Below, piece by piece: positions 1 to 64,000 of a DNA stretch of 64,000 nt. Origin of the DNA: Desulfamplus sp. (GTDB lineage Bacteria > Desulfobacterota > Desulfobacteria > Desulfobacterales > Desulfobacteraceae). Numbering within the stretch: position 1 is the first letter of the stretch; every line of letters begins with the position of its first letter. The notes beneath the pieces were generated by a model that saw nothing but the letters and a program-made list of their open reading frames with translations, was not told the origin of the DNA and did not search any database. The stretch spans positions 1 to 64,000 of the forward strand of contig JADGBE010000008.1 in assembly GCA_015231615.1 (NCBI GenBank), in the 5' to 3' direction. The position numbers and the translations under genes are program-made.

Positions 1-13
1 GACCAAACATAAG

Positions 14-229
14 ATGGAGATTATCAATTATAAAGCTCGTAAGGATGCAGGTAAAACTATTGGCAGTGGTCGTATGGAAAAAGGGGTGGATATTGTTATC
101 GGGCGTAGGCAGAAAGATAATGGTATGAGTTGGAGTGAATCGGGAAGTAAAGCTCTTGGGATACTTAAAGTCAATGAGTTAAACAAACGCATTAAACTAC
201 CTGATGCTGACTCGCTTTTAGCTGCGTAG
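14..229 (+). mobile_element. C-terminal fragment of a transposase (ISKra4/ISLre2-like tail), truncated by the window edge or a remnant
   Basis: Peptide IGSGRMEKGVDIVIGRRQKDNGMSWSESGSKAL resembles the C-terminal 'GSG.mE...R.....GMSW' tail of DDE transposases; no N-terminal part visible. Confidence 0.5.
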
Positions 230-397
230 TAGCACGGATTTATTTACAGTAAGATAAATAATTGCAAAAAAAAGCTATTCCTTAAAAATTTAGAGTCCCA
301 ATTAAAATCGTTTTTATGGGATGTTCCAGTAAGTTTTATATATTATATAACAATCCTATTCCATTCGTGTATGCTTGACTTGTTATATTTTCACAAA

Positions 398-1612
398 TCA
401 TTTAGGAGAGCTATATTCAGGAAAAAGAGAAAGTATGGACTCTTCAGCAGCATTGCATACGCCTCTCTCTGTAATAAATCCTGTGATAAGTCTTGATGGT
501 GTAACATCAAATGCGTGGTTTGCTGCATTACTATTTTCTGGCGGAATAAGAACAGAGATAAGATTACCTTTGTTGTCAAGACCTTGAACATATCTTATCT
601 CATCAGGATCACGCTCTTCAATTGGAATCTGTTTTACTCCATCTGTTAAGCTCCAGTCAAAAGTGCTTGATGGAAGGGCAACGTAAAACGGAACTCCATT
701 ATCGTATGCAGCAAGAGCTTTTAGATATGTTCCTATTTTATTGGCAACATCACCAGTTCTTGTTGTTCTATCTGTTCCAACAATCACTATATCAACCATG
801 CCATGCTGCATTAAATGTCCACCTGCATTATCTGTTATAACTGTATGAGGAATACCATGTTTACCAAGTTCCCACGCTGTCAACCTTGAGCCTTGATTCA
901 AAGGACGGGTTTCATCAACCCAAACGTGAATATCAATGCCTCTATCAAAAGCTGTGTAAATAGGGGCGGTAGCAGTTCCATATTCAATAGTTGCAAGCCA
1001 ACCTGCATTGCAATGTGTTAAAATATTAATCCTCCTATTCTTATTTTTTCCCAATTCTAACTCTCTTCTTTGGCTTAATTCTTTAATCAATTGGTATCCA
1101 TATTCACCAATAAGACGGCAATTTTCAGCCTCCTCTTCCACAATTGAACAAGCCTCTTTTAAAGCTGTGTTAAGGCGATCTTCATATTTTTCATATTTGA
1201 GAACAGCATTCAAAACTCTATCAACACCCCATGCAAGGTTGACAGCAGTTGGTCTTGCATTTTTAATGCGTTTGCACTCATTTTTTAAATATTCATCAGA
1301 TATTTTTTTAGTATCACTATTTGAGTAATTACTAACGCCTGAATATTCGTAACCGCCACAATTTGCATAGTTAGGGTAAGCCAGTGCATTATAAACACCA
1401 AATGCCCCTGTTGCTCCAATAAGTGGGGCACCTCTTACAAACATCTTTTTAATTGCCTCAATAACACTATCTACAGTTTTAAGCTCTGCTACAATAAGTT
1501 GATGTGGAAGTAATCTTTGATCAATAACCTTTACGGTTTGCGATTTAAGATCAAACCATATAGGTCTCATATCTTTTCCATCTACGTTCATAATGTTTTC
1601 TTTAAACTCCAA
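398..1612 (-). CDS. mtnA: S-methyl-5-thioribose-1-phosphate isomerase
   Basis: MRPIWFD..., RGAPLIGATGAFGVYNAL, ARPTAVNLAWGVDRV, HCNAGWLATIEYGTATAPIY, GTDRTTRTGDVANKIGTY. Confidence 0.95.
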   Translation of the reverse strand: MEFKENIMNVDGKDMRPIWFDLKSQTVKVIDQRLLPHQLIVAELKTVDSVIEAIKKMFVRGAPLIGATGAFGVYNALAYPNYANCGGYEYSGVSNYSNSDTKKISDEYLKNECKRIKNARPTAVNLAWGVDRVLNAVLKYEKYEDRLNTALKEACSIVEEEAENCRLIGEYGYQLIKELSQRRELELGKNKNRRINILTHCNAGWLATIEYGTATAPIYTAFDRGIDIHVWVDETRPLNQGSRLTAWELGKHGIPHTVITDNAGGHLMQHGMVDIVIVGTDRTTRTGDVANKIGTYLKALAAYDNGVPFYVALPSSTFDWSLTDGVKQIPIEERDPDEIRYVQGLDNKGNLISVLIPPENSNAANHAFDVTPSRLITGFITERGVCNAAEESILSLFPEYSSPK

Positions 1613-1983
1613 ATTAGTATTAAAAATATTTATAAGATAATCTTGCAGTGTTGATTGGCAAGCTCTGGTTCATACCCACCCTGCCGCCCCCTGCGGCGAT
1701 GAACTTCATTAGCATTTATAGCTGATAATTTATATTCTATATTTAACTTTATAGGTAAAGTTAAATTTTGGAAAGATTCTCATTTAAAAAGGATGGTAAT
1801 TCTGGTAGAGATTTCAAAAATATGAAAATATATACTAACAACGGTAATAAATTGAGTCCTGTCTAAACTATATAGATGCACGGCTGTGAATCTCTACGTA
1901 AACATAAAAAGCTCAATTCATGCCATCTTAAGAGTATATGATAAATTTAATTATTGAATTGTAAACAAGAGGTTGGTGAAAAT

Positions 1984-2859
1984 ATGGTTGAGTGCTTTGA
2001 GGAAAATGTTTTAGATGAGCTTTTAAAACTCTTAAAACTTGAAAAGATAGAAGAAAATATATTTAGAGGAGAGAGCCAAGATTTAGGATTTGGCAATGTA
2101 TTTGGTGGGCAGGTGCTTGGACAATCCCTCTCTGCGGCAAGTCAAACAGTTGACAACTCAAGACAAGTTCATAGTATGCACGGCTATTTTATGAGAGCTG
2201 GTGATTCATCAAAACCAATTGTATATACAGTTGACTGCATAAGAGATGGAAGAAGTTTTACCACAAGAAGGGTGGTTGCAATTCAAAAAGGGCGTCCAAT
2301 ATTTTCAATGTCTGCATCGTTTCAAAGCTATGAAGAGGGTTTTGAGCATCAAGATTCAATGCCTGATGTGCCAGGACCAGAAGGTATCCAATCTCAAACA
2401 GAGGCATCAAAAAAAATAGCCCACATGATTCCAAAGGATATTGTTCATAAATTAGTTTGCGAAAAACCTATTGAAATAAGAGTCGTAAACCCTGTCAACC
2501 CATTTGCACCTCAAAAGATGCCACCAAGAAAATATGTTTGGTTTAAAGCTATCAACAAAATGGCTGATGATATAGCTACACACAGATATATGCTCGCTTA
2601 CGCATCTGATTTTAACCTTGTAAGTACAGCTCTACACCCGCATGGTAAAACTTTTTGGTCTCCTGATATGCAGGTAGCAAGCCTTGATCATGCAATGTGG
2701 TTTCACAGAGATTTTAGAATGGATGATTGGCTACTCTACGATATTCACAGTCCAAGTGCTTGCAGGGCAAGAGGTCTTAATATTGGAAATATATTTAACA
2801 GAGATGGTCTTCTTGTAGCAACAGTTGCTCAAGAAGGGTTACTTAGATATAAAGGTTAA
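1984..2859 (+). CDS. tesB: acyl-CoA thioesterase II (TesB family); ORF can extend to TTG 1954
   Basis: FRGESQDLGFGNVFGGQVLGQSLSAASQTV, HSMHGYFMRAGDSSKPIVYTVDCIRDGRSFTTRRV, SLDHAMWFHRDFRMDDWLLY. Confidence 0.93.
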   Translation: MVECFEENVLDELLKLLKLEKIEENIFRGESQDLGFGNVFGGQVLGQSLSAASQTVDNSRQVHSMHGYFMRAGDSSKPIVYTVDCIRDGRSFTTRRVVAIQKGRPIFSMSASFQSYEEGFEHQDSMPDVPGPEGIQSQTEASKKIAHMIPKDIVHKLVCEKPIEIRVVNPVNPFAPQKMPPRKYVWFKAINKMADDIATHRYMLAYASDFNLVSTALHPHGKTFWSPDMQVASLDHAMWFHRDFRMDDWLLYDIHSPSACRARGLNIGNIFNRDGLLVATVAQEGLLRYKG

Positions 2860-3239
2860 GTAATCATCTATCACTACATGTTAGGCACTACCCAGAAAAC
2901 AATTTTTGGATTCATAAGAACTCATGCATGAAAGGTTGCAGAAAGTTCTTACATTCTTCATCTTTATAACAAATTCAAGTTCAACCACGGTTAAGTGGAG
3001 TGCTACCCATTTTTTTTGTCAATATTCAATTTGGGCATCGCATCTATTATTAGAATCAGGAATTTCAGGGTTAAAATAACAGAAGTCGGCTAAAGCTGAC
3101 TATAATTATACCAGTTCTCTTTTTCTATTCAAAATGATTCAATCCTTGACATATTTGCTCACCATGAATTATTCTGACCATCTTTAAAAAAGATCAATAT
3201 TTATCTTCCCATAATTTTTTATAATTCAGCAGAAGGCTT

Positions 3240-5492
3240 ATGGAACTGTTAAAAGAAGCAATTGAAAATCTCTCTTCTCAGGTAGCTGGACTTTGCATTG
3301 GTCAAACTCCAGCTTTAGATAAAATGATAGAGACTTTAGATAAGATTGAAGCAATATCATCTAACCTAAATGCAGCTACCTTGAAAACTGTTGCTGGTGC
3401 ATATAAATCCTATGTCAAAAGGATGGATTCTCGTGAAATAACTACGACATCTCCCTTAGAGCAGGGTTTAACTCTTTTAAATGCTCTTGTTAAACACCTT
3501 GAAAAAGGGGCAGATTTTATTTTTGATATATCTGATGTCCTTGAAATCCTTGACTCCTCTTTTTTTGAAAACAATCTATCTCCTTCCGCACCACAATCAA
3601 AATCTATTGAATCAAAAGATATTGGATTAACAGAAAATTTAGAGACTTCGATAGAAACACCATCAAATTTAGAACCTCTTAAGTTATCTCCACAATTGCA
3701 GAATCTAACTGCTCTTGAGATTTCAGCAGAAGATTTACAGATATTGTCTGACTTTGTTTCTGAGGCTGAAGATAACTTAGATACTATTGAAGTTGAACTC
3801 ATGGAGCTTGAACAAGACCCTTTAAACCATGAGATTATCAACAATATTTTCCGACCATTTCATACAATCAAAGGTGTATCAGGTTTTCTTGACCTTAAAA
3901 AGATCAACAAGCTATCACACTCTACAGAGAACTTTCTTGACTGTGTAAGAAACGGTGATTTTATAATTAACGATATTGCAACTGATGCTATCCTTGAATC
4001 TGTTGATCTTCTAAAAAAACTTCTTGCTAATGTTAAAGAGAGTCTCCAAAACAAGGTAAAGCCTGATGATAGCAACATTGATATTGAGCCTTTAAGGGTA
4101 AAATTGCAGCAATTACCCCCTTTGCTTGCAAAAGATAGTAAAGAGCCAGTTGGTAAGATTTTAATTCGTAAAGGCATTATTGACGATGACACTTTAGATG
4201 ATGTGCTTGAAGAGCAATCCCGCACAGGAAAGAGGATAGGAGAGATTCTACTTGAAAGTGAACTTGTAGATTCAAACGATATTGCATCTGCACTTATGGA
4301 GCAAACAGGTCAGAAAAAATATGGTTCATCTTCTTCAAGCTCAACACAGGTAAAGGTCAACACAAATAAACTTGATGATCTGGTTGATTATGCAGGTGAA
4401 CTTGTAATTGCCCAATCAATGTTAAAACAGCAAGCATCAAAAGACCCATCACTTTATCAGAGCATCAATCAATTAGAACAGATTGTATCCAACATTCAAC
4501 GTATTGCAATGTCAATGCGAATGATTCCAATTCACTCAACATTTACAAAGATGATTCGCCTTACTCGCGATCTTGCAAAAAAATCAAAAAAAGATGTTGT
4601 ATTAGAGATGTCTGGAGAAGAGACTGAAATTGACAGAAACGTGGTTGATGCACTTTATGAGCCAATGGTTCACATGATAAGAAATGCTGTTGATCATGGT
4701 ATTGAGAAAGCTCAAGAGAGAATCAATGCTGGAAAACCTGCCCAAGGAACAATTTACCTTCGTGCCTACCACAAAGGTGGAAGCATTGTAATTGAGATTG
4801 AAGATGATGGAAAAGGTTTAGACAAAGAGCGAATTTTTGAAAAAGCAGTTGCGGCAGGTCTTACAAAAAAAGAGGCTTCCCTTACAGATTCACAAATATT
4901 TGATTTTATAATTGCACCTGGATTTTCAACAGCATCTACTATTACAGATATTTCTGGTAGAGGTGTTGGAATGGACGTTGTTAAAGATGGAATTGAAAAA
5001 TTTAGAGGTAACCTTGATATAAGTTCAAAAAAGGGGGCAGGCACATGTTTTACAATTAGCCTTCCTTTAACTCTTGCTATTATTGATGGAATGTTGATAA
5101 GAATTGGCAAAGAGAGATATGTTATTCCAACTATCTCAATTAAGCGATCATTTAGACCAGATAAAAAAGATTGCTTTACGCTAAAAGGAAAAGGGGAGAT
5201 GATTAAAGAGCGTAATGAGCTTATCCCACTTATTAGAATGAAGCAGATATGTAATGTTGATAATGATGCTATATCCCCTTGGGAAGGGCTTGTTGTGGTT
5301 GTGGAGTCAAAAGAGGAAAAAAGAGGTCTTTTTGTAGATGAACTTCTTGGAAAAGATGAGTATGTTATCAAAAGCCTTGGGGGCAGCCTTAAAAACATCA
5401 TTGGATTTTCTGGCGGGGCAATCCTTGCAGATGGAAAGGTGGGGCTAATTCTTGATATGCACGGTATTTTTGAGCTTGCTGCAAGTGTATAG
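3240..5492 (+). CDS. cheA: chemotaxis histidine kinase CheA with HPt and C-terminal CheW-like domain, plus an internal MshEN/GspE_N-like segment
   Basis: HPt FHTIKGVSGFLDL; HATPase HMIRNAVDHGIEKAQER, IEIEDDGKGLD, GFSTASTITDISGRGVGMDVVKDGIEKFRG; CheW-like C-terminus. Confidence 0.95.
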   Translation: MELLKEAIENLSSQVAGLCIGQTPALDKMIETLDKIEAISSNLNAATLKTVAGAYKSYVKRMDSREITTTSPLEQGLTLLNALVKHLEKGADFIFDISDVLEILDSSFFENNLSPSAPQSKSIESKDIGLTENLETSIETPSNLEPLKLSPQLQNLTALEISAEDLQILSDFVSEAEDNLDTIEVELMELEQDPLNHEIINNIFRPFHTIKGVSGFLDLKKINKLSHSTENFLDCVRNGDFIINDIATDAILESVDLLKKLLANVKESLQNKVKPDDSNIDIEPLRVKLQQLPPLLAKDSKEPVGKILIRKGIIDDDTLDDVLEEQSRTGKRIGEILLESELVDSNDIASALMEQTGQKKYGSSSSSSTQVKVNTNKLDDLVDYAGELVIAQSMLKQQASKDPSLYQSINQLEQIVSNIQRIAMSMRMIPIHSTFTKMIRLTRDLAKKSKKDVVLEMSGEETEIDRNVVDALYEPMVHMIRNAVDHGIEKAQERINAGKPAQGTIYLRAYHKGGSIVIEIEDDGKGLDKERIFEKAVAAGLTKKEASLTDSQIFDFIIAPGFSTASTITDISGRGVGMDVVKDGIEKFRGNLDISSKKGAGTCFTISLPLTLAIIDGMLIRIGKERYVIPTISIKRSFRPDKKDCFTLKGKGEMIKERNELIPLIRMKQICNVDNDAISPWEGLVVVVESKEEKRGLFVDELLGKDEYVIKSLGGSLKNIIGFSGGAILADGKVGLILDMHGIFELAASV

Positions 5493-5562
5493 AGACCAAC
5501 TATTATTTAATCGTTGGTTGTTTATTGCGTAGTTTAGTAGATTTATAACGAGGTTTAACGCA

Positions 5563-6042
5563 TTGAAAATTATAGTCGGTGTTTCAGATATGAAAGTCAG
5601 CAATGACCCAAGTAGTGATATAATAACCTACTCATTGGGTTCTTGCATTGGGCTTGTCGTTTTTGATCCCGTTGTTAAAGTTGGTGGTATTCTTCACTAC
5701 ATGCTTCCTGAGTCATCTCTTGACAGAGAAAAGGCGGAACGAAATCCATATATGTTTGCAGATAGCGGTATTCCACTCTTATTTAAAGAAAGTTATAAGT
5801 ATGATGCAGTTAAAAAGAGAATGAAGGTCTATGTCTTTGGCGGTTCTCAAATTCTTGATCAAAAGGGTTTTTTTAACATCGGGAAACGCAACTACATGGC
5901 ACTTAAAAAACTTTTATTTAAAAATAATGTGCTTATCAACTACGAAGATGTGGGCGGTAATGTAAACAGAACAGTTCGCCTTGAGATAAAGACAGGCGAT
6001 ATTTTTGTTAAGACATCTGGGTCAAATGAGGTTAAGATATGA
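5563..6042 (+). CDS. cheD: chemotaxis glutamine deamidase CheD
   Basis: TYSLGSCIGLVVFDPVVKVGGILHYMLPES, VFGGSQIL, NVLINYEDVGGNVNRTVRLEIKTGDIFVK. Confidence 0.92.
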   Translation: MKIIVGVSDMKVSNDPSSDIITYSLGSCIGLVVFDPVVKVGGILHYMLPESSLDREKAERNPYMFADSGIPLLFKESYKYDAVKKRMKVYVFGGSQILDQKGFFNIGKRNYMALKKLLFKNNVLINYEDVGGNVNRTVRLEIKTGDIFVKTSGSNEVKI

Positions 6043-6109
6043 CAGATTTAGGCATACATCGATTGCAATATCAAAATATTAAGATTGTTAGCTCAGGCGA
6101 GGTAAATCA

Positions 6110-6958
6110 ATGACAGCCATTCAACTGCTTATCAAGGATATAAAGAATTTACGACCTGTCCCAGCAATTGCCAACCAAATAGTTGACATGGTTGATAGCC
6201 CTTCTGTCTCAATGAATGATATTGCCAAAATTATTCAGTATGATCCTGCCGTAACTGCAAACCTCCTTAGAACCTGTAATTCTGCTTATTTTGGACTCCC
6301 GAATCCTGTTGAATCTGTAAGAGATGCTGTTGCAATACTTGGAATTGATCAGGTTGTTGAACTTGCTCTTTTAAATGCAAGTGCTAAGACTCTAAATAAA
6401 TCTTGGAAAGGGTATGGGTTGAATGAAGGTGCTATGTGGAAACATGCTGTATCCTCTGCTTTGATTGCAAAAGATATTGCTAAAAAAATCGCCCCTGAAA
6501 GCAGCAACACAATATTTACCGCAGCACTTTTAAAAGATATTGGCAAAACTGTTCTTGATAAATTTATCCAAATATCTTCTGATAAAATTCAGAACCTTAT
6601 TGAGCAAGACGGCTATAGCTTTATAGAGGCTGAAAAAAAGATAATTGGCACAGATCATGCCGAGATTGGTGCAATGATTGCAAAAATATGGAAATTTAGC
6701 CCTAAGATGGTAAATATTATAAGACATCATCATCTTCCTGATGTGGCAATAGATAGTGGTATTGAGATTGCTATTGTCTATTTGGCTGACTGTATCTGTA
6801 TGATGATGGGTGTAGGTATTGGTTCAGACGGGCTTTCATATCGATTTCACGATGATATTATAAGAAAACTTTCAATCACTCCAGATGATATTGCAAAAAT
6901 TATTGCTGACTTTACAATTAACATGCAGAAAGTTGAAGCTCTTTTGCGTGTTGTGTAA
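6110..6958 (+). CDS. HDOD domain protein
   Basis: LRPVPAIANQIVDMVDSPSVSMNDIAKIIQYDPAVTANLLRTCNSAYFGLPNPVESVRDAVAILG. Confidence 0.93.
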   Translation: MTAIQLLIKDIKNLRPVPAIANQIVDMVDSPSVSMNDIAKIIQYDPAVTANLLRTCNSAYFGLPNPVESVRDAVAILGIDQVVELALLNASAKTLNKSWKGYGLNEGAMWKHAVSSALIAKDIAKKIAPESSNTIFTAALLKDIGKTVLDKFIQISSDKIQNLIEQDGYSFIEAEKKIIGTDHAEIGAMIAKIWKFSPKMVNIIRHHHLPDVAIDSGIEIAIVYLADCICMMMGVGIGSDGLSYRFHDDIIRKLSITPDDIAKIIADFTINMQKVEALLRVV

Positions 6959-6960
6959 CT

Positions 6961-6987
6961 ACCTCTACCCTAAAGGGATAGAGGTTT
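6961..6987 (+). terminator. candidate intrinsic terminator after the HDOD gene
   Basis: ACCTCTACCCTaAAGGGATAGAGGT hairpin (one bulged base) followed by TTT. Confidence 0.5.
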
Positions 6988-7087
6988 TACGCCATTTTTA
7001 TAAATTTAGGGCAAATTTTATAGATGCCCAATATGGATTAAACTTTACTGTTTAAACCAACTCTAATTGCCTGAGGTCTATTAATAG

Positions 7088-7513
7088 ATGACATTCTCAA
7101 TTTTACTTGTAGATGACTCCATGCCCATGCGGGCTGTAATAAAAAAAGCCTTTAAAGCAGCAGGGTATTCTAATTCAAATTACCATGAAGCTGCTAACGG
7201 CATTGAAGCTCTTGAAAAGTTAAAAAATAACTGGATTGACATTGTTATAACAGATTTCACAATGCCACAAATGAATGGGCTTGAGATGTTAGTAAAGATG
7301 AAGCAAAATGATCTGTTTAAAGAGATTCCAGTGGTGGTCGTTACGACAGAAGGCAGTAGGGAAAAGATAGATCAGTTTATGAAAGGTGGGGCTTCTGGTT
7401 ACATTAAAAAGCCATTTACCCCAGAACAGATAAGAGACATGATAACCAATATTCTTGGAGAATCCCATGACAATGGCGAATCTGATGAATCAGATAGTGA
7501 TTTCGATTTCTGA
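7088..7513 (+). CDS. cheY: CheY-like response regulator with acidic C-terminal tail
   Basis: ILLVDDSMPMRAVIKKAF, VITDFTMPQMNGLEML, VVTTEGSREK, KKPFTPEQI. Confidence 0.93.
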   Translation: MTFSILLVDDSMPMRAVIKKAFKAAGYSNSNYHEAANGIEALEKLKNNWIDIVITDFTMPQMNGLEMLVKMKQNDLFKEIPVVVVTTEGSREKIDQFMKGGASGYIKKPFTPEQIRDMITNILGESHDNGESDESDSDFDF

Positions 7514-7928
7514 AGTAATGGAAACTATGTTTTATATCCCAGTTGAGCCAAGAGAGGAAGAGACTACGGTTAGTGATTTTAGCCTATCTGACGAAGGTGA
7601 TATTCAAGTTGCCACCATTACATTCCATGGAGGGTTTTCAGGTTTTATTTCGTTGATAATTCCAGAAAATTTGCTGACTATGATGACAGAGAATTTTATG
7701 GGTGAAGATAGAGATAACTTAACTTATGAACACCTTGAAGGAACTCTTAAAGAGGCTTTAAATATGGTTGCTGGCAACACGTTTAGCAAAATTGACAACC
7801 AGAAATCTTTTGGTCTTGGTGTTCCTCAAATTATAAGTAAAACTGCTGTGAATAAGATTTCAGGGAAAATGGTTGTTGTTGATACAATGGATGGTCCGAT
7901 TGGTATTGCGGTTCATTTGACTAAGTAA
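7467..7928 (+). CDS. cheX: CheX/CheC-family chemotaxis phosphatase
   Basis: EVMETMFYIPVEP, LEGTLKEALNMVAGNTFSKID, LGVPQII; ATG 7467 has a GGAG about 6 nt upstream. Confidence 0.8.
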   Translation: MTMANLMNQIVISISEVMETMFYIPVEPREEETTVSDFSLSDEGDIQVATITFHGGFSGFISLIIPENLLTMMTENFMGEDRDNLTYEHLEGTLKEALNMVAGNTFSKIDNQKSFGLGVPQIISKTAVNKISGKMVVVDTMDGPIGIAVHLTK

Positions 7929-7948
7929 TTCTAATTTTAAAAATGGTA

Positions 7949-7976
7949 TTAGCCGAACGATAAATCGAACGGCTAA
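7949..7976. terminator. imperfect hairpin between cheX and cheB
   Basis: TTAGCCGAACGATAAATCGAACGGCTAA, complementary TTAGCCG/CGGCTAA ends. Confidence 0.3.
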
Positions 7977-7981
7977 ATTAA

Positions 7982-9115
<1,134 letters not shown>

Positions 9116-9138
9116 ATCTATAGCTTTTCAAATAGTTA

Positions 9139-9224
9139 TTTTGCCCCTCCCCAGCCCTCCCCAAGGGGATGGAGTTATATTATCCCCCCTCTCCTTTGGA
9201 GAGGGGTTAGGGGTGAGGCAAAGT
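9139..9224. repeat. GC-rich MITE-like palindromic repeat, copy 1
   Basis: TTTTGCCCCTCCCCAGCCCTCCCCAAGGGGATGGAG...CCCCCTCTCCTTTGGAGAGGGGTTAGGGGTGAGGCAAAG; related blocks near 31386 and 34540. Confidence 0.75.
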
Positions 9225-9267
9225 AATATAACAAAGCAGAATTAGAGAGAACCTAATAGAATATTAA

Positions 9268-10785
9268 ATGACCACACAAAAAGAACATATATTCTCCAAA
9301 TGGAGTGCTAAGAACGGCAAAGGTTTAAAAGTTGTAGAGACAGTTGAATCAGCAAGAGATATTGTAAGTTCCAAAATGTTTATGCTCTTTACCTTTGCTT
9401 GCTTTCCTGTCCTTATAATATCCCTATCACGCACATTTGAAACTGGCTGGCAGCCTGTTTTCTACTTCCATATTGTTCTATACTGCATAACTTCTATTAT
9501 TTCCATTTTTAGAAAATCTCTATCCATCACATTCAGAGCAACTACCATGCTAATTATTATGTTTTTGCTTGGTATTGCTGATCTCTTACAGTATGGGCTA
9601 TGCGGTATGGGGTTTGTCTTTTTATCAATATTTTGCCTAAACACTCCAATTATGTTTGGAAAAAAATGGGGTATGACCGCCCTTAGCATGAGCCTTTTTT
9701 CTATTTTTATTACCGCTATTTTAGCTGTTACAGGCGTGTTGCAATTCCCATTTGACATCTCTTTATATGCCAAATCACCTACCTCATGGATAACTGCATT
9801 ATCTGTCTTTTCTGTATTTCTAACTATGCCAGCTATTGGAATGGCAAAGGCTAACCAGAATCAGCTTGAAACCATAGATGCTTTAGACAAAAGCGAGACT
9901 CTTCAACGAAATCTTCTTATTGAATACAAGCAAGCAGAGGCAGAGCGTAAAAAAGCAGAAGAAGGGCGTAAAAGAGTGGAAACACAGTTACGTCAATCTC
10001 ATAAAATGCAATCTATTGGAACTCTTGCTGGTGGTATTGCACATGACTTTAACAATATTCTTGGGGCAGTAATAGGGTACTCTGAGATGACATTGTGTGA
10101 GGTGGAAAAAGGTTCTGTTGCTGAACACAATCTAACCCAAATCAATTTGGCGGGCAGACGTGCAAAAGAGCTTGTAAATCAGATATTAACATTTGCTCGC
10201 CAGACAGAAGAGATCATGATGCCCGTTAATGTTGGAGATATTGCTTGTGAAGTCTTAACTTTATTGAGGTCTTCATTTCCTTCATCTGTAAAACTAAACT
10301 CTGATATAGATAGTCAACTGACTATTATGGGTAATCCAACTCAGCTTCATCAGGTCTTTATGAATCTTTGCACAAATGCTTTTCATGCCATTGAAAATAT
10401 GAGCGGATTTATTGATGTTAATGTCTCTGATATTAGTATAGATGCACAGTTTGATTGCATATCATATAATTTAAACTCCAATCTTGAATCCAAATCTCAT
10501 CAAGCTATCCTACAAACTGGTGATTATGTCAGGATAAGGGTCTCAGATACAGGAGCTGGCATACCATCTGATATAATTCACTCTATATTTGAACCCTACT
10601 TTACAACTAAAGAGCCAGATAAAGGCACTGGTATGGGTCTTTCTGTTGTTCATGGTATTGTGAAAAAACATTGTGGAGAGATTACAGTTCAAAGCGAACT
10701 TGGTAGAGGAACTATTTTTACTGTATATCTACCAGTACTCAATAATAATAATGATAAAAACGTAATATCACAAAATGAGAGATAG
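9268..10785 (+). CDS. membrane-anchored sensor histidine kinase
   Basis: Several hydrophobic segments; H box QSIGTLAGGIAHDFNNILGAVIGYSEM; N/G boxes RVSDTGAGIPSDIIHSIFEPYFTTKEPDKGTGMGLSVVHGIV. Confidence 0.93.
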   Translation: MTTQKEHIFSKWSAKNGKGLKVVETVESARDIVSSKMFMLFTFACFPVLIISLSRTFETGWQPVFYFHIVLYCITSIISIFRKSLSITFRATTMLIIMFLLGIADLLQYGLCGMGFVFLSIFCLNTPIMFGKKWGMTALSMSLFSIFITAILAVTGVLQFPFDISLYAKSPTSWITALSVFSVFLTMPAIGMAKANQNQLETIDALDKSETLQRNLLIEYKQAEAERKKAEEGRKRVETQLRQSHKMQSIGTLAGGIAHDFNNILGAVIGYSEMTLCEVEKGSVAEHNLTQINLAGRRAKELVNQILTFARQTEEIMMPVNVGDIACEVLTLLRSSFPSSVKLNSDIDSQLTIMGNPTQLHQVFMNLCTNAFHAIENMSGFIDVNVSDISIDAQFDCISYNLNSNLESKSHQAILQTGDYVRIRVSDTGAGIPSDIIHSIFEPYFTTKEPDKGTGMGLSVVHGIVKKHCGEITVQSELGRGTIFTVYLPVLNNNNDKNVISQNER

Positions 10786-10812
10786 TAGAGACGCACGGCC
10801 GTGTGTCTCTAC
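10785..10812. repeat. 28-bp near-perfect dispersed palindrome
   Basis: GTAGAGACGCACGGCCGTGTGTCTCTAC; degenerate copy at 1871-1896. Confidence 0.65.
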
Positions 10813-10885
10813 CAATTAATTTATGGTGTTATTTTATTTCCATTCCTTAGACGATAAAGTAGAGTAGATAGGAGCAAAAAAGATC

Positions 10886-11755
10886 ATGCACTATGAAGGC
10901 AATATTATAAGACCCCCAAGTGAGGCTAACAGTATTCTGCTTCAGGTTACTGTTGGGTGTTCACACAATAAATGCACCTTTTGCGGGGCATACAAAGGGG
11001 AGAGATTTACTATAAAAAATGATGCTATAATTTTTGAAGATATTGAATTTGCAGCAAAATATTGCAAACACCAAACAAGACTATTTATTTGCGATGGTGA
11101 TGCCCTTATAATTCCACAAAAAAGGCTTGTGCCAATACTTGAAAGGATAAATCAACGACTGCCTTGGATTGAGCGGATTGGACTTTATGCAAATACAAAG
11201 AGCATCAAGATGAAAACTTTGGAAGAGCTTAAAGAGCTAAACAAACTTGGTGTAAAGATTGCCTACATGGGGCTTGAGTCAGGTGATGACGTTACTCTAA
11301 AGAAGATAAATAAAGGCTCTGACTCAAATAAAATGGTTGAGATGGGCAAAAAGATAAGAGGTGCTGGAATAAAGCTCTCTATCACTGTGCTTCTTGGGCT
11401 TGCTGGTAGAGATCGTTCAAATATACATGCTGCCGAAACAGGAAGAGTCTTATCTGCAATAGACCCAGAATATGTTGGGGCATTGAGTTTAATGCTAATA
11501 CCCGGAACACCTATGCACACAGATTACCAAAATGGTAATTTTGATCTTATAACACCAGATGAGATGCTCACAGAACTTGGCACTATGATAGCAACTACAC
11601 ATCTTACTGATGGGCTTTTCCACGCAAATCACGCATCAAACTATCTGCCAATCAGAGCAAATCTTCCAAAAGACAGAGAAAAGACACTCTCTTTAATTGC
11701 ACAAGCACTTAAAGGTAGAGTAAAGTTAAGACCAGAGTATATGAGAGCTTTGTAA
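10886..11755 (+). CDS. radical SAM protein
   Basis: VTVGCSHNKCTFCGAYKGERF (CxxxCxxC), YMGLESGDD, GADRIG-type radical SAM layout. Confidence 0.9.
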   Translation: MHYEGNIIRPPSEANSILLQVTVGCSHNKCTFCGAYKGERFTIKNDAIIFEDIEFAAKYCKHQTRLFICDGDALIIPQKRLVPILERINQRLPWIERIGLYANTKSIKMKTLEELKELNKLGVKIAYMGLESGDDVTLKKINKGSDSNKMVEMGKKIRGAGIKLSITVLLGLAGRDRSNIHAAETGRVLSAIDPEYVGALSLMLIPGTPMHTDYQNGNFDLITPDEMLTELGTMIATTHLTDGLFHANHASNYLPIRANLPKDREKTLSLIAQALKGRVKLRPEYMRAL

Positions 11756-11761
11756 TCTTAA

Positions 11762-13354
11762 TTAACTATCTTTAAGCTGTGGTGTCAAATGTATGGTTTC
11801 TGGAATAATTTTTATAATATCAGAGGCAACAAATCCATAAGCTCCACGCTTTTTGGCAACTATATCACCACAAAGACCATGAATATAGACACCCGCAATT
11901 GCAGCTTGTGATGGCTCAAATCCTTGGGCAATAAAACCTGAAATCATGCCTGTTAAAACATCACCCATACCACCTGATGCCATTCCTGAATTACCTGTTG
12001 GGCAGATATAAAGAGTCCCATCGGGCAAAGCAACAATAGTTGAGGCACCTTTTAGCACAACAATTACATTAAACTCTATTGCAAAATTTATAGCTGTCTC
12101 AACTCTATTTTGCTGAATTTCAACAGTTGATTTTCCAGTTAAACGTGCCATTTCACCAGGGTGTGGCGTTAAAATAGTAGAGTTTTTTCTGCTTTTTAAT
12201 ATATATGGGTTAACTGCAATTGCATTTAGTGCGTCAGCATCAAGAACCATTGGTAGAGTTATCTCCTCAACCATTCCATGAACAAGCCTTATAATGCTAT
12301 CATCAACACCAAGCCCCGGACCTGCTGCAACAACTCGTTTATCTTTAACAAGAGTCTTGATAATAAGATTTAGTGCTGTATGCGATATATGCCCTTTTTG
12401 ATTTTCAGGAAGGGGAAAAGTCATTGTTTCAGTAACTTGGGACTCCATTATGCTATTGATGCTCTCAGGAATAGCAAGTGTAACAAGCCCTGCCCCAGAA
12501 GCCATAGCTGCATTTGAAGAAAGTACAGCAGCCCCTGTTTTACCAATTGAGCCTGCAACCAAAAGAAGATGTCCGTACTTTCCTTTGTGAGAGTTAGCTT
12601 CTCTATGTTTTAGCCTAAAAATTTCTTTAATGTAGCTCTGTTCAATAAGATTAACAGATGGATTTTCACTCTTGGCAATAAATTTTGGAATCCCAATATC
12701 TATCACCTCAAGAGTTCCTGTAAGCTCTTTTCCCGGGTAAATTAGATGACCTATTTTGGGAAATCCAAATGTTGCTGTGGCTGTCGCTTTTATTGCTACT
12801 CCCATTGTTTGACCAGTATCAGCGTTGACCCCTGATGGAATATCAATACTAAAAACAGCTTTTGACAGAGAATTTATAGTCTCAATTACCTCTTTTAAAA
12901 GCCCTTTAACTTCGCTATTAAGTCCAGTTCCAAGTATTCCATCAATAAAAATATCGCTACTAATAATCTTATGCTTAAAATTATTAAATGTCTCTATATC
13001 AGGGATCTCTATTACGCTCTCTTTTGAATTTGCAGCAGCCAACTTCTCAAGAAGTATAAAATTTGCTTTAGCATCTCCAGTTACTTTCTCTATTGAGGAA
13101 AATAAAAATGTATGGGTTGTAATTCCTTTTTCCATAAGATAACGGGCCATAACAAAGGCATCTCCGCCATTGTTGCCTCGCCCAGCAAGAATAGAGATAG
13201 AAAGATTTTTAGTCTGTATCTCTGGAAAGATTCTAAGGAGCATATCAACAGCCCCTCTTCCAGCATTTTCCATAAGAACCAGACCTGAAATTCCAAATAA
13301 GTCAATTGTAGCCCTATCAATATTTTGCATCTGTTTTGCAGTTACAAGATACAT
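11762..13354 (-). CDS. nnr: bifunctional NAD(P)H-hydrate epimerase / ADP-dependent NAD(P)H-hydrate dehydratase
   Basis: MYLVTAKQMQNIDRATI, LAGRGNNGGDAFVMARYL, IDIPSGVNADTG; KGKYGHLLLVAGSIGKTGAAVLSS, TPHPGEMARLTG, PTGNSGMASGGMGDVLTGMI. Confidence 0.95.
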   Translation of the reverse strand: MYLVTAKQMQNIDRATIDLFGISGLVLMENAGRGAVDMLLRIFPEIQTKNLSISILAGRGNNGGDAFVMARYLMEKGITTHTFLFSSIEKVTGDAKANFILLEKLAAANSKESVIEIPDIETFNNFKHKIISSDIFIDGILGTGLNSEVKGLLKEVIETINSLSKAVFSIDIPSGVNADTGQTMGVAIKATATATFGFPKIGHLIYPGKELTGTLEVIDIGIPKFIAKSENPSVNLIEQSYIKEIFRLKHREANSHKGKYGHLLLVAGSIGKTGAAVLSSNAAMASGAGLVTLAIPESINSIMESQVTETMTFPLPENQKGHISHTALNLIIKTLVKDKRVVAAGPGLGVDDSIIRLVHGMVEEITLPMVLDADALNAIAVNPYILKSRKNSTILTPHPGEMARLTGKSTVEIQQNRVETAINFAIEFNVIVVLKGASTIVALPDGTLYICPTGNSGMASGGMGDVLTGMISGFIAQGFEPSQAAIAGVYIHGLCGDIVAKKRGAYGFVASDIIKIIPETIHLTPQLKDS

Positions 13355-14216
13355 TGCTGTTTCCTTTAGCTAAAATTGTATTCCATACTCCATCAGGAGA
13401 GACTGTTTCAACCACAGTAACTCTCTCTTTTATCAATTTATCAAGAACCTTATTAACTTCACTTCTTAAAAGACCAGAAAGGATAAGCCATTTATGTTGA
13501 AAAAACTCAGGAATGTCAAAAAAACGGCTCATAACATCATAGTGAATATTGGCAACAACCAAATCAGCAGGCAGTGAAACAAAATCCTCTGCCCTGCCTT
13601 GAATTGCTAAAATTTTATCTTCAAGGGAATTTAATCTTATATTTTTTTGGGCTGTTTTAACTGCAAGAAGGTTAAAATCTAAAGCAAGTATTTTTCTACA
13701 CCCAAGTTTTGCTGCTGCAATGGCAAGAAGTCCTGTTCCTGTTCCAATATCAATTGCTGTAGATATAGAATAATATTGGTTGCTGCATACATATTCAATA
13801 TAGCTTAGGCAATCTTCTGTAGTTGGGTGGCGACCAGTCCCAAAAATAACCCCGGGATCAAGTAGTATATGCTTTAAATTTGGTTTGTTTACAAATGGAA
13901 TTTTCCAAGGGGGGGATATGCAGAGGCTTCCTGATGTATATGATTCGATTGCTTCGCCATGCCATGCTTCGCCTGTCATCTCATATTTATCAATTAAGTT
14001 AAGGTCTTTACTTTGCTCTATTATTCTTTGAACAACCTCATCAGAAGATGCGGAAAAGAAGAGAAATGAAAAACCATCTTCTTCCCAATTACCTATAAAA
14101 CTTGAATTGTTATCAAAGCCTTGTCCATATATGGAAATAATATTTTCGACTTCATTATCTCTAATGACTCCCTGAAGGTAGTATATCCAAAGATTTTCAT
14201 AGGGGTTTGACACCAT
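13317..14216 (-). CDS. prmA: ribosomal protein L11 methyltransferase PrmA
   Basis: LDPGVIFGTGRHPTTEDCLSYIE, AIDIGTGTGLLAIAAAKLGCRKILALDFNLLAVKTAQKNIRLN, VVANIHYDVM. Confidence 0.9.
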   Translation of the reverse strand: MVSNPYENLWIYYLQGVIRDNEVENIISIYGQGFDNNSSFIGNWEEDGFSFLFFSASSDEVVQRIIEQSKDLNLIDKYEMTGEAWHGEAIESYTSGSLCISPPWKIPFVNKPNLKHILLDPGVIFGTGRHPTTEDCLSYIEYVCSNQYYSISTAIDIGTGTGLLAIAAAKLGCRKILALDFNLLAVKTAQKNIRLNSLEDKILAIQGRAEDFVSLPADLVVANIHYDVMSRFFDIPEFFQHKWLILSGLLRSEVNKVLDKLIKERVTVVETVSPDGVWNTILAKGNSNVSCNCKTDAKY

Positions 14217-14649
14217 TCACCTCTTTTGAATGGGCTATCTTTTTATCCTCTTCCATTGAGTGATGAACAAACCATTTAAGCAAAAATTGCACAAATTTAT
14301 GATATTCGTCCATATTATCATCTATTGAGTTGATTTTATTGGTTAGCAGATCAATCAAATCTCTATGAAGCTCCTGATGCTCTTTAAGACCAGCATAGTT
14401 AAGGTGCATCATAATATTCTCTTCACTGTAAAAGTGAAATTTTGTGTAATATACAAGCTCCATAAACAACCTTTGACAATAGGCGTGTTCATTTTTTTCT
14501 GTCATAACTGTAGTAATACGCTTGATCGATGACAAAAAGTATTGATGCTGGCAATCAATCTCTGCAATGCCTGTATTGTATTCATCTTTCCATTTTAAAT
14601 CCAAAGTAGAATATCTATTACGAGGGTTATTTTTCCTATCCATACTCAA
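14197..14649 (-). CDS. bacteriohemerythrin
   Basis: KDEYNTGIAEIDCQHQYFLSSI, YTKFHFYSEENIMMHLNYAGLKEHQELHRDLI, KWFVHHSMEEDKK. Confidence 0.93.
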   Translation of the reverse strand: MSMDRKNNPRNRYSTLDLKWKDEYNTGIAEIDCQHQYFLSSIKRITTVMTEKNEHAYCQRLFMELVYYTKFHFYSEENIMMHLNYAGLKEHQELHRDLIDLLTNKINSIDDNMDEYHKFVQFLLKWFVHHSMEEDKKIAHSKEVNGVKPL

Positions 14650-14724
14650 TATCTCTCCATATTTATATTGCTTGTTTAGATTCTGTTTTTTATCGTTTTT
14701 TGAATAATTATAAGCACTTTATAA

Positions 14725-14884
14725 AGTTATGAACATAGTTATAAACATAGTATGTTCATAACTTATGAGTTATGAACATCTTTTTAAAACGTGTTCATAA
14801 CTCATAAGTTATGAACATAGTTATGAACATTTTTAGCATCTATTTTTATCTTAAAATTAAAGTAGTTATCATAGTTATGAACAT
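14725..14884. promoter_or_regulatory. cluster of 12-bp AGTTATGAACAT repeats and their inverted copies upstream of the hemerythrin gene
   Basis: Direct copies at 14725, 14737 (1 mismatch), 14768, 14807, 14819, 14873; inverted copies at 14752 and 14791 (1 mismatch). Confidence 0.65.
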
Positions 14885-15096
14885 ATCAACATAGCTTATT
14901 ATTATTACTACTCTTTTAAAAAATATATAATTATAAACAAACCAAATATGAAAAAAAATTTAAACATCTTAAATTTTTAAGATGAGAATCTTCAAATTAT
15001 CTTAATCTTAAAGCAACAACTATTTGATATAATACCTAAAAAAATGCACTTAGCTTACATGCTTCAGCTTTACAGCTTTAGTTTAGGGCTATAAGT

Positions 15097-17007
15097 TTAA
15101 ACATCTAAAGCCCCACGAACAGCAATCGCAAGATCAGCAAGCGATATTGGTTTCATCAAATAGCCTTTTACACCAATCTTTAATGCCTCTTCTGGAGATA
15201 GCTTATCACTATACCCTGTTAATATAAGTATAGGAATTTTAGGCTCTATACTCATGGCTTTACGAGCTACCTCATCGCCTGTCATCTCTGGCATAGTCAT
15301 ATCAGTTAAAATGAGATCAAAATATTTTCGATTATGATTCATAAAATCAAGGGCAGCTTTTGGATCATTGTATGTAAATACTTTGTATCCAAGCCGTTGT
15401 AGCATAATTGAAAGAACTTTTGTAATTGCTATTTGATCATCTATTACTAATATTTTTTCATTTCCTACAGGAAGCTCTTTTTTTGTTAAGCACTTCTGTT
15501 CATCTCCAGAAGATAGATAAGGTGGAAAAAAGATTCTAAATTCACTGCCCTTGTTTAACTCACTTTTTACAGTTATGAAACCTTTATGGCTACTAACAAT
15601 ACCATGCACAAGAGAGAGACCAAGCCCACCACTTTTAAACTTTGGTCTTGTTGAAAAATATGGATCAAATATCCTTGATAAATGCTCGGTTTCAATGCCA
15701 TGTCCAGTATCTTTTACACTCAGACAGACATATTTGCCATTTACAGATGCCCCTGTGTATAGACAATTCTCTTTAAAATAGTCCTCTGTCAACGTAATGG
15801 TAAGCGTTCCTCCAACCATATCCATTGATTCAATAGCATTTGTGAGAAGATTCATAATAACTATGTGCATCTTCTCAGCATCTGCCATTATCATATTGCA
15901 TGTGTTATCAATACCATCGACAAGTTTTATATTTGTAGGAAGAGCAGGGCGTAAAGAGACTAAAATTTGCATTAAAATCATATTAAGGTAGAGAGGTCCT
16001 AATGCAGTTGATGTATCTTTACTAAATGTAAAAATCTGTTTTACTAAAGTTTTTGCCCTGATAGTATTGGTAATAATGCTATCAACCATCCTAACCATAT
16101 CATCTTGTTTTGTCAGATCATCAATAGTCTGAATCTGTGAAAGCTCATCTTTGAGCATCTCACCAAAACCAAGTATAGGGAAAAGTATGTTATTGAAATC
16201 ATGGGCAATACCAGCAGCAAGCGTTCCCATTGCCTCCATTTTACGTGCATGAAGAAGTAAATTTTTAAGTGTCTCTTTTTCCTCTTCTGCCTGTTTAAGA
16301 AGTGTAATATCGCTTAAGCTGATAAGCAGAACTTCCTCTTGACTCTCTTTATTATCTATGTTGCTATTATCTTTATCTAATTTTTTATTATCTACGTTAT
16401 TATTAAAATTAACATCTATACTACCACCTTCTTCTCGCCCTTTCTTTGCAAAATCTGAAAGATGTTTTCTTATTCCCTCAAGTCTCACAACTATTGAGTT
16501 GTGTCTGCTATCATTTAGAGTAAGCTCAAAAAACTTTTCTAATGGATTTCTGAAATATGATTTAAACCTTGATAAAAAATCCGATACATCTTTTTGTGCA
16601 ATAAAATTTTGAAAAGGCTTTTGATAAATTTGGGTAAGCTGGCTCTTTACCATATCTGCAAAAGTTTGGTTTGCATTAATTATGATGGCACTGCTGTTTA
16701 AAATGAGGTATCCCACAGGAGAAGAGTTAAAAAGCTCAACATAATCTTTTCTAACATTTTCTGCATCTTGGAAAGCTCGCATAAGTTCATCATTTTGCAT
16801 CTCAAGCTCTATTTTGTATGTCTCAAGATCAGACCACATTCTACGAAGCTCATTATTAAGCTCATTTCTAATATGATCTGGTGAACATTCAGAATCGTTA
16901 GAGAATCTCGTAAAAATATCCTCAATTCGTTTTTGAGCCATGTTCCACTCAAGAGCTTTTTTATTTGATACAGCAATCATATTTTTTAAATCAAGTTGTT
17001 TGGTCAT
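15097..17007 (-). CDS. PAS-containing hybrid histidine kinase with C-terminal receiver
   Basis: EAMGTLAAGIAHDFNNILFPILGFGEML, VKDTGHGIETEHLSRIFDPYFSTRPKFKSGGLGLSLVHGIV, ILVIDDQIAITKVL...LTDMTMPEMTG. Confidence 0.93.
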   Translation of the reverse strand: MTKQLDLKNMIAVSNKKALEWNMAQKRIEDIFTRFSNDSECSPDHIRNELNNELRRMWSDLETYKIELEMQNDELMRAFQDAENVRKDYVELFNSSPVGYLILNSSAIIINANQTFADMVKSQLTQIYQKPFQNFIAQKDVSDFLSRFKSYFRNPLEKFFELTLNDSRHNSIVVRLEGIRKHLSDFAKKGREEGGSIDVNFNNNVDNKKLDKDNSNIDNKESQEEVLLISLSDITLLKQAEEEKETLKNLLLHARKMEAMGTLAAGIAHDFNNILFPILGFGEMLKDELSQIQTIDDLTKQDDMVRMVDSIITNTIRAKTLVKQIFTFSKDTSTALGPLYLNMILMQILVSLRPALPTNIKLVDGIDNTCNMIMADAEKMHIVIMNLLTNAIESMDMVGGTLTITLTEDYFKENCLYTGASVNGKYVCLSVKDTGHGIETEHLSRIFDPYFSTRPKFKSGGLGLSLVHGIVSSHKGFITVKSELNKGSEFRIFFPPYLSSGDEQKCLTKKELPVGNEKILVIDDQIAITKVLSIMLQRLGYKVFTYNDPKAALDFMNHNRKYFDLILTDMTMPEMTGDEVARKAMSIEPKIPILILTGYSDKLSPEEALKIGVKGYLMKPISLADLAIAVRGALDV

Positions 17008-17052
17008 AGCGTTTTATCCCCGACATTTGTGTATGATTTTTTCTCTCTTTGA

Positions 17053-20000
17053 TTATAGAGGTTTAATCGGCTTCATATTTTTTTTGATTTCAACAAGCTC
17101 TGAAATATCATCAAACGTAGCATAAACTTGATAAGGTTTATCTTCATCTTCTCTATAAAGAGGAATTGCAGATACATTAAGCCATTTTGTCGTATTTTCA
17201 AGAGGATTGTAAACACCTAATATCACATTGTTTACCCTCTTACCAGTTGCTAAAGCAATCATAGATGGGTGTTCTTGTCCTGAAACAGGAGTCCCATCTT
17301 CTCTAATTGTCTGCCATCTTGGATCCATTGATGTTCTACCAAGCATTTCATCAAAAGCAAGTCCTAAAAGTTTTTGAGCAGAAGGGTTAGCAGATATTAT
17401 CTTTCCATCAATATCTTGATAAACAACACCTGGTGTCATTGTTTCAAACAAGGTGCGATACATCTCTTCTTTCTCTTTTAGAGCAGATTTGGCTTTTTTT
17501 ACAGGGTTTATATCAACAAAACTTAAAATAACACCAGCGTAATGGTTAGGTCCCGTCTGATATGGAATGATTCTCATTAAATAGTGGTTACTATCTCTTG
17601 TTACAACCTCTTTTTCAATCTTTATGTTGGTCTTCATTACTCTTTCAACAAGCACGATTGGCTCTTCATCTTTTAAATTGTGAGTTAGATGGGATAGCGG
17701 TCTTCCAATATCAGAGTCTAAAATTCTAAATATATTTGTAATATGAGACGAAAAGCGTCTTATTTCAAAATTTTCATCAAGTATAAGTTCACCTATGTGG
17801 CTGCTGGAGAGCAGGTTATTCACATCATTATTAAGTTGGGTAAGCTCTATAATCTTGTTTTGATACTCAACATTTACAGTGTGTAGCTCTTCGTTTGTAG
17901 ATTGTAGTTCCTGATTTGTAGATTGAAGTTCCTCATTGCTTGCAAGAAGCTCCTCATTTGTAGCTTGCAACTCTTCATTTGAGGTTTCAAGCTCCTCAAC
18001 CGTTGCTTGGAGACTTTCACGGGTAAACTGCAATTCTTGCTTAAGATCATTTATGTGCTGTAGCGTTTGCTCGTTAAGATCATAGGATAAAATCTCTCCT
18101 TGTTTTTCAGAAATTAACTCTGTTCTCATTTTTTCAACAAAGACAACAACAAGAGATTCAGAGATATTTTTTGCAAACATGGGTTTTATGACAAGTGTAA
18201 CCATCTGTCTTGAAGATTGTAAGGTTGGTAGCTCTACGTCTCCTTTATCAGAACCAGAGAGTTCAGCACCTAAACGCCCCTGATTTCCAACTGCAATATT
18301 GCTATAACGAAGCTCTTTTCCCGTTCTAAATACTTTTTGAATTCCAGTAAAAATTGGAATTGAAAGCTCTTCTGTTGCCATTTTTGAGATGTCATTTAAA
18401 ACTGCCCCTTGAGGCACTTTGAAAAACCCGTCAGTTTTTCCAAGAACATGCACAACTTCCATGTGTTCATTAACAATCAAGGCAAGAGGAACATACTCTT
18501 TAGAGAGCAAGGCTAAAAAACTCTCCATAATTCGTTCTGTCTCAAGAAGCCTTGTAGCAGAAGGTAAAGCACCATAAGGTGATATGTATGTGCTTTGCCT
18601 GTGTCTGTATGTTCTTGTTAGGGGGTTATCTGCTGTAAGTGTATGGGCAACTTTACTAAATGGTCGTCTTGATTGATAGATTCTGAACCTACTATCAAGA
18701 GGAGTGAAGTAATCTGACATCTCTCCTGTTGTTTCGCTGCTCCCAAGAAGTAGAATTCCATTTGGGTTTAAAGAGAAGCTAAAAAACTCTAAGACCTTTT
18801 TTTGAAGTATTGGCTGAAAATAGATAAGCAGGTTTCGGCAACTAATAAGATCAATTTTTGTAAACGGAGGGTCTTTTATAAGGTTGTGCTGGGCAAATAC
18901 AACCATCTCTCTGATGCTTCGAGATATTTGAAAGGTGTCATCTTTTTTGAAAAAATACTTTGAGAGATATTTGGGGTGAATATCTGCTGCAATGCTCTCG
19001 TGGTAAGTTCCAGCTTGAGCAAATAAGATAGCATTACGGTCAATATCGGTAACAAAAATCTTAATATCATGAGAGACTTTAAGTGTCTCCATGCACTCTT
19101 TAATTGAAATAGCAAGACTATACGCCTCCTCACCAGTTGAGCCTCCAGCTACCCAAACACGAAATTCACGGTTTTTATGCTCTTCAAGAAGATGTGGTAA
19201 CCAAGTATTGCTAAGTGCTTCAAAAATATGAGGGTCCCTGAAAAAATTGGTTACACCAATTAGTAGTTCACGGTATAGAGTATCTACTTCACCAGAGTGG
19301 GTTGTTAAATATTTAACATAATCGCTTAAATTCTCCATCTGGTTTACCATCATTCGGCGTTCAACCCTACGCATCACAGTTGCTGGCTTATAATAGGTAA
19401 AATCAATTTTGCACTTTTCACGTATTAGGGCAAAAATTTTGGTAATGCCGTTATCTTCGCTTATTAGCTTATCACTTCTTGTTATGTCAGCCATGTAAGG
19501 GTGTTTGATAAACGCAAGAAGCTGTACTGGCATCTCTTCTGGTGGAAGGACAAAATCACTCAAGCCCGTTGAGATAGCAGCTCTTGGCATTCCATCAAAC
19601 TTTGCGGTCTCTTCGCTTTGAACCATGACCATACCGCCACACTCTTTGATTGCCCTGACACCACGCATTCCATCGCTCCCTGTGCCTGATAGAATAATTC
19701 CAACAGCTTTTTCAGCTTGGTCTTCTGCAAGTGATCTGAAAAAAATATCAATTGGCAGATTAAGCCCGCGTGAGTGATCTTGCTCGCTTAATATCAACTT
19801 TCCGTGAAAGATAGTAAGATTCTTTTTAGGTGGGATTAAGTAGATACATCCAGCATTAACAGTTAAACCATCTTCAGCACGAAACACCTCCATTGGAGTT
19901 CTTTTAGAGAGGATTTCGACCATCAAGCTCTTGTAATCAGGCGATAGATGTTGAATCACAATAAATGCAAGTGTTGACTGTCCGGGCATGTTCATAAAGA

Positions 20001-20160
20001 ACTTCTCAAGAGCCTCAAGACCACCTGCTGATGCACCAATTGCCACATAATGGGTAGGAAGATTTGTAGTGGTTACTATCTCGTTTTTTTCCTGTTCGCT
20101 GTTTTGAGTTTTATCTTTAATTATCTCTTTTGTTTCAAAATTTGTCTGATTTTCCATCAA
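17053..20160 (-). CDS. CheB-CheR methylesterase/methyltransferase fusion with PAS domains
   Basis: VAIGASAGGLEALEKFFMNMP, GIILSGTGSDGMRGVRAIKECGG; VWVAGGSTGEEAYSLAI, SCRNLLIYF; EELQATNEELLASNEELQSTNQELQSTNEEL coiled coil; PAS. Confidence 0.95.
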   Translation of the reverse strand: MMENQTNFETKEIIKDKTQNSEQEKNEIVTTTNLPTHYVAIGASAGGLEALEKFFMNMPGQSTLAFIVIQHLSPDYKSLMVEILSKRTPMEVFRAEDGLTVNAGCIYLIPPKKNLTIFHGKLILSEQDHSRGLNLPIDIFFRSLAEDQAEKAVGIILSGTGSDGMRGVRAIKECGGMVMVQSEETAKFDGMPRAAISTGLSDFVLPPEEMPVQLLAFIKHPYMADITRSDKLISEDNGITKIFALIREKCKIDFTYYKPATVMRRVERRMMVNQMENLSDYVKYLTTHSGEVDTLYRELLIGVTNFFRDPHIFEALSNTWLPHLLEEHKNREFRVWVAGGSTGEEAYSLAISIKECMETLKVSHDIKIFVTDIDRNAILFAQAGTYHESIAADIHPKYLSKYFFKKDDTFQISRSIREMVVFAQHNLIKDPPFTKIDLISCRNLLIYFQPILQKKVLEFFSFSLNPNGILLLGSSETTGEMSDYFTPLDSRFRIYQSRRPFSKVAHTLTADNPLTRTYRHRQSTYISPYGALPSATRLLETERIMESFLALLSKEYVPLALIVNEHMEVVHVLGKTDGFFKVPQGAVLNDISKMATEELSIPIFTGIQKVFRTGKELRYSNIAVGNQGRLGAELSGSDKGDVELPTLQSSRQMVTLVIKPMFAKNISESLVVVFVEKMRTELISEKQGEILSYDLNEQTLQHINDLKQELQFTRESLQATVEELETSNEELQATNEELLASNEELQSTNQELQSTNEELHTVNVEYQNKIIELTQLNNDVNNLLSSSHIGELILDENFEIRRFSSHITNIFRILDSDIGRPLSHLTHNLKDEEPIVLVERVMKTNIKIEKEVVTRDSNHYLMRIIPYQTGPNHYAGVILSFVDINPVKKAKSALKEKEEMYRTLFETMTPGVVYQDIDGKIISANPSAQKLLGLAFDEMLGRTSMDPRWQTIREDGTPVSGQEHPSMIALATGKRVNNVILGVYNPLENTTKWLNVSAIPLYREDEDKPYQVYATFDDISELVEIKKNMKPIKPL

Positions 20161-20335
20161 CTCCCCCCTTTGGGTTTAAAGTGCATTTTTAACTTATAGA
20201 CCCCATTTTCAAGACGTGCATCTAATGGCAATTTTGCCTTTTCAAAAACTTTTATCATTGGTTGATTGTCTGAGATAACCTATAATTTGCTCTATTTAAA
20301 ATATTCAAATTTAAAACCCTAAAATAAATTTAACT

Positions 20336-20361
20336 TAGCCGATGGTTTTAACCATCGGCTA
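20336..20361 (-). terminator. candidate terminator of the 20392-22650 gene
   Basis: TAGCCGATGGTTTTAACCATCGGCTA, perfect 12-bp arms. Confidence 0.55.
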
Positions 20362-20391
20362 TATAACCATGAGAAATATAACCTAAATCGC

Positions 20392-22650
20392 CTAAATCCT
20401 ACTATCTTGCGGAAGAGTCAAAATAACTGAAGTTCCATTACCAACTCTATCTGATTGAATAGAAAATGATCCTCCAACAAGTTTTGCCCTGTAGTTCATA
20501 ATCCTTATGCCCATTCCTTTTGTCTCCATTGAACTATCCATTCCAACTCCATTATCACGAATAGAGAGGTTTAGGTTACTATCTTCAACATTAAGCGTAA
20601 TAATAATTTTAGTTGCTTTTCCATGTCTTATAGCATTTTGAACTGCCTCTCCAACAATATGGTAAAGGTTTATTACAATCATTGGATTATGAATATCAGT
20701 TGTCTCTCTACATTCAAGTATGCAATCAACTTGATGCAAAAGTTTTATGTTTGTTGCAAGCTCTCGTAATGAAGATTCAAGACCATAATCAAAATAGGCA
20801 GGACAAAGTCCTCTTGCTAAACGCCTTGTTTTTGCAATTGCCTTTTTTATAAGCTCTATTATTTTATCAGATAGCGAAGAAGAATCGTAAGAGTAATCTT
20901 GCACCTTACGCTTCAATACTTTAGTTAGACCCTCGATCCCGATAAGGTGGGGACAAAGATCATCGTGCAGATCATTTCCAATTTTTTGACGCTCCCTCTC
21001 TCCTGTCTCCATTATGCTCTTTTCAAGAAATTTCACCTCAGATACATCGTGATGTGCAACAACACTTCCTACAGGTTTCCCATATTTATCTCTATAAACA
21101 GAACCTCTTATACTTACATCAATAAGTTTCCCAGATTTTGCCCTTCTTCTGGTCTCTGTAATTGAAACAGGCTCCCCTTTTAACACCATCTCAATGGCAT
21201 TACTTGCCTCTTTCCAATGCTCTTCAGGGATAAAATGATCTATCTTATAGCCTACACACTCTTCAAATGTGTAACCAAATACACGGGTAAAAGCTGGGTT
21301 TAAGTAAGAGATTCTACCGTCCATATCATAAACAATTATTGGATCAGGGGTTGCCTCCATTACAGAGCGATATTTCTCTTCACTAAGTTCAAGAGCCTCT
21401 TGAGCAAGTTTTCTCTCATCTATTTCAGCTTGAAGAGTTTTGTTATATTTTTCGAGTTTTTCCATAAATGTATTGTAATAAAAGGCGAGTTGACCAACCT
21501 CGTCATCTGACTGCATATTTACAAGGCGATCTGAAAAATCATCGTTAATCTCTTGGTTAAAGCGACTTGTAAGTTCTCGTAAAGGCTTTGTGATTGTAGA
21601 GCTTAACATAAAAGTAACTGGAATAAAAATAATAAGAGAGGCAAACCCCATAACAATTATGATATTACGGATAATTTTTAAAGGATTTAGAAACTCATCA
21701 AGGTAGCTTGCAGATGCAACAATCCATTCATATTCAGGAATTATATTAAAGATAACAAGTTTTTTTCTAAATTTATCATCATTGAGATTTTTCCACTTAT
21801 AGATAAGTTTTCCATTCTTTATTTTTAACATCTGCTGATAAAAACTTGAAGAGAACCTTTTATCTGAAAAGACATTTATACCCTCAAGCTCTGGGTGAAT
21901 AATCACGTTCCCTTTCATATCCATAACATAAGAATAACCAGTTTCTCCAAATCTTTGGCTTAAAATGCTCTCTTTAAAATCACTAATATTTACAAGTTTC
22001 TCAAACTCTGTTCGATATGAAGAGACAGTAATGAGCCAATCCCAAGGCTCAAAATAGTTGATATAAAGAGCCTTAGGCAAAGGTTGAGAATCTTCTGGGT
22101 TTTTCCAATAATATTCAATATATCCACTCTTCATAGTGATCATCTGTTTTACAAATTGATGATCAGATATATCTAAACCCTCCAATGTCTTTTTAGGGTG
22201 TTTTAGAACTCTTCCCTTACCATCAAGAATACAGATATAACCAGTTATTCCTATTTTCTGGCATAAAATAATATCAACCGCCCTTCTCTTTGCCTCTTCA
22301 AGTGAAATCTCTCCTTTTTTATAGAGGTTATAAAGATGTTGAATAATATCGTAATTTTTTTCTGCTGTAGCACGAATGTGGTTTTTTATTGAGACAGAGA
22401 CTGCTGTTTTTACGTTATTTAATATTGCATTTGTTGAGTTTTGAAGCTCGCTTTCAATACTTTTCTCTACAGTTGATTTAACGATAGAGTAGAGTATTAA
22501 ACTTGCAAGTCCAATAATTAAAATAAAAGTGGTAGAATATATAAATAATAATTTATATCTTATTCTTAAATTTTTTATAAAGCTAATTAGGCTATAAGTT
22601 AACAATCTTAAATTATTGAAAATATATCTATAATAGCTTTTCCCATACAT
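20392..22650 (-). CDS. dCACHE-HAMP-PAS histidine kinase (HisKA_3/NarL-type)
   Basis: Two TM segments around a Cache-like region, HAMP SSTITKPLRELTSRF, PAS, RQKIGNDLHDDLCPHLIGIEGL, IRDNGVGMDSSMETKGMGIRIMNYRAKLVGG. Confidence 0.9.
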   Translation of the reverse strand: MYGKSYYRYIFNNLRLLTYSLISFIKNLRIRYKLLFIYSTTFILIIGLASLILYSIVKSTVEKSIESELQNSTNAILNNVKTAVSVSIKNHIRATAEKNYDIIQHLYNLYKKGEISLEEAKRRAVDIILCQKIGITGYICILDGKGRVLKHPKKTLEGLDISDHQFVKQMITMKSGYIEYYWKNPEDSQPLPKALYINYFEPWDWLITVSSYRTEFEKLVNISDFKESILSQRFGETGYSYVMDMKGNVIIHPELEGINVFSDKRFSSSFYQQMLKIKNGKLIYKWKNLNDDKFRKKLVIFNIIPEYEWIVASASYLDEFLNPLKIIRNIIIVMGFASLIIFIPVTFMLSSTITKPLRELTSRFNQEINDDFSDRLVNMQSDDEVGQLAFYYNTFMEKLEKYNKTLQAEIDERKLAQEALELSEEKYRSVMEATPDPIIVYDMDGRISYLNPAFTRVFGYTFEECVGYKIDHFIPEEHWKEASNAIEMVLKGEPVSITETRRRAKSGKLIDVSIRGSVYRDKYGKPVGSVVAHHDVSEVKFLEKSIMETGERERQKIGNDLHDDLCPHLIGIEGLTKVLKRKVQDYSYDSSSLSDKIIELIKKAIAKTRRLARGLCPAYFDYGLESSLRELATNIKLLHQVDCILECRETTDIHNPMIVINLYHIVGEAVQNAIRHGKATKIIITLNVEDSNLNLSIRDNGVGMDSSMETKGMGIRIMNYRAKLVGGSFSIQSDRVGNGTSVILTLPQDSRI

Positions 22651-23464
22651 CTTTCACCTGCTTAAAAGTATCTTCAAGATTGTTGGAGTTATTAATCAAA
22701 AAATCAGCATATTTAATCTTTTCATCAATTGGGAGTTGAGATTTAACCATATCGTTTGCCTTGTTAGAATCAATATTTTCTCTTTTCATAAGTCTTTGGA
22801 GCTGAATTTTAGAAGAGCTATATACAATAATCAATTTATCAAATAGGCTTTGAAGGTTCATCTCAATTAAAAGAGGAATTACGGCAATTATGACTATTTT
22901 TGCTTTTTGATTTTTTATATCCTGATAATTAGTTTTTTCATTCTCATAAACAATCTGTTTAATTTGCTGGTAAAAGAGTTCAAAAATTGCTGGGTGGATT
23001 AACCTCTCAAGTTCTCTTCTCTTTTCATCATCTTTAAAAACTATATTTGAAAGTACTTTTCTATCTAAACAACCGCTTTTATCAAGAATTTGAGAGCCAA
23101 AATAGGCAACAATATCAGCAAGACCTTTTGTTCTGGGTTCAACTGCTTTTCTTGACAAAAGATCAAAATCAATAATCTCTACTATATAATCTCTATTTGG
23201 AGTATTTTTATTTGGGGTATTTTCTACATATCTTTTATTTGGGGTATTTTCTATATATCTTTTATTTGAAACATTTTGTAGCTCTTGGCTATATTTTATG
23301 AACATCTCTGCTACAGTTGTTTTGCCTGTTGCAATGCTGCCTGTAAGACCTATGAGTATTGGTTTAAGATTGCTTGAGTTGAAAATATTTGAAATATCTG
23401 ATTTTATTGCGTCAATATCTATAAATTTGCTATTTATGGGGTTGTCAAAAGTTCTGCTTGACAT
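22628..23464 (-). CDS. coaE: dephospho-CoA kinase with a repeat-containing insertion; ORF extends to 23545
   Basis: PILIGLTGSIATGKTTVAEMF P-loop, EIIDFDLLSRKAVEPRTKGLADIVAYFG, LDRKVLSNIVF, RELERLIHPAIFE. Confidence 0.9.
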   Translation of the reverse strand: MSSRTFDNPINSKFIDIDAIKSDISNIFNSSNLKPILIGLTGSIATGKTTVAEMFIKYSQELQNVSNKRYIENTPNKRYVENTPNKNTPNRDYIVEIIDFDLLSRKAVEPRTKGLADIVAYFGSQILDKSGCLDRKVLSNIVFKDDEKRRELERLIHPAIFELFYQQIKQIVYENEKTNYQDIKNQKAKIVIIAVIPLLIEMNLQSLFDKLIIVYSSSKIQLQRLMKRENIDSNKANDMVKSQLPIDEKIKYADFLINNSNNLEDTFKQVKDVWEKLL

Positions 23465-23604
23465 GATCTTGAATATCCTCATCAATGAAAGTGGAGTTAA
23501 TACTACAGACCAATGTTTGAAAAAATAGAATTGATAATTTAACATAAGTTGTCAATCTTTAAAATTTTGGTTTTAAAGATTCCGTTAAAAGGGGTTAAAA
23601 ATAT

Positions 23605-25362
23605 ATGGGATACATTGAAATATCATTGAAAATGCCAACTGATTACAGCGATGAAGAGTTAAGAGAAGCTGTAAAAAAAGAGTTAGAAATAGTCAAAAAT
23701 AATATTTATTGTAAGCCCGAACTTGATGAAAAATTGAGATTTGAAATCTTAAATAAAAGCCTTGATGCAAGAAAAAAGAGCGATATTCACTGGGTGATTA
23801 GGGTTGGAGTTGATAATTTATCTTCAAACTCTGAAATTGAAAACTCAAAACATTTTGGACATCAAATCTTTAAAGAGAAACTTAATATTCCATACCGAAG
23901 AAGAGAAGAGAAAGTTATTGTTGTAGGTAGTGGTCCTGCTGGTTTTTTTGCTGCATATTTATTGCAAAAAGCTGGCTTTAATACAACCATAATTGAAAGA
24001 GGTTCTAAAGTTACTAAGCGTGAAGCGTTAATAAAAGAGTTTGAATCTACAGGAAAATTTAACTCTATTACAAACTATGCTTTTGGTGAAGGTGGTGCTG
24101 GAACTTTTTCTGACGGAAAACTTACTTCAAGGAGTAAGAATATAAGCAAAGAAAAAGAATTTATCCTATCAAGTTATGTCCAAGCAGGGGCGCCAGAAGA
24201 GATACTTTACATGGCACACTCTCATCTTGGGAGCGACAATTTAAAGCAGATAATTAAAAACCTTAGAAACTCGTTTATCAGTATGGGTGGCACTATTTTG
24301 TTTGAGACATTGGTAAAAGATTTTAAACTTAATAGTTGTAGTAATAGAGATGTAAATAGTAGTAATAATAAAGTTGTAGGTGTGTTTGTTAGCTCAACTG
24401 CCTCTGACTCAACTACTTCTGATTCAGCTACTTCTGATCCAATAGCTTCTGGCTCAATTATCTCTGATAATAAAATCAAAACCTCTAATGAAAAGTTTGT
24501 TGATGAAATTGAGGCAGATCACTTTATAGTAGCATCTGGTCATTCTGCTTACGAGACATACCGTATGCTTATTGCAAAAGGAGTAGAATTTAAAACTAAA
24601 AATTTTGCAATAGGTTGTCGTGTTGAGCATCGTCAGGAGCTTATCAATCTTGCCCAATGGGGCAAAAAATCTCTGATTGGAGTTAAAGCTGCTGAATATC
24701 GCCTTGCCTCAAGAGGCGATGGACATTTACCAGTCTATACTTTTTGCATGTGTCCTGGTGGAATTATTGTTCCATCAACTGCTTATGAAAAAGCAAATAT
24801 TGTTAATGGTATGAGTCGTTATAAAAGAGATGGGATATTTGCAAATGCTGCTTGTGTTGCTGGTGTCAATCTAAATAAATTACTATCAAGAGATGTTGAT
24901 GCACAAGATGCTTTAGATTGGTTGGAGAATCTTGAAAATGATTTTTATAGATATTCTGGTGGATATGCGGCACCATTCTGTTCAATAAACGATTTCATTG
25001 ATAAGAAAATTAGAACAAAACCCCATAGTATTGCTAACAATGTAGTAGAATCAAGTTATCCATTAGGATTAAAAATTGCACCTTTATGGGAACTTCTACC
25101 CAAAGAGATAATCGTTGCCATTACTGAAGGTTTGAAAGATTTTAGCCGTAAGATAAGAGGTTTTGAGACTGGTTTAATAATGGGGCTTGAGAGCAAAACA
25201 TCTTCTCCTATTTCAGTAGTTCGAGAAAAAAGTTGCTGCTGCACGGGATTTAATAATCTTTATATGGTAGGAGAGGGAAGTGGTCATGCAGGAGGCATCA
25301 TTTCAAGTGGTGCAGATGGTATTAAAGCTGCTTTATCAATTATAGAGGCGTATGAACATTGA
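23605..25362 (+). CDS. NAD(P)/FAD-dependent oxidoreductase (COG2509-like)
   Basis: VIVVGSGPAGFFAAYLLQKAGFNTTIIERG, AFGEGGAGTFSDGKLTSRSKN, GVEFKTKNFAIGCRVEHRQELIN, GEGSGHAGGIISSGADGIKAA. Confidence 0.9.
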   Translation: MGYIEISLKMPTDYSDEELREAVKKELEIVKNNIYCKPELDEKLRFEILNKSLDARKKSDIHWVIRVGVDNLSSNSEIENSKHFGHQIFKEKLNIPYRRREEKVIVVGSGPAGFFAAYLLQKAGFNTTIIERGSKVTKREALIKEFESTGKFNSITNYAFGEGGAGTFSDGKLTSRSKNISKEKEFILSSYVQAGAPEEILYMAHSHLGSDNLKQIIKNLRNSFISMGGTILFETLVKDFKLNSCSNRDVNSSNNKVVGVFVSSTASDSTTSDSATSDPIASGSIISDNKIKTSNEKFVDEIEADHFIVASGHSAYETYRMLIAKGVEFKTKNFAIGCRVEHRQELINLAQWGKKSLIGVKAAEYRLASRGDGHLPVYTFCMCPGGIIVPSTAYEKANIVNGMSRYKRDGIFANAACVAGVNLNKLLSRDVDAQDALDWLENLENDFYRYSGGYAAPFCSINDFIDKKIRTKPHSIANNVVESSYPLGLKIAPLWELLPKEIIVAITEGLKDFSRKIRGFETGLIMGLESKTSSPISVVREKSCCCTGFNNLYMVGEGSGHAGGIISSGADGIKAALSIIEAYEH

Positions 25363-25379
25363 TTATTCAACCTGTTCAA

Positions 25380-25430
25380 GGTCATAAATTGAGTTTTCTG
25401 ATAAAACATTCAAAAGCTCAATTTATGACC
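25380..25430 (+). terminator. long inverted repeat downstream of the FAD oxidoreductase gene
   Basis: GGTCATAAATTGAG (25380-25393) pairs with CTCAATTTATGACC (25417-25430). Confidence 0.5.
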
Positions 25431-25528
25431 CTTTGAAGTATGAAGTATATTTGAAGTATTATAAAGATTCACTGAAATCATAGAATAATATAGTTGATTA
25501 TAGCCAGATATTGTATTATATTAAGGTT

Positions 25529-26122
25529 ATGAAACTTTCAGATTGGGCAAGACAAAATAATATAACTTATCGGACAGCATGGGAACATTTTAGAACTGGA
25601 AAAATTCCTAATGCTTATAAATTGGAATCAGGAACGATAATTGTTCCTGATGAAAATATCACTATAAAATCTGAATGTGTTGTTACTTACGCAAGAGTAA
25701 GTTCCTCAGAAAACAAGTCAAACCTTGAAAAACAATCAGAACGTCTAATATCTTTTTGTAATGCAAAAGGTTGGCAAACTCATTTTAATATAAAAGAGGT
25801 TGGTTCAGGCTTAAATGATAAAAGACAGAAACTTGAGACGATTCTTTTAAAAGGCGATGCAACCAAACTTGTCGTAGAACATAAAGACGGGCTTGCAAGA
25901 TTTGGAGTCAGATATATTGAGATTCTTTGCAAACATATTGGCTGTGAATTGATAATTCTTAATCCAAATGAAAATGACAAAGAAGACCTTATACAGGATT
26001 TTGTTTCAGTAATAACAAGTTTTTGTGCCAGACTTTACGGTCAAAGAAGAAGCAAGAGAAAGACAGAGCAAATAATAAAGGATTTATGTTGTGGCGAAGA
26101 AAATCAAGAAGAAAAAAAATAA
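25529..26122 (+). CDS. tnpA: IS607-family serine recombinase TnpA; ORF extends to 25511
   Basis: N-terminal MerR-like HTH MKLSDWARQNNITYRTAWEHFRTGKIP; VVTYARVSSSENKSNLEKQSERL; KDGLARFG; CARLYGQRRSK. Confidence 0.92.
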   Translation: MKLSDWARQNNITYRTAWEHFRTGKIPNAYKLESGTIIVPDENITIKSECVVTYARVSSSENKSNLEKQSERLISFCNAKGWQTHFNIKEVGSGLNDKRQKLETILLKGDATKLVVEHKDGLARFGVRYIEILCKHIGCELIILNPNENDKEDLIQDFVSVITSFCARLYGQRRSKRKTEQIIKDLCCGEENQEEKK

Positions 26123-27380
26123 CTTCAAACTTCACAAAGCAGTTACGCACATAAAACTTGATTTTGCTAATGACGGCAAATTAGAAAAGCTGAATGAAGT
26201 TGGAGCAGCCTTTATGCTGCTGGTTCAGGCTTATATTGACCATATTTTCGATAATGCCCTTAAAACCGTTTCAAAATTCGACACAATTCCTGAAATAGAG
26301 ACCAAATTATCAGCACGTTATCAACGGTGTGCATGGCAGCAGGCGGTTGGAATAATGCAGTCATTCTTTTCAAATGAGCGTGAAAACAAGCCTGTTTTAA
26401 AGAATATCACGATTCAAGGTAATGCAAATGTCATTAAACTTGAAAGCTCTAAAACCTCAGAATTTGATTACTGGCTGAAAATTTCCACCTTAGAAAAAGG
26501 CTCTCCCATCTTGATTCCTGTAAAAATCCATAAGTATGGAATTGAAATTTTAAAATCGGGCAAATTATGCCTTGGTGTAACATTAAATTGTAAAAATGGG
26601 AAATGGTATGCTGCATTTATTGTTGAAACGGAGAATAAAAAAGAAGAGAAATCAGGCGATATTGTAGGTGTTGATCTTGGAATCAAAAATTTATTAACAA
26701 CAGCAGGTGAACATTTTGGTCAATTTTCTGATAAATTAGTCAATCTTGTTAAAAAAAATGATGAAAAACGGAGAAGAAAACAGAAGCAAAACGTCTGTTT
26801 AAGCAAAAAAGAGAAGCCTGTAATATCGCTCCATAACAGAAAACTTGAATCAACGATTAAAAACGAAATAGGCAGGGCAATCAATAATTTCATTAATTCT
26901 ATACAAGAAAATACAACAGTTGTGATGGAAAGCTTATCTGTAAGTGATATGAAATTCAAGTCAAAAGCTATGAATCGTGTCCTTAAAGCCTCAAAGATAG
27001 GTTATGCTCTTGATAGATTGAAACAGAAACTTGATTCAAAACATATTCATTATTCAACAGTTGCAGCAGCTTATACAAGTCAGGCATGTTCCAAATGTGG
27101 ATATGTTGATAAAAATAACAGACCAAAACAAGAAAAGTTTTTATGTAAATTCTGTGAACATACAGAAAATGCGGATGTCAATGCCAGCAAAAACATAGCC
27201 AAACGTTTTGGAGATGATGAGCTAAATTGCTTGACAGATTTTCGCAAAGTGAAATCGTTTTTATTGGAGAGATTCTTTAAGCGATTTCCAGATGCCCGTA
27301 GTGCATCTGGTGGGTTAGAACTGGGCTTTACGCTTCGAGAGATAAGTGGACAACTACTGACAGTCAATCAACTCACTTAA
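26091..27380 (+). CDS. tnpB: RNA-guided endonuclease TnpB (IS607/IS605 OrfB)
   Basis: RuvC-I GVDLGIKNLLT, RuvC-II VVMESLSVSDM, zinc finger CSKCGYVDKNN...CKFCEHTENADVNASKNI (RuvC-III D); GTG start. Confidence 0.93.
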   Translation: MAKKIKKKKNNFKLHKAVTHIKLDFANDGKLEKLNEVGAAFMLLVQAYIDHIFDNALKTVSKFDTIPEIETKLSARYQRCAWQQAVGIMQSFFSNERENKPVLKNITIQGNANVIKLESSKTSEFDYWLKISTLEKGSPILIPVKIHKYGIEILKSGKLCLGVTLNCKNGKWYAAFIVETENKKEEKSGDIVGVDLGIKNLLTTAGEHFGQFSDKLVNLVKKNDEKRRRKQKQNVCLSKKEKPVISLHNRKLESTIKNEIGRAINNFINSIQENTTVVMESLSVSDMKFKSKAMNRVLKASKIGYALDRLKQKLDSKHIHYSTVAAAYTSQACSKCGYVDKNNRPKQEKFLCKFCEHTENADVNASKNIAKRFGDDELNCLTDFRKVKSFLLERFFKRFPDARSASGGLELGFTLREISGQLLTVNQLT

Positions 27381-27450
27381 TACAACTTTCTATATTTTTC
27401 TATAGGAGTTGCAACTATAATATGGCTACCTGACGACAGGTACCCAACAA
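27200..27450 (+). ncRNA. putative omega RNA scaffold overlapping tnpB 3' end and right end
   Basis: Hairpins CCAGATGC-ccgtagt-GCATCTGG (27288-27310) and TACCTG-acga-CAGGTA (27427-27442); position as expected for TnpB-associated RNAs. Confidence 0.4.
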
Positions 27451-27471
27451 ACTTACAAAAGGAGTGTTAAA

Positions 27472-28218
27472 ATGAAAAGATTAGCTTTGCTTCTGGCATT
27501 AGTAGTTATGACATCATCAAGCGTATTTGCAAATCAAACTGTAAAATTGGCAATAGGGGACTGGGCACCTTATACCTCAGAGACAGATGTAAAAGGCAAA
27601 CTTCTGGAAGAGGTGGTTACAGAGGCATTTAAACTTGAGGGAATAGATGTGAAGTACGATTATTTTCCATGGAAAAGGAGTTATATCTATGTAGAACAGG
27701 GAAAATCTGATGGGACTTTTCCTTGGAACAAAACTACAGAACGTGAAAAAGAGTTTTATATACACAAAATATCCCTAATTAAAGATGACGGTGTCTATTT
27801 TCATCTTAAAAGCAAGCCATTTGATTGGAATACGATAGAAGATTTAAAAAAGTATAAAGTTGGAGTTACGCTCGGATATAAACAGGAGGCTATGTATAAA
27901 GAAAAAGGAATAGTAGCTGATACTGTTCCTAACGAAGAGCAGAATTTCAAAAAGATGCTGGCGGGAAGAATTGACGTATATCAGACTTCTAATGTTGTTG
28001 GATATTCAGCTATTAAAAAGCTGTTCTCTTCAACAGATGCGGCAAAATTTACCAACCACCCAAAAGCTGTTGAAACAGACGAATACTACATCCTGTTTTC
28101 AAAAAAGATACCTAACGGCAAAGAGCTTGCAGATAAATTTGATTCAGGATTGAAAAAATTAAAAGAATCTGGAGGATACTATAAAATTATTGCAAAGTAT
28201 TTAGGCAGTTTAATGTAA
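27472..28218 (+). CDS. periplasmic amino-acid-type solute-binding protein (SBP_bac_3)
   Basis: Signal peptide MKRLALLLALVVMTSSSVFA; VKLAIGDWAPYTSE, FPWKRSYIYVEQGKSDGTFPWNKT; GGAG RBS. Confidence 0.88.
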   Translation: MKRLALLLALVVMTSSSVFANQTVKLAIGDWAPYTSETDVKGKLLEEVVTEAFKLEGIDVKYDYFPWKRSYIYVEQGKSDGTFPWNKTTEREKEFYIHKISLIKDDGVYFHLKSKPFDWNTIEDLKKYKVGVTLGYKQEAMYKEKGIVADTVPNEEQNFKKMLAGRIDVYQTSNVVGYSAIKKLFSSTDAAKFTNHPKAVETDEYYILFSKKIPNGKELADKFDSGLKKLKESGGYYKIIAKYLGSLM

Positions 28219-28245
28219 GAGCCTGAATATTTAAACAGCCTTTAA

Positions 28246-28276
28246 GATTTGACAACTTTTAAAAAGTTGTCAAATC
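28246..28276. repeat. 31-bp dispersed palindrome, terminator-like
   Basis: GATTTGACAACTTTTAAAAAGTTGTCAAATC, 15-bp arms; exact reverse complement at 63202-63232. Confidence 0.7.
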
Positions 28277-28332
28277 TAATTACATCACCAAATTACCTAT
28301 TTCACTAAAAACTACAATTTAAGGAAGCAACT

Positions 28333-28506
28333 ATGAGGGTTTTATTCATTTTGTTTATCCTATTTTGCCTTACAATAGGCTGCTCAAGCAGAGGATTGTA
28401 TGACGGTATGCAACAGGCGGCAAGTAAAGATTGTGAAAAGTATCCCTATCAAAGTTTAGAGTATGAAAAATGTATTGAGAATTCAAACATTAGCTATGAC
28501 CAATAA
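28333..28506 (+). CDS. small 57-aa lipoprotein (not in the supplied ORF track)
   Basis: MRVLFILFILFCLTIGCSSRGLYDGMQQAASKDCEKYPYQSLEYEKCIENSNISYDQ*; lipobox LTIGC; GGAAG upstream. Confidence 0.7.
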   Translation: MRVLFILFILFCLTIGCSSRGLYDGMQQAASKDCEKYPYQSLEYEKCIENSNISYDQ

Positions 28507-28590
28507 TCAAGATATTTCAGTTAAAAAAAAATGATGAATTAAAAAACAGATTAAATAAGGAGGTTAGCAGGATACTGCTCAAGATTTAAT

Positions 28591-30726
28591 ATGGCAAATA
28601 ACATATATATCACAGCAACAGGACCAAGGAGCGGCAAAACAATCATTACACTTGGGGTTATGGAGCTTCTTTTAAGAAAGATGAATAAGGTTGGATTTTT
28701 CCGTCCAATCGTTAACGACAGTGATGATGTTGATAAAGATATTGCTTTAATATCAACCTATTTTGACCTGAAAATTCCCATTAATCAGATGTATGGATTT
28801 ACAACTGAAGAGGCAACTGAACTTGCATCTCGTGGAAAACAGGGAGAGGTTATTGAGGGGATTATAAATAAATATAATCAACTTAAAGAAAAGTGCGACT
28901 TTGTTGTGTGTGAAGGAACAGATTCAATGAGTGCTTCTGCATCATTTGAGTTTGATATTAATGCTGAGATAAGCAAAAACCTCTCAAGCTCAGTGTTGCT
29001 TGTTGCAAGTGGGCAACGTAAAACAGTTGATGAGACTGTTCAATCTATTGAAACTGCATTGGCTTCTTTAAAAAGAAGAAAGGGTAAATGTATTGGAATT
29101 ATAATCACAAGAACTGAACTATTAATCGGTAAAGAGATTATAAAGCGTATTTCAGAAGCCCATCGTCTTGGAGAGGCTGAAAGTGAGGATGATTTTCTTC
29201 TCTATGCAATCCCTGAAGATAAATCACTTAGTCGTCCTACAATCATAGAAATAGTCAAGGAGCTTGATGGCACTGTTCTTTGGGGCAAAAATCACCTTAA
29301 CCGCCATGTTCACAATTTTAATGTTGCTGCAATGCAGTTAAGGAATCTCTTGCCAAGAATGGAGCATGGCGACTTAATTATAACACCAGGCGATAGAGCT
29401 GACGTTATTGTTGCCTGTCTTGCATCTGTCTCATCAACCTCTCGCAAGAGCATCGCTGGACTTCTTTTGACTGGTGGATTAGTGCCATGTCAATCTATAT
29501 CAGAACTTATAAATGGATTTCCAGATGTTCCGCCAATAGTAAGTGTTCAAGATAACACCTTTCCCGCAGCCACAAAAGTGAACTCTGTTCAAGCTGGTAT
29601 TTCGCCATTTGATAAACGTAAAATTACAAGAATCATTGCTGCATTTGAAAAACATGTAAATACAAAAAAACTCTCCCAAAGAGTTATAAGAACTAAGACA
29701 ACGATCAGAACACCCAAGATGTTTGAACTTGAATTGATACAGAGGGCAAGGGAAAACCGTCAGCATATCGTCCTTCCAGAAGGAGAAGAAGATAGAATTT
29801 TGAGGGCTGCTGAAGTCCTAATTAGACGTGAAGTTGTTGATATTACGCTTCTTGGTAATCAAGATAGAATTTATAAAAAGATAAAAAATTTAGGGCTTCG
29901 TATGGATTCTGTTAATATTATTGATCCGCCTAAATCTGAATTTTTTGAAGAATATATTCAGAGCTACTACGCTTTAAGGGAACATAAGGGTATAACTCCA
30001 GAATATGCCCACGATATGATGAAAGTAGTAAATGAATATGCAACAATGATGATTTTTGCAGGTCATGCTGATGGAATGGTATCAGGTTCGGTTCACAGCA
30101 CAGCAGCCACAATAAGACCAGCTTTGCAGATTTTAAGCACGAAGCCTGATTGCTCAATTGTCTCAAGCGTTATGTTTATGTGTCTTGAGGATCGGGTTCT
30201 GGTTTATGGTGATTGTGCGATAAACCCAGAACCAAATGCTAAAGAGCTTGCTGAAATCGCAATAAGTTCAGCTCAGACCGCCCTTGTATTTGGAGTTGAG
30301 CCAATTGTTGCAATGCTCTCCTATTCAACAGGGGCGTCAGGCACAGGAGAGGGGGTTGACAAGGTGCGTCAAGCTACGGAGATAGCTATTCAAAAAGCTG
30401 CAAAAATTTTACCCAATCTTAAAATTGAGGGACCAATTCAATATGATGCAGCAGTTGATGCTTCAGTTGCAAAGACCAAACTTCCCAACAGCGAAGTTGC
30501 AGGGGCAGCCACTGTATTTATCTTTCCTGATCTTAATACTGGAAATAACACTTACAAAGCTGTGCAGCGTTCATCTGGGGCGGTTGCAGTAGGACCTGTG
30601 CTTCAAGGTCTTCGTTATCCTGTAAATGATCTAAGTCGTGGCTGCACAGTTACAGATATTGTGAATACAGTTGCGATTACAGCAATACAGGCACAATCTC
30701 AAAAGGGTGTTAGATATGATGATTAA
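28591..30726 (+). CDS. pta: phosphate acetyltransferase with N-terminal DRTGG/AAA domain
   Basis: NIYITATGPRSGKTIITLGVMELL; RARENRQHIVLPEGEEDRILRAAEVL, MVSGSVHSTAATIRPALQI, GPIQYDAAVDASVAKTKLPNSEVAGAATVFIFPDLNTGN. Confidence 0.95.
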   Translation: MANNIYITATGPRSGKTIITLGVMELLLRKMNKVGFFRPIVNDSDDVDKDIALISTYFDLKIPINQMYGFTTEEATELASRGKQGEVIEGIINKYNQLKEKCDFVVCEGTDSMSASASFEFDINAEISKNLSSSVLLVASGQRKTVDETVQSIETALASLKRRKGKCIGIIITRTELLIGKEIIKRISEAHRLGEAESEDDFLLYAIPEDKSLSRPTIIEIVKELDGTVLWGKNHLNRHVHNFNVAAMQLRNLLPRMEHGDLIITPGDRADVIVACLASVSSTSRKSIAGLLLTGGLVPCQSISELINGFPDVPPIVSVQDNTFPAATKVNSVQAGISPFDKRKITRIIAAFEKHVNTKKLSQRVIRTKTTIRTPKMFELELIQRARENRQHIVLPEGEEDRILRAAEVLIRREVVDITLLGNQDRIYKKIKNLGLRMDSVNIIDPPKSEFFEEYIQSYYALREHKGITPEYAHDMMKVVNEYATMMIFAGHADGMVSGSVHSTAATIRPALQILSTKPDCSIVSSVMFMCLEDRVLVYGDCAINPEPNAKELAEIAISSAQTALVFGVEPIVAMLSYSTGASGTGEGVDKVRQATEIAIQKAAKILPNLKIEGPIQYDAAVDASVAKTKLPNSEVAGAATVFIFPDLNTGNNTYKAVQRSSGAVAVGPVLQGLRYPVNDLSRGCTVTDIVNTVAITAIQAQSQKGVRYDD

Positions 30727-30742
30727 CTGGAAATAAAAGACA

Positions 30743-32809
30743 TTGAAACAGCCTGAAAATAGAACCTCATCAAGCGATAATACGGACAACATTGATACAA
30801 CTCGTACCGATATTGTCCGCCATTTTTTGCTTATCAAGAAAGATAGCGAAGAGTTTGGATATATTGCTATAAAGCGAGGATATGCAACGGTTCAAGAGGT
30901 TAAATATGCACTTGAGCAACAACAAAAGCTCTTTCGTGAAAAACAGATCAAAAAAATGATAGGAGAGATACTTCTTGACTCTGGTGTTCTAACAAAAGAG
31001 CAACGTCAACATATTCTAAAAGCTCAACGGCTTATAAAAATAAAGAGAGAAGACAAAGAGACAGTAAAAGTTGATACGCAAATAGATAAAATAATTGAGA
31101 TAACAATATCTGCAAATGGAATGGAAGCATGGGTTAGAATCGTTATTCCCCAAGATACTTCAGACTCCACGATTTCAGAAGAAGAAAAAGAAAAAACAAT
31201 CACACTCACATCAATTAAATCAGCACTTGCAAACAAAGGGGTTAAAAATGGTATTTTAAGTGATGCTATTCTACAATCTCACATTGATCGAAAAGATGAT
31301 TTTTTTCCAGCAGCTCTTGGAACTTATCACTACAGCCATTTACCTGAGTTGCAATTTTCTATAGATAATAACAAAACAAATCCTATTAGCCCCACCCCCC
31401 GCCCCCTCCCCAATGGAGAGGGGGATAATTACTCTCTCCCCTTGGGGAGGGTTGGGGAGGGGCAAAATATTATAGATAGCCCCATTGTAGACTCGGATAT
31501 TATTAAAAAAGGTAAAGCACTTGTACTAATAAACTCTGAAAAGGGTCAAAGCAAAGCCAAAGATGTTTTTGGAAAAGTCGTAAATATAAATAGTTTTCAG
31601 TTAAACCCCAATGTCGATTCATCTCTAAAATCACAAGAGATAGATAGTCCAAAAGAGATGAACAGCATAAAAGAGATAGACTGCAATTATAGTAAGGCAT
31701 CTCTAATATTTCGTTGTGGAAAGTGGGTAAGTTATTCTCAATTGTCTGAAGATTCTGAAGATAGGAATAGATTAAAGATAATAGCAGACCAAAGCGGCTA
31801 TCCAGCTCTCTCGCTTGAAGGAAAATTCTACATTTTTCCAGTTGTAAATGTGCTTGGAGATGCTGATTTGCGTTTTGGGCAAATTGATCAATATGCAAGT
31901 TTAAATGTGTCAGGAATATTGACTGGAGCATACCCTGTCAATGTAGGTCAAGTTAAAGCAAACGAGATACGCGGGGCTAATGTCTTATCAATTGGAGATG
32001 TCTCAGTTGAGATAGGCATTATTAACAGTCGAATTAAAACGCAAGGAAATGTTAGGGCAAAATATATTCATAATTCACGCATTGAAGCATTTGGTGATGT
32101 GGTTGTTGAACATGAAATAATTGATTCAACAATTATTATCAGTGGAAAGTGCAATGTATATAAAGGAAGAGTTCTTGCATCAGAAATATATGCTAAGATG
32201 GGAATTGTGGCTACTCGTGTAGGGAGCAATATTACAGAGCCATGCGTTATAAGCGTAGGTTGTGAAGAGCATATTATTCTTAAATCACTTGAGATTACTC
32301 GACAGATCAACAACGTTAGAAAAGAGCTTGATGAGCTTATCAGGCAAAGAGAGAGTCTTGAGAGTGAGATAAAAGAGATATTTAAAAAGATGGTAGAGCT
32401 TAAAGCTGCCTATGACAAAGAGAGTGCTAATCTAAAAGAGATGGTTGAGCTTAAAGTCGATTATGATAAAGCAAATGCTAATCTAAATGAGATGGTTGAT
32501 CCTAAAGTTGATTCTGATAAAGCAAATGCTAATCTAAATGAGATGGTTGAGATTCTCAAACAGCACAATAAACAGAAAAAAACTCTTGAACTTAGTTTAG
32601 AAAAAATTGAAATTAATATAAATAAGGTCAAGCCAAAGGTTGAAAGGGATATTGCCCAGCTTGAATTAGATAGAAATCTTTTGTTGAGATGGGCAGAATC
32701 AAAATCTCCTATCCCTGAAATTAACGTCTCAGGTAGATTATCTGATGAGACTGTTGTTAAAGGCTTTATAAATACGGATTTACTAACTCTCCATAACCAC
32801 ACTATTTAG
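30743..32809 (+). CDS. DUF342/FapA-like polymer-forming protein with N-terminal MshEN-like segment; TTG start
   Basis: GGATGCNNISYPALSLEGK-type FapA core (GYPALSLEGKFYIFPVVNVLGDADLRFGQIDQYASLNVSGIL), beta-helix repeats, coiled-coil C-terminus. Confidence 0.75.
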   Translation: MKQPENRTSSSDNTDNIDTTRTDIVRHFLLIKKDSEEFGYIAIKRGYATVQEVKYALEQQQKLFREKQIKKMIGEILLDSGVLTKEQRQHILKAQRLIKIKREDKETVKVDTQIDKIIEITISANGMEAWVRIVIPQDTSDSTISEEEKEKTITLTSIKSALANKGVKNGILSDAILQSHIDRKDDFFPAALGTYHYSHLPELQFSIDNNKTNPISPTPRPLPNGEGDNYSLPLGRVGEGQNIIDSPIVDSDIIKKGKALVLINSEKGQSKAKDVFGKVVNINSFQLNPNVDSSLKSQEIDSPKEMNSIKEIDCNYSKASLIFRCGKWVSYSQLSEDSEDRNRLKIIADQSGYPALSLEGKFYIFPVVNVLGDADLRFGQIDQYASLNVSGILTGAYPVNVGQVKANEIRGANVLSIGDVSVEIGIINSRIKTQGNVRAKYIHNSRIEAFGDVVVEHEIIDSTIIISGKCNVYKGRVLASEIYAKMGIVATRVGSNITEPCVISVGCEEHIILKSLEITRQINNVRKELDELIRQRESLESEIKEIFKKMVELKAAYDKESANLKEMVELKVDYDKANANLNEMVDPKVDSDKANANLNEMVEILKQHNKQKKTLELSLEKIEININKVKPKVERDIAQLELDRNLLLRWAESKSPIPEINVSGRLSDETVVKGFINTDLLTLHNHTI
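31386..31469. repeat. GC-rich MITE-like palindromic repeat, copy 2, inside a CDS and in frame
   Basis: TAGCCCCACCCCCCGCCCCCTCCCCAATGGAGAGGGGGATAATTACTCTCTCCCCTTGGGGAGGGTTGGGGAGGGGCAAAA; translates as SPTPRPLPNGEGDNYSLPLGRVGEGQ. Confidence 0.8.
32387..32539 (+). repeat. three tandem 51-bp units in the DUF342 gene
   Basis: KMVELKAAYDKESANLK / EMVELKVDYDKANANLN / EMVDPKVDSDKANANLN. Confidence 0.85.
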
Positions 32810-32828
32810 AGAAAAAAAGGAGTAAAAT

Positions 32829-34517
32829 ATGCAAAGAGAAAATCTATTAAAGCGATTAACAGATGCCCCTGACAAAATATGGGATATTGTGATTATTGGT
32901 GGTGGTGCTACAGGACTTGGAATTGCTGTAGATGCTGCTTCAAGAGGCTATTCAACGGTTCTTTTAGAACAGTCTGATTTTACAAAAGGTACATCAAGTA
33001 GAAGTACAAAATTGGTTCACGGTGGTGTTCGTTATCTTGCTCAGGGAGATATTTCTCTTGTATTTGAGGCTTTGCATGAGCGTGGGCTTTTACGTCAAAA
33101 CGCACCACATCTTGTTAAAAATCAGGCGTTTATCATTCCAAGTTATGACTGGTGGGTGGGTCCATTTTATAACATCGGCATGAAGGTCTATGACATGATG
33201 GCGGGAAAACTGGGACTTGGACCATCTGAAAAAATATCTCGTGAAGAGACCATGAAAGCAATACCTAATCTTGATGAAAATCAACTAAATGGTGGCGTTA
33301 TTTACCATGATGGTCAATTTGACGACTCGCGTCTTGCCGTCAATCTTGCCCAGACTGCTGTGGAAAACGGGGCGGTTGTCCTTAACTACATGGTTGTAAC
33401 TGACCTTATCTATGATAAAGATAGATTTTTAGCAGGGGTTCGGGCAATGGATAAGGAGAGTGGGTTGACCCATGAGATTTCATCTCGTGTGGTTATAAAT
33501 GCCACTGGTGTATTTGCTGATGAGATAATGCAGATGGACGATAATACACTTCCAAATATGATACGTCCAAGTCAGGGAATTCACATTGTTCTTGATAAAT
33601 CTTTTTTGCAGGGTGATTCTGCTATTATGATTCCTAAAACTTCTGATGGCAGAGTTCTTTTTGCTGTCCCTTGGCACGGAAAGGTGGTGCTTGGCACTAC
33701 AGACACCCCTCTGAAATTAGATGAAACTTCACTTGAACCGCGTGCGTTAGAACATGAAGTTGATTTTGTTCTAACTACTGCTGCACAATATTTAAAAAAA
33801 GACCCAAAAAGAGAAGATGCTTTAAGTGTTTTTGCGGGGCTTCGTCCTCTTGCAGCACAGGAAAGCGATTTTACTACTCCAAATAAACGAAAAGAGCAAA
33901 GTGTTAAAGGAAAGGCGGATCAAGGTGGTAAAGAAAAGGTGGAACAAGGTGGTAAAGATAATAAAATAGTAAATGCAACTTCTGAAGAGCCAAAAACCAA
34001 AGAGCTATCAAGGAGCCACAAACTTATAGTTTCACTCTCTGGTTTGATTACCATTACAGGCGGTAAATGGACAACATATCGTAAGATGGCAGAAGATACT
34101 GTCAACAAAGCATGGATGGTGGGTGGATTGCCTGAAAAAAAGTGTGTAACACACAATATGCCTATTCACGGTTATGTTAAAAATACAGATTTTGAAGCAC
34201 CTTGCTATTTTTATGGTTCAGATAAAGCACAGATAGATGATATGGTTCACCAAAATCCAGCTCTTGGAAAGAGGCTACACCCAGATTACGAATACACCAA
34301 AGCTCATGTAGTATGGGCAGCACGGCACGAGATGGCACGAACTGTTGAGGATTTTCTCTCTCGAAGGGTAAGAATGCTTCTTTTAGATGCGAGGGTTAGC
34401 ATGAAAATGGCACCAGAAGTTGCTGAAATTATGGCCCAAGAACTTGGACGAAATAAGGCTTGGATAGATTCCCAGATTCAAGACTACATGGAACTTGCAA
34501 AGGGATATATTCTATAA
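32829..34517 (+). CDS. glpD: aerobic-type glycerol-3-phosphate dehydrogenase with an internal insertion
   Basis: DIVIIGGGATGLGIAVDAASRGYSTVLLEQSDFTKGTSSRSTKLVHGGVRYL; KVVLGTTDTP; ITITGGKWTTYRKMAEDTV. Confidence 0.93.
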   Translation: MQRENLLKRLTDAPDKIWDIVIIGGGATGLGIAVDAASRGYSTVLLEQSDFTKGTSSRSTKLVHGGVRYLAQGDISLVFEALHERGLLRQNAPHLVKNQAFIIPSYDWWVGPFYNIGMKVYDMMAGKLGLGPSEKISREETMKAIPNLDENQLNGGVIYHDGQFDDSRLAVNLAQTAVENGAVVLNYMVVTDLIYDKDRFLAGVRAMDKESGLTHEISSRVVINATGVFADEIMQMDDNTLPNMIRPSQGIHIVLDKSFLQGDSAIMIPKTSDGRVLFAVPWHGKVVLGTTDTPLKLDETSLEPRALEHEVDFVLTTAAQYLKKDPKREDALSVFAGLRPLAAQESDFTTPNKRKEQSVKGKADQGGKEKVEQGGKDNKIVNATSEEPKTKELSRSHKLIVSLSGLITITGGKWTTYRKMAEDTVNKAWMVGGLPEKKCVTHNMPIHGYVKNTDFEAPCYFYGSDKAQIDDMVHQNPALGKRLHPDYEYTKAHVVWAARHEMARTVEDFLSRRVRMLLLDARVSMKMAPEVAEIMAQELGRNKAWIDSQIQDYMELAKGYIL

Positions 34518-34537
34518 CATAAATGGCTTTTACCAGA

Positions 34538-34643
34538 ATTATTTTGCCCATCCCGCCTCCCCACTCCCCAAGGGGAGGAAGGAGTAAGAGTAATTTCCCA
34601 TTAATTATTTCCCTCCCATTGGGGAGAGGTCAGGGGGTGGCAA
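34538..34643. repeat. GC-rich MITE-like palindromic repeat, copy 3, overlapping the 3' end of the next CDS
   Basis: TTTTGCCCATCCCGCCTCCCCACTCCCCAAGGGGAGGAAGG...CCCTCCCATTGGGGAGAGGTCAGGGGGTGGCAA. Confidence 0.7.
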
Positions 34644-36654
34644 CAGGAATTGCCAATTTATAACGCTCAGTAAGTTTTAGAATAGTCTTGAGGAGTTTTT
34701 CTCGGTTAATTGGCTTTGTTATATAGTCATCCATACCACTTTGAATAAACATATCTCTATCTTCTTTCATGGCGTGGGCAGTAAGGGCAATAATAGGGAT
34801 TCTGTTCAACCCTTTGTTTTTCTCATAATCTCTTATCTCTTTTGTTGCCTCAATACCAGTCATTATAGGCATCTGTCCATCCATTAAAATCAAATGAAAA
34901 TTGCCACCTATAAATTGTGCTACAGCCTCTTCACCATTTTTTGCGACAGAGACATTATCAACACCAAAGTGTTTTAAAATACTTGTAACAACTTTTTGAT
35001 TTACAACATTATCTTCTGCGATCAATATTTTTAATTGTTTTAGAAACTTCTGGTTAATTTCAGTTAGATTATCTAAGTTAATTACATCGGAAATAGAAGA
35101 GTTAGTTTCATTAACATTACGATCTAAATCGCTATTTTTAGTAAGAGTCTCCTCTTTTCTCTGAACAGTAATTGTGAACCAAAATGTTGATCCTTTTCCT
35201 TCATCTGAAACTACCCCGATATTTCCCCCCATAAGCTCTGTAAGTTGCTTTGAAATTGCAAGCCCAAGCCCAGTTCCTCCATAGTTACGCGTCATAGAGG
35301 CATCAACTTGAGAGAACGACCTAAATAGTCGATTCATTCGATCATGAGGAATTCCAATTCCTGTATCTATAATGTCAAATCTTATAGTAATATTTTTTGG
35401 TATTTGATTAACAGAATTACCATTTTTTGAATTCAGATTAGTAAGAATAGGATTTTCTAAAGGATTATTAACAAAGTCGTTACTCTCTAAAACTTTATTA
35501 TTAATTATATCCTTGATAAGATATATATGTAATACAACCTTACCTTTTTCAGTAAACTTGATTGCATTTCCGCACAAATTAAGAAGTATCTGACGAATTC
35601 GCCCCGGGTCCCCCTTTAAAAAATGAGGAACATCTCCATCTACTATCAGAGAATACTCAAGCCCTTTTCTTGAAGCATGAATAGCCATAATATCAGATAC
35701 AATGCCAGTAATTTTCCTTAAATCAAAATCAATAACTTCAATGTCAAGTTTACCAGCCTCAATTTTGGAGTAGTCCAAAATATCGTTTATAATCTCTACC
35801 AAGGCATCTGCACTATATTTGACAGATTCAGCATAATGTTTTTGTTCTTCTGTCAAAGTAGTCTGGAGCAAAAGGTCAGCCATTCCAATTACGCCGTTCA
35901 TTGGAGTTCTTATTTCATGGCTCATATTTGCAAGAAATGCGCTTTTAGCAATGCTTGCAGATTCTGCCTTTTCCCTTGCAACTATAAGGTCTCTATTTAC
36001 CTGCTCAAGTTCAGAACTTTTCTTTTGAAGTTCTGATGCGTTCTTTTCAAGTTCTAATGTCTTTTTTTGAAGCTCTAAAGTTTTCTTTTGAAGCTCTGAT
36101 GTTCTGCTTTCAATTTCACTGTTGAGGCGTGTGGCATATTCTAAATTATGCCTATGGTTCTCCATCAATATCTCTTCGTATTTTTTCTTAAATACGCTGA
36201 TCTGACGTTTGAGCTGCTCTTTTTGGGTTTTTATCAAGGATTCAGTATCTACAACCTTACTTTGGCTTATACAGAGTTTTTCACACAGCTCAACGATATT
36301 GCGTAAAGGTGTTAATAACACAATATTATCTTTATCAATTTCTTGGCAGGAGGAGTTTATAGATTGTGTAACTAAAGGAGAAAAGAAATTATAGAAAAGA
36401 GTGCTTTTAAGTGATGGAAAATAGATTGATGAAGAGGCTATATAATTTTCAGATTCTGAAGAGTTTATATAATTTTCAGATAATGAAGATTTAGATAATG
36501 TTGAATATAGGTGAGTGCCAATATCTGTTATGATTTTAAAAGAAAGCTTTTCTAACTCGCTGCATGGGATATACTGCTCTAACAGGTTAAGAAATCGTCT
36601 GTTTATTTCAGAGGAATCTTCAAATTCATCAAAAAGAGTATCAATATCAATCAT
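34630..36654 (-). CDS. hybrid histidine kinase with receiver domain
   Basis: [90 protein letters not shown]...[13 protein letters not shown]. Confidence 0.95.
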
Positions 36655-36708
36655 GCCGCCACTTTACTTTTAGTTTAATTTTAACTACTTCAATAAAATA
36701 CCCAAACG

Positions 36709-37575
36709 CTACATTGAGTATATCTCTTCTGCTTTGGAAAGCTCCTCTGGCAAATCTTCTGTAAGAGCTTTATATTCTTTTATATTATCTCGTATATGAA
36801 TCATCAAAGATGGCGAAAGTTCTCCTTTCATCTGATGAAGAACTGTATAGTTAAGTCTTGCTACTAAATAATCAGAGACCTGAACAATTGCTGGAAGGCT
36901 TTTATATTCATGTTCGCTGCTTAATACGTCGTGATGTTGCTTAACACCGTTTTGAACGCTAATCGGTAATTTCCAATCACCTGTAATAATATGACCTATT
37001 ACAGTGTGGTCTGTATGTAAAATTTCATTTTCATATTGAGTTATCTTCTTGTTATCTTTTGGATTCCAAGCCATACATACTTTTAAAAATTCATCTGGCA
37101 TAACTTGATCAGCAATAATTAATCCTATGTCATGGACAATACCACATAAAAAGGCATCTTCACCTTTTTGACCAAAGATTCTCTCCATACTCATCTGGCT
37201 ACAAATTGCAACAGCAACGCAGTGCATCCAGAGTCTTTTTCTCGAAAAATATTGTTCGTCAGTTTTAGCTTTAAAGAGATTTTTTAGAGCATCAACTACA
37301 ATCAGATTACGAAGATTATCAATACCAATAAATGCAACTGCTTCAGAGATACTCGTTACCCGTGTTCTTAAAGCATAAAAAGGGCTATTAACAAATCTGA
37401 GCAATCTTATTACAAGGGTGGGATCCATTTTAATAACATTTTCAAACTCTTCTGCGGTGGTCTTATCATCAGATAGCATTTTTATAAGGCGAGTTGCTAC
37501 ACTTGGGAGAGTTTTCATCTCTTTAAGTTTGTTTAGCATCAATTGAGCATTTTTTATGCTATCGCCTTTGACCAT
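36709..37575 (-). CDS. HDOD domain protein
   Basis: LKEMKTLPSVATRLIKMLSDDKTTAEEFENVIKMDPTLVIRLLRFVNSPFYAL. Confidence 0.92.
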   Translation of the reverse strand: MVKGDSIKNAQLMLNKLKEMKTLPSVATRLIKMLSDDKTTAEEFENVIKMDPTLVIRLLRFVNSPFYALRTRVTSISEAVAFIGIDNLRNLIVVDALKNLFKAKTDEQYFSRKRLWMHCVAVAICSQMSMERIFGQKGEDAFLCGIVHDIGLIIADQVMPDEFLKVCMAWNPKDNKKITQYENEILHTDHTVIGHIITGDWKLPISVQNGVKQHHDVLSSEHEYKSLPAIVQVSDYLVARLNYTVLHQMKGELSPSLMIHIRDNIKEYKALTEDLPEELSKAEEIYSM

Positions 37576-37820
37576 TTATATCTCCCTGTATTAATTTGAT
37601 GAAAATGTGCAAAAACTGGTAACTTAAAAATATTTGATCGAAGAAGGCGAGTTGAGAAGAACATCACTTCAAGGCTTTCTATCTCTTCTGTTACTGGATT
37701 CATACGTGCAACAATATCATCTCCAAGTTCTTCGCTCTCCTGTTCTGGATATGGCTGGCACGTTTTAATATATAAAATGTCAGCAATTCTATCATAATGA
37801 AAAGTCAATTCCGTTTCCAT
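37554..37820 (-). CDS. DUF2283-like small protein
   Basis: LTFHYDRIADILYIKTCQPYPEQESEELGDDIVARMNPVTEEIESLEVMFFS. Confidence 0.65.
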   Translation of the reverse strand: METELTFHYDRIADILYIKTCQPYPEQESEELGDDIVARMNPVTEEIESLEVMFFSTRLLRSNIFKLPVFAHFHQINTGRYKWSKAIA

Positions 37821-38134
37821 TCAATTTCTCCTTCAGAGAGTTTTCTTGTGATGTAAGCAGTAATTATCCAATGCCTAATTTCAGGCAATATATTACTGAC
37901 TACAAAAACGACAACATATTTTCCACCCTTTACTGCCTCAAACCATCTGCTAAACATACGAGCATTTTCAAAACGCCTACTAATTCGTATTTGTTCTGGA
38001 GAAGCTAAGGTATCTGCAATAGATTGTCTATATTCTGGTAACAAATCTGGGTGATTTACTGAAATATGATTTTCACGTTCTTCAGTAAATTCAACGTCTG
38101 CTTTTAAATATGGACATGGAAAATATGTTGTCAT
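37805..38134 (-). CDS. PBECR/RelE-like small nuclease-fold candidate paired with the DUF2283 gene
   Basis: ENHISVNHPDLLPEYRQSIADTLASPEQIRISRRFENARMFSRWFEAVKGGKYVVVFVV; overlaps DUF2283 gene by 16 nt. Confidence 0.5.
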   Translation of the reverse strand: MTTYFPCPYLKADVEFTEERENHISVNHPDLLPEYRQSIADTLASPEQIRISRRFENARMFSRWFEAVKGGKYVVVFVVSNILPEIRHWIITAYITRKLSEGEIEWKRN

Positions 38135-38208
38135 TATATTTGTAAATCGATTTGTACAACCTTATATTAATACTACAGTTAGACAACAAACATCTATTGT
38201 ATAAATTT

Positions 38209-38466
38209 CTACCCTTTTAGCTTTGCCACAAGGTCTATGTAGTCTTGCTTTGCTTTGTCCTGTGGAGTTCCCTGCAATTTAGCCCAAGCATCATACTTTG
38301 CACGACCTTTAAAATCAGTCATTCCGGGACGTTTACCTGTAACATCACCTACGCTCCCCTGTTTAAATATAGAGTAGAGTTTAAGCAAGGTATCATTGTC
38401 AGGTTTCTTTGTTAGAGTCTGAACATCTTTGCCAGCTTGCTCGAATTTTGCATTCAAATCGCTCAT
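38209..38466 (-). CDS. acyl-CoA-binding protein (ACBP family)
   Basis: MSDLNAKFEQAGKDVQTLTKKPDNDTLLKLYSIFKQGSVGDVTGKRPGMTDFKGRAKYDAWAKLQGTPQDKAKQDYIDLVAKL. Confidence 0.93.
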   Translation of the reverse strand: MSDLNAKFEQAGKDVQTLTKKPDNDTLLKLYSIFKQGSVGDVTGKRPGMTDFKGRAKYDAWAKLQGTPQDKAKQDYIDLVAKLKG

Positions 38467-38540
38467 TTGTTTCTCCTTAAGATCGTTAAGTTAGATTAGA
38501 TTAATTAGACTTCCTTATTTTGATATATAAAAAAGGACGA

Positions 38541-39350
38541 TTAGAAGAGATTTTGTCCTGATTTAACGGCTTTTCTATTTTTAGTCTCTCTTTCTAAAAT
38601 TTCCGCTTGCAGCAAATCTTCAAGCCTCTTTGCAAAGTATATAACAACCTCATAAATAGGCTTGCCAAACTGGTCTGGAACAAATGATAAAATAAGAAGA
38701 TCACCACTATTTTCCCAGCACAAAGATTTACCATTACTATTTTTCCAAGGTATTTCGCGAGGAGTTCCATACTTTTGTTTTAAAGTATCGACTATATTTA
38801 AGTCATCTTTTTTAAAATTTACCTTTATTAAAAGTGGTGTGTTGTTAAATTCAGAGAATAAAAATTCTACATAGTTAAATGGAAGATTCTTTTTTGTTGC
38901 ATATCTATAAGCAAGCTTTACCGTGTTATGCTCAACACGCTCTGCAATTAAAGATATTTTACCCTCTTCTTCAACTGTAGATGGATTAATTTTACCTGTA
39001 GGCGAGTTTAACCTTTGGTTAAGCTCTTCAAAATGAGGGAAGTTATCTTTAAGAAATAGCTTTTCATAAAGATTTAAGTTGATTGTGTTACGACTCTCTG
39101 TTGAGTGATCACCAAGTATGCTGTCAAGGTGGCTTTTCAGATTATGAGATAAAGTGGTATTCACATCAACATCAAAAAAGGTGTAGGTTATTGGATAACT
39201 TTCTATTTTAGCAGATAGAGTATTCTTGCTGCTATCTTCACTGCAAGAGACGCATAGAAAAAATAAGCTAAAAAAGATAAACAGTCTTGCACTAATTAGA
39301 ATTTGATTGAAATTTTTGATGGAAAATATATCTGATAATATAGTAGTCAT
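38541..39350 (-). CDS. putative lipoprotein of unknown function
   Basis: Hydrophobic N-terminus ARLFIFFSLFFLCVSCSEDSS with lipobox. Confidence 0.65.
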   Translation of the reverse strand: MTTILSDIFSIKNFNQILISARLFIFFSLFFLCVSCSEDSSKNTLSAKIESYPITYTFFDVDVNTTLSHNLKSHLDSILGDHSTESRNTINLNLYEKLFLKDNFPHFEELNQRLNSPTGKINPSTVEEEGKISLIAERVEHNTVKLAYRYATKKNLPFNYVEFLFSEFNNTPLLIKVNFKKDDLNIVDTLKQKYGTPREIPWKNSNGKSLCWENSGDLLILSFVPDQFGKPIYEVVIYFAKRLEDLLQAEILERETKNRKAVKSGQNLF

Positions 39351-39374
39351 ACTTATCCTAATATAAAATGAGGA

Positions 39375-41651
39375 TCAATCTTTAAACTTAAATGTCAACT
39401 CATCGTCTTTGACTGCAATCGAAACATTCCCACCTTTTTCAAGGTTACCAAAAAGAATCTCATCAGTTAAGACATCCTTTATTTTTGTCTGAATCAGGCG
39501 ATCTAATGGTCTTGCACCAAATTTAGGATTATGACCTTTTTCAGCAAGCCATGAACGCACTTTAGGAGTATATTTTAAAGAGACATTTTTATTAGCAAGA
39601 AGCTCTTTTAACTCCTTCATGCCCTTATCAACAATAAGCTCCATAACCTCTTGAGAGAGCGAATTAAACTGCACAACAGAATCTAAACGGTTTCTAAATT
39701 CAGGGCTAAATGTCTTTTCAACTGCTTTAAATCCTTTGGAGCTGACATCAGCAATTTGGTCTCCAAAACCAATTTTATTGGAACTCATCTCTCTTGCCCC
39801 AGCATTTGAGGTCATAATTAGAACCACATTTCTAAAATCAGCAGCTTTACCGTTGTTGTCAGTCAAAGTTGCATAGTCCATAACTTGAAGCAAAATGTTA
39901 AAAAGGTCTTGGTGTGCTTTTTCTATCTCATCTAAAAGAAGGACGCAGTGTGGATTTTTTCTTATGCTATCAGTTAAAATTCCGCCTTGCTCAAAGCCAA
40001 TATATCCGGGAGGTGCCCCAATAAGCCTTGAAACAGCATGTTTTTCCATATATTCGCTCATGTCAAATCTAAGAAATTTCACACCCATATTAAATGCAAG
40101 CTGTTTTGCAACTTCAGTTTTTCCAACACCTGTGGGACCTGTGAATAAAAACGAGCCAATTGGACGACCTGGGGCTGATAACCCTGCTCTTGAGCGTTTG
40201 ATGCAAGTTGACAATGTGGATATGGCACTATCTTGACCAAAAATCACCTGAGAAAGTTTTTTATCTAAATTTTCAAGGTTTGTTTTATCTGATGCTGTAA
40301 TTGTAGTTGCTGGGATTTTTGCCATCTTTGCAACAGTCTTCTCAATATCGCCAGCAAGAACATTTTTGCGTCTTGTATCACCTGAAAGTCTAATAAGTGA
40401 GCCTGTTTCGTCAATTACATCAATTGCTTTATCTGGCAGAAATCTGTCATTGATATGTTTGGCTGATAATTTTGCAGCAGCTTCAAGAGCTTCATTTGTG
40501 TAGTTTAACTGATGATGCTCTTCATAACAGCTTTTAAGCCCTTTAAGAATCTCAATTGTCTCTTCAACAGAGGGTTCTGGAACCTCTATCTTTTCAAAAC
40601 GTCTTGTAAGTGCGCGATCTTTTTCAAAGTAGTTTTTATACTCTTCATAAGTTGTAGAGCCAACGCATCTTAAATTTCCAGATGCAAGTGCTGGCTTTAG
40701 AATATTTGACGCATCTAAAGAACCGCTGCTGGTTGCACCAGCACCAACAACTGTGTGAATCTCATCTATGAACAACAGTGCATTTTTCTTTGCCTCAAGT
40801 GCGTCAATTACATCTTTAAGTCTCTGCTCAAAATCGCCTCTATATTTAGTGCCAGCAAGCAACGCTCCCATATCAAGAGCAAACATTTCAGATGATTGTA
40901 AAAATTCAGGCACCTCACCTTGCACAGCTTTTAAGGCAATACCTTCTGCAATTGCAGTTTTGCCAACACCTGGGTCTCCTACAAAAACTGGATTATTTTT
41001 GCGTCTTCTGCATAAAACCTGCATCGCCCGTTCAATTTCATTAACTCGACCAATAAGAGGATCAATCTTTCCATTACGAGCTTTTTCAAGAAGATCAGTT
41101 GTAAACATTGCAAGCGGGTCTTGCTGCTGCTCTTGCTCTTGGTTTTGTCCTTTATCTCCTTGCTGATGCTGTGGTTGCGGCTGATTAGAACCTGCTTTTT
41201 TGGTTTGGGTTGATGTTGAACGTTCGTTGTGGGAGATATATTTTAAAAGTGCAAGACGTGTAAGTCCCTCTGATTCAAGGTAGTATGCAGCGTGAGAATC
41301 TTTTTCCTGAAAAATTGATGCAAGCACATCTCCAAGTGTTATGTGACTTTTTGATGCTGACTTTGCATGGTTTACAGCTCTTTGAATTGTCCGTTGAAAT
41401 CCAATGGTTTGCTGGAGAACATATTCGCTTCCTTCCTTAACACTCTCCATTTTATCTTTGAAAAAGAGATCAAGATGTTTCTTTATTGCTTCAGGGCTTC
41501 CTCCACAATTTTTGACTGTTTTGTAACCTTCTCCGCTATGCAAAATAGCATAAAGCATATGCTCCACAGATACATATTCATGCCGTCTTCTTTTTGCCTC
41601 TTTTACAGCAAAACCAAGTGTAGAACTCAACTCTTTGCTTATCATAACCAT
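39375..41651 (-). CDS. clpA: ATP-dependent Clp protease ATP-binding subunit ClpA
   Basis: GDPGVGKTAIAEGIA, GALLAGTKYRGDFEQRLK, TGPTGVGKTEVAKQLA, RLIGAPPGYIGFEQGG; likely start ATG 41645 behind AAGGAG. Confidence 0.96.
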   Translation of the reverse strand: MVMISKELSSTLGFAVKEAKRRRHEYVSVEHMLYAILHSGEGYKTVKNCGGSPEAIKKHLDLFFKDKMESVKEGSEYVLQQTIGFQRTIQRAVNHAKSASKSHITLGDVLASIFQEKDSHAAYYLESEGLTRLALLKYISHNERSTSTQTKKAGSNQPQPQHQQGDKGQNQEQEQQQDPLAMFTTDLLEKARNGKIDPLIGRVNEIERAMQVLCRRRKNNPVFVGDPGVGKTAIAEGIALKAVQGEVPEFLQSSEMFALDMGALLAGTKYRGDFEQRLKDVIDALEAKKNALLFIDEIHTVVGAGATSSGSLDASNILKPALASGNLRCVGSTTYEEYKNYFEKDRALTRRFEKIEVPEPSVEETIEILKGLKSCYEEHHQLNYTNEALEAAAKLSAKHINDRFLPDKAIDVIDETGSLIRLSGDTRRKNVLAGDIEKTVAKMAKIPATTITASDKTNLENLDKKLSQVIFGQDSAISTLSTCIKRSRAGLSAPGRPIGSFLFTGPTGVGKTEVAKQLAFNMGVKFLRFDMSEYMEKHAVSRLIGAPPGYIGFEQGGILTDSIRKNPHCVLLLDEIEKAHQDLFNILLQVMDYATLTDNNGKAADFRNVVLIMTSNAGAREMSSNKIGFGDQIADVSSKGFKAVEKTFSPEFRNRLDSVVQFNSLSQEVMELIVDKGMKELKELLANKNVSLKYTPKVRSWLAEKGHNPKFGARPLDRLIQTKIKDVLTDEILFGNLEKGGNVSIAVKDDELTFKFKD

Positions 41652-41654
41652 CTC

Positions 41655-41702
41655 CTTGAACTATTCCTTTTCAATTTTCTTGAACTATTCTTTTTCAATT
41701 GT
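41655..41702. repeat. two tandem 24-bp units spanning the clpS stop
   Basis: CTTGAACTATTCCTTTTCAATTTT / CTTGAACTATTCTTTTTCAATTGT. Confidence 0.85.
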
Positions 41703-41999
41703 GCTTTTAAGAGGAAACTCTCTCTCTCTTGCAAGTGTGTGAACTGTATTGACCTTAGTTTCAGCAACATCTTTTGTGTAGATACCACAGATACCTCTTC
41801 CCTTTTCATGCACATTTAGCATAATCTGAGTCGCAATTTCAAATGATTTACCAAAAACCTTCATCAGAATCTCAACAACAAAATCCATAGTTGTATAGTC
41901 GTCGTTATGTAAAATAACCTTATACATAGGAGGCTGTCCATCTTTAGAATCTGAATCTGATGATATTTTCTTTTTTGTTTCAGCATCTATAGTTGCCAT
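41685..41999 (-). CDS. clpS: ATP-dependent Clp protease adaptor ClpS
   Basis: [60 protein letters not shown]. Confidence 0.95.
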
Positions 42000-42013
42000 G
42001 TTGTTGCTATTCC

Positions 42014-42421
42014 TTAGTTGTTTCGGGTTATCTCAAAAAACATTTCAGAGGCAAAAAAACAGACATCAAATTCTAAAAAGAAATTTACCTGTCCTAAAAT
42101 TAAAGGCACATTTTCACACTTTGTCCATGCAAATGCTAAATTAATAGGGAAAAACTTACCAACTTTAGCAGATATAATAATAGCACGAGCTTCAAATTGA
42201 GCTAAATTGCCACTTAAAATCAATTTTGTGTTTTGTTCTTCCCATACAGCACCTAATCTTTTTCCAATACTATAAGGCAATACATTAACACTCGCTCCTG
42301 TATCCAGAAGACCATACACATCTAATGAGTTTTCGATTAGTGTCAATCTTAATGGTAAATACGGTAAACCACCTTTTTTTTGAATCTCTGAAAAAGGAAA
42401 TCTTTCTTTTATCTGCTGCAT
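42014..42421 (-). CDS. retropepsin-like aspartic protease
   Basis: [36 protein letters not shown] (DTGA active-site motif), [15 protein letters not shown]. Confidence 0.8.
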
Positions 42422-42639
42422 AAGGATTCTTTTATATCTATTTTATCAAGTTCGTTTAATAGAATTGCTGCTGCATCGTCAGCATTATATGGAGACCAGA
42501 TTGGATATTCATTACCATTTTTTAACATAGATAAAGATTCTTCTTCTTTAGCTAAATCGTAAATAATAAATTGAATAAGACTAAATTTTTCAATTTTTGA
42601 TAATGTTGTTATTGCTGATTTTAATTCGGGTAATCTCAT
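42409..42639 (-). CDS. small partner protein of the retropepsin-like gene
   Basis: 76-aa ORF overlapping the protease start by 13 nt; same strand. Confidence 0.5.
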   Translation of the reverse strand: MRLPELKSAITTLSKIEKFSLIQFIIYDLAKEEESLSMLKNGNEYPIWSPYNADDAAAILLNELDKIDIKESLCSR

Positions 42640-42657
42640 ATTTTATTTTTCCTTGTT

Positions 42658-42794
42658 CTATTTTTTACGCCCCACAACACCTCTTATACTTCTTGCCACT
42701 ACCTCATGGACATGGATCGTTTCTTTCTGTTTTAGGCTCGCTTCGCTTTACAGGCTCTTTTACCTGTGATCCATCTGAATGCGAAAGGATTATA
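42658..42794 (-). pseudogene. secA: decayed duplicate of the secA 3' end (SEC-C motif)
   Basis: Aligns without gaps to 43541-43677 with about 14 mismatches; translates [41 protein letters not shown]. Confidence 0.9.
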
Positions 42795-42798
42795 GACA

Positions 42799-43203
42799 TC
42801 AATCACTATTATCCCATATAGTAGATAAATGTCTTGAATTTGCAATCACGGGGTCATTTGTTAATAATGTTAATCCTATATTTGCAGCAGTGCCAGCGAT
42901 TAATCGATCATGCAGCTCAGGAATATCATCAATATCAAAGCTCTTAATGATAATCTCATAAGTAAGTGGCATAATTTCTATTGTTTTATGGATCAAACAA
43001 TAATCTATTACAGTTTTTAAATTTATATCAATACGATTACGTTGAGATAAATAGCCAATTTCTGCTAAAGCTATAGCTGGTATATATAAATAGGTATTAC
43101 CACGCTCTGCTTCTTCAAAAATCTGACGAATGCGTTTTGGCAACTTACGTTGTTCAAGCATTAGAACAATAGCCATAGTGTCAGCAACAAACCCATCACT
43201 CAT
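42799..43203 (-). CDS. PIN-domain toxin (VapC-like); ORF extends to 43245
   Basis: FVADTMAIVLMLEQRKLP, PAIALAEIGYLSQR, IPELHDRLIAGTAANIGLTLLTNDPVI (PIN acidic residues). Confidence 0.85.
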   Translation of the reverse strand: MSDGFVADTMAIVLMLEQRKLPKRIRQIFEEAERGNTYLYIPAIALAEIGYLSQRNRIDINLKTVIDYCLIHKTIEIMPLTYEIIIKSFDIDDIPELHDRLIAGTAANIGLTLLTNDPVIANSRHLSTIWDNSD

Positions 43204-43207
43204 AAAG

Positions 43208-43471
43208 TTATATCTCTTTGGGATATATTTTTTTATAATCAGCAAATTCCTCTTCTAAATGGATTAAAGATGTTGTCTCTAAAACAGATAGCTCTTTTTC
43301 GATAGTTTGATCTGTTAGATCATTTTTGCATGTTATTGAGTTTTGATCTCTGCTTTTAAGAAATCTTATAAAGTCCAATACTGTCTGCAAAGAGTTCCAT
43401 GATAAACCATTAGTCTCTTTTAATATAGTCTGTTCTAACTCCATTGAGTGTTTCAAATTTGCTGTAATCAT
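43208..43471 (-). CDS. antitoxin-like protein upstream of the PIN toxin
   Basis: 87-aa ORF, KETNGLSWNSLQTVLDFIRFLKSR; stop lies 4 nt before toxin ATG. Confidence 0.65.
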   Translation of the reverse strand: MITANLKHSMELEQTILKETNGLSWNSLQTVLDFIRFLKSRDQNSITCKNDLTDQTIEKELSVLETTSLIHLEEEFADYKKIYPKEI

Positions 43472-43547
43472 ATATTCACCTTGTTTCTATTCTTTAAACC
43501 TCACACCTCTTTTTACTCTTTAAGCCCAACATACGTATTTCTATTTT

Positions 43548-46094
43548 TTAAGCCCCGCAACATCTCTTATACTTCTTGCCGCTACCGCATGGACATTGAT
43601 CGTTTCTGCCTGTTTTAGGCTCACTACGTTTTACAGGCTCTTTTACCTGTGAACCATCTGAATGTGAAAGGATTAGATTTTCATTTTTGGGTCTTTGCAT
43701 TCTCTGAATATCATCAGGTTGAACCATCTGAACTCTAAAGATAATCTGCAAGGTCTCCTCTTTTATCCTATCAATTAGACCTTGAAACATCTCATATCCC
43801 TCTTTTTTGTAAATAACTAATGGATTTTGTTGGGCATAGCTTCTAAGTCCAATACCCTCTTTGAGGTGATCCATATTAAGAAGATGCTCTTTCCAAAGGG
43901 TGTCAACAGTTTTTAGCATAATATATTTTTCAAGCTGTCTTAACTCATTCTCACCAATGAGAGATTCTTGCTCTTGATATTTGCCCATAACTTTATCAAG
44001 TATAAAATTACCCGCCGTTGTAGCGTCAAGATTTTGTTGAGTATTGTCATCACTATGTCCATTTGAAAAAATTGATATATCAAGATTTGTGTTAAACTGA
44101 CGGTTAATTGAGTCACAAAGCCCCTGCAAATCCCACTCTGCAACAGGCAGTTTCTCCTCTTCAAACTCTTCAAAAATTGCCCAGCAGCGATCTTCAATCA
44201 TATCTGTAAAAATCTCTTTAAGGTTCTCACCTTGAAGTAGCTCTCTTCTTTGACGATAGATAACTTCACGCTGCTGATTCATAACATCGTCATACTCAAT
44301 GAGCTGCTTTCTTATCTCAAAGTTATGTCCTTCTACTTTTGATTGAGCATTTTCAATTGCTCGGCTTATAAGTGGGTGTTCAATTGGCTCACCTTCATCA
44401 ATTCCTAAACGATCCATAATTCTGGTGATACGCTCTCCACCAAAAATTCTTAAAAGATCGTCTTCAAGCGATAGATAGAACCTTGAAGAGCCTTCATCTC
44501 CTTGACGACCAGAACGACCTCTAAGCTGATTATCAATTCGCCTTGATTCATGTCGTGATGTGCCAAGTATATGAAGCCCACCAAGCTCTTTTACGCCCTC
44601 TCCAAGAACAATATCAGTTCCACGACCAGCCATGTTAGTCGATATTGTTACAGCACCTTTTTGACCAGCAGCGGCAACAATTTCAGCCTCTGCTTTGTGA
44701 TGTTTTGCATTCAAAACCGTGTGCTTTATTCCACGTTTTTCAAGCTGTTTGCTTAAATCCTCTGACACATCAATTGATATTGTTCCAACAAGAACTGGCT
44801 GACCTTTTTTGTGAAGCTGAATAATCTCTTTGATTGCTGCTTCATATTTCTCTTTTTTGGTCTTATAGATAACATCTGGAAAATCTTTCCTGATCATTGT
44901 TCTATGTGTTGGAATTACAAGAACATCGAGATTATAGATTTTTTTAAATTCAGCAGCTTCAGTTTCAGCAGTTCCAGTCATGCCACTTAATTTATTATAC
45001 ATTCTAAAGTAGTTCTGGAATGTGATAGATGCAAGAGTCTGGTTTTCATTGGCAATTTTAACATTTTCTTTTGCTTCAAGTGCCTGATGAAGCCCATCGC
45101 TGTAGCGTCTTCCCTCCATGAGTCTGCCTGTAAACTCGTCAACAATCACAACCTCATTATCTTTTACAATGTAGTCAACATCTCGCTTAAACATTGTGTG
45201 AGCTTTAAGTGCCTGATTAAGATGATGCAGAACCTCAATGTTATTTGGATCGTAAAGATTTTCAACCCCAAGAAATTTCTCACCCTTTGCAACACCAGCT
45301 TCAGTTAGAGTAACGCTCTTTGCCTCTTCATCAACATTATAATCAATCTCGTTTTTAAAAGCTGGAATAATGGTGTTTACCTGCTGATAAAGGTTTGTTG
45401 ATTTTTCTGCGGCCCCTGAAATGATAAGAGGAGTTCTTGCCTCATCAATCAAAATACTGTCAACCTCGTCAACAATTGCAAAGTTAAGTTCCCCTTGGGC
45501 AAGAGACTCTTTGTCAAACTTCATGTTATCTCGAAGATAATCAAAACCAAATTCGTTATTTGTGCCGTAGGTTATATCAGCACTGTATGCCTCTTTTCTT
45601 TCAGAATCATTTAGATTATGGAGAATAACACCAACACGAAGACCTAAAAAACAATAAATGGCACTCATCCACTCTGCATCGCGTTTTGCCAAATAGTCAT
45701 TGACAGTAACTATATGAACTCCCTTACCAGACAAGGAGTTGAGATAGGCTGGAAGGGTTGCCATCAAGGTTTTTCCTTCACCTGTTTTCATTTCAGAAAT
45801 CATGCCTTTGTGAAGAGCAATACCGCCAATAAGCTGAACATCAAAATGACGCATTTTAAGTGTTCTAAGAGACGCTTCACGAACAAGAGCAAATGCTTCT
45901 GGCAAAATATCGTCAAGTGTTTCATCTTTTGAAATGCGGACTTTAAACTCTAAAGTTTTGTCTGCCATTTGTTGGTCAGTTAGCTTCTGCATTTCTGGTT
46001 CAAGTGTGTTAATCAGCTCTATTGTGGGCATTATTTTTTTTATAGCCCTGTCATTATTTGATCCAAATATCTTTGTAAGTAGTTTGAATACCAT
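43548..46094 (-). CDS. secA: preprotein translocase subunit SecA
   Basis: [55 protein letters not shown]-like segment, C-terminal [14 protein letters not shown]. Confidence 0.97.
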
Positions 46095-46189
46095 AGGATT
46101 TTTTTATGCCTTTATTTTATTTGGTAATTATACAAAACATTTTGAAGATTGCTTGCTCATACCAACCATGATATTTGACTTAATCATGA

Positions 46190-46219
46190 GATTTGGCAGC
46201 TTTTAAAAAGTTGTCAAAT
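46190..46219. repeat. degenerate copy of the 31-bp dispersed palindrome
   Basis: GATTTGGCAGCTTTTAAAAAGTTGTCAAAT. Confidence 0.55.
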
Positions 46220-46253
46220 TTTGAATTTTTCAATCTGCTTTGCATAGAATTAT

Positions 46254-47441
46254 TTATATTGCACCGGGAATAAGCTGCAAACCCGCCTTCTCATCAATGC
46301 CAAACATTATATTCATATTTTGCACAGCCTGACCCGATGCACCTTTAAGAATGTTATCAATGGCAGAGACTATAATTACTCTTGAAGATTTGTCATCAAC
46401 CCAAAACCCAATATCACAGAAATTTGTTCCTCTAACATGAGCTGTATCAGGAAATTTGCCTTTTGGAAGAACTCTTACAAAGAACTTATTTTTATAGTAT
46501 CTTTCAAAAATCTTTAAAATATTTTCATGGATTGAAATATCTTTGCCATTGCAACGGCAACTTTTTTTAAATTCATCCGATATTTCAGCATAAATTGTAG
46601 TCAACATACCCCTGCTCATTGGCAAAAGATGAGGCACAAAGGTTATCTTAATTTTTTCTTGAACATTATTGGATAATCTTGAACAGACAGCCTCATCAAC
46701 AGAACTCGAACAATCTGATCGATTGGACAAACGAGCATGATAAGAAAGAATCTCCTCCATCTCTGGAACATGGCGATGGTTTCCAATTTTGTATGGCTTA
46801 AAAGATTCTGTAACTTCGCAATAATGTGAGGTTAGGGATAAAGATCGACCAGCTCCGCTTACACCAGATTTTGAGTCTGAAATAATTCCATCTTTTTTAA
46901 TTACCCCTTCGCGTATAAGTGGAATAGCTGGCAGAAGAAAACTTGTTGGATAGCAACCCGGGTTTCCAATAAGGTCAGTTCCAGCAATTTCATCTTTGTA
47001 TATTTCACTCAAACCATAAACAGCCTGTTTAAGAAGCTCTGGAGACGAATGTTTTTGGTAGGTCTCTTGATATGTGGCAAGATTTTTGAATCTAAAATCT
47101 GCTGAAAGATCAATAACTTTTATGTTATTTTCTAAGAAAATTGGGGCATACTGCATTGAAATTTTATGAGGAAGTGCAAGAAATATACAGTCAACTTTGC
47201 CAAATAGATTTTCTGGCTTCATCTCTTCGCACTTAATATTTACAATATTTCTAAGCGATGGAAAGATATTTTCCAAAGATTCCCCAGCATAAGACCTTGA
47301 AGTAACCGCAACAAGTTCACAATATGGGTGTCCAACAATCAATTTAACAAGTTCAGCTCCTGTATAACCAGTTGCACCCGCAATTGCTACTCTAACTTTT
47401 TTATATTCTGAATTTGTTGTTTTGTATTCGCTATTTATCAT
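46254..47441 (-). CDS. argC: N-acetyl-gamma-glutamyl-phosphate reductase
   Basis: VRVAIAGATGYTGAELVKLIVGHPYCELVAVTSRSYAG, FLALPHKISM, GNPGCYPTSFLLPAIPLI, SGVSGAGRS. Confidence 0.95.
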   Translation of the reverse strand: MINSEYKTTNSEYKKVRVAIAGATGYTGAELVKLIVGHPYCELVAVTSRSYAGESLENIFPSLRNIVNIKCEEMKPENLFGKVDCIFLALPHKISMQYAPIFLENNIKVIDLSADFRFKNLATYQETYQKHSSPELLKQAVYGLSEIYKDEIAGTDLIGNPGCYPTSFLLPAIPLIREGVIKKDGIISDSKSGVSGAGRSLSLTSHYCEVTESFKPYKIGNHRHVPEMEEILSYHARLSNRSDCSSSVDEAVCSRLSNNVQEKIKITFVPHLLPMSRGMLTTIYAEISDEFKKSCRCNGKDISIHENILKIFERYYKNKFFVRVLPKGKFPDTAHVRGTNFCDIGFWVDDKSSRVIIVSAIDNILKGASGQAVQNMNIMFGIDEKAGLQLIPGAI

Positions 47442-47502
47442 GTTATATCCTAAATTAAATTTGTTATTTTGTAAAAAAGATAGAAATTACCTTAACAGAT
47501 AT

Positions 47503-47545
47503 CTTAATGTTTGACAACTTTCTAAACAGTTCTCAAACATTTAAG
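47503..47545. repeat. degenerate, extended copy of the dispersed palindrome
   Basis: CTTAATGTTTGACAACTTTCTAAACAGTTCTCAAACATTTAAG. Confidence 0.5.
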
Positions 47546-47600
47546 ATAATCAAACTTACTACTATTATAGACTTAATAGTTAAATATAAATTTGGGTAAA

Positions 47601-49199
47601 ATGCTTTTAATATATCCACCAGTTGCTAAAATATCTGAACCTCCGCCCGGAGTTGCAATATTAGCAGGCTCACTTGAAGCTAATAATATAGACTGTAAAG
47701 TAGTTGATGCAAATATCCAAGCAATGCTGTGGCTTGCCAAAAGAGCCTCCTACAACGACAATTGGAGCAAAAGGGCTATTACCAATCTTGATCGAAACAT
47801 CTTTGAGCTTAAACACATTGCTCTGTATAAGAATATGGCACGATATAGTCAAAGAGTTATAGATTTTAACAAAGCCATAAATATTGCACCGAATAGACGT
47901 TTCAACATCTCTCTTTCTGACTACACCGATTATAAACTTACGCCTCTAAAAAGTGAGGATTTACTTATATCTGCTAAAGACTACAAAGATAATCCCTTCT
48001 ATCCATTTTTTGAGAGCCAACTTTCTAAAATAATTGAAAGTTATTCAAATAACCTTAAAGAGTTCCCAACTCAAGACAAAGAGTATTCAAATGAAGTTAA
48101 AAGATACTCGCCTGATTATATTGGAATCTCTTTGTGTTATCTAAGTCAAGCCCTGACAGCTTTTGCCCTTGTAGGCTGGATAAAGAAAGAGTTCCCTAAG
48201 AGTAAAATTGTAATGGGCGGCGGGCTTGTAACATCATGGATGAGTATGCCCACATGGAGTAACCCGTTTAGAGGTCTTATTGACTACATGGTAAAGGGTA
48301 GGGGAGAGGAGACTCTTGTTAATTTATGTAGGCAAGAGACTGAAACAATCAACATATACCAACCCGAATATATACCAAACTTTGATTTTTGTGAATGGGA
48401 TCAATATATTGCACCTGGTTCAATTATTCCATTCAGAACATCAAGTGGGTGCTACTGGAACAGATGTCGATTCTGCCCTGAAAAAGCTGAGGGAAATCTT
48501 TACAAACCAGAAAAAAACAGCAAGTTATTAGATAATATTCAATATCTTGTTGATAAATATCATCCAGATTATATCCATTTTATTGATGATGCTATCTCTC
48601 CATCTTTTTTGAAATCCCTTATTTCACAAAGTGATGCATCAAACTTACAAAAGCCTAAATTTGAATGGTATGGTTTTCTACGATTTACAAAAGAGCTTGC
48701 TGACCCTGATTTCTGCAACGCTCTTTATCGTTCGGGGTGTAGGTTGCTCAAACTTGGACTTGAATCAGGAGAGCAGGCTGTTCTTGATAAAATGGAAAAA
48801 GGGACAGATTTAACATTAGCTTCTAATATCTTGAAATGCCTTAAAAATGCTGGAATTCGTACATATATCTATCTACTTTTTGGCACTCAATTTGAAAATG
48901 AGTCAGATGCTGAACAAACTCTTAATTATGTTGTTAATCATAGTAAGGAAATATCTTTTCTTAATATTGCGATATTTAACTTGCCAAGATTTAGTGAAGA
49001 TACAGCAAATCTTGAGACCTCTCTATTTTCTGAAGGCGATCTTTCGCTCTATCTAAATTTTAAACACCCTAAAGGTTGGGATAGAAAAAAAGTGAGACTT
49101 TTTATTGAGAGAAAATTCAAAAAACACCCTGAAATTAGGAAGATTTTAAAAAACGATCCTCCATTTTTCACATCTAACCACGCAATATTCATGATATGA
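47601..49199 (+). CDS. B12-binding-type radical SAM protein; ORF extends to TTG 47592
   Basis: LLIYPPVAKISEPPPGVAILAGSLEANNIDCKVVDAN, SSGCYWNRCRFCPEKAEG (CxxxCxxC), LKLGLESGEQAVLDKMEKGT. Confidence 0.88.
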   Translation: MLLIYPPVAKISEPPPGVAILAGSLEANNIDCKVVDANIQAMLWLAKRASYNDNWSKRAITNLDRNIFELKHIALYKNMARYSQRVIDFNKAINIAPNRRFNISLSDYTDYKLTPLKSEDLLISAKDYKDNPFYPFFESQLSKIIESYSNNLKEFPTQDKEYSNEVKRYSPDYIGISLCYLSQALTAFALVGWIKKEFPKSKIVMGGGLVTSWMSMPTWSNPFRGLIDYMVKGRGEETLVNLCRQETETINIYQPEYIPNFDFCEWDQYIAPGSIIPFRTSSGCYWNRCRFCPEKAEGNLYKPEKNSKLLDNIQYLVDKYHPDYIHFIDDAISPSFLKSLISQSDASNLQKPKFEWYGFLRFTKELADPDFCNALYRSGCRLLKLGLESGEQAVLDKMEKGTDLTLASNILKCLKNAGIRTYIYLLFGTQFENESDAEQTLNYVVNHSKEISFLNIAIFNLPRFSEDTANLETSLFSEGDLSLYLNFKHPKGWDRKKVRLFIERKFKKHPEIRKILKNDPPFFTSNHAIFMI

Positions 49200-49471
49200 T
49201 TTGATAGTATGTTGTAATATTAAATCAAAAAATATTATTTTGATAGATTTAATACCATAAACGATGTCTCATAACTATCTAATCCCCAAAATCAGAATTG
49301 CTGATTTTATTATTGACAATGATTAGCAGTTTTGATAGCAAATATCCTCACTATTCTCTTAATTAAAAAAGTGAACCAAAAGCATATAGTGATTTTGATT
49401 GTCCATCGCATTTCTCTTGATTATTTATGGTAAATATATTTTATAGAAAGTTAAGCTAAGGAGATACGGGT

Positions 49472-50470
49472 ATGATTAGTATTTCATGTGGTTCGTGTGG
49501 AAAAAATTATAAACTTGATCCGAAGATGATAAAATCGGGAAATGCGAAATTTACCTGCAAAAATTGTGGCTATTCTAATCCTATTGGTCCAAATCTTAAT
49601 ATACAAGCTCAAGGTAAAGGTTTATCTAAAACAGAGGCTATTAACCAAAAGCCAGAAGTTCAGACATCAAATCCTAACGCTGCTACATCTCAATCCTCAA
49701 GCCTAAAAACAACATCAGAACCCGCTTCTAAGACACAGACTACTCAATTCAACCGTGATATACTTCAGGTAACATGGACAAATCGTCTTCAGGTCAAGGT
49801 AAATGCCGTGTTAATACCATTGATTATAGTTATTATGAGTATATTTGCTACAATTACATATATCACAGAAAAACAAAAAATGGAGAGTGAGCTTCAAAAG
49901 TCATCTAAAGTTGTTGCGAAAAGGCTTTCAGTTTACCTTGTTGAAGCATTTTGGTCTCTTGATGATGAGATACTTCAAGAATCGCTTAAATCTGAGATGA
50001 TGGATAATAACATCTATTCTATTAATTTAATTGACCGTAGCGGTAAAGTTGTTTATCTCGGCTATAAAAGGGATAAAGATGGTAATTTGACTTCAAACAA
50101 CTCTTCTGTTGAGGGTATTTATATAAAAGCAGATGAAGGTATTATCAAAGATTCCAATAAGATAGGTAGCGTTGAGGTCTATTTTTCATCAGCTTTCTTC
50201 TTGGAACAGTTTAATAAATCAATGTATAAACTTATAATTACTGCCCTGCTTCTTATTGTTGCTGTATCCCTTACTGCATCTGTGGTTCTTAACCAGATGA
50301 TTCTTGCACCAATTCGTAGATTGACAGATATTGCTAACAAAATAAGCATTGGAAATCTTGAGCTTGAAATTCCTATAGAATCAAAAGATGAAATTGGCGT
50401 TTTAGCAGATGCCTTTGCAAGAATGAAAGTTAGTATGTCATTTGCGATAAAACAGCTAAGAAAAAGATAG
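49472..50470 (+). CDS. zinc-ribbon (MJ0042-type) membrane protein ending in a HAMP domain
   Basis: CGSCGKNYKLDPKMIKSGNAKFTCKNCGYSNP; two TM segments; ILAPIRRLTDIANKISIGNLELEIPIESKDEIGVLADAFARMKVSM. Confidence 0.8.
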   Translation: MISISCGSCGKNYKLDPKMIKSGNAKFTCKNCGYSNPIGPNLNIQAQGKGLSKTEAINQKPEVQTSNPNAATSQSSSLKTTSEPASKTQTTQFNRDILQVTWTNRLQVKVNAVLIPLIIVIMSIFATITYITEKQKMESELQKSSKVVAKRLSVYLVEAFWSLDDEILQESLKSEMMDNNIYSINLIDRSGKVVYLGYKRDKDGNLTSNNSSVEGIYIKADEGIIKDSNKIGSVEVYFSSAFFLEQFNKSMYKLIITALLLIVAVSLTASVVLNQMILAPIRRLTDIANKISIGNLELEIPIESKDEIGVLADAFARMKVSMSFAIKQLRKR

Positions 50471-50568
50471 TTTTTCTTGATTAATTATTTTTAACTATTA
50501 TTTATTTGCACATTTTATTTGTATGGTTTTTTTATTGTTGTTTTACTGATAGATTATAGAGGATCGAC

Positions 50569-50955
50569 ATGAATACTGTAATAAGAGAAGATACCGTAAC
50601 TAAAGTTGAGAAAATTCTGCAGGATTTTATTGAGGAGTCTGGGGCGACATATGCATTGATAACTGATATGGGAGGCAATCCACTTTTTACAGCTGGTGAA
50701 GAGGATTTTGATGTCGATACTCTCGCAGCACTTTCTGCTGCAAACTACGCAACCACAAAAGAGATCGCTAATCTTATAAAGGAAGATAACTTTTCCTTGC
50801 TTTTTCATAGGGGAAATAACGAAAACGTCCATTTTGCAAAAATAACACAAGATATTCTTATGATTGTTCTTTTCAAACCTTTTCTTTCATTAGGTCTTCT
50901 AAGGCTTAAAATAAATAGTTTACAGCAAAAAATCGTCTCTATCATTGGAAATTAA
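50569..50955 (+). CDS. Roadblock/LC7-domain protein (MglB-like)
   Basis: VEKILQDFIEESGATYALITDMGGNPLFTAGEEDFDVDTLAALSAANYATTKEIANLI. Confidence 0.8.
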   Translation: MNTVIREDTVTKVEKILQDFIEESGATYALITDMGGNPLFTAGEEDFDVDTLAALSAANYATTKEIANLIKEDNFSLLFHRGNNENVHFAKITQDILMIVLFKPFLSLGLLRLKINSLQQKIVSIIGN

Positions 50956-51049
50956 AAAGATAGGAGACTATCTCCCCGTATCCTGACAATAGAATAATCA
51001 TGTTGAAGGGGCGACAATATTTAAGAACCGCTTGCATTGGATTTTTATA

Positions 51050-51688
51050 ATGGCTATCGTAAATTTGAAAGACAAAACAATACAGATTAAAATTGTTTAT
51101 TATGGTCCAGGCAGAAGTGGAAAGACCACTAACATTGAATTTATTCATAACAAGCTGCAGCAAAACAAAAATCAGCAAATAAGCAATTTGGTATCAATAG
51201 ACACAAAAGGCGATAGAACACTCTTCTTTGATTTTTTTCCAGTCAGCCTCGGCAAAATAAATGGATTTGACTTAAAACTCAAGCTATACACGACACCGGG
51301 ACAGGTAAAATATGAGGCAACTCGCAGATTAGTACTCAAAGGCGTTGATGGTCTTGTGTTTGTTGCAGATTCCCTAACATCACGCCAAGATGCTAATCTT
51401 GAATCCTTTGAAAATCTTAAAAGCAATTTGCTATATCATAAGCAGAGCCTTTCTGATGTTAAGTTAATTTTTCAATGGAATAAACGAGATATTGACGAAA
51501 AAATGATACCTCTTTCACCAATAGAAGAGATGGAACGACTTTTAAATTCAGAGCTAAAAGTACAATCTTTTCCAGCAAGTGCTACAAGTGGAATGAATGT
51601 GCTTAAAACTGTAAACTATATCTCCAAAGAGACTGTAAAGTCTGTTATTGAGAAGACAATTTTAAATAAACATAAAATGGGCAACTAA
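51050..51688 (+). CDS. MglA-like small GTPase
   Basis: IQIKIVYYGPGRSGKTTNIEFIHNKL, LKLYTTPGQVKYEATRRLVLKGVDGLVFVADS, FQWNKRDI. Confidence 0.92.
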   Translation: MAIVNLKDKTIQIKIVYYGPGRSGKTTNIEFIHNKLQQNKNQQISNLVSIDTKGDRTLFFDFFPVSLGKINGFDLKLKLYTTPGQVKYEATRRLVLKGVDGLVFVADSLTSRQDANLESFENLKSNLLYHKQSLSDVKLIFQWNKRDIDEKMIPLSPIEEMERLLNSELKVQSFPASATSGMNVLKTVNYISKETVKSVIEKTILNKHKMGN

Positions 51689-51862
51689 CAAATATTGTGG
51701 CACCTTTTTTGATTGACAGATAAAGTATTTTAATCTGACAAGTAAACATTTATATATATATATTTATTATAATTAATTACGTTAAAATTCCTGCTATAAA
51801 ATTCCAGACCTAATTTATTAATGGTCTTAATTATTTCATTTCTAAAGAGATTACGGTGATGT

Positions 51863-53035
51863 ATGGATTATCAATTATTTCGTAATATTCTCTCCCCTTA
51901 TCTTGTTGATAATATGTCAGGCATTCAGGAAGTAAAAAAATATGCGGATTCAATTTCAGTTGAAGACGCATTTGATAAAAAATTTCTGACTGTTTTAAAT
52001 AATATTATCAGTTGCTTTGAAACTAATGAAGCGATTAAAAGTTTAGCTTTGACAATTCTTGAGGAGGCAGACTTTTTTTCAGATACATCAATTCATAAGA
52101 CAACTAAAAGCAAATATTTAGATAAAATTCTCTCTGACAGTGATTACATTGAGCATACTAAATCATTTAATTTGAGCGTCATTCAAACCTATGTTGAAAA
52201 AATTATCCATAAGCAACTTTATGAAATAAATATAAAAATAGAAGAGAACCAGAGGAGTTTAAATAAAATTGAAGCAACCTCTGGAAGGATGAGGGAAGAG
52301 GTTCAACAAACAAATTTGGCCCAACAGGCAAATCAAGTTCAGCAAGCAAATTTAGCTCAACAGGTAAATCAGATTAGACAATCAAATCAATCTTTATCAA
52401 ACCTACAGCATAACCGTGCTTTGCAGAATAGAATCCCACAAACTGATAAGATGCCTCAACCTGAGCAACCGCAACGTAAGGTAGTCCCACCTCCTGCTCG
52501 TCAAATAGAATTGCAATCTTCCAATAAGATGGTTCAAGCTACGGCATCTGCACCTCAAGAGGCTATCATAACTCCAAATCAACAACAGGTTCGGTATGTT
52601 GAACAACCTCATAATTCCTCTGATGAAGTCCAGCTTGCAAGTGCAACATCGTCTTTTTTACTTGTTGAGATAGATCAAGAGCAATGTGCTATAACATACG
52701 GTAATGTTGCTGAAATTCTTAAAAGTGACAAACCTGTGCCTGAAAAGATTTTGAAACTTCCGACTATTCCATACAATAAACTTGTAGGATTTGCGAGAGG
52801 ATTCTCTGTATTGAGAAAGGTTGGTAACATTCAAATTGATAAGAAACGATCCTTTAATAACCTTAATGCTACACTTACAAATAAAGAGGATAAACGTTTT
52901 GCTGTAATAGTAGCTAAGGAAGATGACTATAAAATTATTTTTGTTGATTATATTGTTTATGCTGAGCCTGTAGATGCCCAGGAATTAGGAGAGTATGCAA
53001 AAACTGTTGAGGGACAATATAAAATCATTAAATAG
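51863..53035 (+). CDS. Gln-rich protein with CheW-like C-terminal region
   Basis: SSFLLVEIDQEQCAITYGNVAEILKSDKPVPEKILKLPTIPYNKLVGFARGFSVLRK...RFAVIVAKEDDYKIIFVDYIVYAEPV matches CheW secondary pattern; weak. Confidence 0.5.
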   Translation: MDYQLFRNILSPYLVDNMSGIQEVKKYADSISVEDAFDKKFLTVLNNIISCFETNEAIKSLALTILEEADFFSDTSIHKTTKSKYLDKILSDSDYIEHTKSFNLSVIQTYVEKIIHKQLYEINIKIEENQRSLNKIEATSGRMREEVQQTNLAQQANQVQQANLAQQVNQIRQSNQSLSNLQHNRALQNRIPQTDKMPQPEQPQRKVVPPPARQIELQSSNKMVQATASAPQEAIITPNQQQVRYVEQPHNSSDEVQLASATSSFLLVEIDQEQCAITYGNVAEILKSDKPVPEKILKLPTIPYNKLVGFARGFSVLRKVGNIQIDKKRSFNNLNATLTNKEDKRFAVIVAKEDDYKIIFVDYIVYAEPVDAQELGEYAKTVEGQYKIIK

Positions 53036-53158
53036 AACTAAATAGCTTATATTATCCCGTTACTTTGAAGTCAGTAGTTTATGATTATTAACTTTTTCGT
53101 AATTGTTAGTTAATTATAATTAATTAAAGTAGTAATAAGAAAAAGGTGTTGAAGATTT

Positions 53159-53725
53159 ATGTTGAATGGAACCCTTAAAACTTTTTCGCTTGGCAGTCTG
53201 CTTCAAATCTGCTCCAATGAAAATAATACAGGTGCATTGGAATTTTCTATGAGAGGTAGTCTGTGTGGAAGGATTGGATTTGAGAATGGTGATGTGGTCT
53301 ATTCAGATTTTCTTGGAATGAAAGGGGTTGATGCTGTTAGACAAATTTCTCTTCTTAAGGAAATTGACTTTCAATATAATAATTCTATAGAAATTTATGA
53401 AAAAAATATCGATATTGATATAAATTTTCTTATTATTGACTGCACAAGATATGCTGATGAAAGTGTTGCATATCTTGATGAATTAAAAGAGAATATATTA
53501 AATAAATATAAAATAGAATCACTAAATTTTTTTGAATATGATAATGTTGTATTTACATCTCTAAACCTTCACGGAGTCCACTATTTTGAAAGTGGCGAGG
53601 ACGAAAAATTTAATATTATATATTTAGATAGAAATATTAATGCAAGAATTCAGATTGTTTTTAATCAGAAAATTCTTACAGATTACCTCTTAATATACAT
53701 GCGTGAAAAAGGGATTCTTAAATGA
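53159..53725 (+). CDS. DUF4388 (PATAN-like) protein
   Basis: LNGTLKTFSLGSLLQICSNENNTGALEFSMRGSLCGRIGFENGDVVYSDFLGMKGVDAVRQI. Confidence 0.75.
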   Translation: MLNGTLKTFSLGSLLQICSNENNTGALEFSMRGSLCGRIGFENGDVVYSDFLGMKGVDAVRQISLLKEIDFQYNNSIEIYEKNIDIDINFLIIDCTRYADESVAYLDELKENILNKYKIESLNFFEYDNVVFTSLNLHGVHYFESGEDEKFNIIYLDRNINARIQIVFNQKILTDYLLIYMREKGILK

Positions 53726-54729
53726 TTCCAAAATTTGATGTTTATCATACTGAGCTTCATTCGAGTTATATCTATTTTGAAAAATATAGGCTATTTTTAC
53801 AAAGTCAGAGATTTAGTGGCTACGTTCAATTGGAAAATGGTCAAAAACAATATCTCTTTTTTTTGAAAGAGGGAAAAGATGTTGGATATTTAAAGATAGT
53901 TGATCATAAATTAAAATTATTTGATTTATCAGAAATAGAATTAATATTAAAAAATTCTTTTTCTGTATCATCTTACAGATCGCCTCATCAGATAGTAGAT
54001 TTCTTTGCAAGATGCCATGCAACACAGTTGATTCTTGACAACCTTTTTTTTGATTCAGTTGAGTTTGATAAGTTCTTTAATCAGATTGAGTCAAAAAAAA
54101 TTACAGGATTCCTCCAAGCCTCAAAATCTGGAGAGCCTGAAAGATATATATATCTATATAGTGGTAAAATATTTGGGTATATGAATATAAAAGGTAAAGA
54201 TGGACTATTTGAGAAAAATTTAGATAAAAATCAGATACAGGTGGCACTTAAAAATTCAACTGTTAAGGTCTATTCAATTCCCCCTTCTTCTGATATAGCT
54301 AAGAGGCGTTCAACTTCAGATTCAGATAGTGGCAATAATCAATTAGATAATATTAAAACAACTCATAACCAAAATATAACTGATAAAAGTAATAATGATG
54401 AAAATAGGCTATCTATTATTGAATGTTATGAGAAAATTTTTCAACTTCTTGAAAAAAATACAGAATCTGTGGAGTTTACCTCAATATGGCGAATGTGTGC
54501 CTTGGAGTTGAGTAATAAATATATATTTCTCAATCCATTTGCGGGAGAATTCAACTATGATAACAGTAAAATTGATCTGTGGGAAAAAATTGACCTAAAA
54601 ATAGCAACTAATGCCTTAGATGAGTTAATCAACGCTATTGCTAAAAAAGCAAACCTTCCTAAAGATGGAATTAAAGCAATAAAAGATAACTATTTAACTA
54701 TACTGGCTGCCTATGAAATCAGAAGCTAA
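53722..54729 (+). CDS. hypothetical protein with two possible DUF4388-like segments
   Basis: ATGA overlap with previous gene; FSGYVQLENGQKQYLFFLKEGKDVGYL and ITGFLQASKSGEPERYIYLYSGKIFGYM resemble each other. Confidence 0.5.
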   Translation: MIPKFDVYHTELHSSYIYFEKYRLFLQSQRFSGYVQLENGQKQYLFFLKEGKDVGYLKIVDHKLKLFDLSEIELILKNSFSVSSYRSPHQIVDFFARCHATQLILDNLFFDSVEFDKFFNQIESKKITGFLQASKSGEPERYIYLYSGKIFGYMNIKGKDGLFEKNLDKNQIQVALKNSTVKVYSIPPSSDIAKRRSTSDSDSGNNQLDNIKTTHNQNITDKSNNDENRLSIIECYEKIFQLLEKNTESVEFTSIWRMCALELSNKYIFLNPFAGEFNYDNSKIDLWEKIDLKIATNALDELINAIAKKANLPKDGIKAIKDNYLTILAAYEIRS

Positions 54730-55093
54730 AAATGATCCAGAGCTATTTATAAAGAAACACGACTATATAATAAATCTTATTATATCTATTAAGAATAAAA
54801 TATCCTTTTTTCCTGATCTTAGAAAACAAGAACAGGGCTATTACAGAGAAATTTATTATAACGATATTATCGCAAAGATCAAAGAGCAATACCCTTCTGA
54901 CACACAACTGATTGTAATAAAAGAGAATCAGAGTATTATGTATGTGGTTAAAAAAGATATATTGATCTTTATTTGCGAATGTTCAAGTAAAGGAAGTGTC
55001 TCCCAAATAAAAATGGAGCTTAATGAATTTATTGAGGAGTTTCAAAAACAGGGAAAATATAAAAAATTTTTTTCGTCTATTTTTAACTGGTAG
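54713..55093 (+). CDS. hypothetical protein, translationally coupled
   Basis: 126-aa ORF overlapping the upstream gene by 17 nt, same strand. Confidence 0.55.
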   Translation: MKSEAKNDPELFIKKHDYIINLIISIKNKISFFPDLRKQEQGYYREIYYNDIIAKIKEQYPSDTQLIVIKENQSIMYVVKKDILIFICECSSKGSVSQIKMELNEFIEEFQKQGKYKKFFSSIFNW

Positions 55094-55192
55094 CTATTTA
55101 CTCCGCCTATAATTTTTATGACATAACTTATTTGATTTTCAGCCAAACCGTCTCTTCCGTTAGCAATTTAGAGTCATTAAGGAGTATATTAT

Positions 55193-55696
55193 ATGCTTAA
55201 ATATATTATCGAATTAATTCCTACAACAGATAATAGCGTAACTCTCTCTTCTTCAGAGTGGGCAATTATTGTGATGCTTACAAAATATCCTGACTTTAAT
55301 AGACTTATTGCTGAACTTAAGAAAAACAACAACATGACTATGGAAGAGATAAAAGGTTTACTTGGCAATCTTCAGAAGAGAAAGATTTTAAAACTCTTTC
55401 AAACAGAGGTTTCTGCTGAAGATACTGCTACTATATCTTCCCCTCAGACATCTGTAGCAATGCCTGAGACCCCTTCTATATTCTGGGAAAGGCTTGAAAA
55501 TGAGTTGTCTCGAGCAATAGGACCCATAGCATCTATTGTAATTGACGATTCAGTCTCAGAATTTAATATGCCTCGAGAAAAATTTCCCACAAAGTTTCTC
55601 TACAGCTTAGTTGAAAAAGTCGCGGCTGAGATAAATTCAAGTGTTGAGAAGACTCAGTTTCAAAAAGCGATGCTTGAAGTAATTAAACAAATTTAA
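55193..55696 (+). CDS. DUF8082-like protein
   Basis: C-terminal FWERLENELSRAIGPIASIVIDDSVSEFNMPREKFPTKFLYSLVEKVAAEI. Confidence 0.55.
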   Translation: MLKYIIELIPTTDNSVTLSSSEWAIIVMLTKYPDFNRLIAELKKNNNMTMEEIKGLLGNLQKRKILKLFQTEVSAEDTATISSPQTSVAMPETPSIFWERLENELSRAIGPIASIVIDDSVSEFNMPREKFPTKFLYSLVEKVAAEINSSVEKTQFQKAMLEVIKQI

Positions 55697-55833
55697 TGTC
55701 TCTTATATTGATATAAATCTCAATTTCTATCAAATATCTAAATCGAGATTTATATCTAAAATAGTGTAGTTGAATAGTTAATGGTGCGAATCAAAGAGGT
55801 AGCAGGCTTTTACTGACCCTAAATCTGAATTGA

Positions 55834-57777
55834 GTGATTGATATGACAGAAGACATAGATATTAAAAAATTGACAGACGATGCTTTTATGGCTATAGACG
55901 CCCTTTTTACTGATGAAGATAGCGATATATTTTCAGAAGAGAAGGAGAAAGAGCCTGATGATTTTGATTTGATCCAAGAGTATATGCTTGCTATTGAGTG
56001 GGAATGTTCTGATAAGAATATCAAGAAATTCGGTGATTTCCTAAATAAACTTACCCCTAAATATGGTGGAAAGCATAATCAAGATGTTCTTAAAATGCTT
56101 TCAAGCATTTTAAAGTATCTTGAGAAAGCAAAAGAGAAAGCTATTCCAGAGACACATCAGGTAATGGAGTTCATTGTCAAAACTTTTAAACATATCAATC
56201 AACACGGGATTGATGAAGCCACAATTAAACAAGAAAAAAATAACGCATACAATAAAGTTTTAGATCTAAAGAGCAAAATAGCAAAGTTAAAGGCTGAAAA
56301 CCCATATTCGCAAGAAGTTTATGGGGCAGTAGAGAGCCAACAGATTAAAGAACAAAGCTCACAATTACAGCCAGCTACAAAAGCAATGCAGCCAGATCAA
56401 AGAGCAAACTTACGACCTACAACTAATTTATCATCAACAACCTCTGTAACTCCTCAATATTCTTCACCAATACCTACTGAACCAATTGAAAATTCACCAA
56501 TAGTAGTCAGCATGCTTACAAGGCTTGATTTTTGTGAGAATAGACTCTCGGCTATTGATGCACAAAATACTAAATTGCAACAACAGATTTATGAACTTAC
56601 CAATCTAAATAGGCAGCTAAATGATCAGATAAGTGATATTGAATTGAAGTTTGCTGATAAGATTAATGATTTATATGAAATTATAGACTCTCTATCTGTT
56701 CCTACAAATCCTACAAATTCACCAACCAACTCTTCAAACTTAATTGCAAATTTTGAGCAAAACATAGATGCAGATAATCCATCATTTGCTAATATAGATG
56801 ATGATTCAAAGCAATATGAGGAGGTAAGTTTTGATGGACTTGATTTTGACGATATGGACTCAGATATTAATCAACAACCTTACTCTGGAGAAACTAATAA
56901 GGGAAAAGAACAAAGAGGTGTTAAACTCAACGAAGTTGGATTAGATGAGATAGATATTGGAGATATGGGGTTACAAGAAACAGAGTTTGATAGTCCAATT
57001 AAGGGGAAGAAGGAAGAATCTCGCCTTGAAATTGATTTTGATAAGCTAAATACTGATTCAATGAGTGTTGACTCATTTGAGATTGAGAACAATATATTTG
57101 AAAGTAATGAGTTTAAAGAAGAAGTTGAAGATTTTGAAACTATTACTTCTGATGACATTGAGTATGATGAGATCACGGAAGATTTAATTGAGTATAGTGA
57201 AGATAATATAACATCTCCAACTATTTCAGTTGATGATTCAAATTTTGATGTTAAAGCTAAAGATTCAATCAAACTTGAGAAAGAGCCTGAAGAGCTAAAA
57301 AAGAGTGGTTCTGATGATAATGCTCTACTAAAAGAGATTCCTCACTTCGTAAGGTGTTTTAAAATAGAAAAGCAGCCAATTGCTCTGCCTGATGACAAAA
57401 TTTATAATATATATAAAATCCCATCTAAACTTACTAAAAATATTAATCAAATGCCAATTCTTAGTTTAGGAGAGTTCTCTTCACTCTTTCAAAATTTGTC
57501 TAAAAATATGAAAGGACATTTGAAAGATGTAAGTAGCTCTACTTTGAAAAAAATGAATGTTGATCTTCATTTGCTAACTGATAAGAGTGTTCAATATAAG
57601 ATGGCTGTTCTCTGTTCTGTTGAAGATAAAGTTTCTATTATTCCAATTACAGATGTATATGATAACAGAAATCACCCAATGACAGATATAAAAAATGGAC
57701 GCAACGAGTTCTCTGAATATAATGTTAATATTGTTGATATAGGTCTAATACCTTTTGTGCATCTTAGTAAAAAATAA
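55834..57777 (+). CDS. large acidic coiled-coil protein with possible CheW-like C-terminus
   Basis: LDFCENRLSAIDAQNTKLQQQIYELTNLNRQLNDQISDIEL coil; D/E-rich centre; C-terminus CFKIEKQPIALPDDKIYNIYKIP...MAVLCSVEDKVSIIPITDVYD. Confidence 0.55.
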   Translation: MIDMTEDIDIKKLTDDAFMAIDALFTDEDSDIFSEEKEKEPDDFDLIQEYMLAIEWECSDKNIKKFGDFLNKLTPKYGGKHNQDVLKMLSSILKYLEKAKEKAIPETHQVMEFIVKTFKHINQHGIDEATIKQEKNNAYNKVLDLKSKIAKLKAENPYSQEVYGAVESQQIKEQSSQLQPATKAMQPDQRANLRPTTNLSSTTSVTPQYSSPIPTEPIENSPIVVSMLTRLDFCENRLSAIDAQNTKLQQQIYELTNLNRQLNDQISDIELKFADKINDLYEIIDSLSVPTNPTNSPTNSSNLIANFEQNIDADNPSFANIDDDSKQYEEVSFDGLDFDDMDSDINQQPYSGETNKGKEQRGVKLNEVGLDEIDIGDMGLQETEFDSPIKGKKEESRLEIDFDKLNTDSMSVDSFEIENNIFESNEFKEEVEDFETITSDDIEYDEITEDLIEYSEDNITSPTISVDDSNFDVKAKDSIKLEKEPEELKKSGSDDNALLKEIPHFVRCFKIEKQPIALPDDKIYNIYKIPSKLTKNINQMPILSLGEFSSLFQNLSKNMKGHLKDVSSSTLKKMNVDLHLLTDKSVQYKMAVLCSVEDKVSIIPITDVYDNRNHPMTDIKNGRNEFSEYNVNIVDIGLIPFVHLSKK

Positions 57778-59585
57778 TGGAAAAGAATAATCCTATTATT
57801 GATCAAACTCTGTTTGACTTAAAATTGAATGAAGCCCAATTTTATTTAGAACAGGGGCTTTATGATGAAGCTGATAAAATATATGTTAATCTTATTAATG
57901 AGCTTAAACAACTGCCTGAAACTAAAAGCTCTGATATTCAAATAAGACAGTTGGAGTCAATTCGTCAGGAGTATCAAACAGAGACAAAAAAAGATAAAGT
58001 TGCTGTAAAAATATCATCTGATGTTGACAGACGAAGTGATGAAGCTGAATTAAAGAAATCTGAAGTTGACCAAAATAACCAAGATAACTCTAATCAGAAT
58101 AATAACACTATATCCAAAGATGATGATTATAATAGTGGAGAACTTAACAACGATGGTAGTAATAGTGATATAGATAGTCAAGTAGTTGCTTTCATTAACC
58201 AGATGATTATTGAAGCATTTAACAAAAATGCTTCAGACATATACATTGAGCCAACTATAAATGCTAATAACCTTTCTGCCAATTTTATAGGCAAAGACCA
58301 ATCACTATTTAAAACCTATTCTGATAAATCTTCTGATTCAAATATTGCTAAAATTCGTTTTAGAATTGATGGAATATGTCAAGACTACACTGGAATCCCA
58401 AATAAATTCGCTTTACATGTTATATTCAAAATAAAAGTTATGGCAAAAATGGATATTACAGTAAGGGCGACCCCTCTTTACGGCAAAATCAAATTTAAAA
58501 GTGAACCGACAGGAGCTATAGAACTAAAGGCTATAACTATTCCGACCTCAGGTGGTAAAGAGGATATTGTTCTTAAATTCTTTCCAGCCGCAAAACCAAT
58601 GGATTTAGAAAATATTGGATTTCTTGAACATAATCTTAAAAAATTTGTTGAAGTTATAAATAGACCCTTTGGTTTGATTCTTGTTAGTGGCTTATCTGGT
58701 TCTGGTAAAACAACTACTCTCCACTCCGCGTTAAAACTAATAAATAGACCTGAAAAAAAAATATGGTGTGCAGAGCATCCTATTGAAATTACCCAAAGAG
58801 GAATATCCCAAGTAGAAGTTCAACCTCAAAAAGGTCTTAATTATCCTGAACTTCTCAAAGCGTTTATAAAGTCAGGATCAGATGTAGTAATGTTGGGCGA
58901 TATAATTGATTTTGGTGAAAAAGAGATAAGCTATGAGACTACATCTCTTGCCATCAAAGCCTCTTTGACAGGGCATCTAATTTTTGCGGGAGTAAATTCC
59001 TCAAGTCTATCTGATACTATTAGAAAGGTGTTGGAGATTGGTGTAAATCCAATTCATTTCTCAGAAGCACTTTTGTGTATCCTTAACCAGAAACTTATAA
59101 GGCGTTTATGTGAAAAATGTAGAGAGCTTCTATCTGAAGAAAGCTCTAAAAATATCTTAGATATGGCATTTGATGAATTTGGGAAAAATAAATCCTCATC
59201 TGTTGAAAATAGAGAGCCTCTTGAGCTATTTAATCAAATTGATAAAGATAAGATTAGAATTTATAACCATTCACCTGATGGTTGCGAAGATTGTGGTTAT
59301 ACTGGATACAAAGGTAGAGTGGCACTTCATGAACTTCTTATAAACAATGACCTCATAAAATCTTTGATTAAAGAGACCTCAATTAAAGAAACTAATTTTA
59401 TTGAAAAATCAGAAGAGAGTCCTAAAAATAGAGTAAGCTATTTTGAAAGAGTAAATTGTGCTATTCAAAAATTGGATAATAGCAACATATTTACCGCTGG
59501 GAGTTATACCTTAAAACAAGATGGCATACTTAAAGTTATTGCGGGCATTACTGATATTGATGAGATAAGAGATAACACCATATAA
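57777..59585 (+). CDS. divergent GspE/PilB-family secretion ATPase
   Basis: SDIYIEP, RFRIDGICQDY, GLILVSGLSGSGKTTTLHSALKLIN, VVMLGDIIDFGEKE, LTGHLIFAGVNSSS, RRLCEKC...CEDCGYTGYKGRVALHELL. Confidence 0.85.
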   Translation: MEKNNPIIDQTLFDLKLNEAQFYLEQGLYDEADKIYVNLINELKQLPETKSSDIQIRQLESIRQEYQTETKKDKVAVKISSDVDRRSDEAELKKSEVDQNNQDNSNQNNNTISKDDDYNSGELNNDGSNSDIDSQVVAFINQMIIEAFNKNASDIYIEPTINANNLSANFIGKDQSLFKTYSDKSSDSNIAKIRFRIDGICQDYTGIPNKFALHVIFKIKVMAKMDITVRATPLYGKIKFKSEPTGAIELKAITIPTSGGKEDIVLKFFPAAKPMDLENIGFLEHNLKKFVEVINRPFGLILVSGLSGSGKTTTLHSALKLINRPEKKIWCAEHPIEITQRGISQVEVQPQKGLNYPELLKAFIKSGSDVVMLGDIIDFGEKEISYETTSLAIKASLTGHLIFAGVNSSSLSDTIRKVLEIGVNPIHFSEALLCILNQKLIRRLCEKCRELLSEESSKNILDMAFDEFGKNKSSSVENREPLELFNQIDKDKIRIYNHSPDGCEDCGYTGYKGRVALHELLINNDLIKSLIKETSIKETNFIEKSEESPKNRVSYFERVNCAIQKLDNSNIFTAGSYTLKQDGILKVIAGITDIDEIRDNTI

Positions 59586-59593
59586 AACGCAAT

Positions 59594-61837
59594 TTATGCT
59601 CTTGAACAGCATACAGATAGCAGGTCTCTGCCTTCCCTTTCAATATCACACACCAGCAGCCGCACTTTTTCCATATCTCCACTCTTTACAGCAAGCTCTG
59701 TCTGAAAAGCAGCATCTCTGAGGCGATGAGCCGAGCAGTTTGCAGCAAAACCTTTTATTCCATGAGCCTCTCTTATGACACCCTGAACATCATTATTATC
59801 TGCTGCTGTTTTCAATTTATGAATATACTGGGATAAGTTTTCAGGAATTGTTTCAATAATTTGATTCACCAAATCATCGTTTCCTCCGATACGGTTCAGA
59901 AAATCTTCCCTGTCAAATATTGCACTTAGACTTGAGGGTTGCGAATCCATACATGACGATTGAGAATTGATGTCAGAAACAGATGACTTGATTTGGTCAG
60001 GGGGAATATATGTTATGGCATGTTTATAAATTACATCACGTAATTTATCATGATCAACGGGTTTGGAAATATAGCTATCCATTCCTGCAGCAACGCAATT
60101 TTCGCGGTCTTGTAATGTTGTATTGGCGGTCATTGCAATGATGGGAATATCAAATTTCTCGGCTCTTATTATTCTTGCAGCTTCAAGTCCGTCCATCTGT
60201 GGCATCTGAATATCCATTAAAATAATATCATACGGTTTTTTCCTGACAGCCTCAACAGCCTCCTTGCCATTGTTTGCCAAATCTGCATGAATACCCATCT
60301 TTTCCAGAACCTTTAAAGCCACTATCTGGTTGAAACTGTTATCTTCAGCCAGTAGAACACGGGTGCCTGCAATCGGGAAATCAGGGAGAGAAACATTACT
60401 GCCAATTCCATAAACAGGCTTAGAGCTATCAGCCCTTTTATCAACAGGTTTAATAATATCAAACCCTTTCTCAAAAGAAGCAGTAAACTCAAATGTCGAG
60501 CCTTCACCTTCTTGACTTTGAACTGAAATGTTCCCACCCATAAGTTCAACAAGTCGCTTTGAAATCACAAGTCCAAGACCTGTTCCGCCATATTTTCGGG
60601 TTGTTGAGGCATCTGCCTGTGAAAAAGGTTGGAACAGGCGATTCATACGATCTTTTGGAATACCTATGCCTGTATCAGAAACGCTGAAACTTATAATCAC
60701 CTGATTTGGATCATTTTTGAGATCAGCTTCTTCATTTTTGGTTTCATTAGAAGTTTTCTCTATATTGTGTTGGTTGTTATCAGCTTCTTTATTTCTTACA
60801 GTTATAATTATCTCACCTTTAGTCGTGAATTTAATGGCATTATTCACAAGATTCAGAATAATCTGGCGAAGGCGACCAGAATCTCCTTTGAGAAAACGGG
60901 GAACGTCCTGATTGATATAGCAGTTTAGCAAAAGCCCCTTTTCAGAGGCTTTGATTTTCAGCATATCAATTATTTTGCTGACAAGATTTTCAAGATCAAA
61001 ATTAACAGATTCAAGCTCTATTTTGCCTGCCTCTATTTTTGAGAAATCAAGTATATCTTCGATAAGCGATAAAAGTATTTCAGAAGAGTGGATAATAACA
61101 TCAGCATATTGCCCCTGCTCATCTGTGAGATTCGTCTCCCTGATAAGCCTGCCCATTCCGATAATTGCATTCATCGGGGTTCTTATCTCATGGCTCATGT
61201 TGGCAAGAAACTCTGATTTGGCAATGTTGGCAGCTTCTGCAGCGGCTTTTTCTCTTTTCAAGGCCTCAATTTGTTGCTCTGCCATGCTCTGCTCTATTAC
61301 AAGAATATCACGATATGATTTGATGGCTGATGTAAGGACAGTGTAAATCTTCTGTGCTGTAAGTTCTGTCTTCTCCTTGTAACCATCAATATCAAAATTT
61401 TCGATAACATACCGTTCAGGTGCATTTCCTGGTTGACCTGTTCTTATAATGAGCCTGATTCTTTTGAGATTTAGTTGATTGCGGATATATTTAACAAGTT
61501 GAAGTCCTGCATCTTCTGTCTCCATAACCACATCAATTATGGCGACCGCTATATCTTTCTCTTTATTTAAAATTTCCCGGGCTTCTGCTGCCGAGCTTGC
61601 ATTGATAAGCTCAATATTTCTGCCAGCGAATTTGAACCCTTTAAGGCTTATTCTGGTAATTTCATGCACATCAGGTTCATCATCGACAACCAAAATCTTC
61701 CATACCTCACGTTCATCATCTACAACCAGAACTTTCCACACATTGGATTCATCGGGCATGTCAACATCAGGACTATCAGTATTAGATATGGCAACATCTT
61801 CATCCGTTTTTTTATCTTTTTTTCTTATGAGCTTCAT
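59594..61837 (-). CDS. hybrid histidine kinase REC-HisKA-HATPase-REC-HPt
   Basis: [99 protein letters not shown], HPt [18 protein letters not shown]. Confidence 0.95.
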
Positions 61838-61872
61838 GGTTTACCTTTAGAGCTTTCTAAATATTCAGGCTT

Positions 61873-63141
61873 TCAGAATTGCTTGCTTGTAGAATTACTT
61901 TCCTTTGGAATTGGAACAGATATAAAAAAATCAGTCCCTTTGCCCTTTATACTCTCACATCTGATAGTGCCGTTCAGCCGATTGATTACAATGTTATGGC
62001 AGATATACATCCCAAGACCTGTTCCTCCTCTGGCACGTAGCGTTGTGAAAAAAGGTTCAAAAATCTGCCTGACAGTCTCATCGTCCATCCCTTTCCCTGT
62101 GTCAGAATAGTGTATAAACAGGTCATCTTTTTCCCGCTTCACCATGATAGAGATAGTGCCAGAGAGAATGCCATTGTCAAATCCGTGCAGCAGGCTGTTT
62201 ATCATAAGATTTAATAACAGTTGACCGACATCATTAGGATTGCCATACAGATATATGTCATCAGGACAATCCACGTCAACAATGATAGATGTTTTTTTGA
62301 ACTGGCTGTTCAGGTTGATTACAATATCCTTTATAGTCTCTTTCAGATTATAAATACGAAAATTCTCAACAGATTGATCTATAGCTGTCCGTTTAAAACT
62401 TCCAACAAGTTCTGCTGTACGTTTCAAATTATTTATAACTAAAGGGGAACACTCCTTTATTGTTTCAAGAGCAGTGATAAGCTCCTCTTCATCAACCTCC
62501 TCCCTTGTGAGCATCATATCAATTGAGTGCTGGGCATCTGTAAGAGCTGATGAAGCTGTCAGGGCAATTCCGATTGGTGTGTTTATCTCATGGGCAAATC
62601 CTGCAACTAAACGTCCAAGCGAAGCCATTTTTTCCGATTCAATAAGTTTTGACTGGGCGGTTTTCAAATCAGCAAGTGTTTTTGTCAGCGTCTTTTTCTC
62701 TTTTATCAACTGACGCTGCACATTGTTAAGCTCCTGATTCAACTCCACCATCTCATTGTTCAAGGTGTCAAGCTCACTTATATCATACTCACAAAGAACT
62801 AATAAAAGGTTCTGGCGACATAAAACTTTAGCCTGAACACTTCTGCTTTTTAACGGAGTTCCTGTTGTAAGCACACCATCAAAAATCAAGCCGTCTCCCT
62901 TTATAGCTGCCATATTAACCAGAGTTTGAAAATCAGGATTTATAAATTTTGAGGGGTCAAATTTGCCTTCATCAAGACCCAGAATGTTTTTCATTCCTGT
63001 ATTTATATACAAGGCTTGACCGTTATGGTGTTTATTATATTGGAAAAGTCCGAATGCAAATGCCCTGCTGTTCAAAAGATAGTCATCAACATAAGGAGAC
63101 CATTTATATAGCAATTTTATTATTTCTGGTTCTGGTTTCAT
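61873..63141 (-). CDS. histidine kinase with N-terminal sensory region
   Basis: KMASLGRLVAGFAHEINTPIGIALTASSAL, YSDTGKGMDDETVRQIFEPFFTTLRARGGTGLGMYICHNIV. Confidence 0.92.
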   Translation of the reverse strand: MKPEPEIIKLLYKWSPYVDDYLLNSRAFAFGLFQYNKHHNGQALYINTGMKNILGLDEGKFDPSKFINPDFQTLVNMAAIKGDGLIFDGVLTTGTPLKSRSVQAKVLCRQNLLLVLCEYDISELDTLNNEMVELNQELNNVQRQLIKEKKTLTKTLADLKTAQSKLIESEKMASLGRLVAGFAHEINTPIGIALTASSALTDAQHSIDMMLTREEVDEEELITALETIKECSPLVINNLKRTAELVGSFKRTAIDQSVENFRIYNLKETIKDIVINLNSQFKKTSIIVDVDCPDDIYLYGNPNDVGQLLLNLMINSLLHGFDNGILSGTISIMVKREKDDLFIHYSDTGKGMDDETVRQIFEPFFTTLRARGGTGLGMYICHNIVINRLNGTIRCESIKGKGTDFFISVPIPKESNSTSKQF

Positions 63142-63201
63142 TTGATCTCTTTATCTGAATTTCACTTGCCTCAATTTCGCGGCATTTATTTTGTAGCCAT
63201 A

Positions 63202-63232
63202 GATTTGACAACTTTTTAAAAGTTGTCAAATC
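63202..63232. repeat. 31-bp dispersed palindrome, exact reverse complement of 28246-28276
   Basis: GATTTGACAACTTTTTAAAAGTTGTCAAATC. Confidence 0.7.
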
Positions 63233-63262
63233 TTTTAAATTACCATCAAGTGTCAGTGCCGC

Positions 63263-63925
63263 TTATGTTCCTGCCGCAAGAAAGTTTTTAATATAATCTT
63301 CCAATGCGTCTAAAGTTGGAAGATAAGTGGTGTTCTTAAAGTTTTCGATTATCGAACTTCCACCCCGTTTAAATGCCTGTCCACCAATAATTACTGGTAA
63401 ATCCTTGAAGTTGTCGTTGATTGATTGCAATGTCCTTTTAAGCGTATCTATATGAAAATATACAGACATTGAGAGACCAACAAGATTTGGCTGAACCTCT
63501 CTGATAAAGCTAATTAACTCCTGAACAGGTGTATTTGCCCCTAAATATATTGTATTCCATCCATGCAATTCAAATATATCTGCAACCATTTTGCCGCCAA
63601 TCTGGTGCGGTTCATCTTCCACAGAAGATATAATTACAGTCTTGTTGACAGCCTCCCCAATGGGTAGTTGGGCAGCCATCTGATTCATAAGGCTTTCTGT
63701 TATCAGCGTTGCCATGTGTTCGGTAGCAACCGTGATTTTGTTATATTCCCATAACTCGCCTACAGAATACAAAGACCTTTGCAGTAAACCTTGATATAGC
63801 GTTTTAATTTCACAATCGCCTGAAAACAACCCATTCACTATGTTGTAGCAGGGTATTCGTTTTCCTCGAATAAGATTAGTGAAGTAGTTTGTATATTGCT
63901 CTTCGTCTATTATCGGATTTTTCAT
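63263..63925 (-). CDS. cobalamin (B12)-binding domain protein
   Basis: SVGELWEYNKITVATEHMATLI, VEDEPHQIGGKMVADIFELHGWNTIYLGANTPVQELISFI, PNLVGLSMSV, PVIIGGQAF. Confidence 0.88.
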   Translation of the reverse strand: MKNPIIDEEQYTNYFTNLIRGKRIPCYNIVNGLFSGDCEIKTLYQGLLQRSLYSVGELWEYNKITVATEHMATLITESLMNQMAAQLPIGEAVNKTVIISSVEDEPHQIGGKMVADIFELHGWNTIYLGANTPVQELISFIREVQPNLVGLSMSVYFHIDTLKRTLQSINDNFKDLPVIIGGQAFKRGGSSIIENFKNTTYLPTLDALEDYIKNFLAAGT

Positions 63926-64000
63926 TATTCGTTCTCATCCATTGGTTATCTTCATTATTAATGTTTGGAAGCCTGTTCAATATCAACAATTTGACCCTGA

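Follow-up and report, generated by a model that had tools for sequence, protein, structure and literature searches.

We describe a block of ten genes at positions 49472–59585 of a 64 000-nt stretch of a Desulfamplus contig (hereafter the window). With moderate confidence we read it as a GTPase-controlled motor-licensing operon in which the motor itself has become a 'pseudo-ATPase' adaptor, likely gating type IV pilus (T4P) extension by intact PilB-type ATPases. An ORF check of the window confirmed ten ORFs, all in one direction (lettered A to J):

A, 49472..50470, + strand: membrane protein with Zn-ribbon, transmembrane and HAMP regions, 332 aa (Pfam: HAMP, 5.2e-10; Zn_ribbon_4, 2e-6)
B, 50569..50955, + strand: Roadblock/LC7 protein, MglB-like, 128 aa (Pfam: Robl_LC7, 5e-8)
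C, 51050..51688, + strand: MglA-type small GTPase, 212 aa (a TTG start at 51032 is also possible)
D, 51863..53035, + strand: 390 aa, with a helical N-terminus, a Gln-rich linker and a C-terminal domain that is weakly CheW-like
E, 53159..53725, + strand: DUF4388/PATAN protein, 188 aa (DUF4388, 1.4e-11)
F, 53722..54729, + strand: PATAN-related protein, 335 aa (sub-threshold DUF4388)
G, 54713..55093, + strand: 126 aa, no fold assigned, kept in six operons
H, 55193..55696, + strand: winged-helix-like plus helical domain, 167 aa, conserved, with a relative in locus L142
I, 55834..57777, + strand: acidic coiled scaffold, 647 aa, GTG start, with a helical N-terminal domain and a D-like C-terminal domain
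J, 57777..59585, + strand: degenerate PilB/GspE-family ATPase, 602 aa (Pfam: T2SSE, 4.8e-71)

The first-pass annotation of this DNA had reported ten co-directional genes with three translational couplings; all are present and the overlaps are exact, namely ATGA at 53722–53725 (4-nt overlap of E and F), 17 nt shared by F and G at 54713–54729, and TAATG at 57777 joining I and J. Its Zn-ribbon plus HAMP, Roadblock/LC7, small GTPase, DUF4388 and T2SSE assignments are each backed by Pfam. The label 'DUF8082-like' for H was not reproduced, H having no Pfam match. The relatives of H look like winged-helix proteins.

The identical order, A to J, was found in four more Desulfamplus metagenome-assembled genomes (MAGs; G007, G004, G008 and G001), and fragments of the block in a further three (G003, G005, G006). 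Two upstream genes are common to the window and G007 only; the flanks in the other three full-order genomes are unrelated. Because the flanks differ in this way, the ten-gene block itself is the unit of conservation. Downstream of the block in the window lie two sensor-kinase-like genes on the opposite strand (59594–61837 and 61873–63141), which on inspection of the translations look like a receiver-bearing hybrid kinase and a second kinase, as well as a gene for a B12-binding-like protein (63263–63925); these genes have no counterparts adjoining the blocks of other Desulfamplus genomes. In two genomes from other genera of the same family (G011 and G355) genes B to J follow the same order with the motor intact, the A-type HAMP genes coming late. 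The gene order is more than chance: it recurs with unrelated flanks, and many families share a related order. As to the proposal that these genes form a module, the order proved to be conserved among relatives, with the genes neither scattered nor arranged as a standard T4P or gliding operon.

The switch of the block consists of genes B and C. The profile of C matched MglA structures (6h17/5ymx) with E 8e-55 over residues 1–195. As motif criteria for MglA we used the P-loop GxxxxGK[ST], Thr in the G3 motif YTxPGQ, NKxD, and the conserved Arg of DRTLFFDF; the window protein has GPGRSGKTT, YTTPGQ, NKRD and DRTLFFDF, the first two being invariant in all six aligned copies. By its full G-domain match and these motifs, C is an MglA-type GTPase. 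The profile of B matched MglB structures (6h5b/6izw; E 9e-17), and B is 98–100% identical to three other copies in the genus; we take it to be an LC7 domain related to MglB and the putative GAP partner of C. Both genes have dN/dS ≤0.04. The same genome carries a second LC7–MglA pair on another contig (C171; L184:9100-10187), followed by a 710-aa gene, and no J-type ATPase was seen at that locus. Tandem LC7 genes ∼1.1 kb apart in several genomes of the order (G175:C137, G153:C39, G056:C58) suggest duplicated MglB-type proteins.

Gene A, which heads the block in five genomes, has no kinase or MCP output domain in Pfam and is a putative sensor. Two relatives have a gene for a class III cytochrome c within the operon, beside the HAMP gene (L049:8118-8621 in G011 and L142:8476-8985 in a genome of the f110 clade), which suggests a redox input to the membrane sensor. 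Among the candidate adaptors, E scored 44.9 bits for DUF4388 against a Pfam cut-off of 25, and its counterpart in the order-level relative L130 is a REC+DUF4388 protein, i.e. a receiver-PATAN response regulator. For F the DUF4388 score was below the cut-off in the window protein (15.8 bits) and above it in the relative at L142 (27.1 bits); profile searches of F and E against PDB returned nothing useful. The relative of H at L142 has DUF4388 fused to the winged-helix region. A gene similar in size to G is present in order-level operons; its homology with G was undetectable and it was not accepted as a G homologue. The N-terminal domain of I is related to a ∼240-aa adaptor encoded after mglA in order-level operons, and the C-terminal domains of D and I are homologous to each other. 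These two tails had been described as CheW-like. CheW is indeed the top Pfam family, the one matched by most members (5 of 20), but only below threshold (best E 0.006), while the best PDB indication was CheA at E 0.1; the description is plausible. AlphaFold2 models of the tails, for which the input was only window and Desulfamplus sequences, were unusable (pLDDT 33 and 40).

Homologues of F were found by profile in 101 of 390 genomes of the order, and homologues of H in 31 of 297 genomes of the phylum. The colinear set seen elsewhere runs LC7, MglA, I-like adaptor, (H), Zn-ribbon/HAMP, F, DUF4388, a small gene and the ATPase, or B-C-I-(H)-A-F-E-x-J in the letters of the block. Twenty-nine F loci longer than 13 kb were examined; MglA occurs at 26 of them, and 24 also carry the ATPase, on the same strand as MglA. 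The proportion is biased, since the set was assembled from the best matches to F and H plus contigs with both F and the ATPase. The ATPases of the intact operons have TPR-like, MshEN and T2SSE regions. By these comparisons, the Desulfamplus block is one branch of a widespread Desulfobacterota operon with an intact ATPase, and the wider GTPase-gated motor operon is fairly secure as anatomy. In the ancestral form, an MglA/MglB switch, a membrane HAMP protein and PATAN adaptors would control a dedicated, intact motor bearing MshEN (a domain of the c-di-GMP-binding type). In L130 the intact ATPase is followed immediately by genes for a PilZ-domain protein and a class III adenylate/guanylate cyclase (L130:2709-4255), pointing to cyclic-nucleotide control.

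Two groups of genes were considered as further counterparts of J and rejected. A 773-aa gene (L160) and a 764-aa gene (L128) near the J position are unrelated to it: the J profile misses both, and by inspection they are thioredoxin-domain and PBP-like; some operons are therefore without J. The 770-aa ATPases of the order (L050-L061), first found by similarity, belong to a distinct paralogue encoded away from the operon and are left out of its membership.

We aligned J with 52 relatives and canonical ATPases. Every aligned sequence from outside the genus, the nearest outgroups (L049 and L132) included, has EDPxE, GE(I/M)RD and an intact His box, whereas in all eight copies from the genus the Asp of the Asp box and the His of the His box are gone and GE(I/M)RD is no longer intact. 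In the window J these sites read EHPIE (Asp box), GDIID (Walker B) and GVNSS (His box) versus EDPxE, GE(I/M)RD and TLHTN. Three of the eight (L044, L046, L047) have Ile or Val in place of the Walker A Lys; the window J has an intact Walker A, GLSGSGKT (canonical GPTGSGKT). Every genus copy still has the second Glu of the Asp box, and we therefore make no claim that the catalytic Glu was lost. The tetracysteine zinc site (CEKC...CEDC) is intact. MshEN, present in the intact orthologues, has no Pfam match in J; compared with the intact forms, ∼230 residues that include this domain are absent from the genus copies. Against the NCBIfam equivalogs J scored 287 versus 676 bits (PilB) and 264 versus 630 bits (GspE), short of both cut-offs. 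In a FastTree phylogeny of a 329-column core the genus copies formed one clade (support 0.978), joined to the intact L049 and L132 at 0.99; a single loss at the base of the genus is the simplest history.

That J is a standard PilB is ruled out by the motifs, and an assembly artefact by recurrence of the degeneracy in eight MAGs. The first-pass annotation had called J a 'divergent GspE ATPase'. The family was right; as the catalytic motifs are lost throughout the genus and intact in every aligned relative outside it, 'divergent' gives way to inactivation and probable repurposing. Hydrolysis by J has presumably been lost, though the window J may, given its intact Walker A and second Asp-box Glu, bind nucleotide and even hydrolyze it slowly. 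One could argue on the same grounds, with the intact zinc cysteines and the conserved ORF and fold added, that J is still an active and merely divergent motor, hydrolyzing ATP at an altered site (Walker A in the window has the form GxxGSGKT) and driving a pilus-like or secretion machine of its own. We regard this as unlikely: no genus copy has the His box, the Asp-box Asp or the Walker B signature GE(I/M)RD unaltered, and within this operon family three close relatives are without the Walker A Lys.

A 'pseudo-ATPase' may also be a pseudogene in the making, decaying after the motor function of the module was lost; the long branches of the enzyme core in the tree are in line with such decay, as is the dN/dS of J, which ranges from 0.17 to 0.31 (with dS near saturation for the more distant pairs) and is, versus L043, the highest among the ten genes (0.31). 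Still, J is under purifying selection: pN was 0.056 versus pS of 0.167 in comparison with L043 (Fisher p 1e-10), and for L042 the Fisher p was 1e-14. The ORF is intact in all full-length genus copies, translational coupling is kept in the window, G005, G007, G004, G003 and G008, and the divergence spans several species. Moreover, the N-terminal 70 aa are 86–87% identical to those of L044 and L047, while the core is only 62% and 58% identical. Because this segment is conserved far above the core, we count it, along with the fold and the zinc site, among the retained parts of J. Decay, then, seems to us very improbable.

PilB-type motors that J could gate are present elsewhere in the genome. A family search, which locates T4P genes and does not prove a complete T4aP locus, gave four intact PilB/GspE ATPases and three PilT-type matches; three contigs carry PilC-type proteins and two carry secretins, in an incomplete genome (89.8%) of 200 contigs. 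One of the intact PilB-type ATPases has a C-terminal cyclic-nucleotide-binding domain after T2SSE (L163:8560-10791). On the contig of the block (C189) the family search found no T2SSF/PilC and no secretin, in agreement with the earlier statement that the window lacks PilC and secretin genes; genes for pilin, PilC or secretin are missing beside the block there, and the neighbours scanned in other genomes included none.

The absence of adjoining T4P structural genes is what one would expect if the module controlled an output other than T4P (such as general cell polarity, chemosensory arrays, EPS or transcription), with the ATPase homologue now only a scaffold. The CheW-like tails and the winged-helix-like H would fit chemosensory or transcriptional outputs, other MglA systems are described as having non-pilus outputs (PMC4316618), and PilB itself is reported to affect EPS (PMC11656802). 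Against this, the wider operon has as its partner an MshEN-T2SSE ATPase that is intact, and motors of this type are otherwise dedicated to pili or secretion machines; a PilZ gene is a neighbour in at least one clade, and PATAN and MglA are both known controllers of PilB. We find a non-T4P output doubtful, if less so than an active or a decaying J.

In our preferred reading, a pseudo-ATPase gating T4P extension, J would have lost the hydrolysis machinery and MshEN while keeping the fold, the zinc site and the N-terminal segment, and would serve as an adaptor, decoy or regulatory subunit. In its GTP state the GTPase, together with the membrane protein and the PATAN/CheW-like adaptors, would recruit J to the base of a type IV pilus-like machine or release it there; J would gate the access or activity of the catalytically intact PilB-type motors of the genome. 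The link to T4P would follow, by analogy, from the known biology of MglA–PilB and PATAN–PilB; the pilus output (extension or polarity), the docking of J to the pilus platform or to PilB and its role as a clutch are likewise what we infer, as is the joint action of the parts in polarity or motility that was suggested earlier. One could speculate further, as a possibility to be held tentatively, that J is a non-hydrolyzing, GTPase-controlled clutch, docked on the pilus base or mixed into PilB hexamers, a motor turned into a switch.

In Myxococcus xanthus MglA is reported to recruit PilB through the TPR protein SgmX, direct SgmX–PilB contact having gone undetected (PMC11580455); the output described for this pathway is licensing of PilB at the pole (PMC11580455, PMC7519303). 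An MglA GTPase with Roadblock/LC7, a TPR-like element and a PilB-family ATPase are common to the pathway and to the operon described here. In contrast to M. xanthus, one operon combines these with genes for PATAN proteins, a HAMP protein and coiled scaffolds, the ATPase carries the TPR-like segment as a fusion, and the Desulfamplus ATPase is catalytically degenerate. PATAN domains are reported to bind PilB (PMC10519157; PMC12288463), and the cyanobacterial PixG-type regulators described there pair PATAN/DUF4388 with a PilB-type motor, much as the order-level operon has a REC-PATAN protein; the cited passages name no MglA, whereas here E and the PATAN-related F share one operon with it, and one clade has the H-PATAN fusion. 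The accessory extension ATPases TfpB, PilB2 and MshE (PMC11656802, PMC11580455) resemble the intact operon ATPase as motors beyond canonical PilB with MshEN and T2SSE; the cited passages describe for them neither a GTPase-operon link nor catalytic loss. Extension ATPases are reported to need the Walker motifs and a catalytic Glu; a Walker A mutant of PilB is reported still to affect signalling (PMC11656802). Conservons (Cvn) and other MglA/LC7 operons likewise combine MglA, LC7 and a membrane HAMP protein; as described in PMC4316618, conservons have a histidine kinase and CvnC and, unlike the present block, no ATPase motor or PATAN. In the same source Wuichet and Sogaard-Andersen mention PATAN genes occasionally near mglA, the cited passage naming no ATPase-linked operon.

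Within the open-licence literature searched, where absence is no proof, we found no description of such an operon, whether for MglA in Desulfobacterota or for LC7 with GspE, and none of a pseudo-ATPase PilB or of a PilB-family extension ATPase that is catalytically dead yet retained under selection. The candidate undescribed module of the first-pass annotation is a real, conserved and apparently undescribed MglA/MglB–PATAN–PilB-family-ATPase set; it is, however, not local, and its ATPase in Desulfamplus is no credible motor.

How MglA makes PilB fire is described as an open question even in Myxococcus (PMC11580455). A widespread operon linking MglA, MglB, PATAN adaptors and a PilB-type ATPase offers a candidate contact chain in one gene block. 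The Desulfamplus pseudo-ATPase would be a natural separation-of-function experiment, in which the N-terminal 70 residues and the zinc region were kept once the catalytic motifs were gone.
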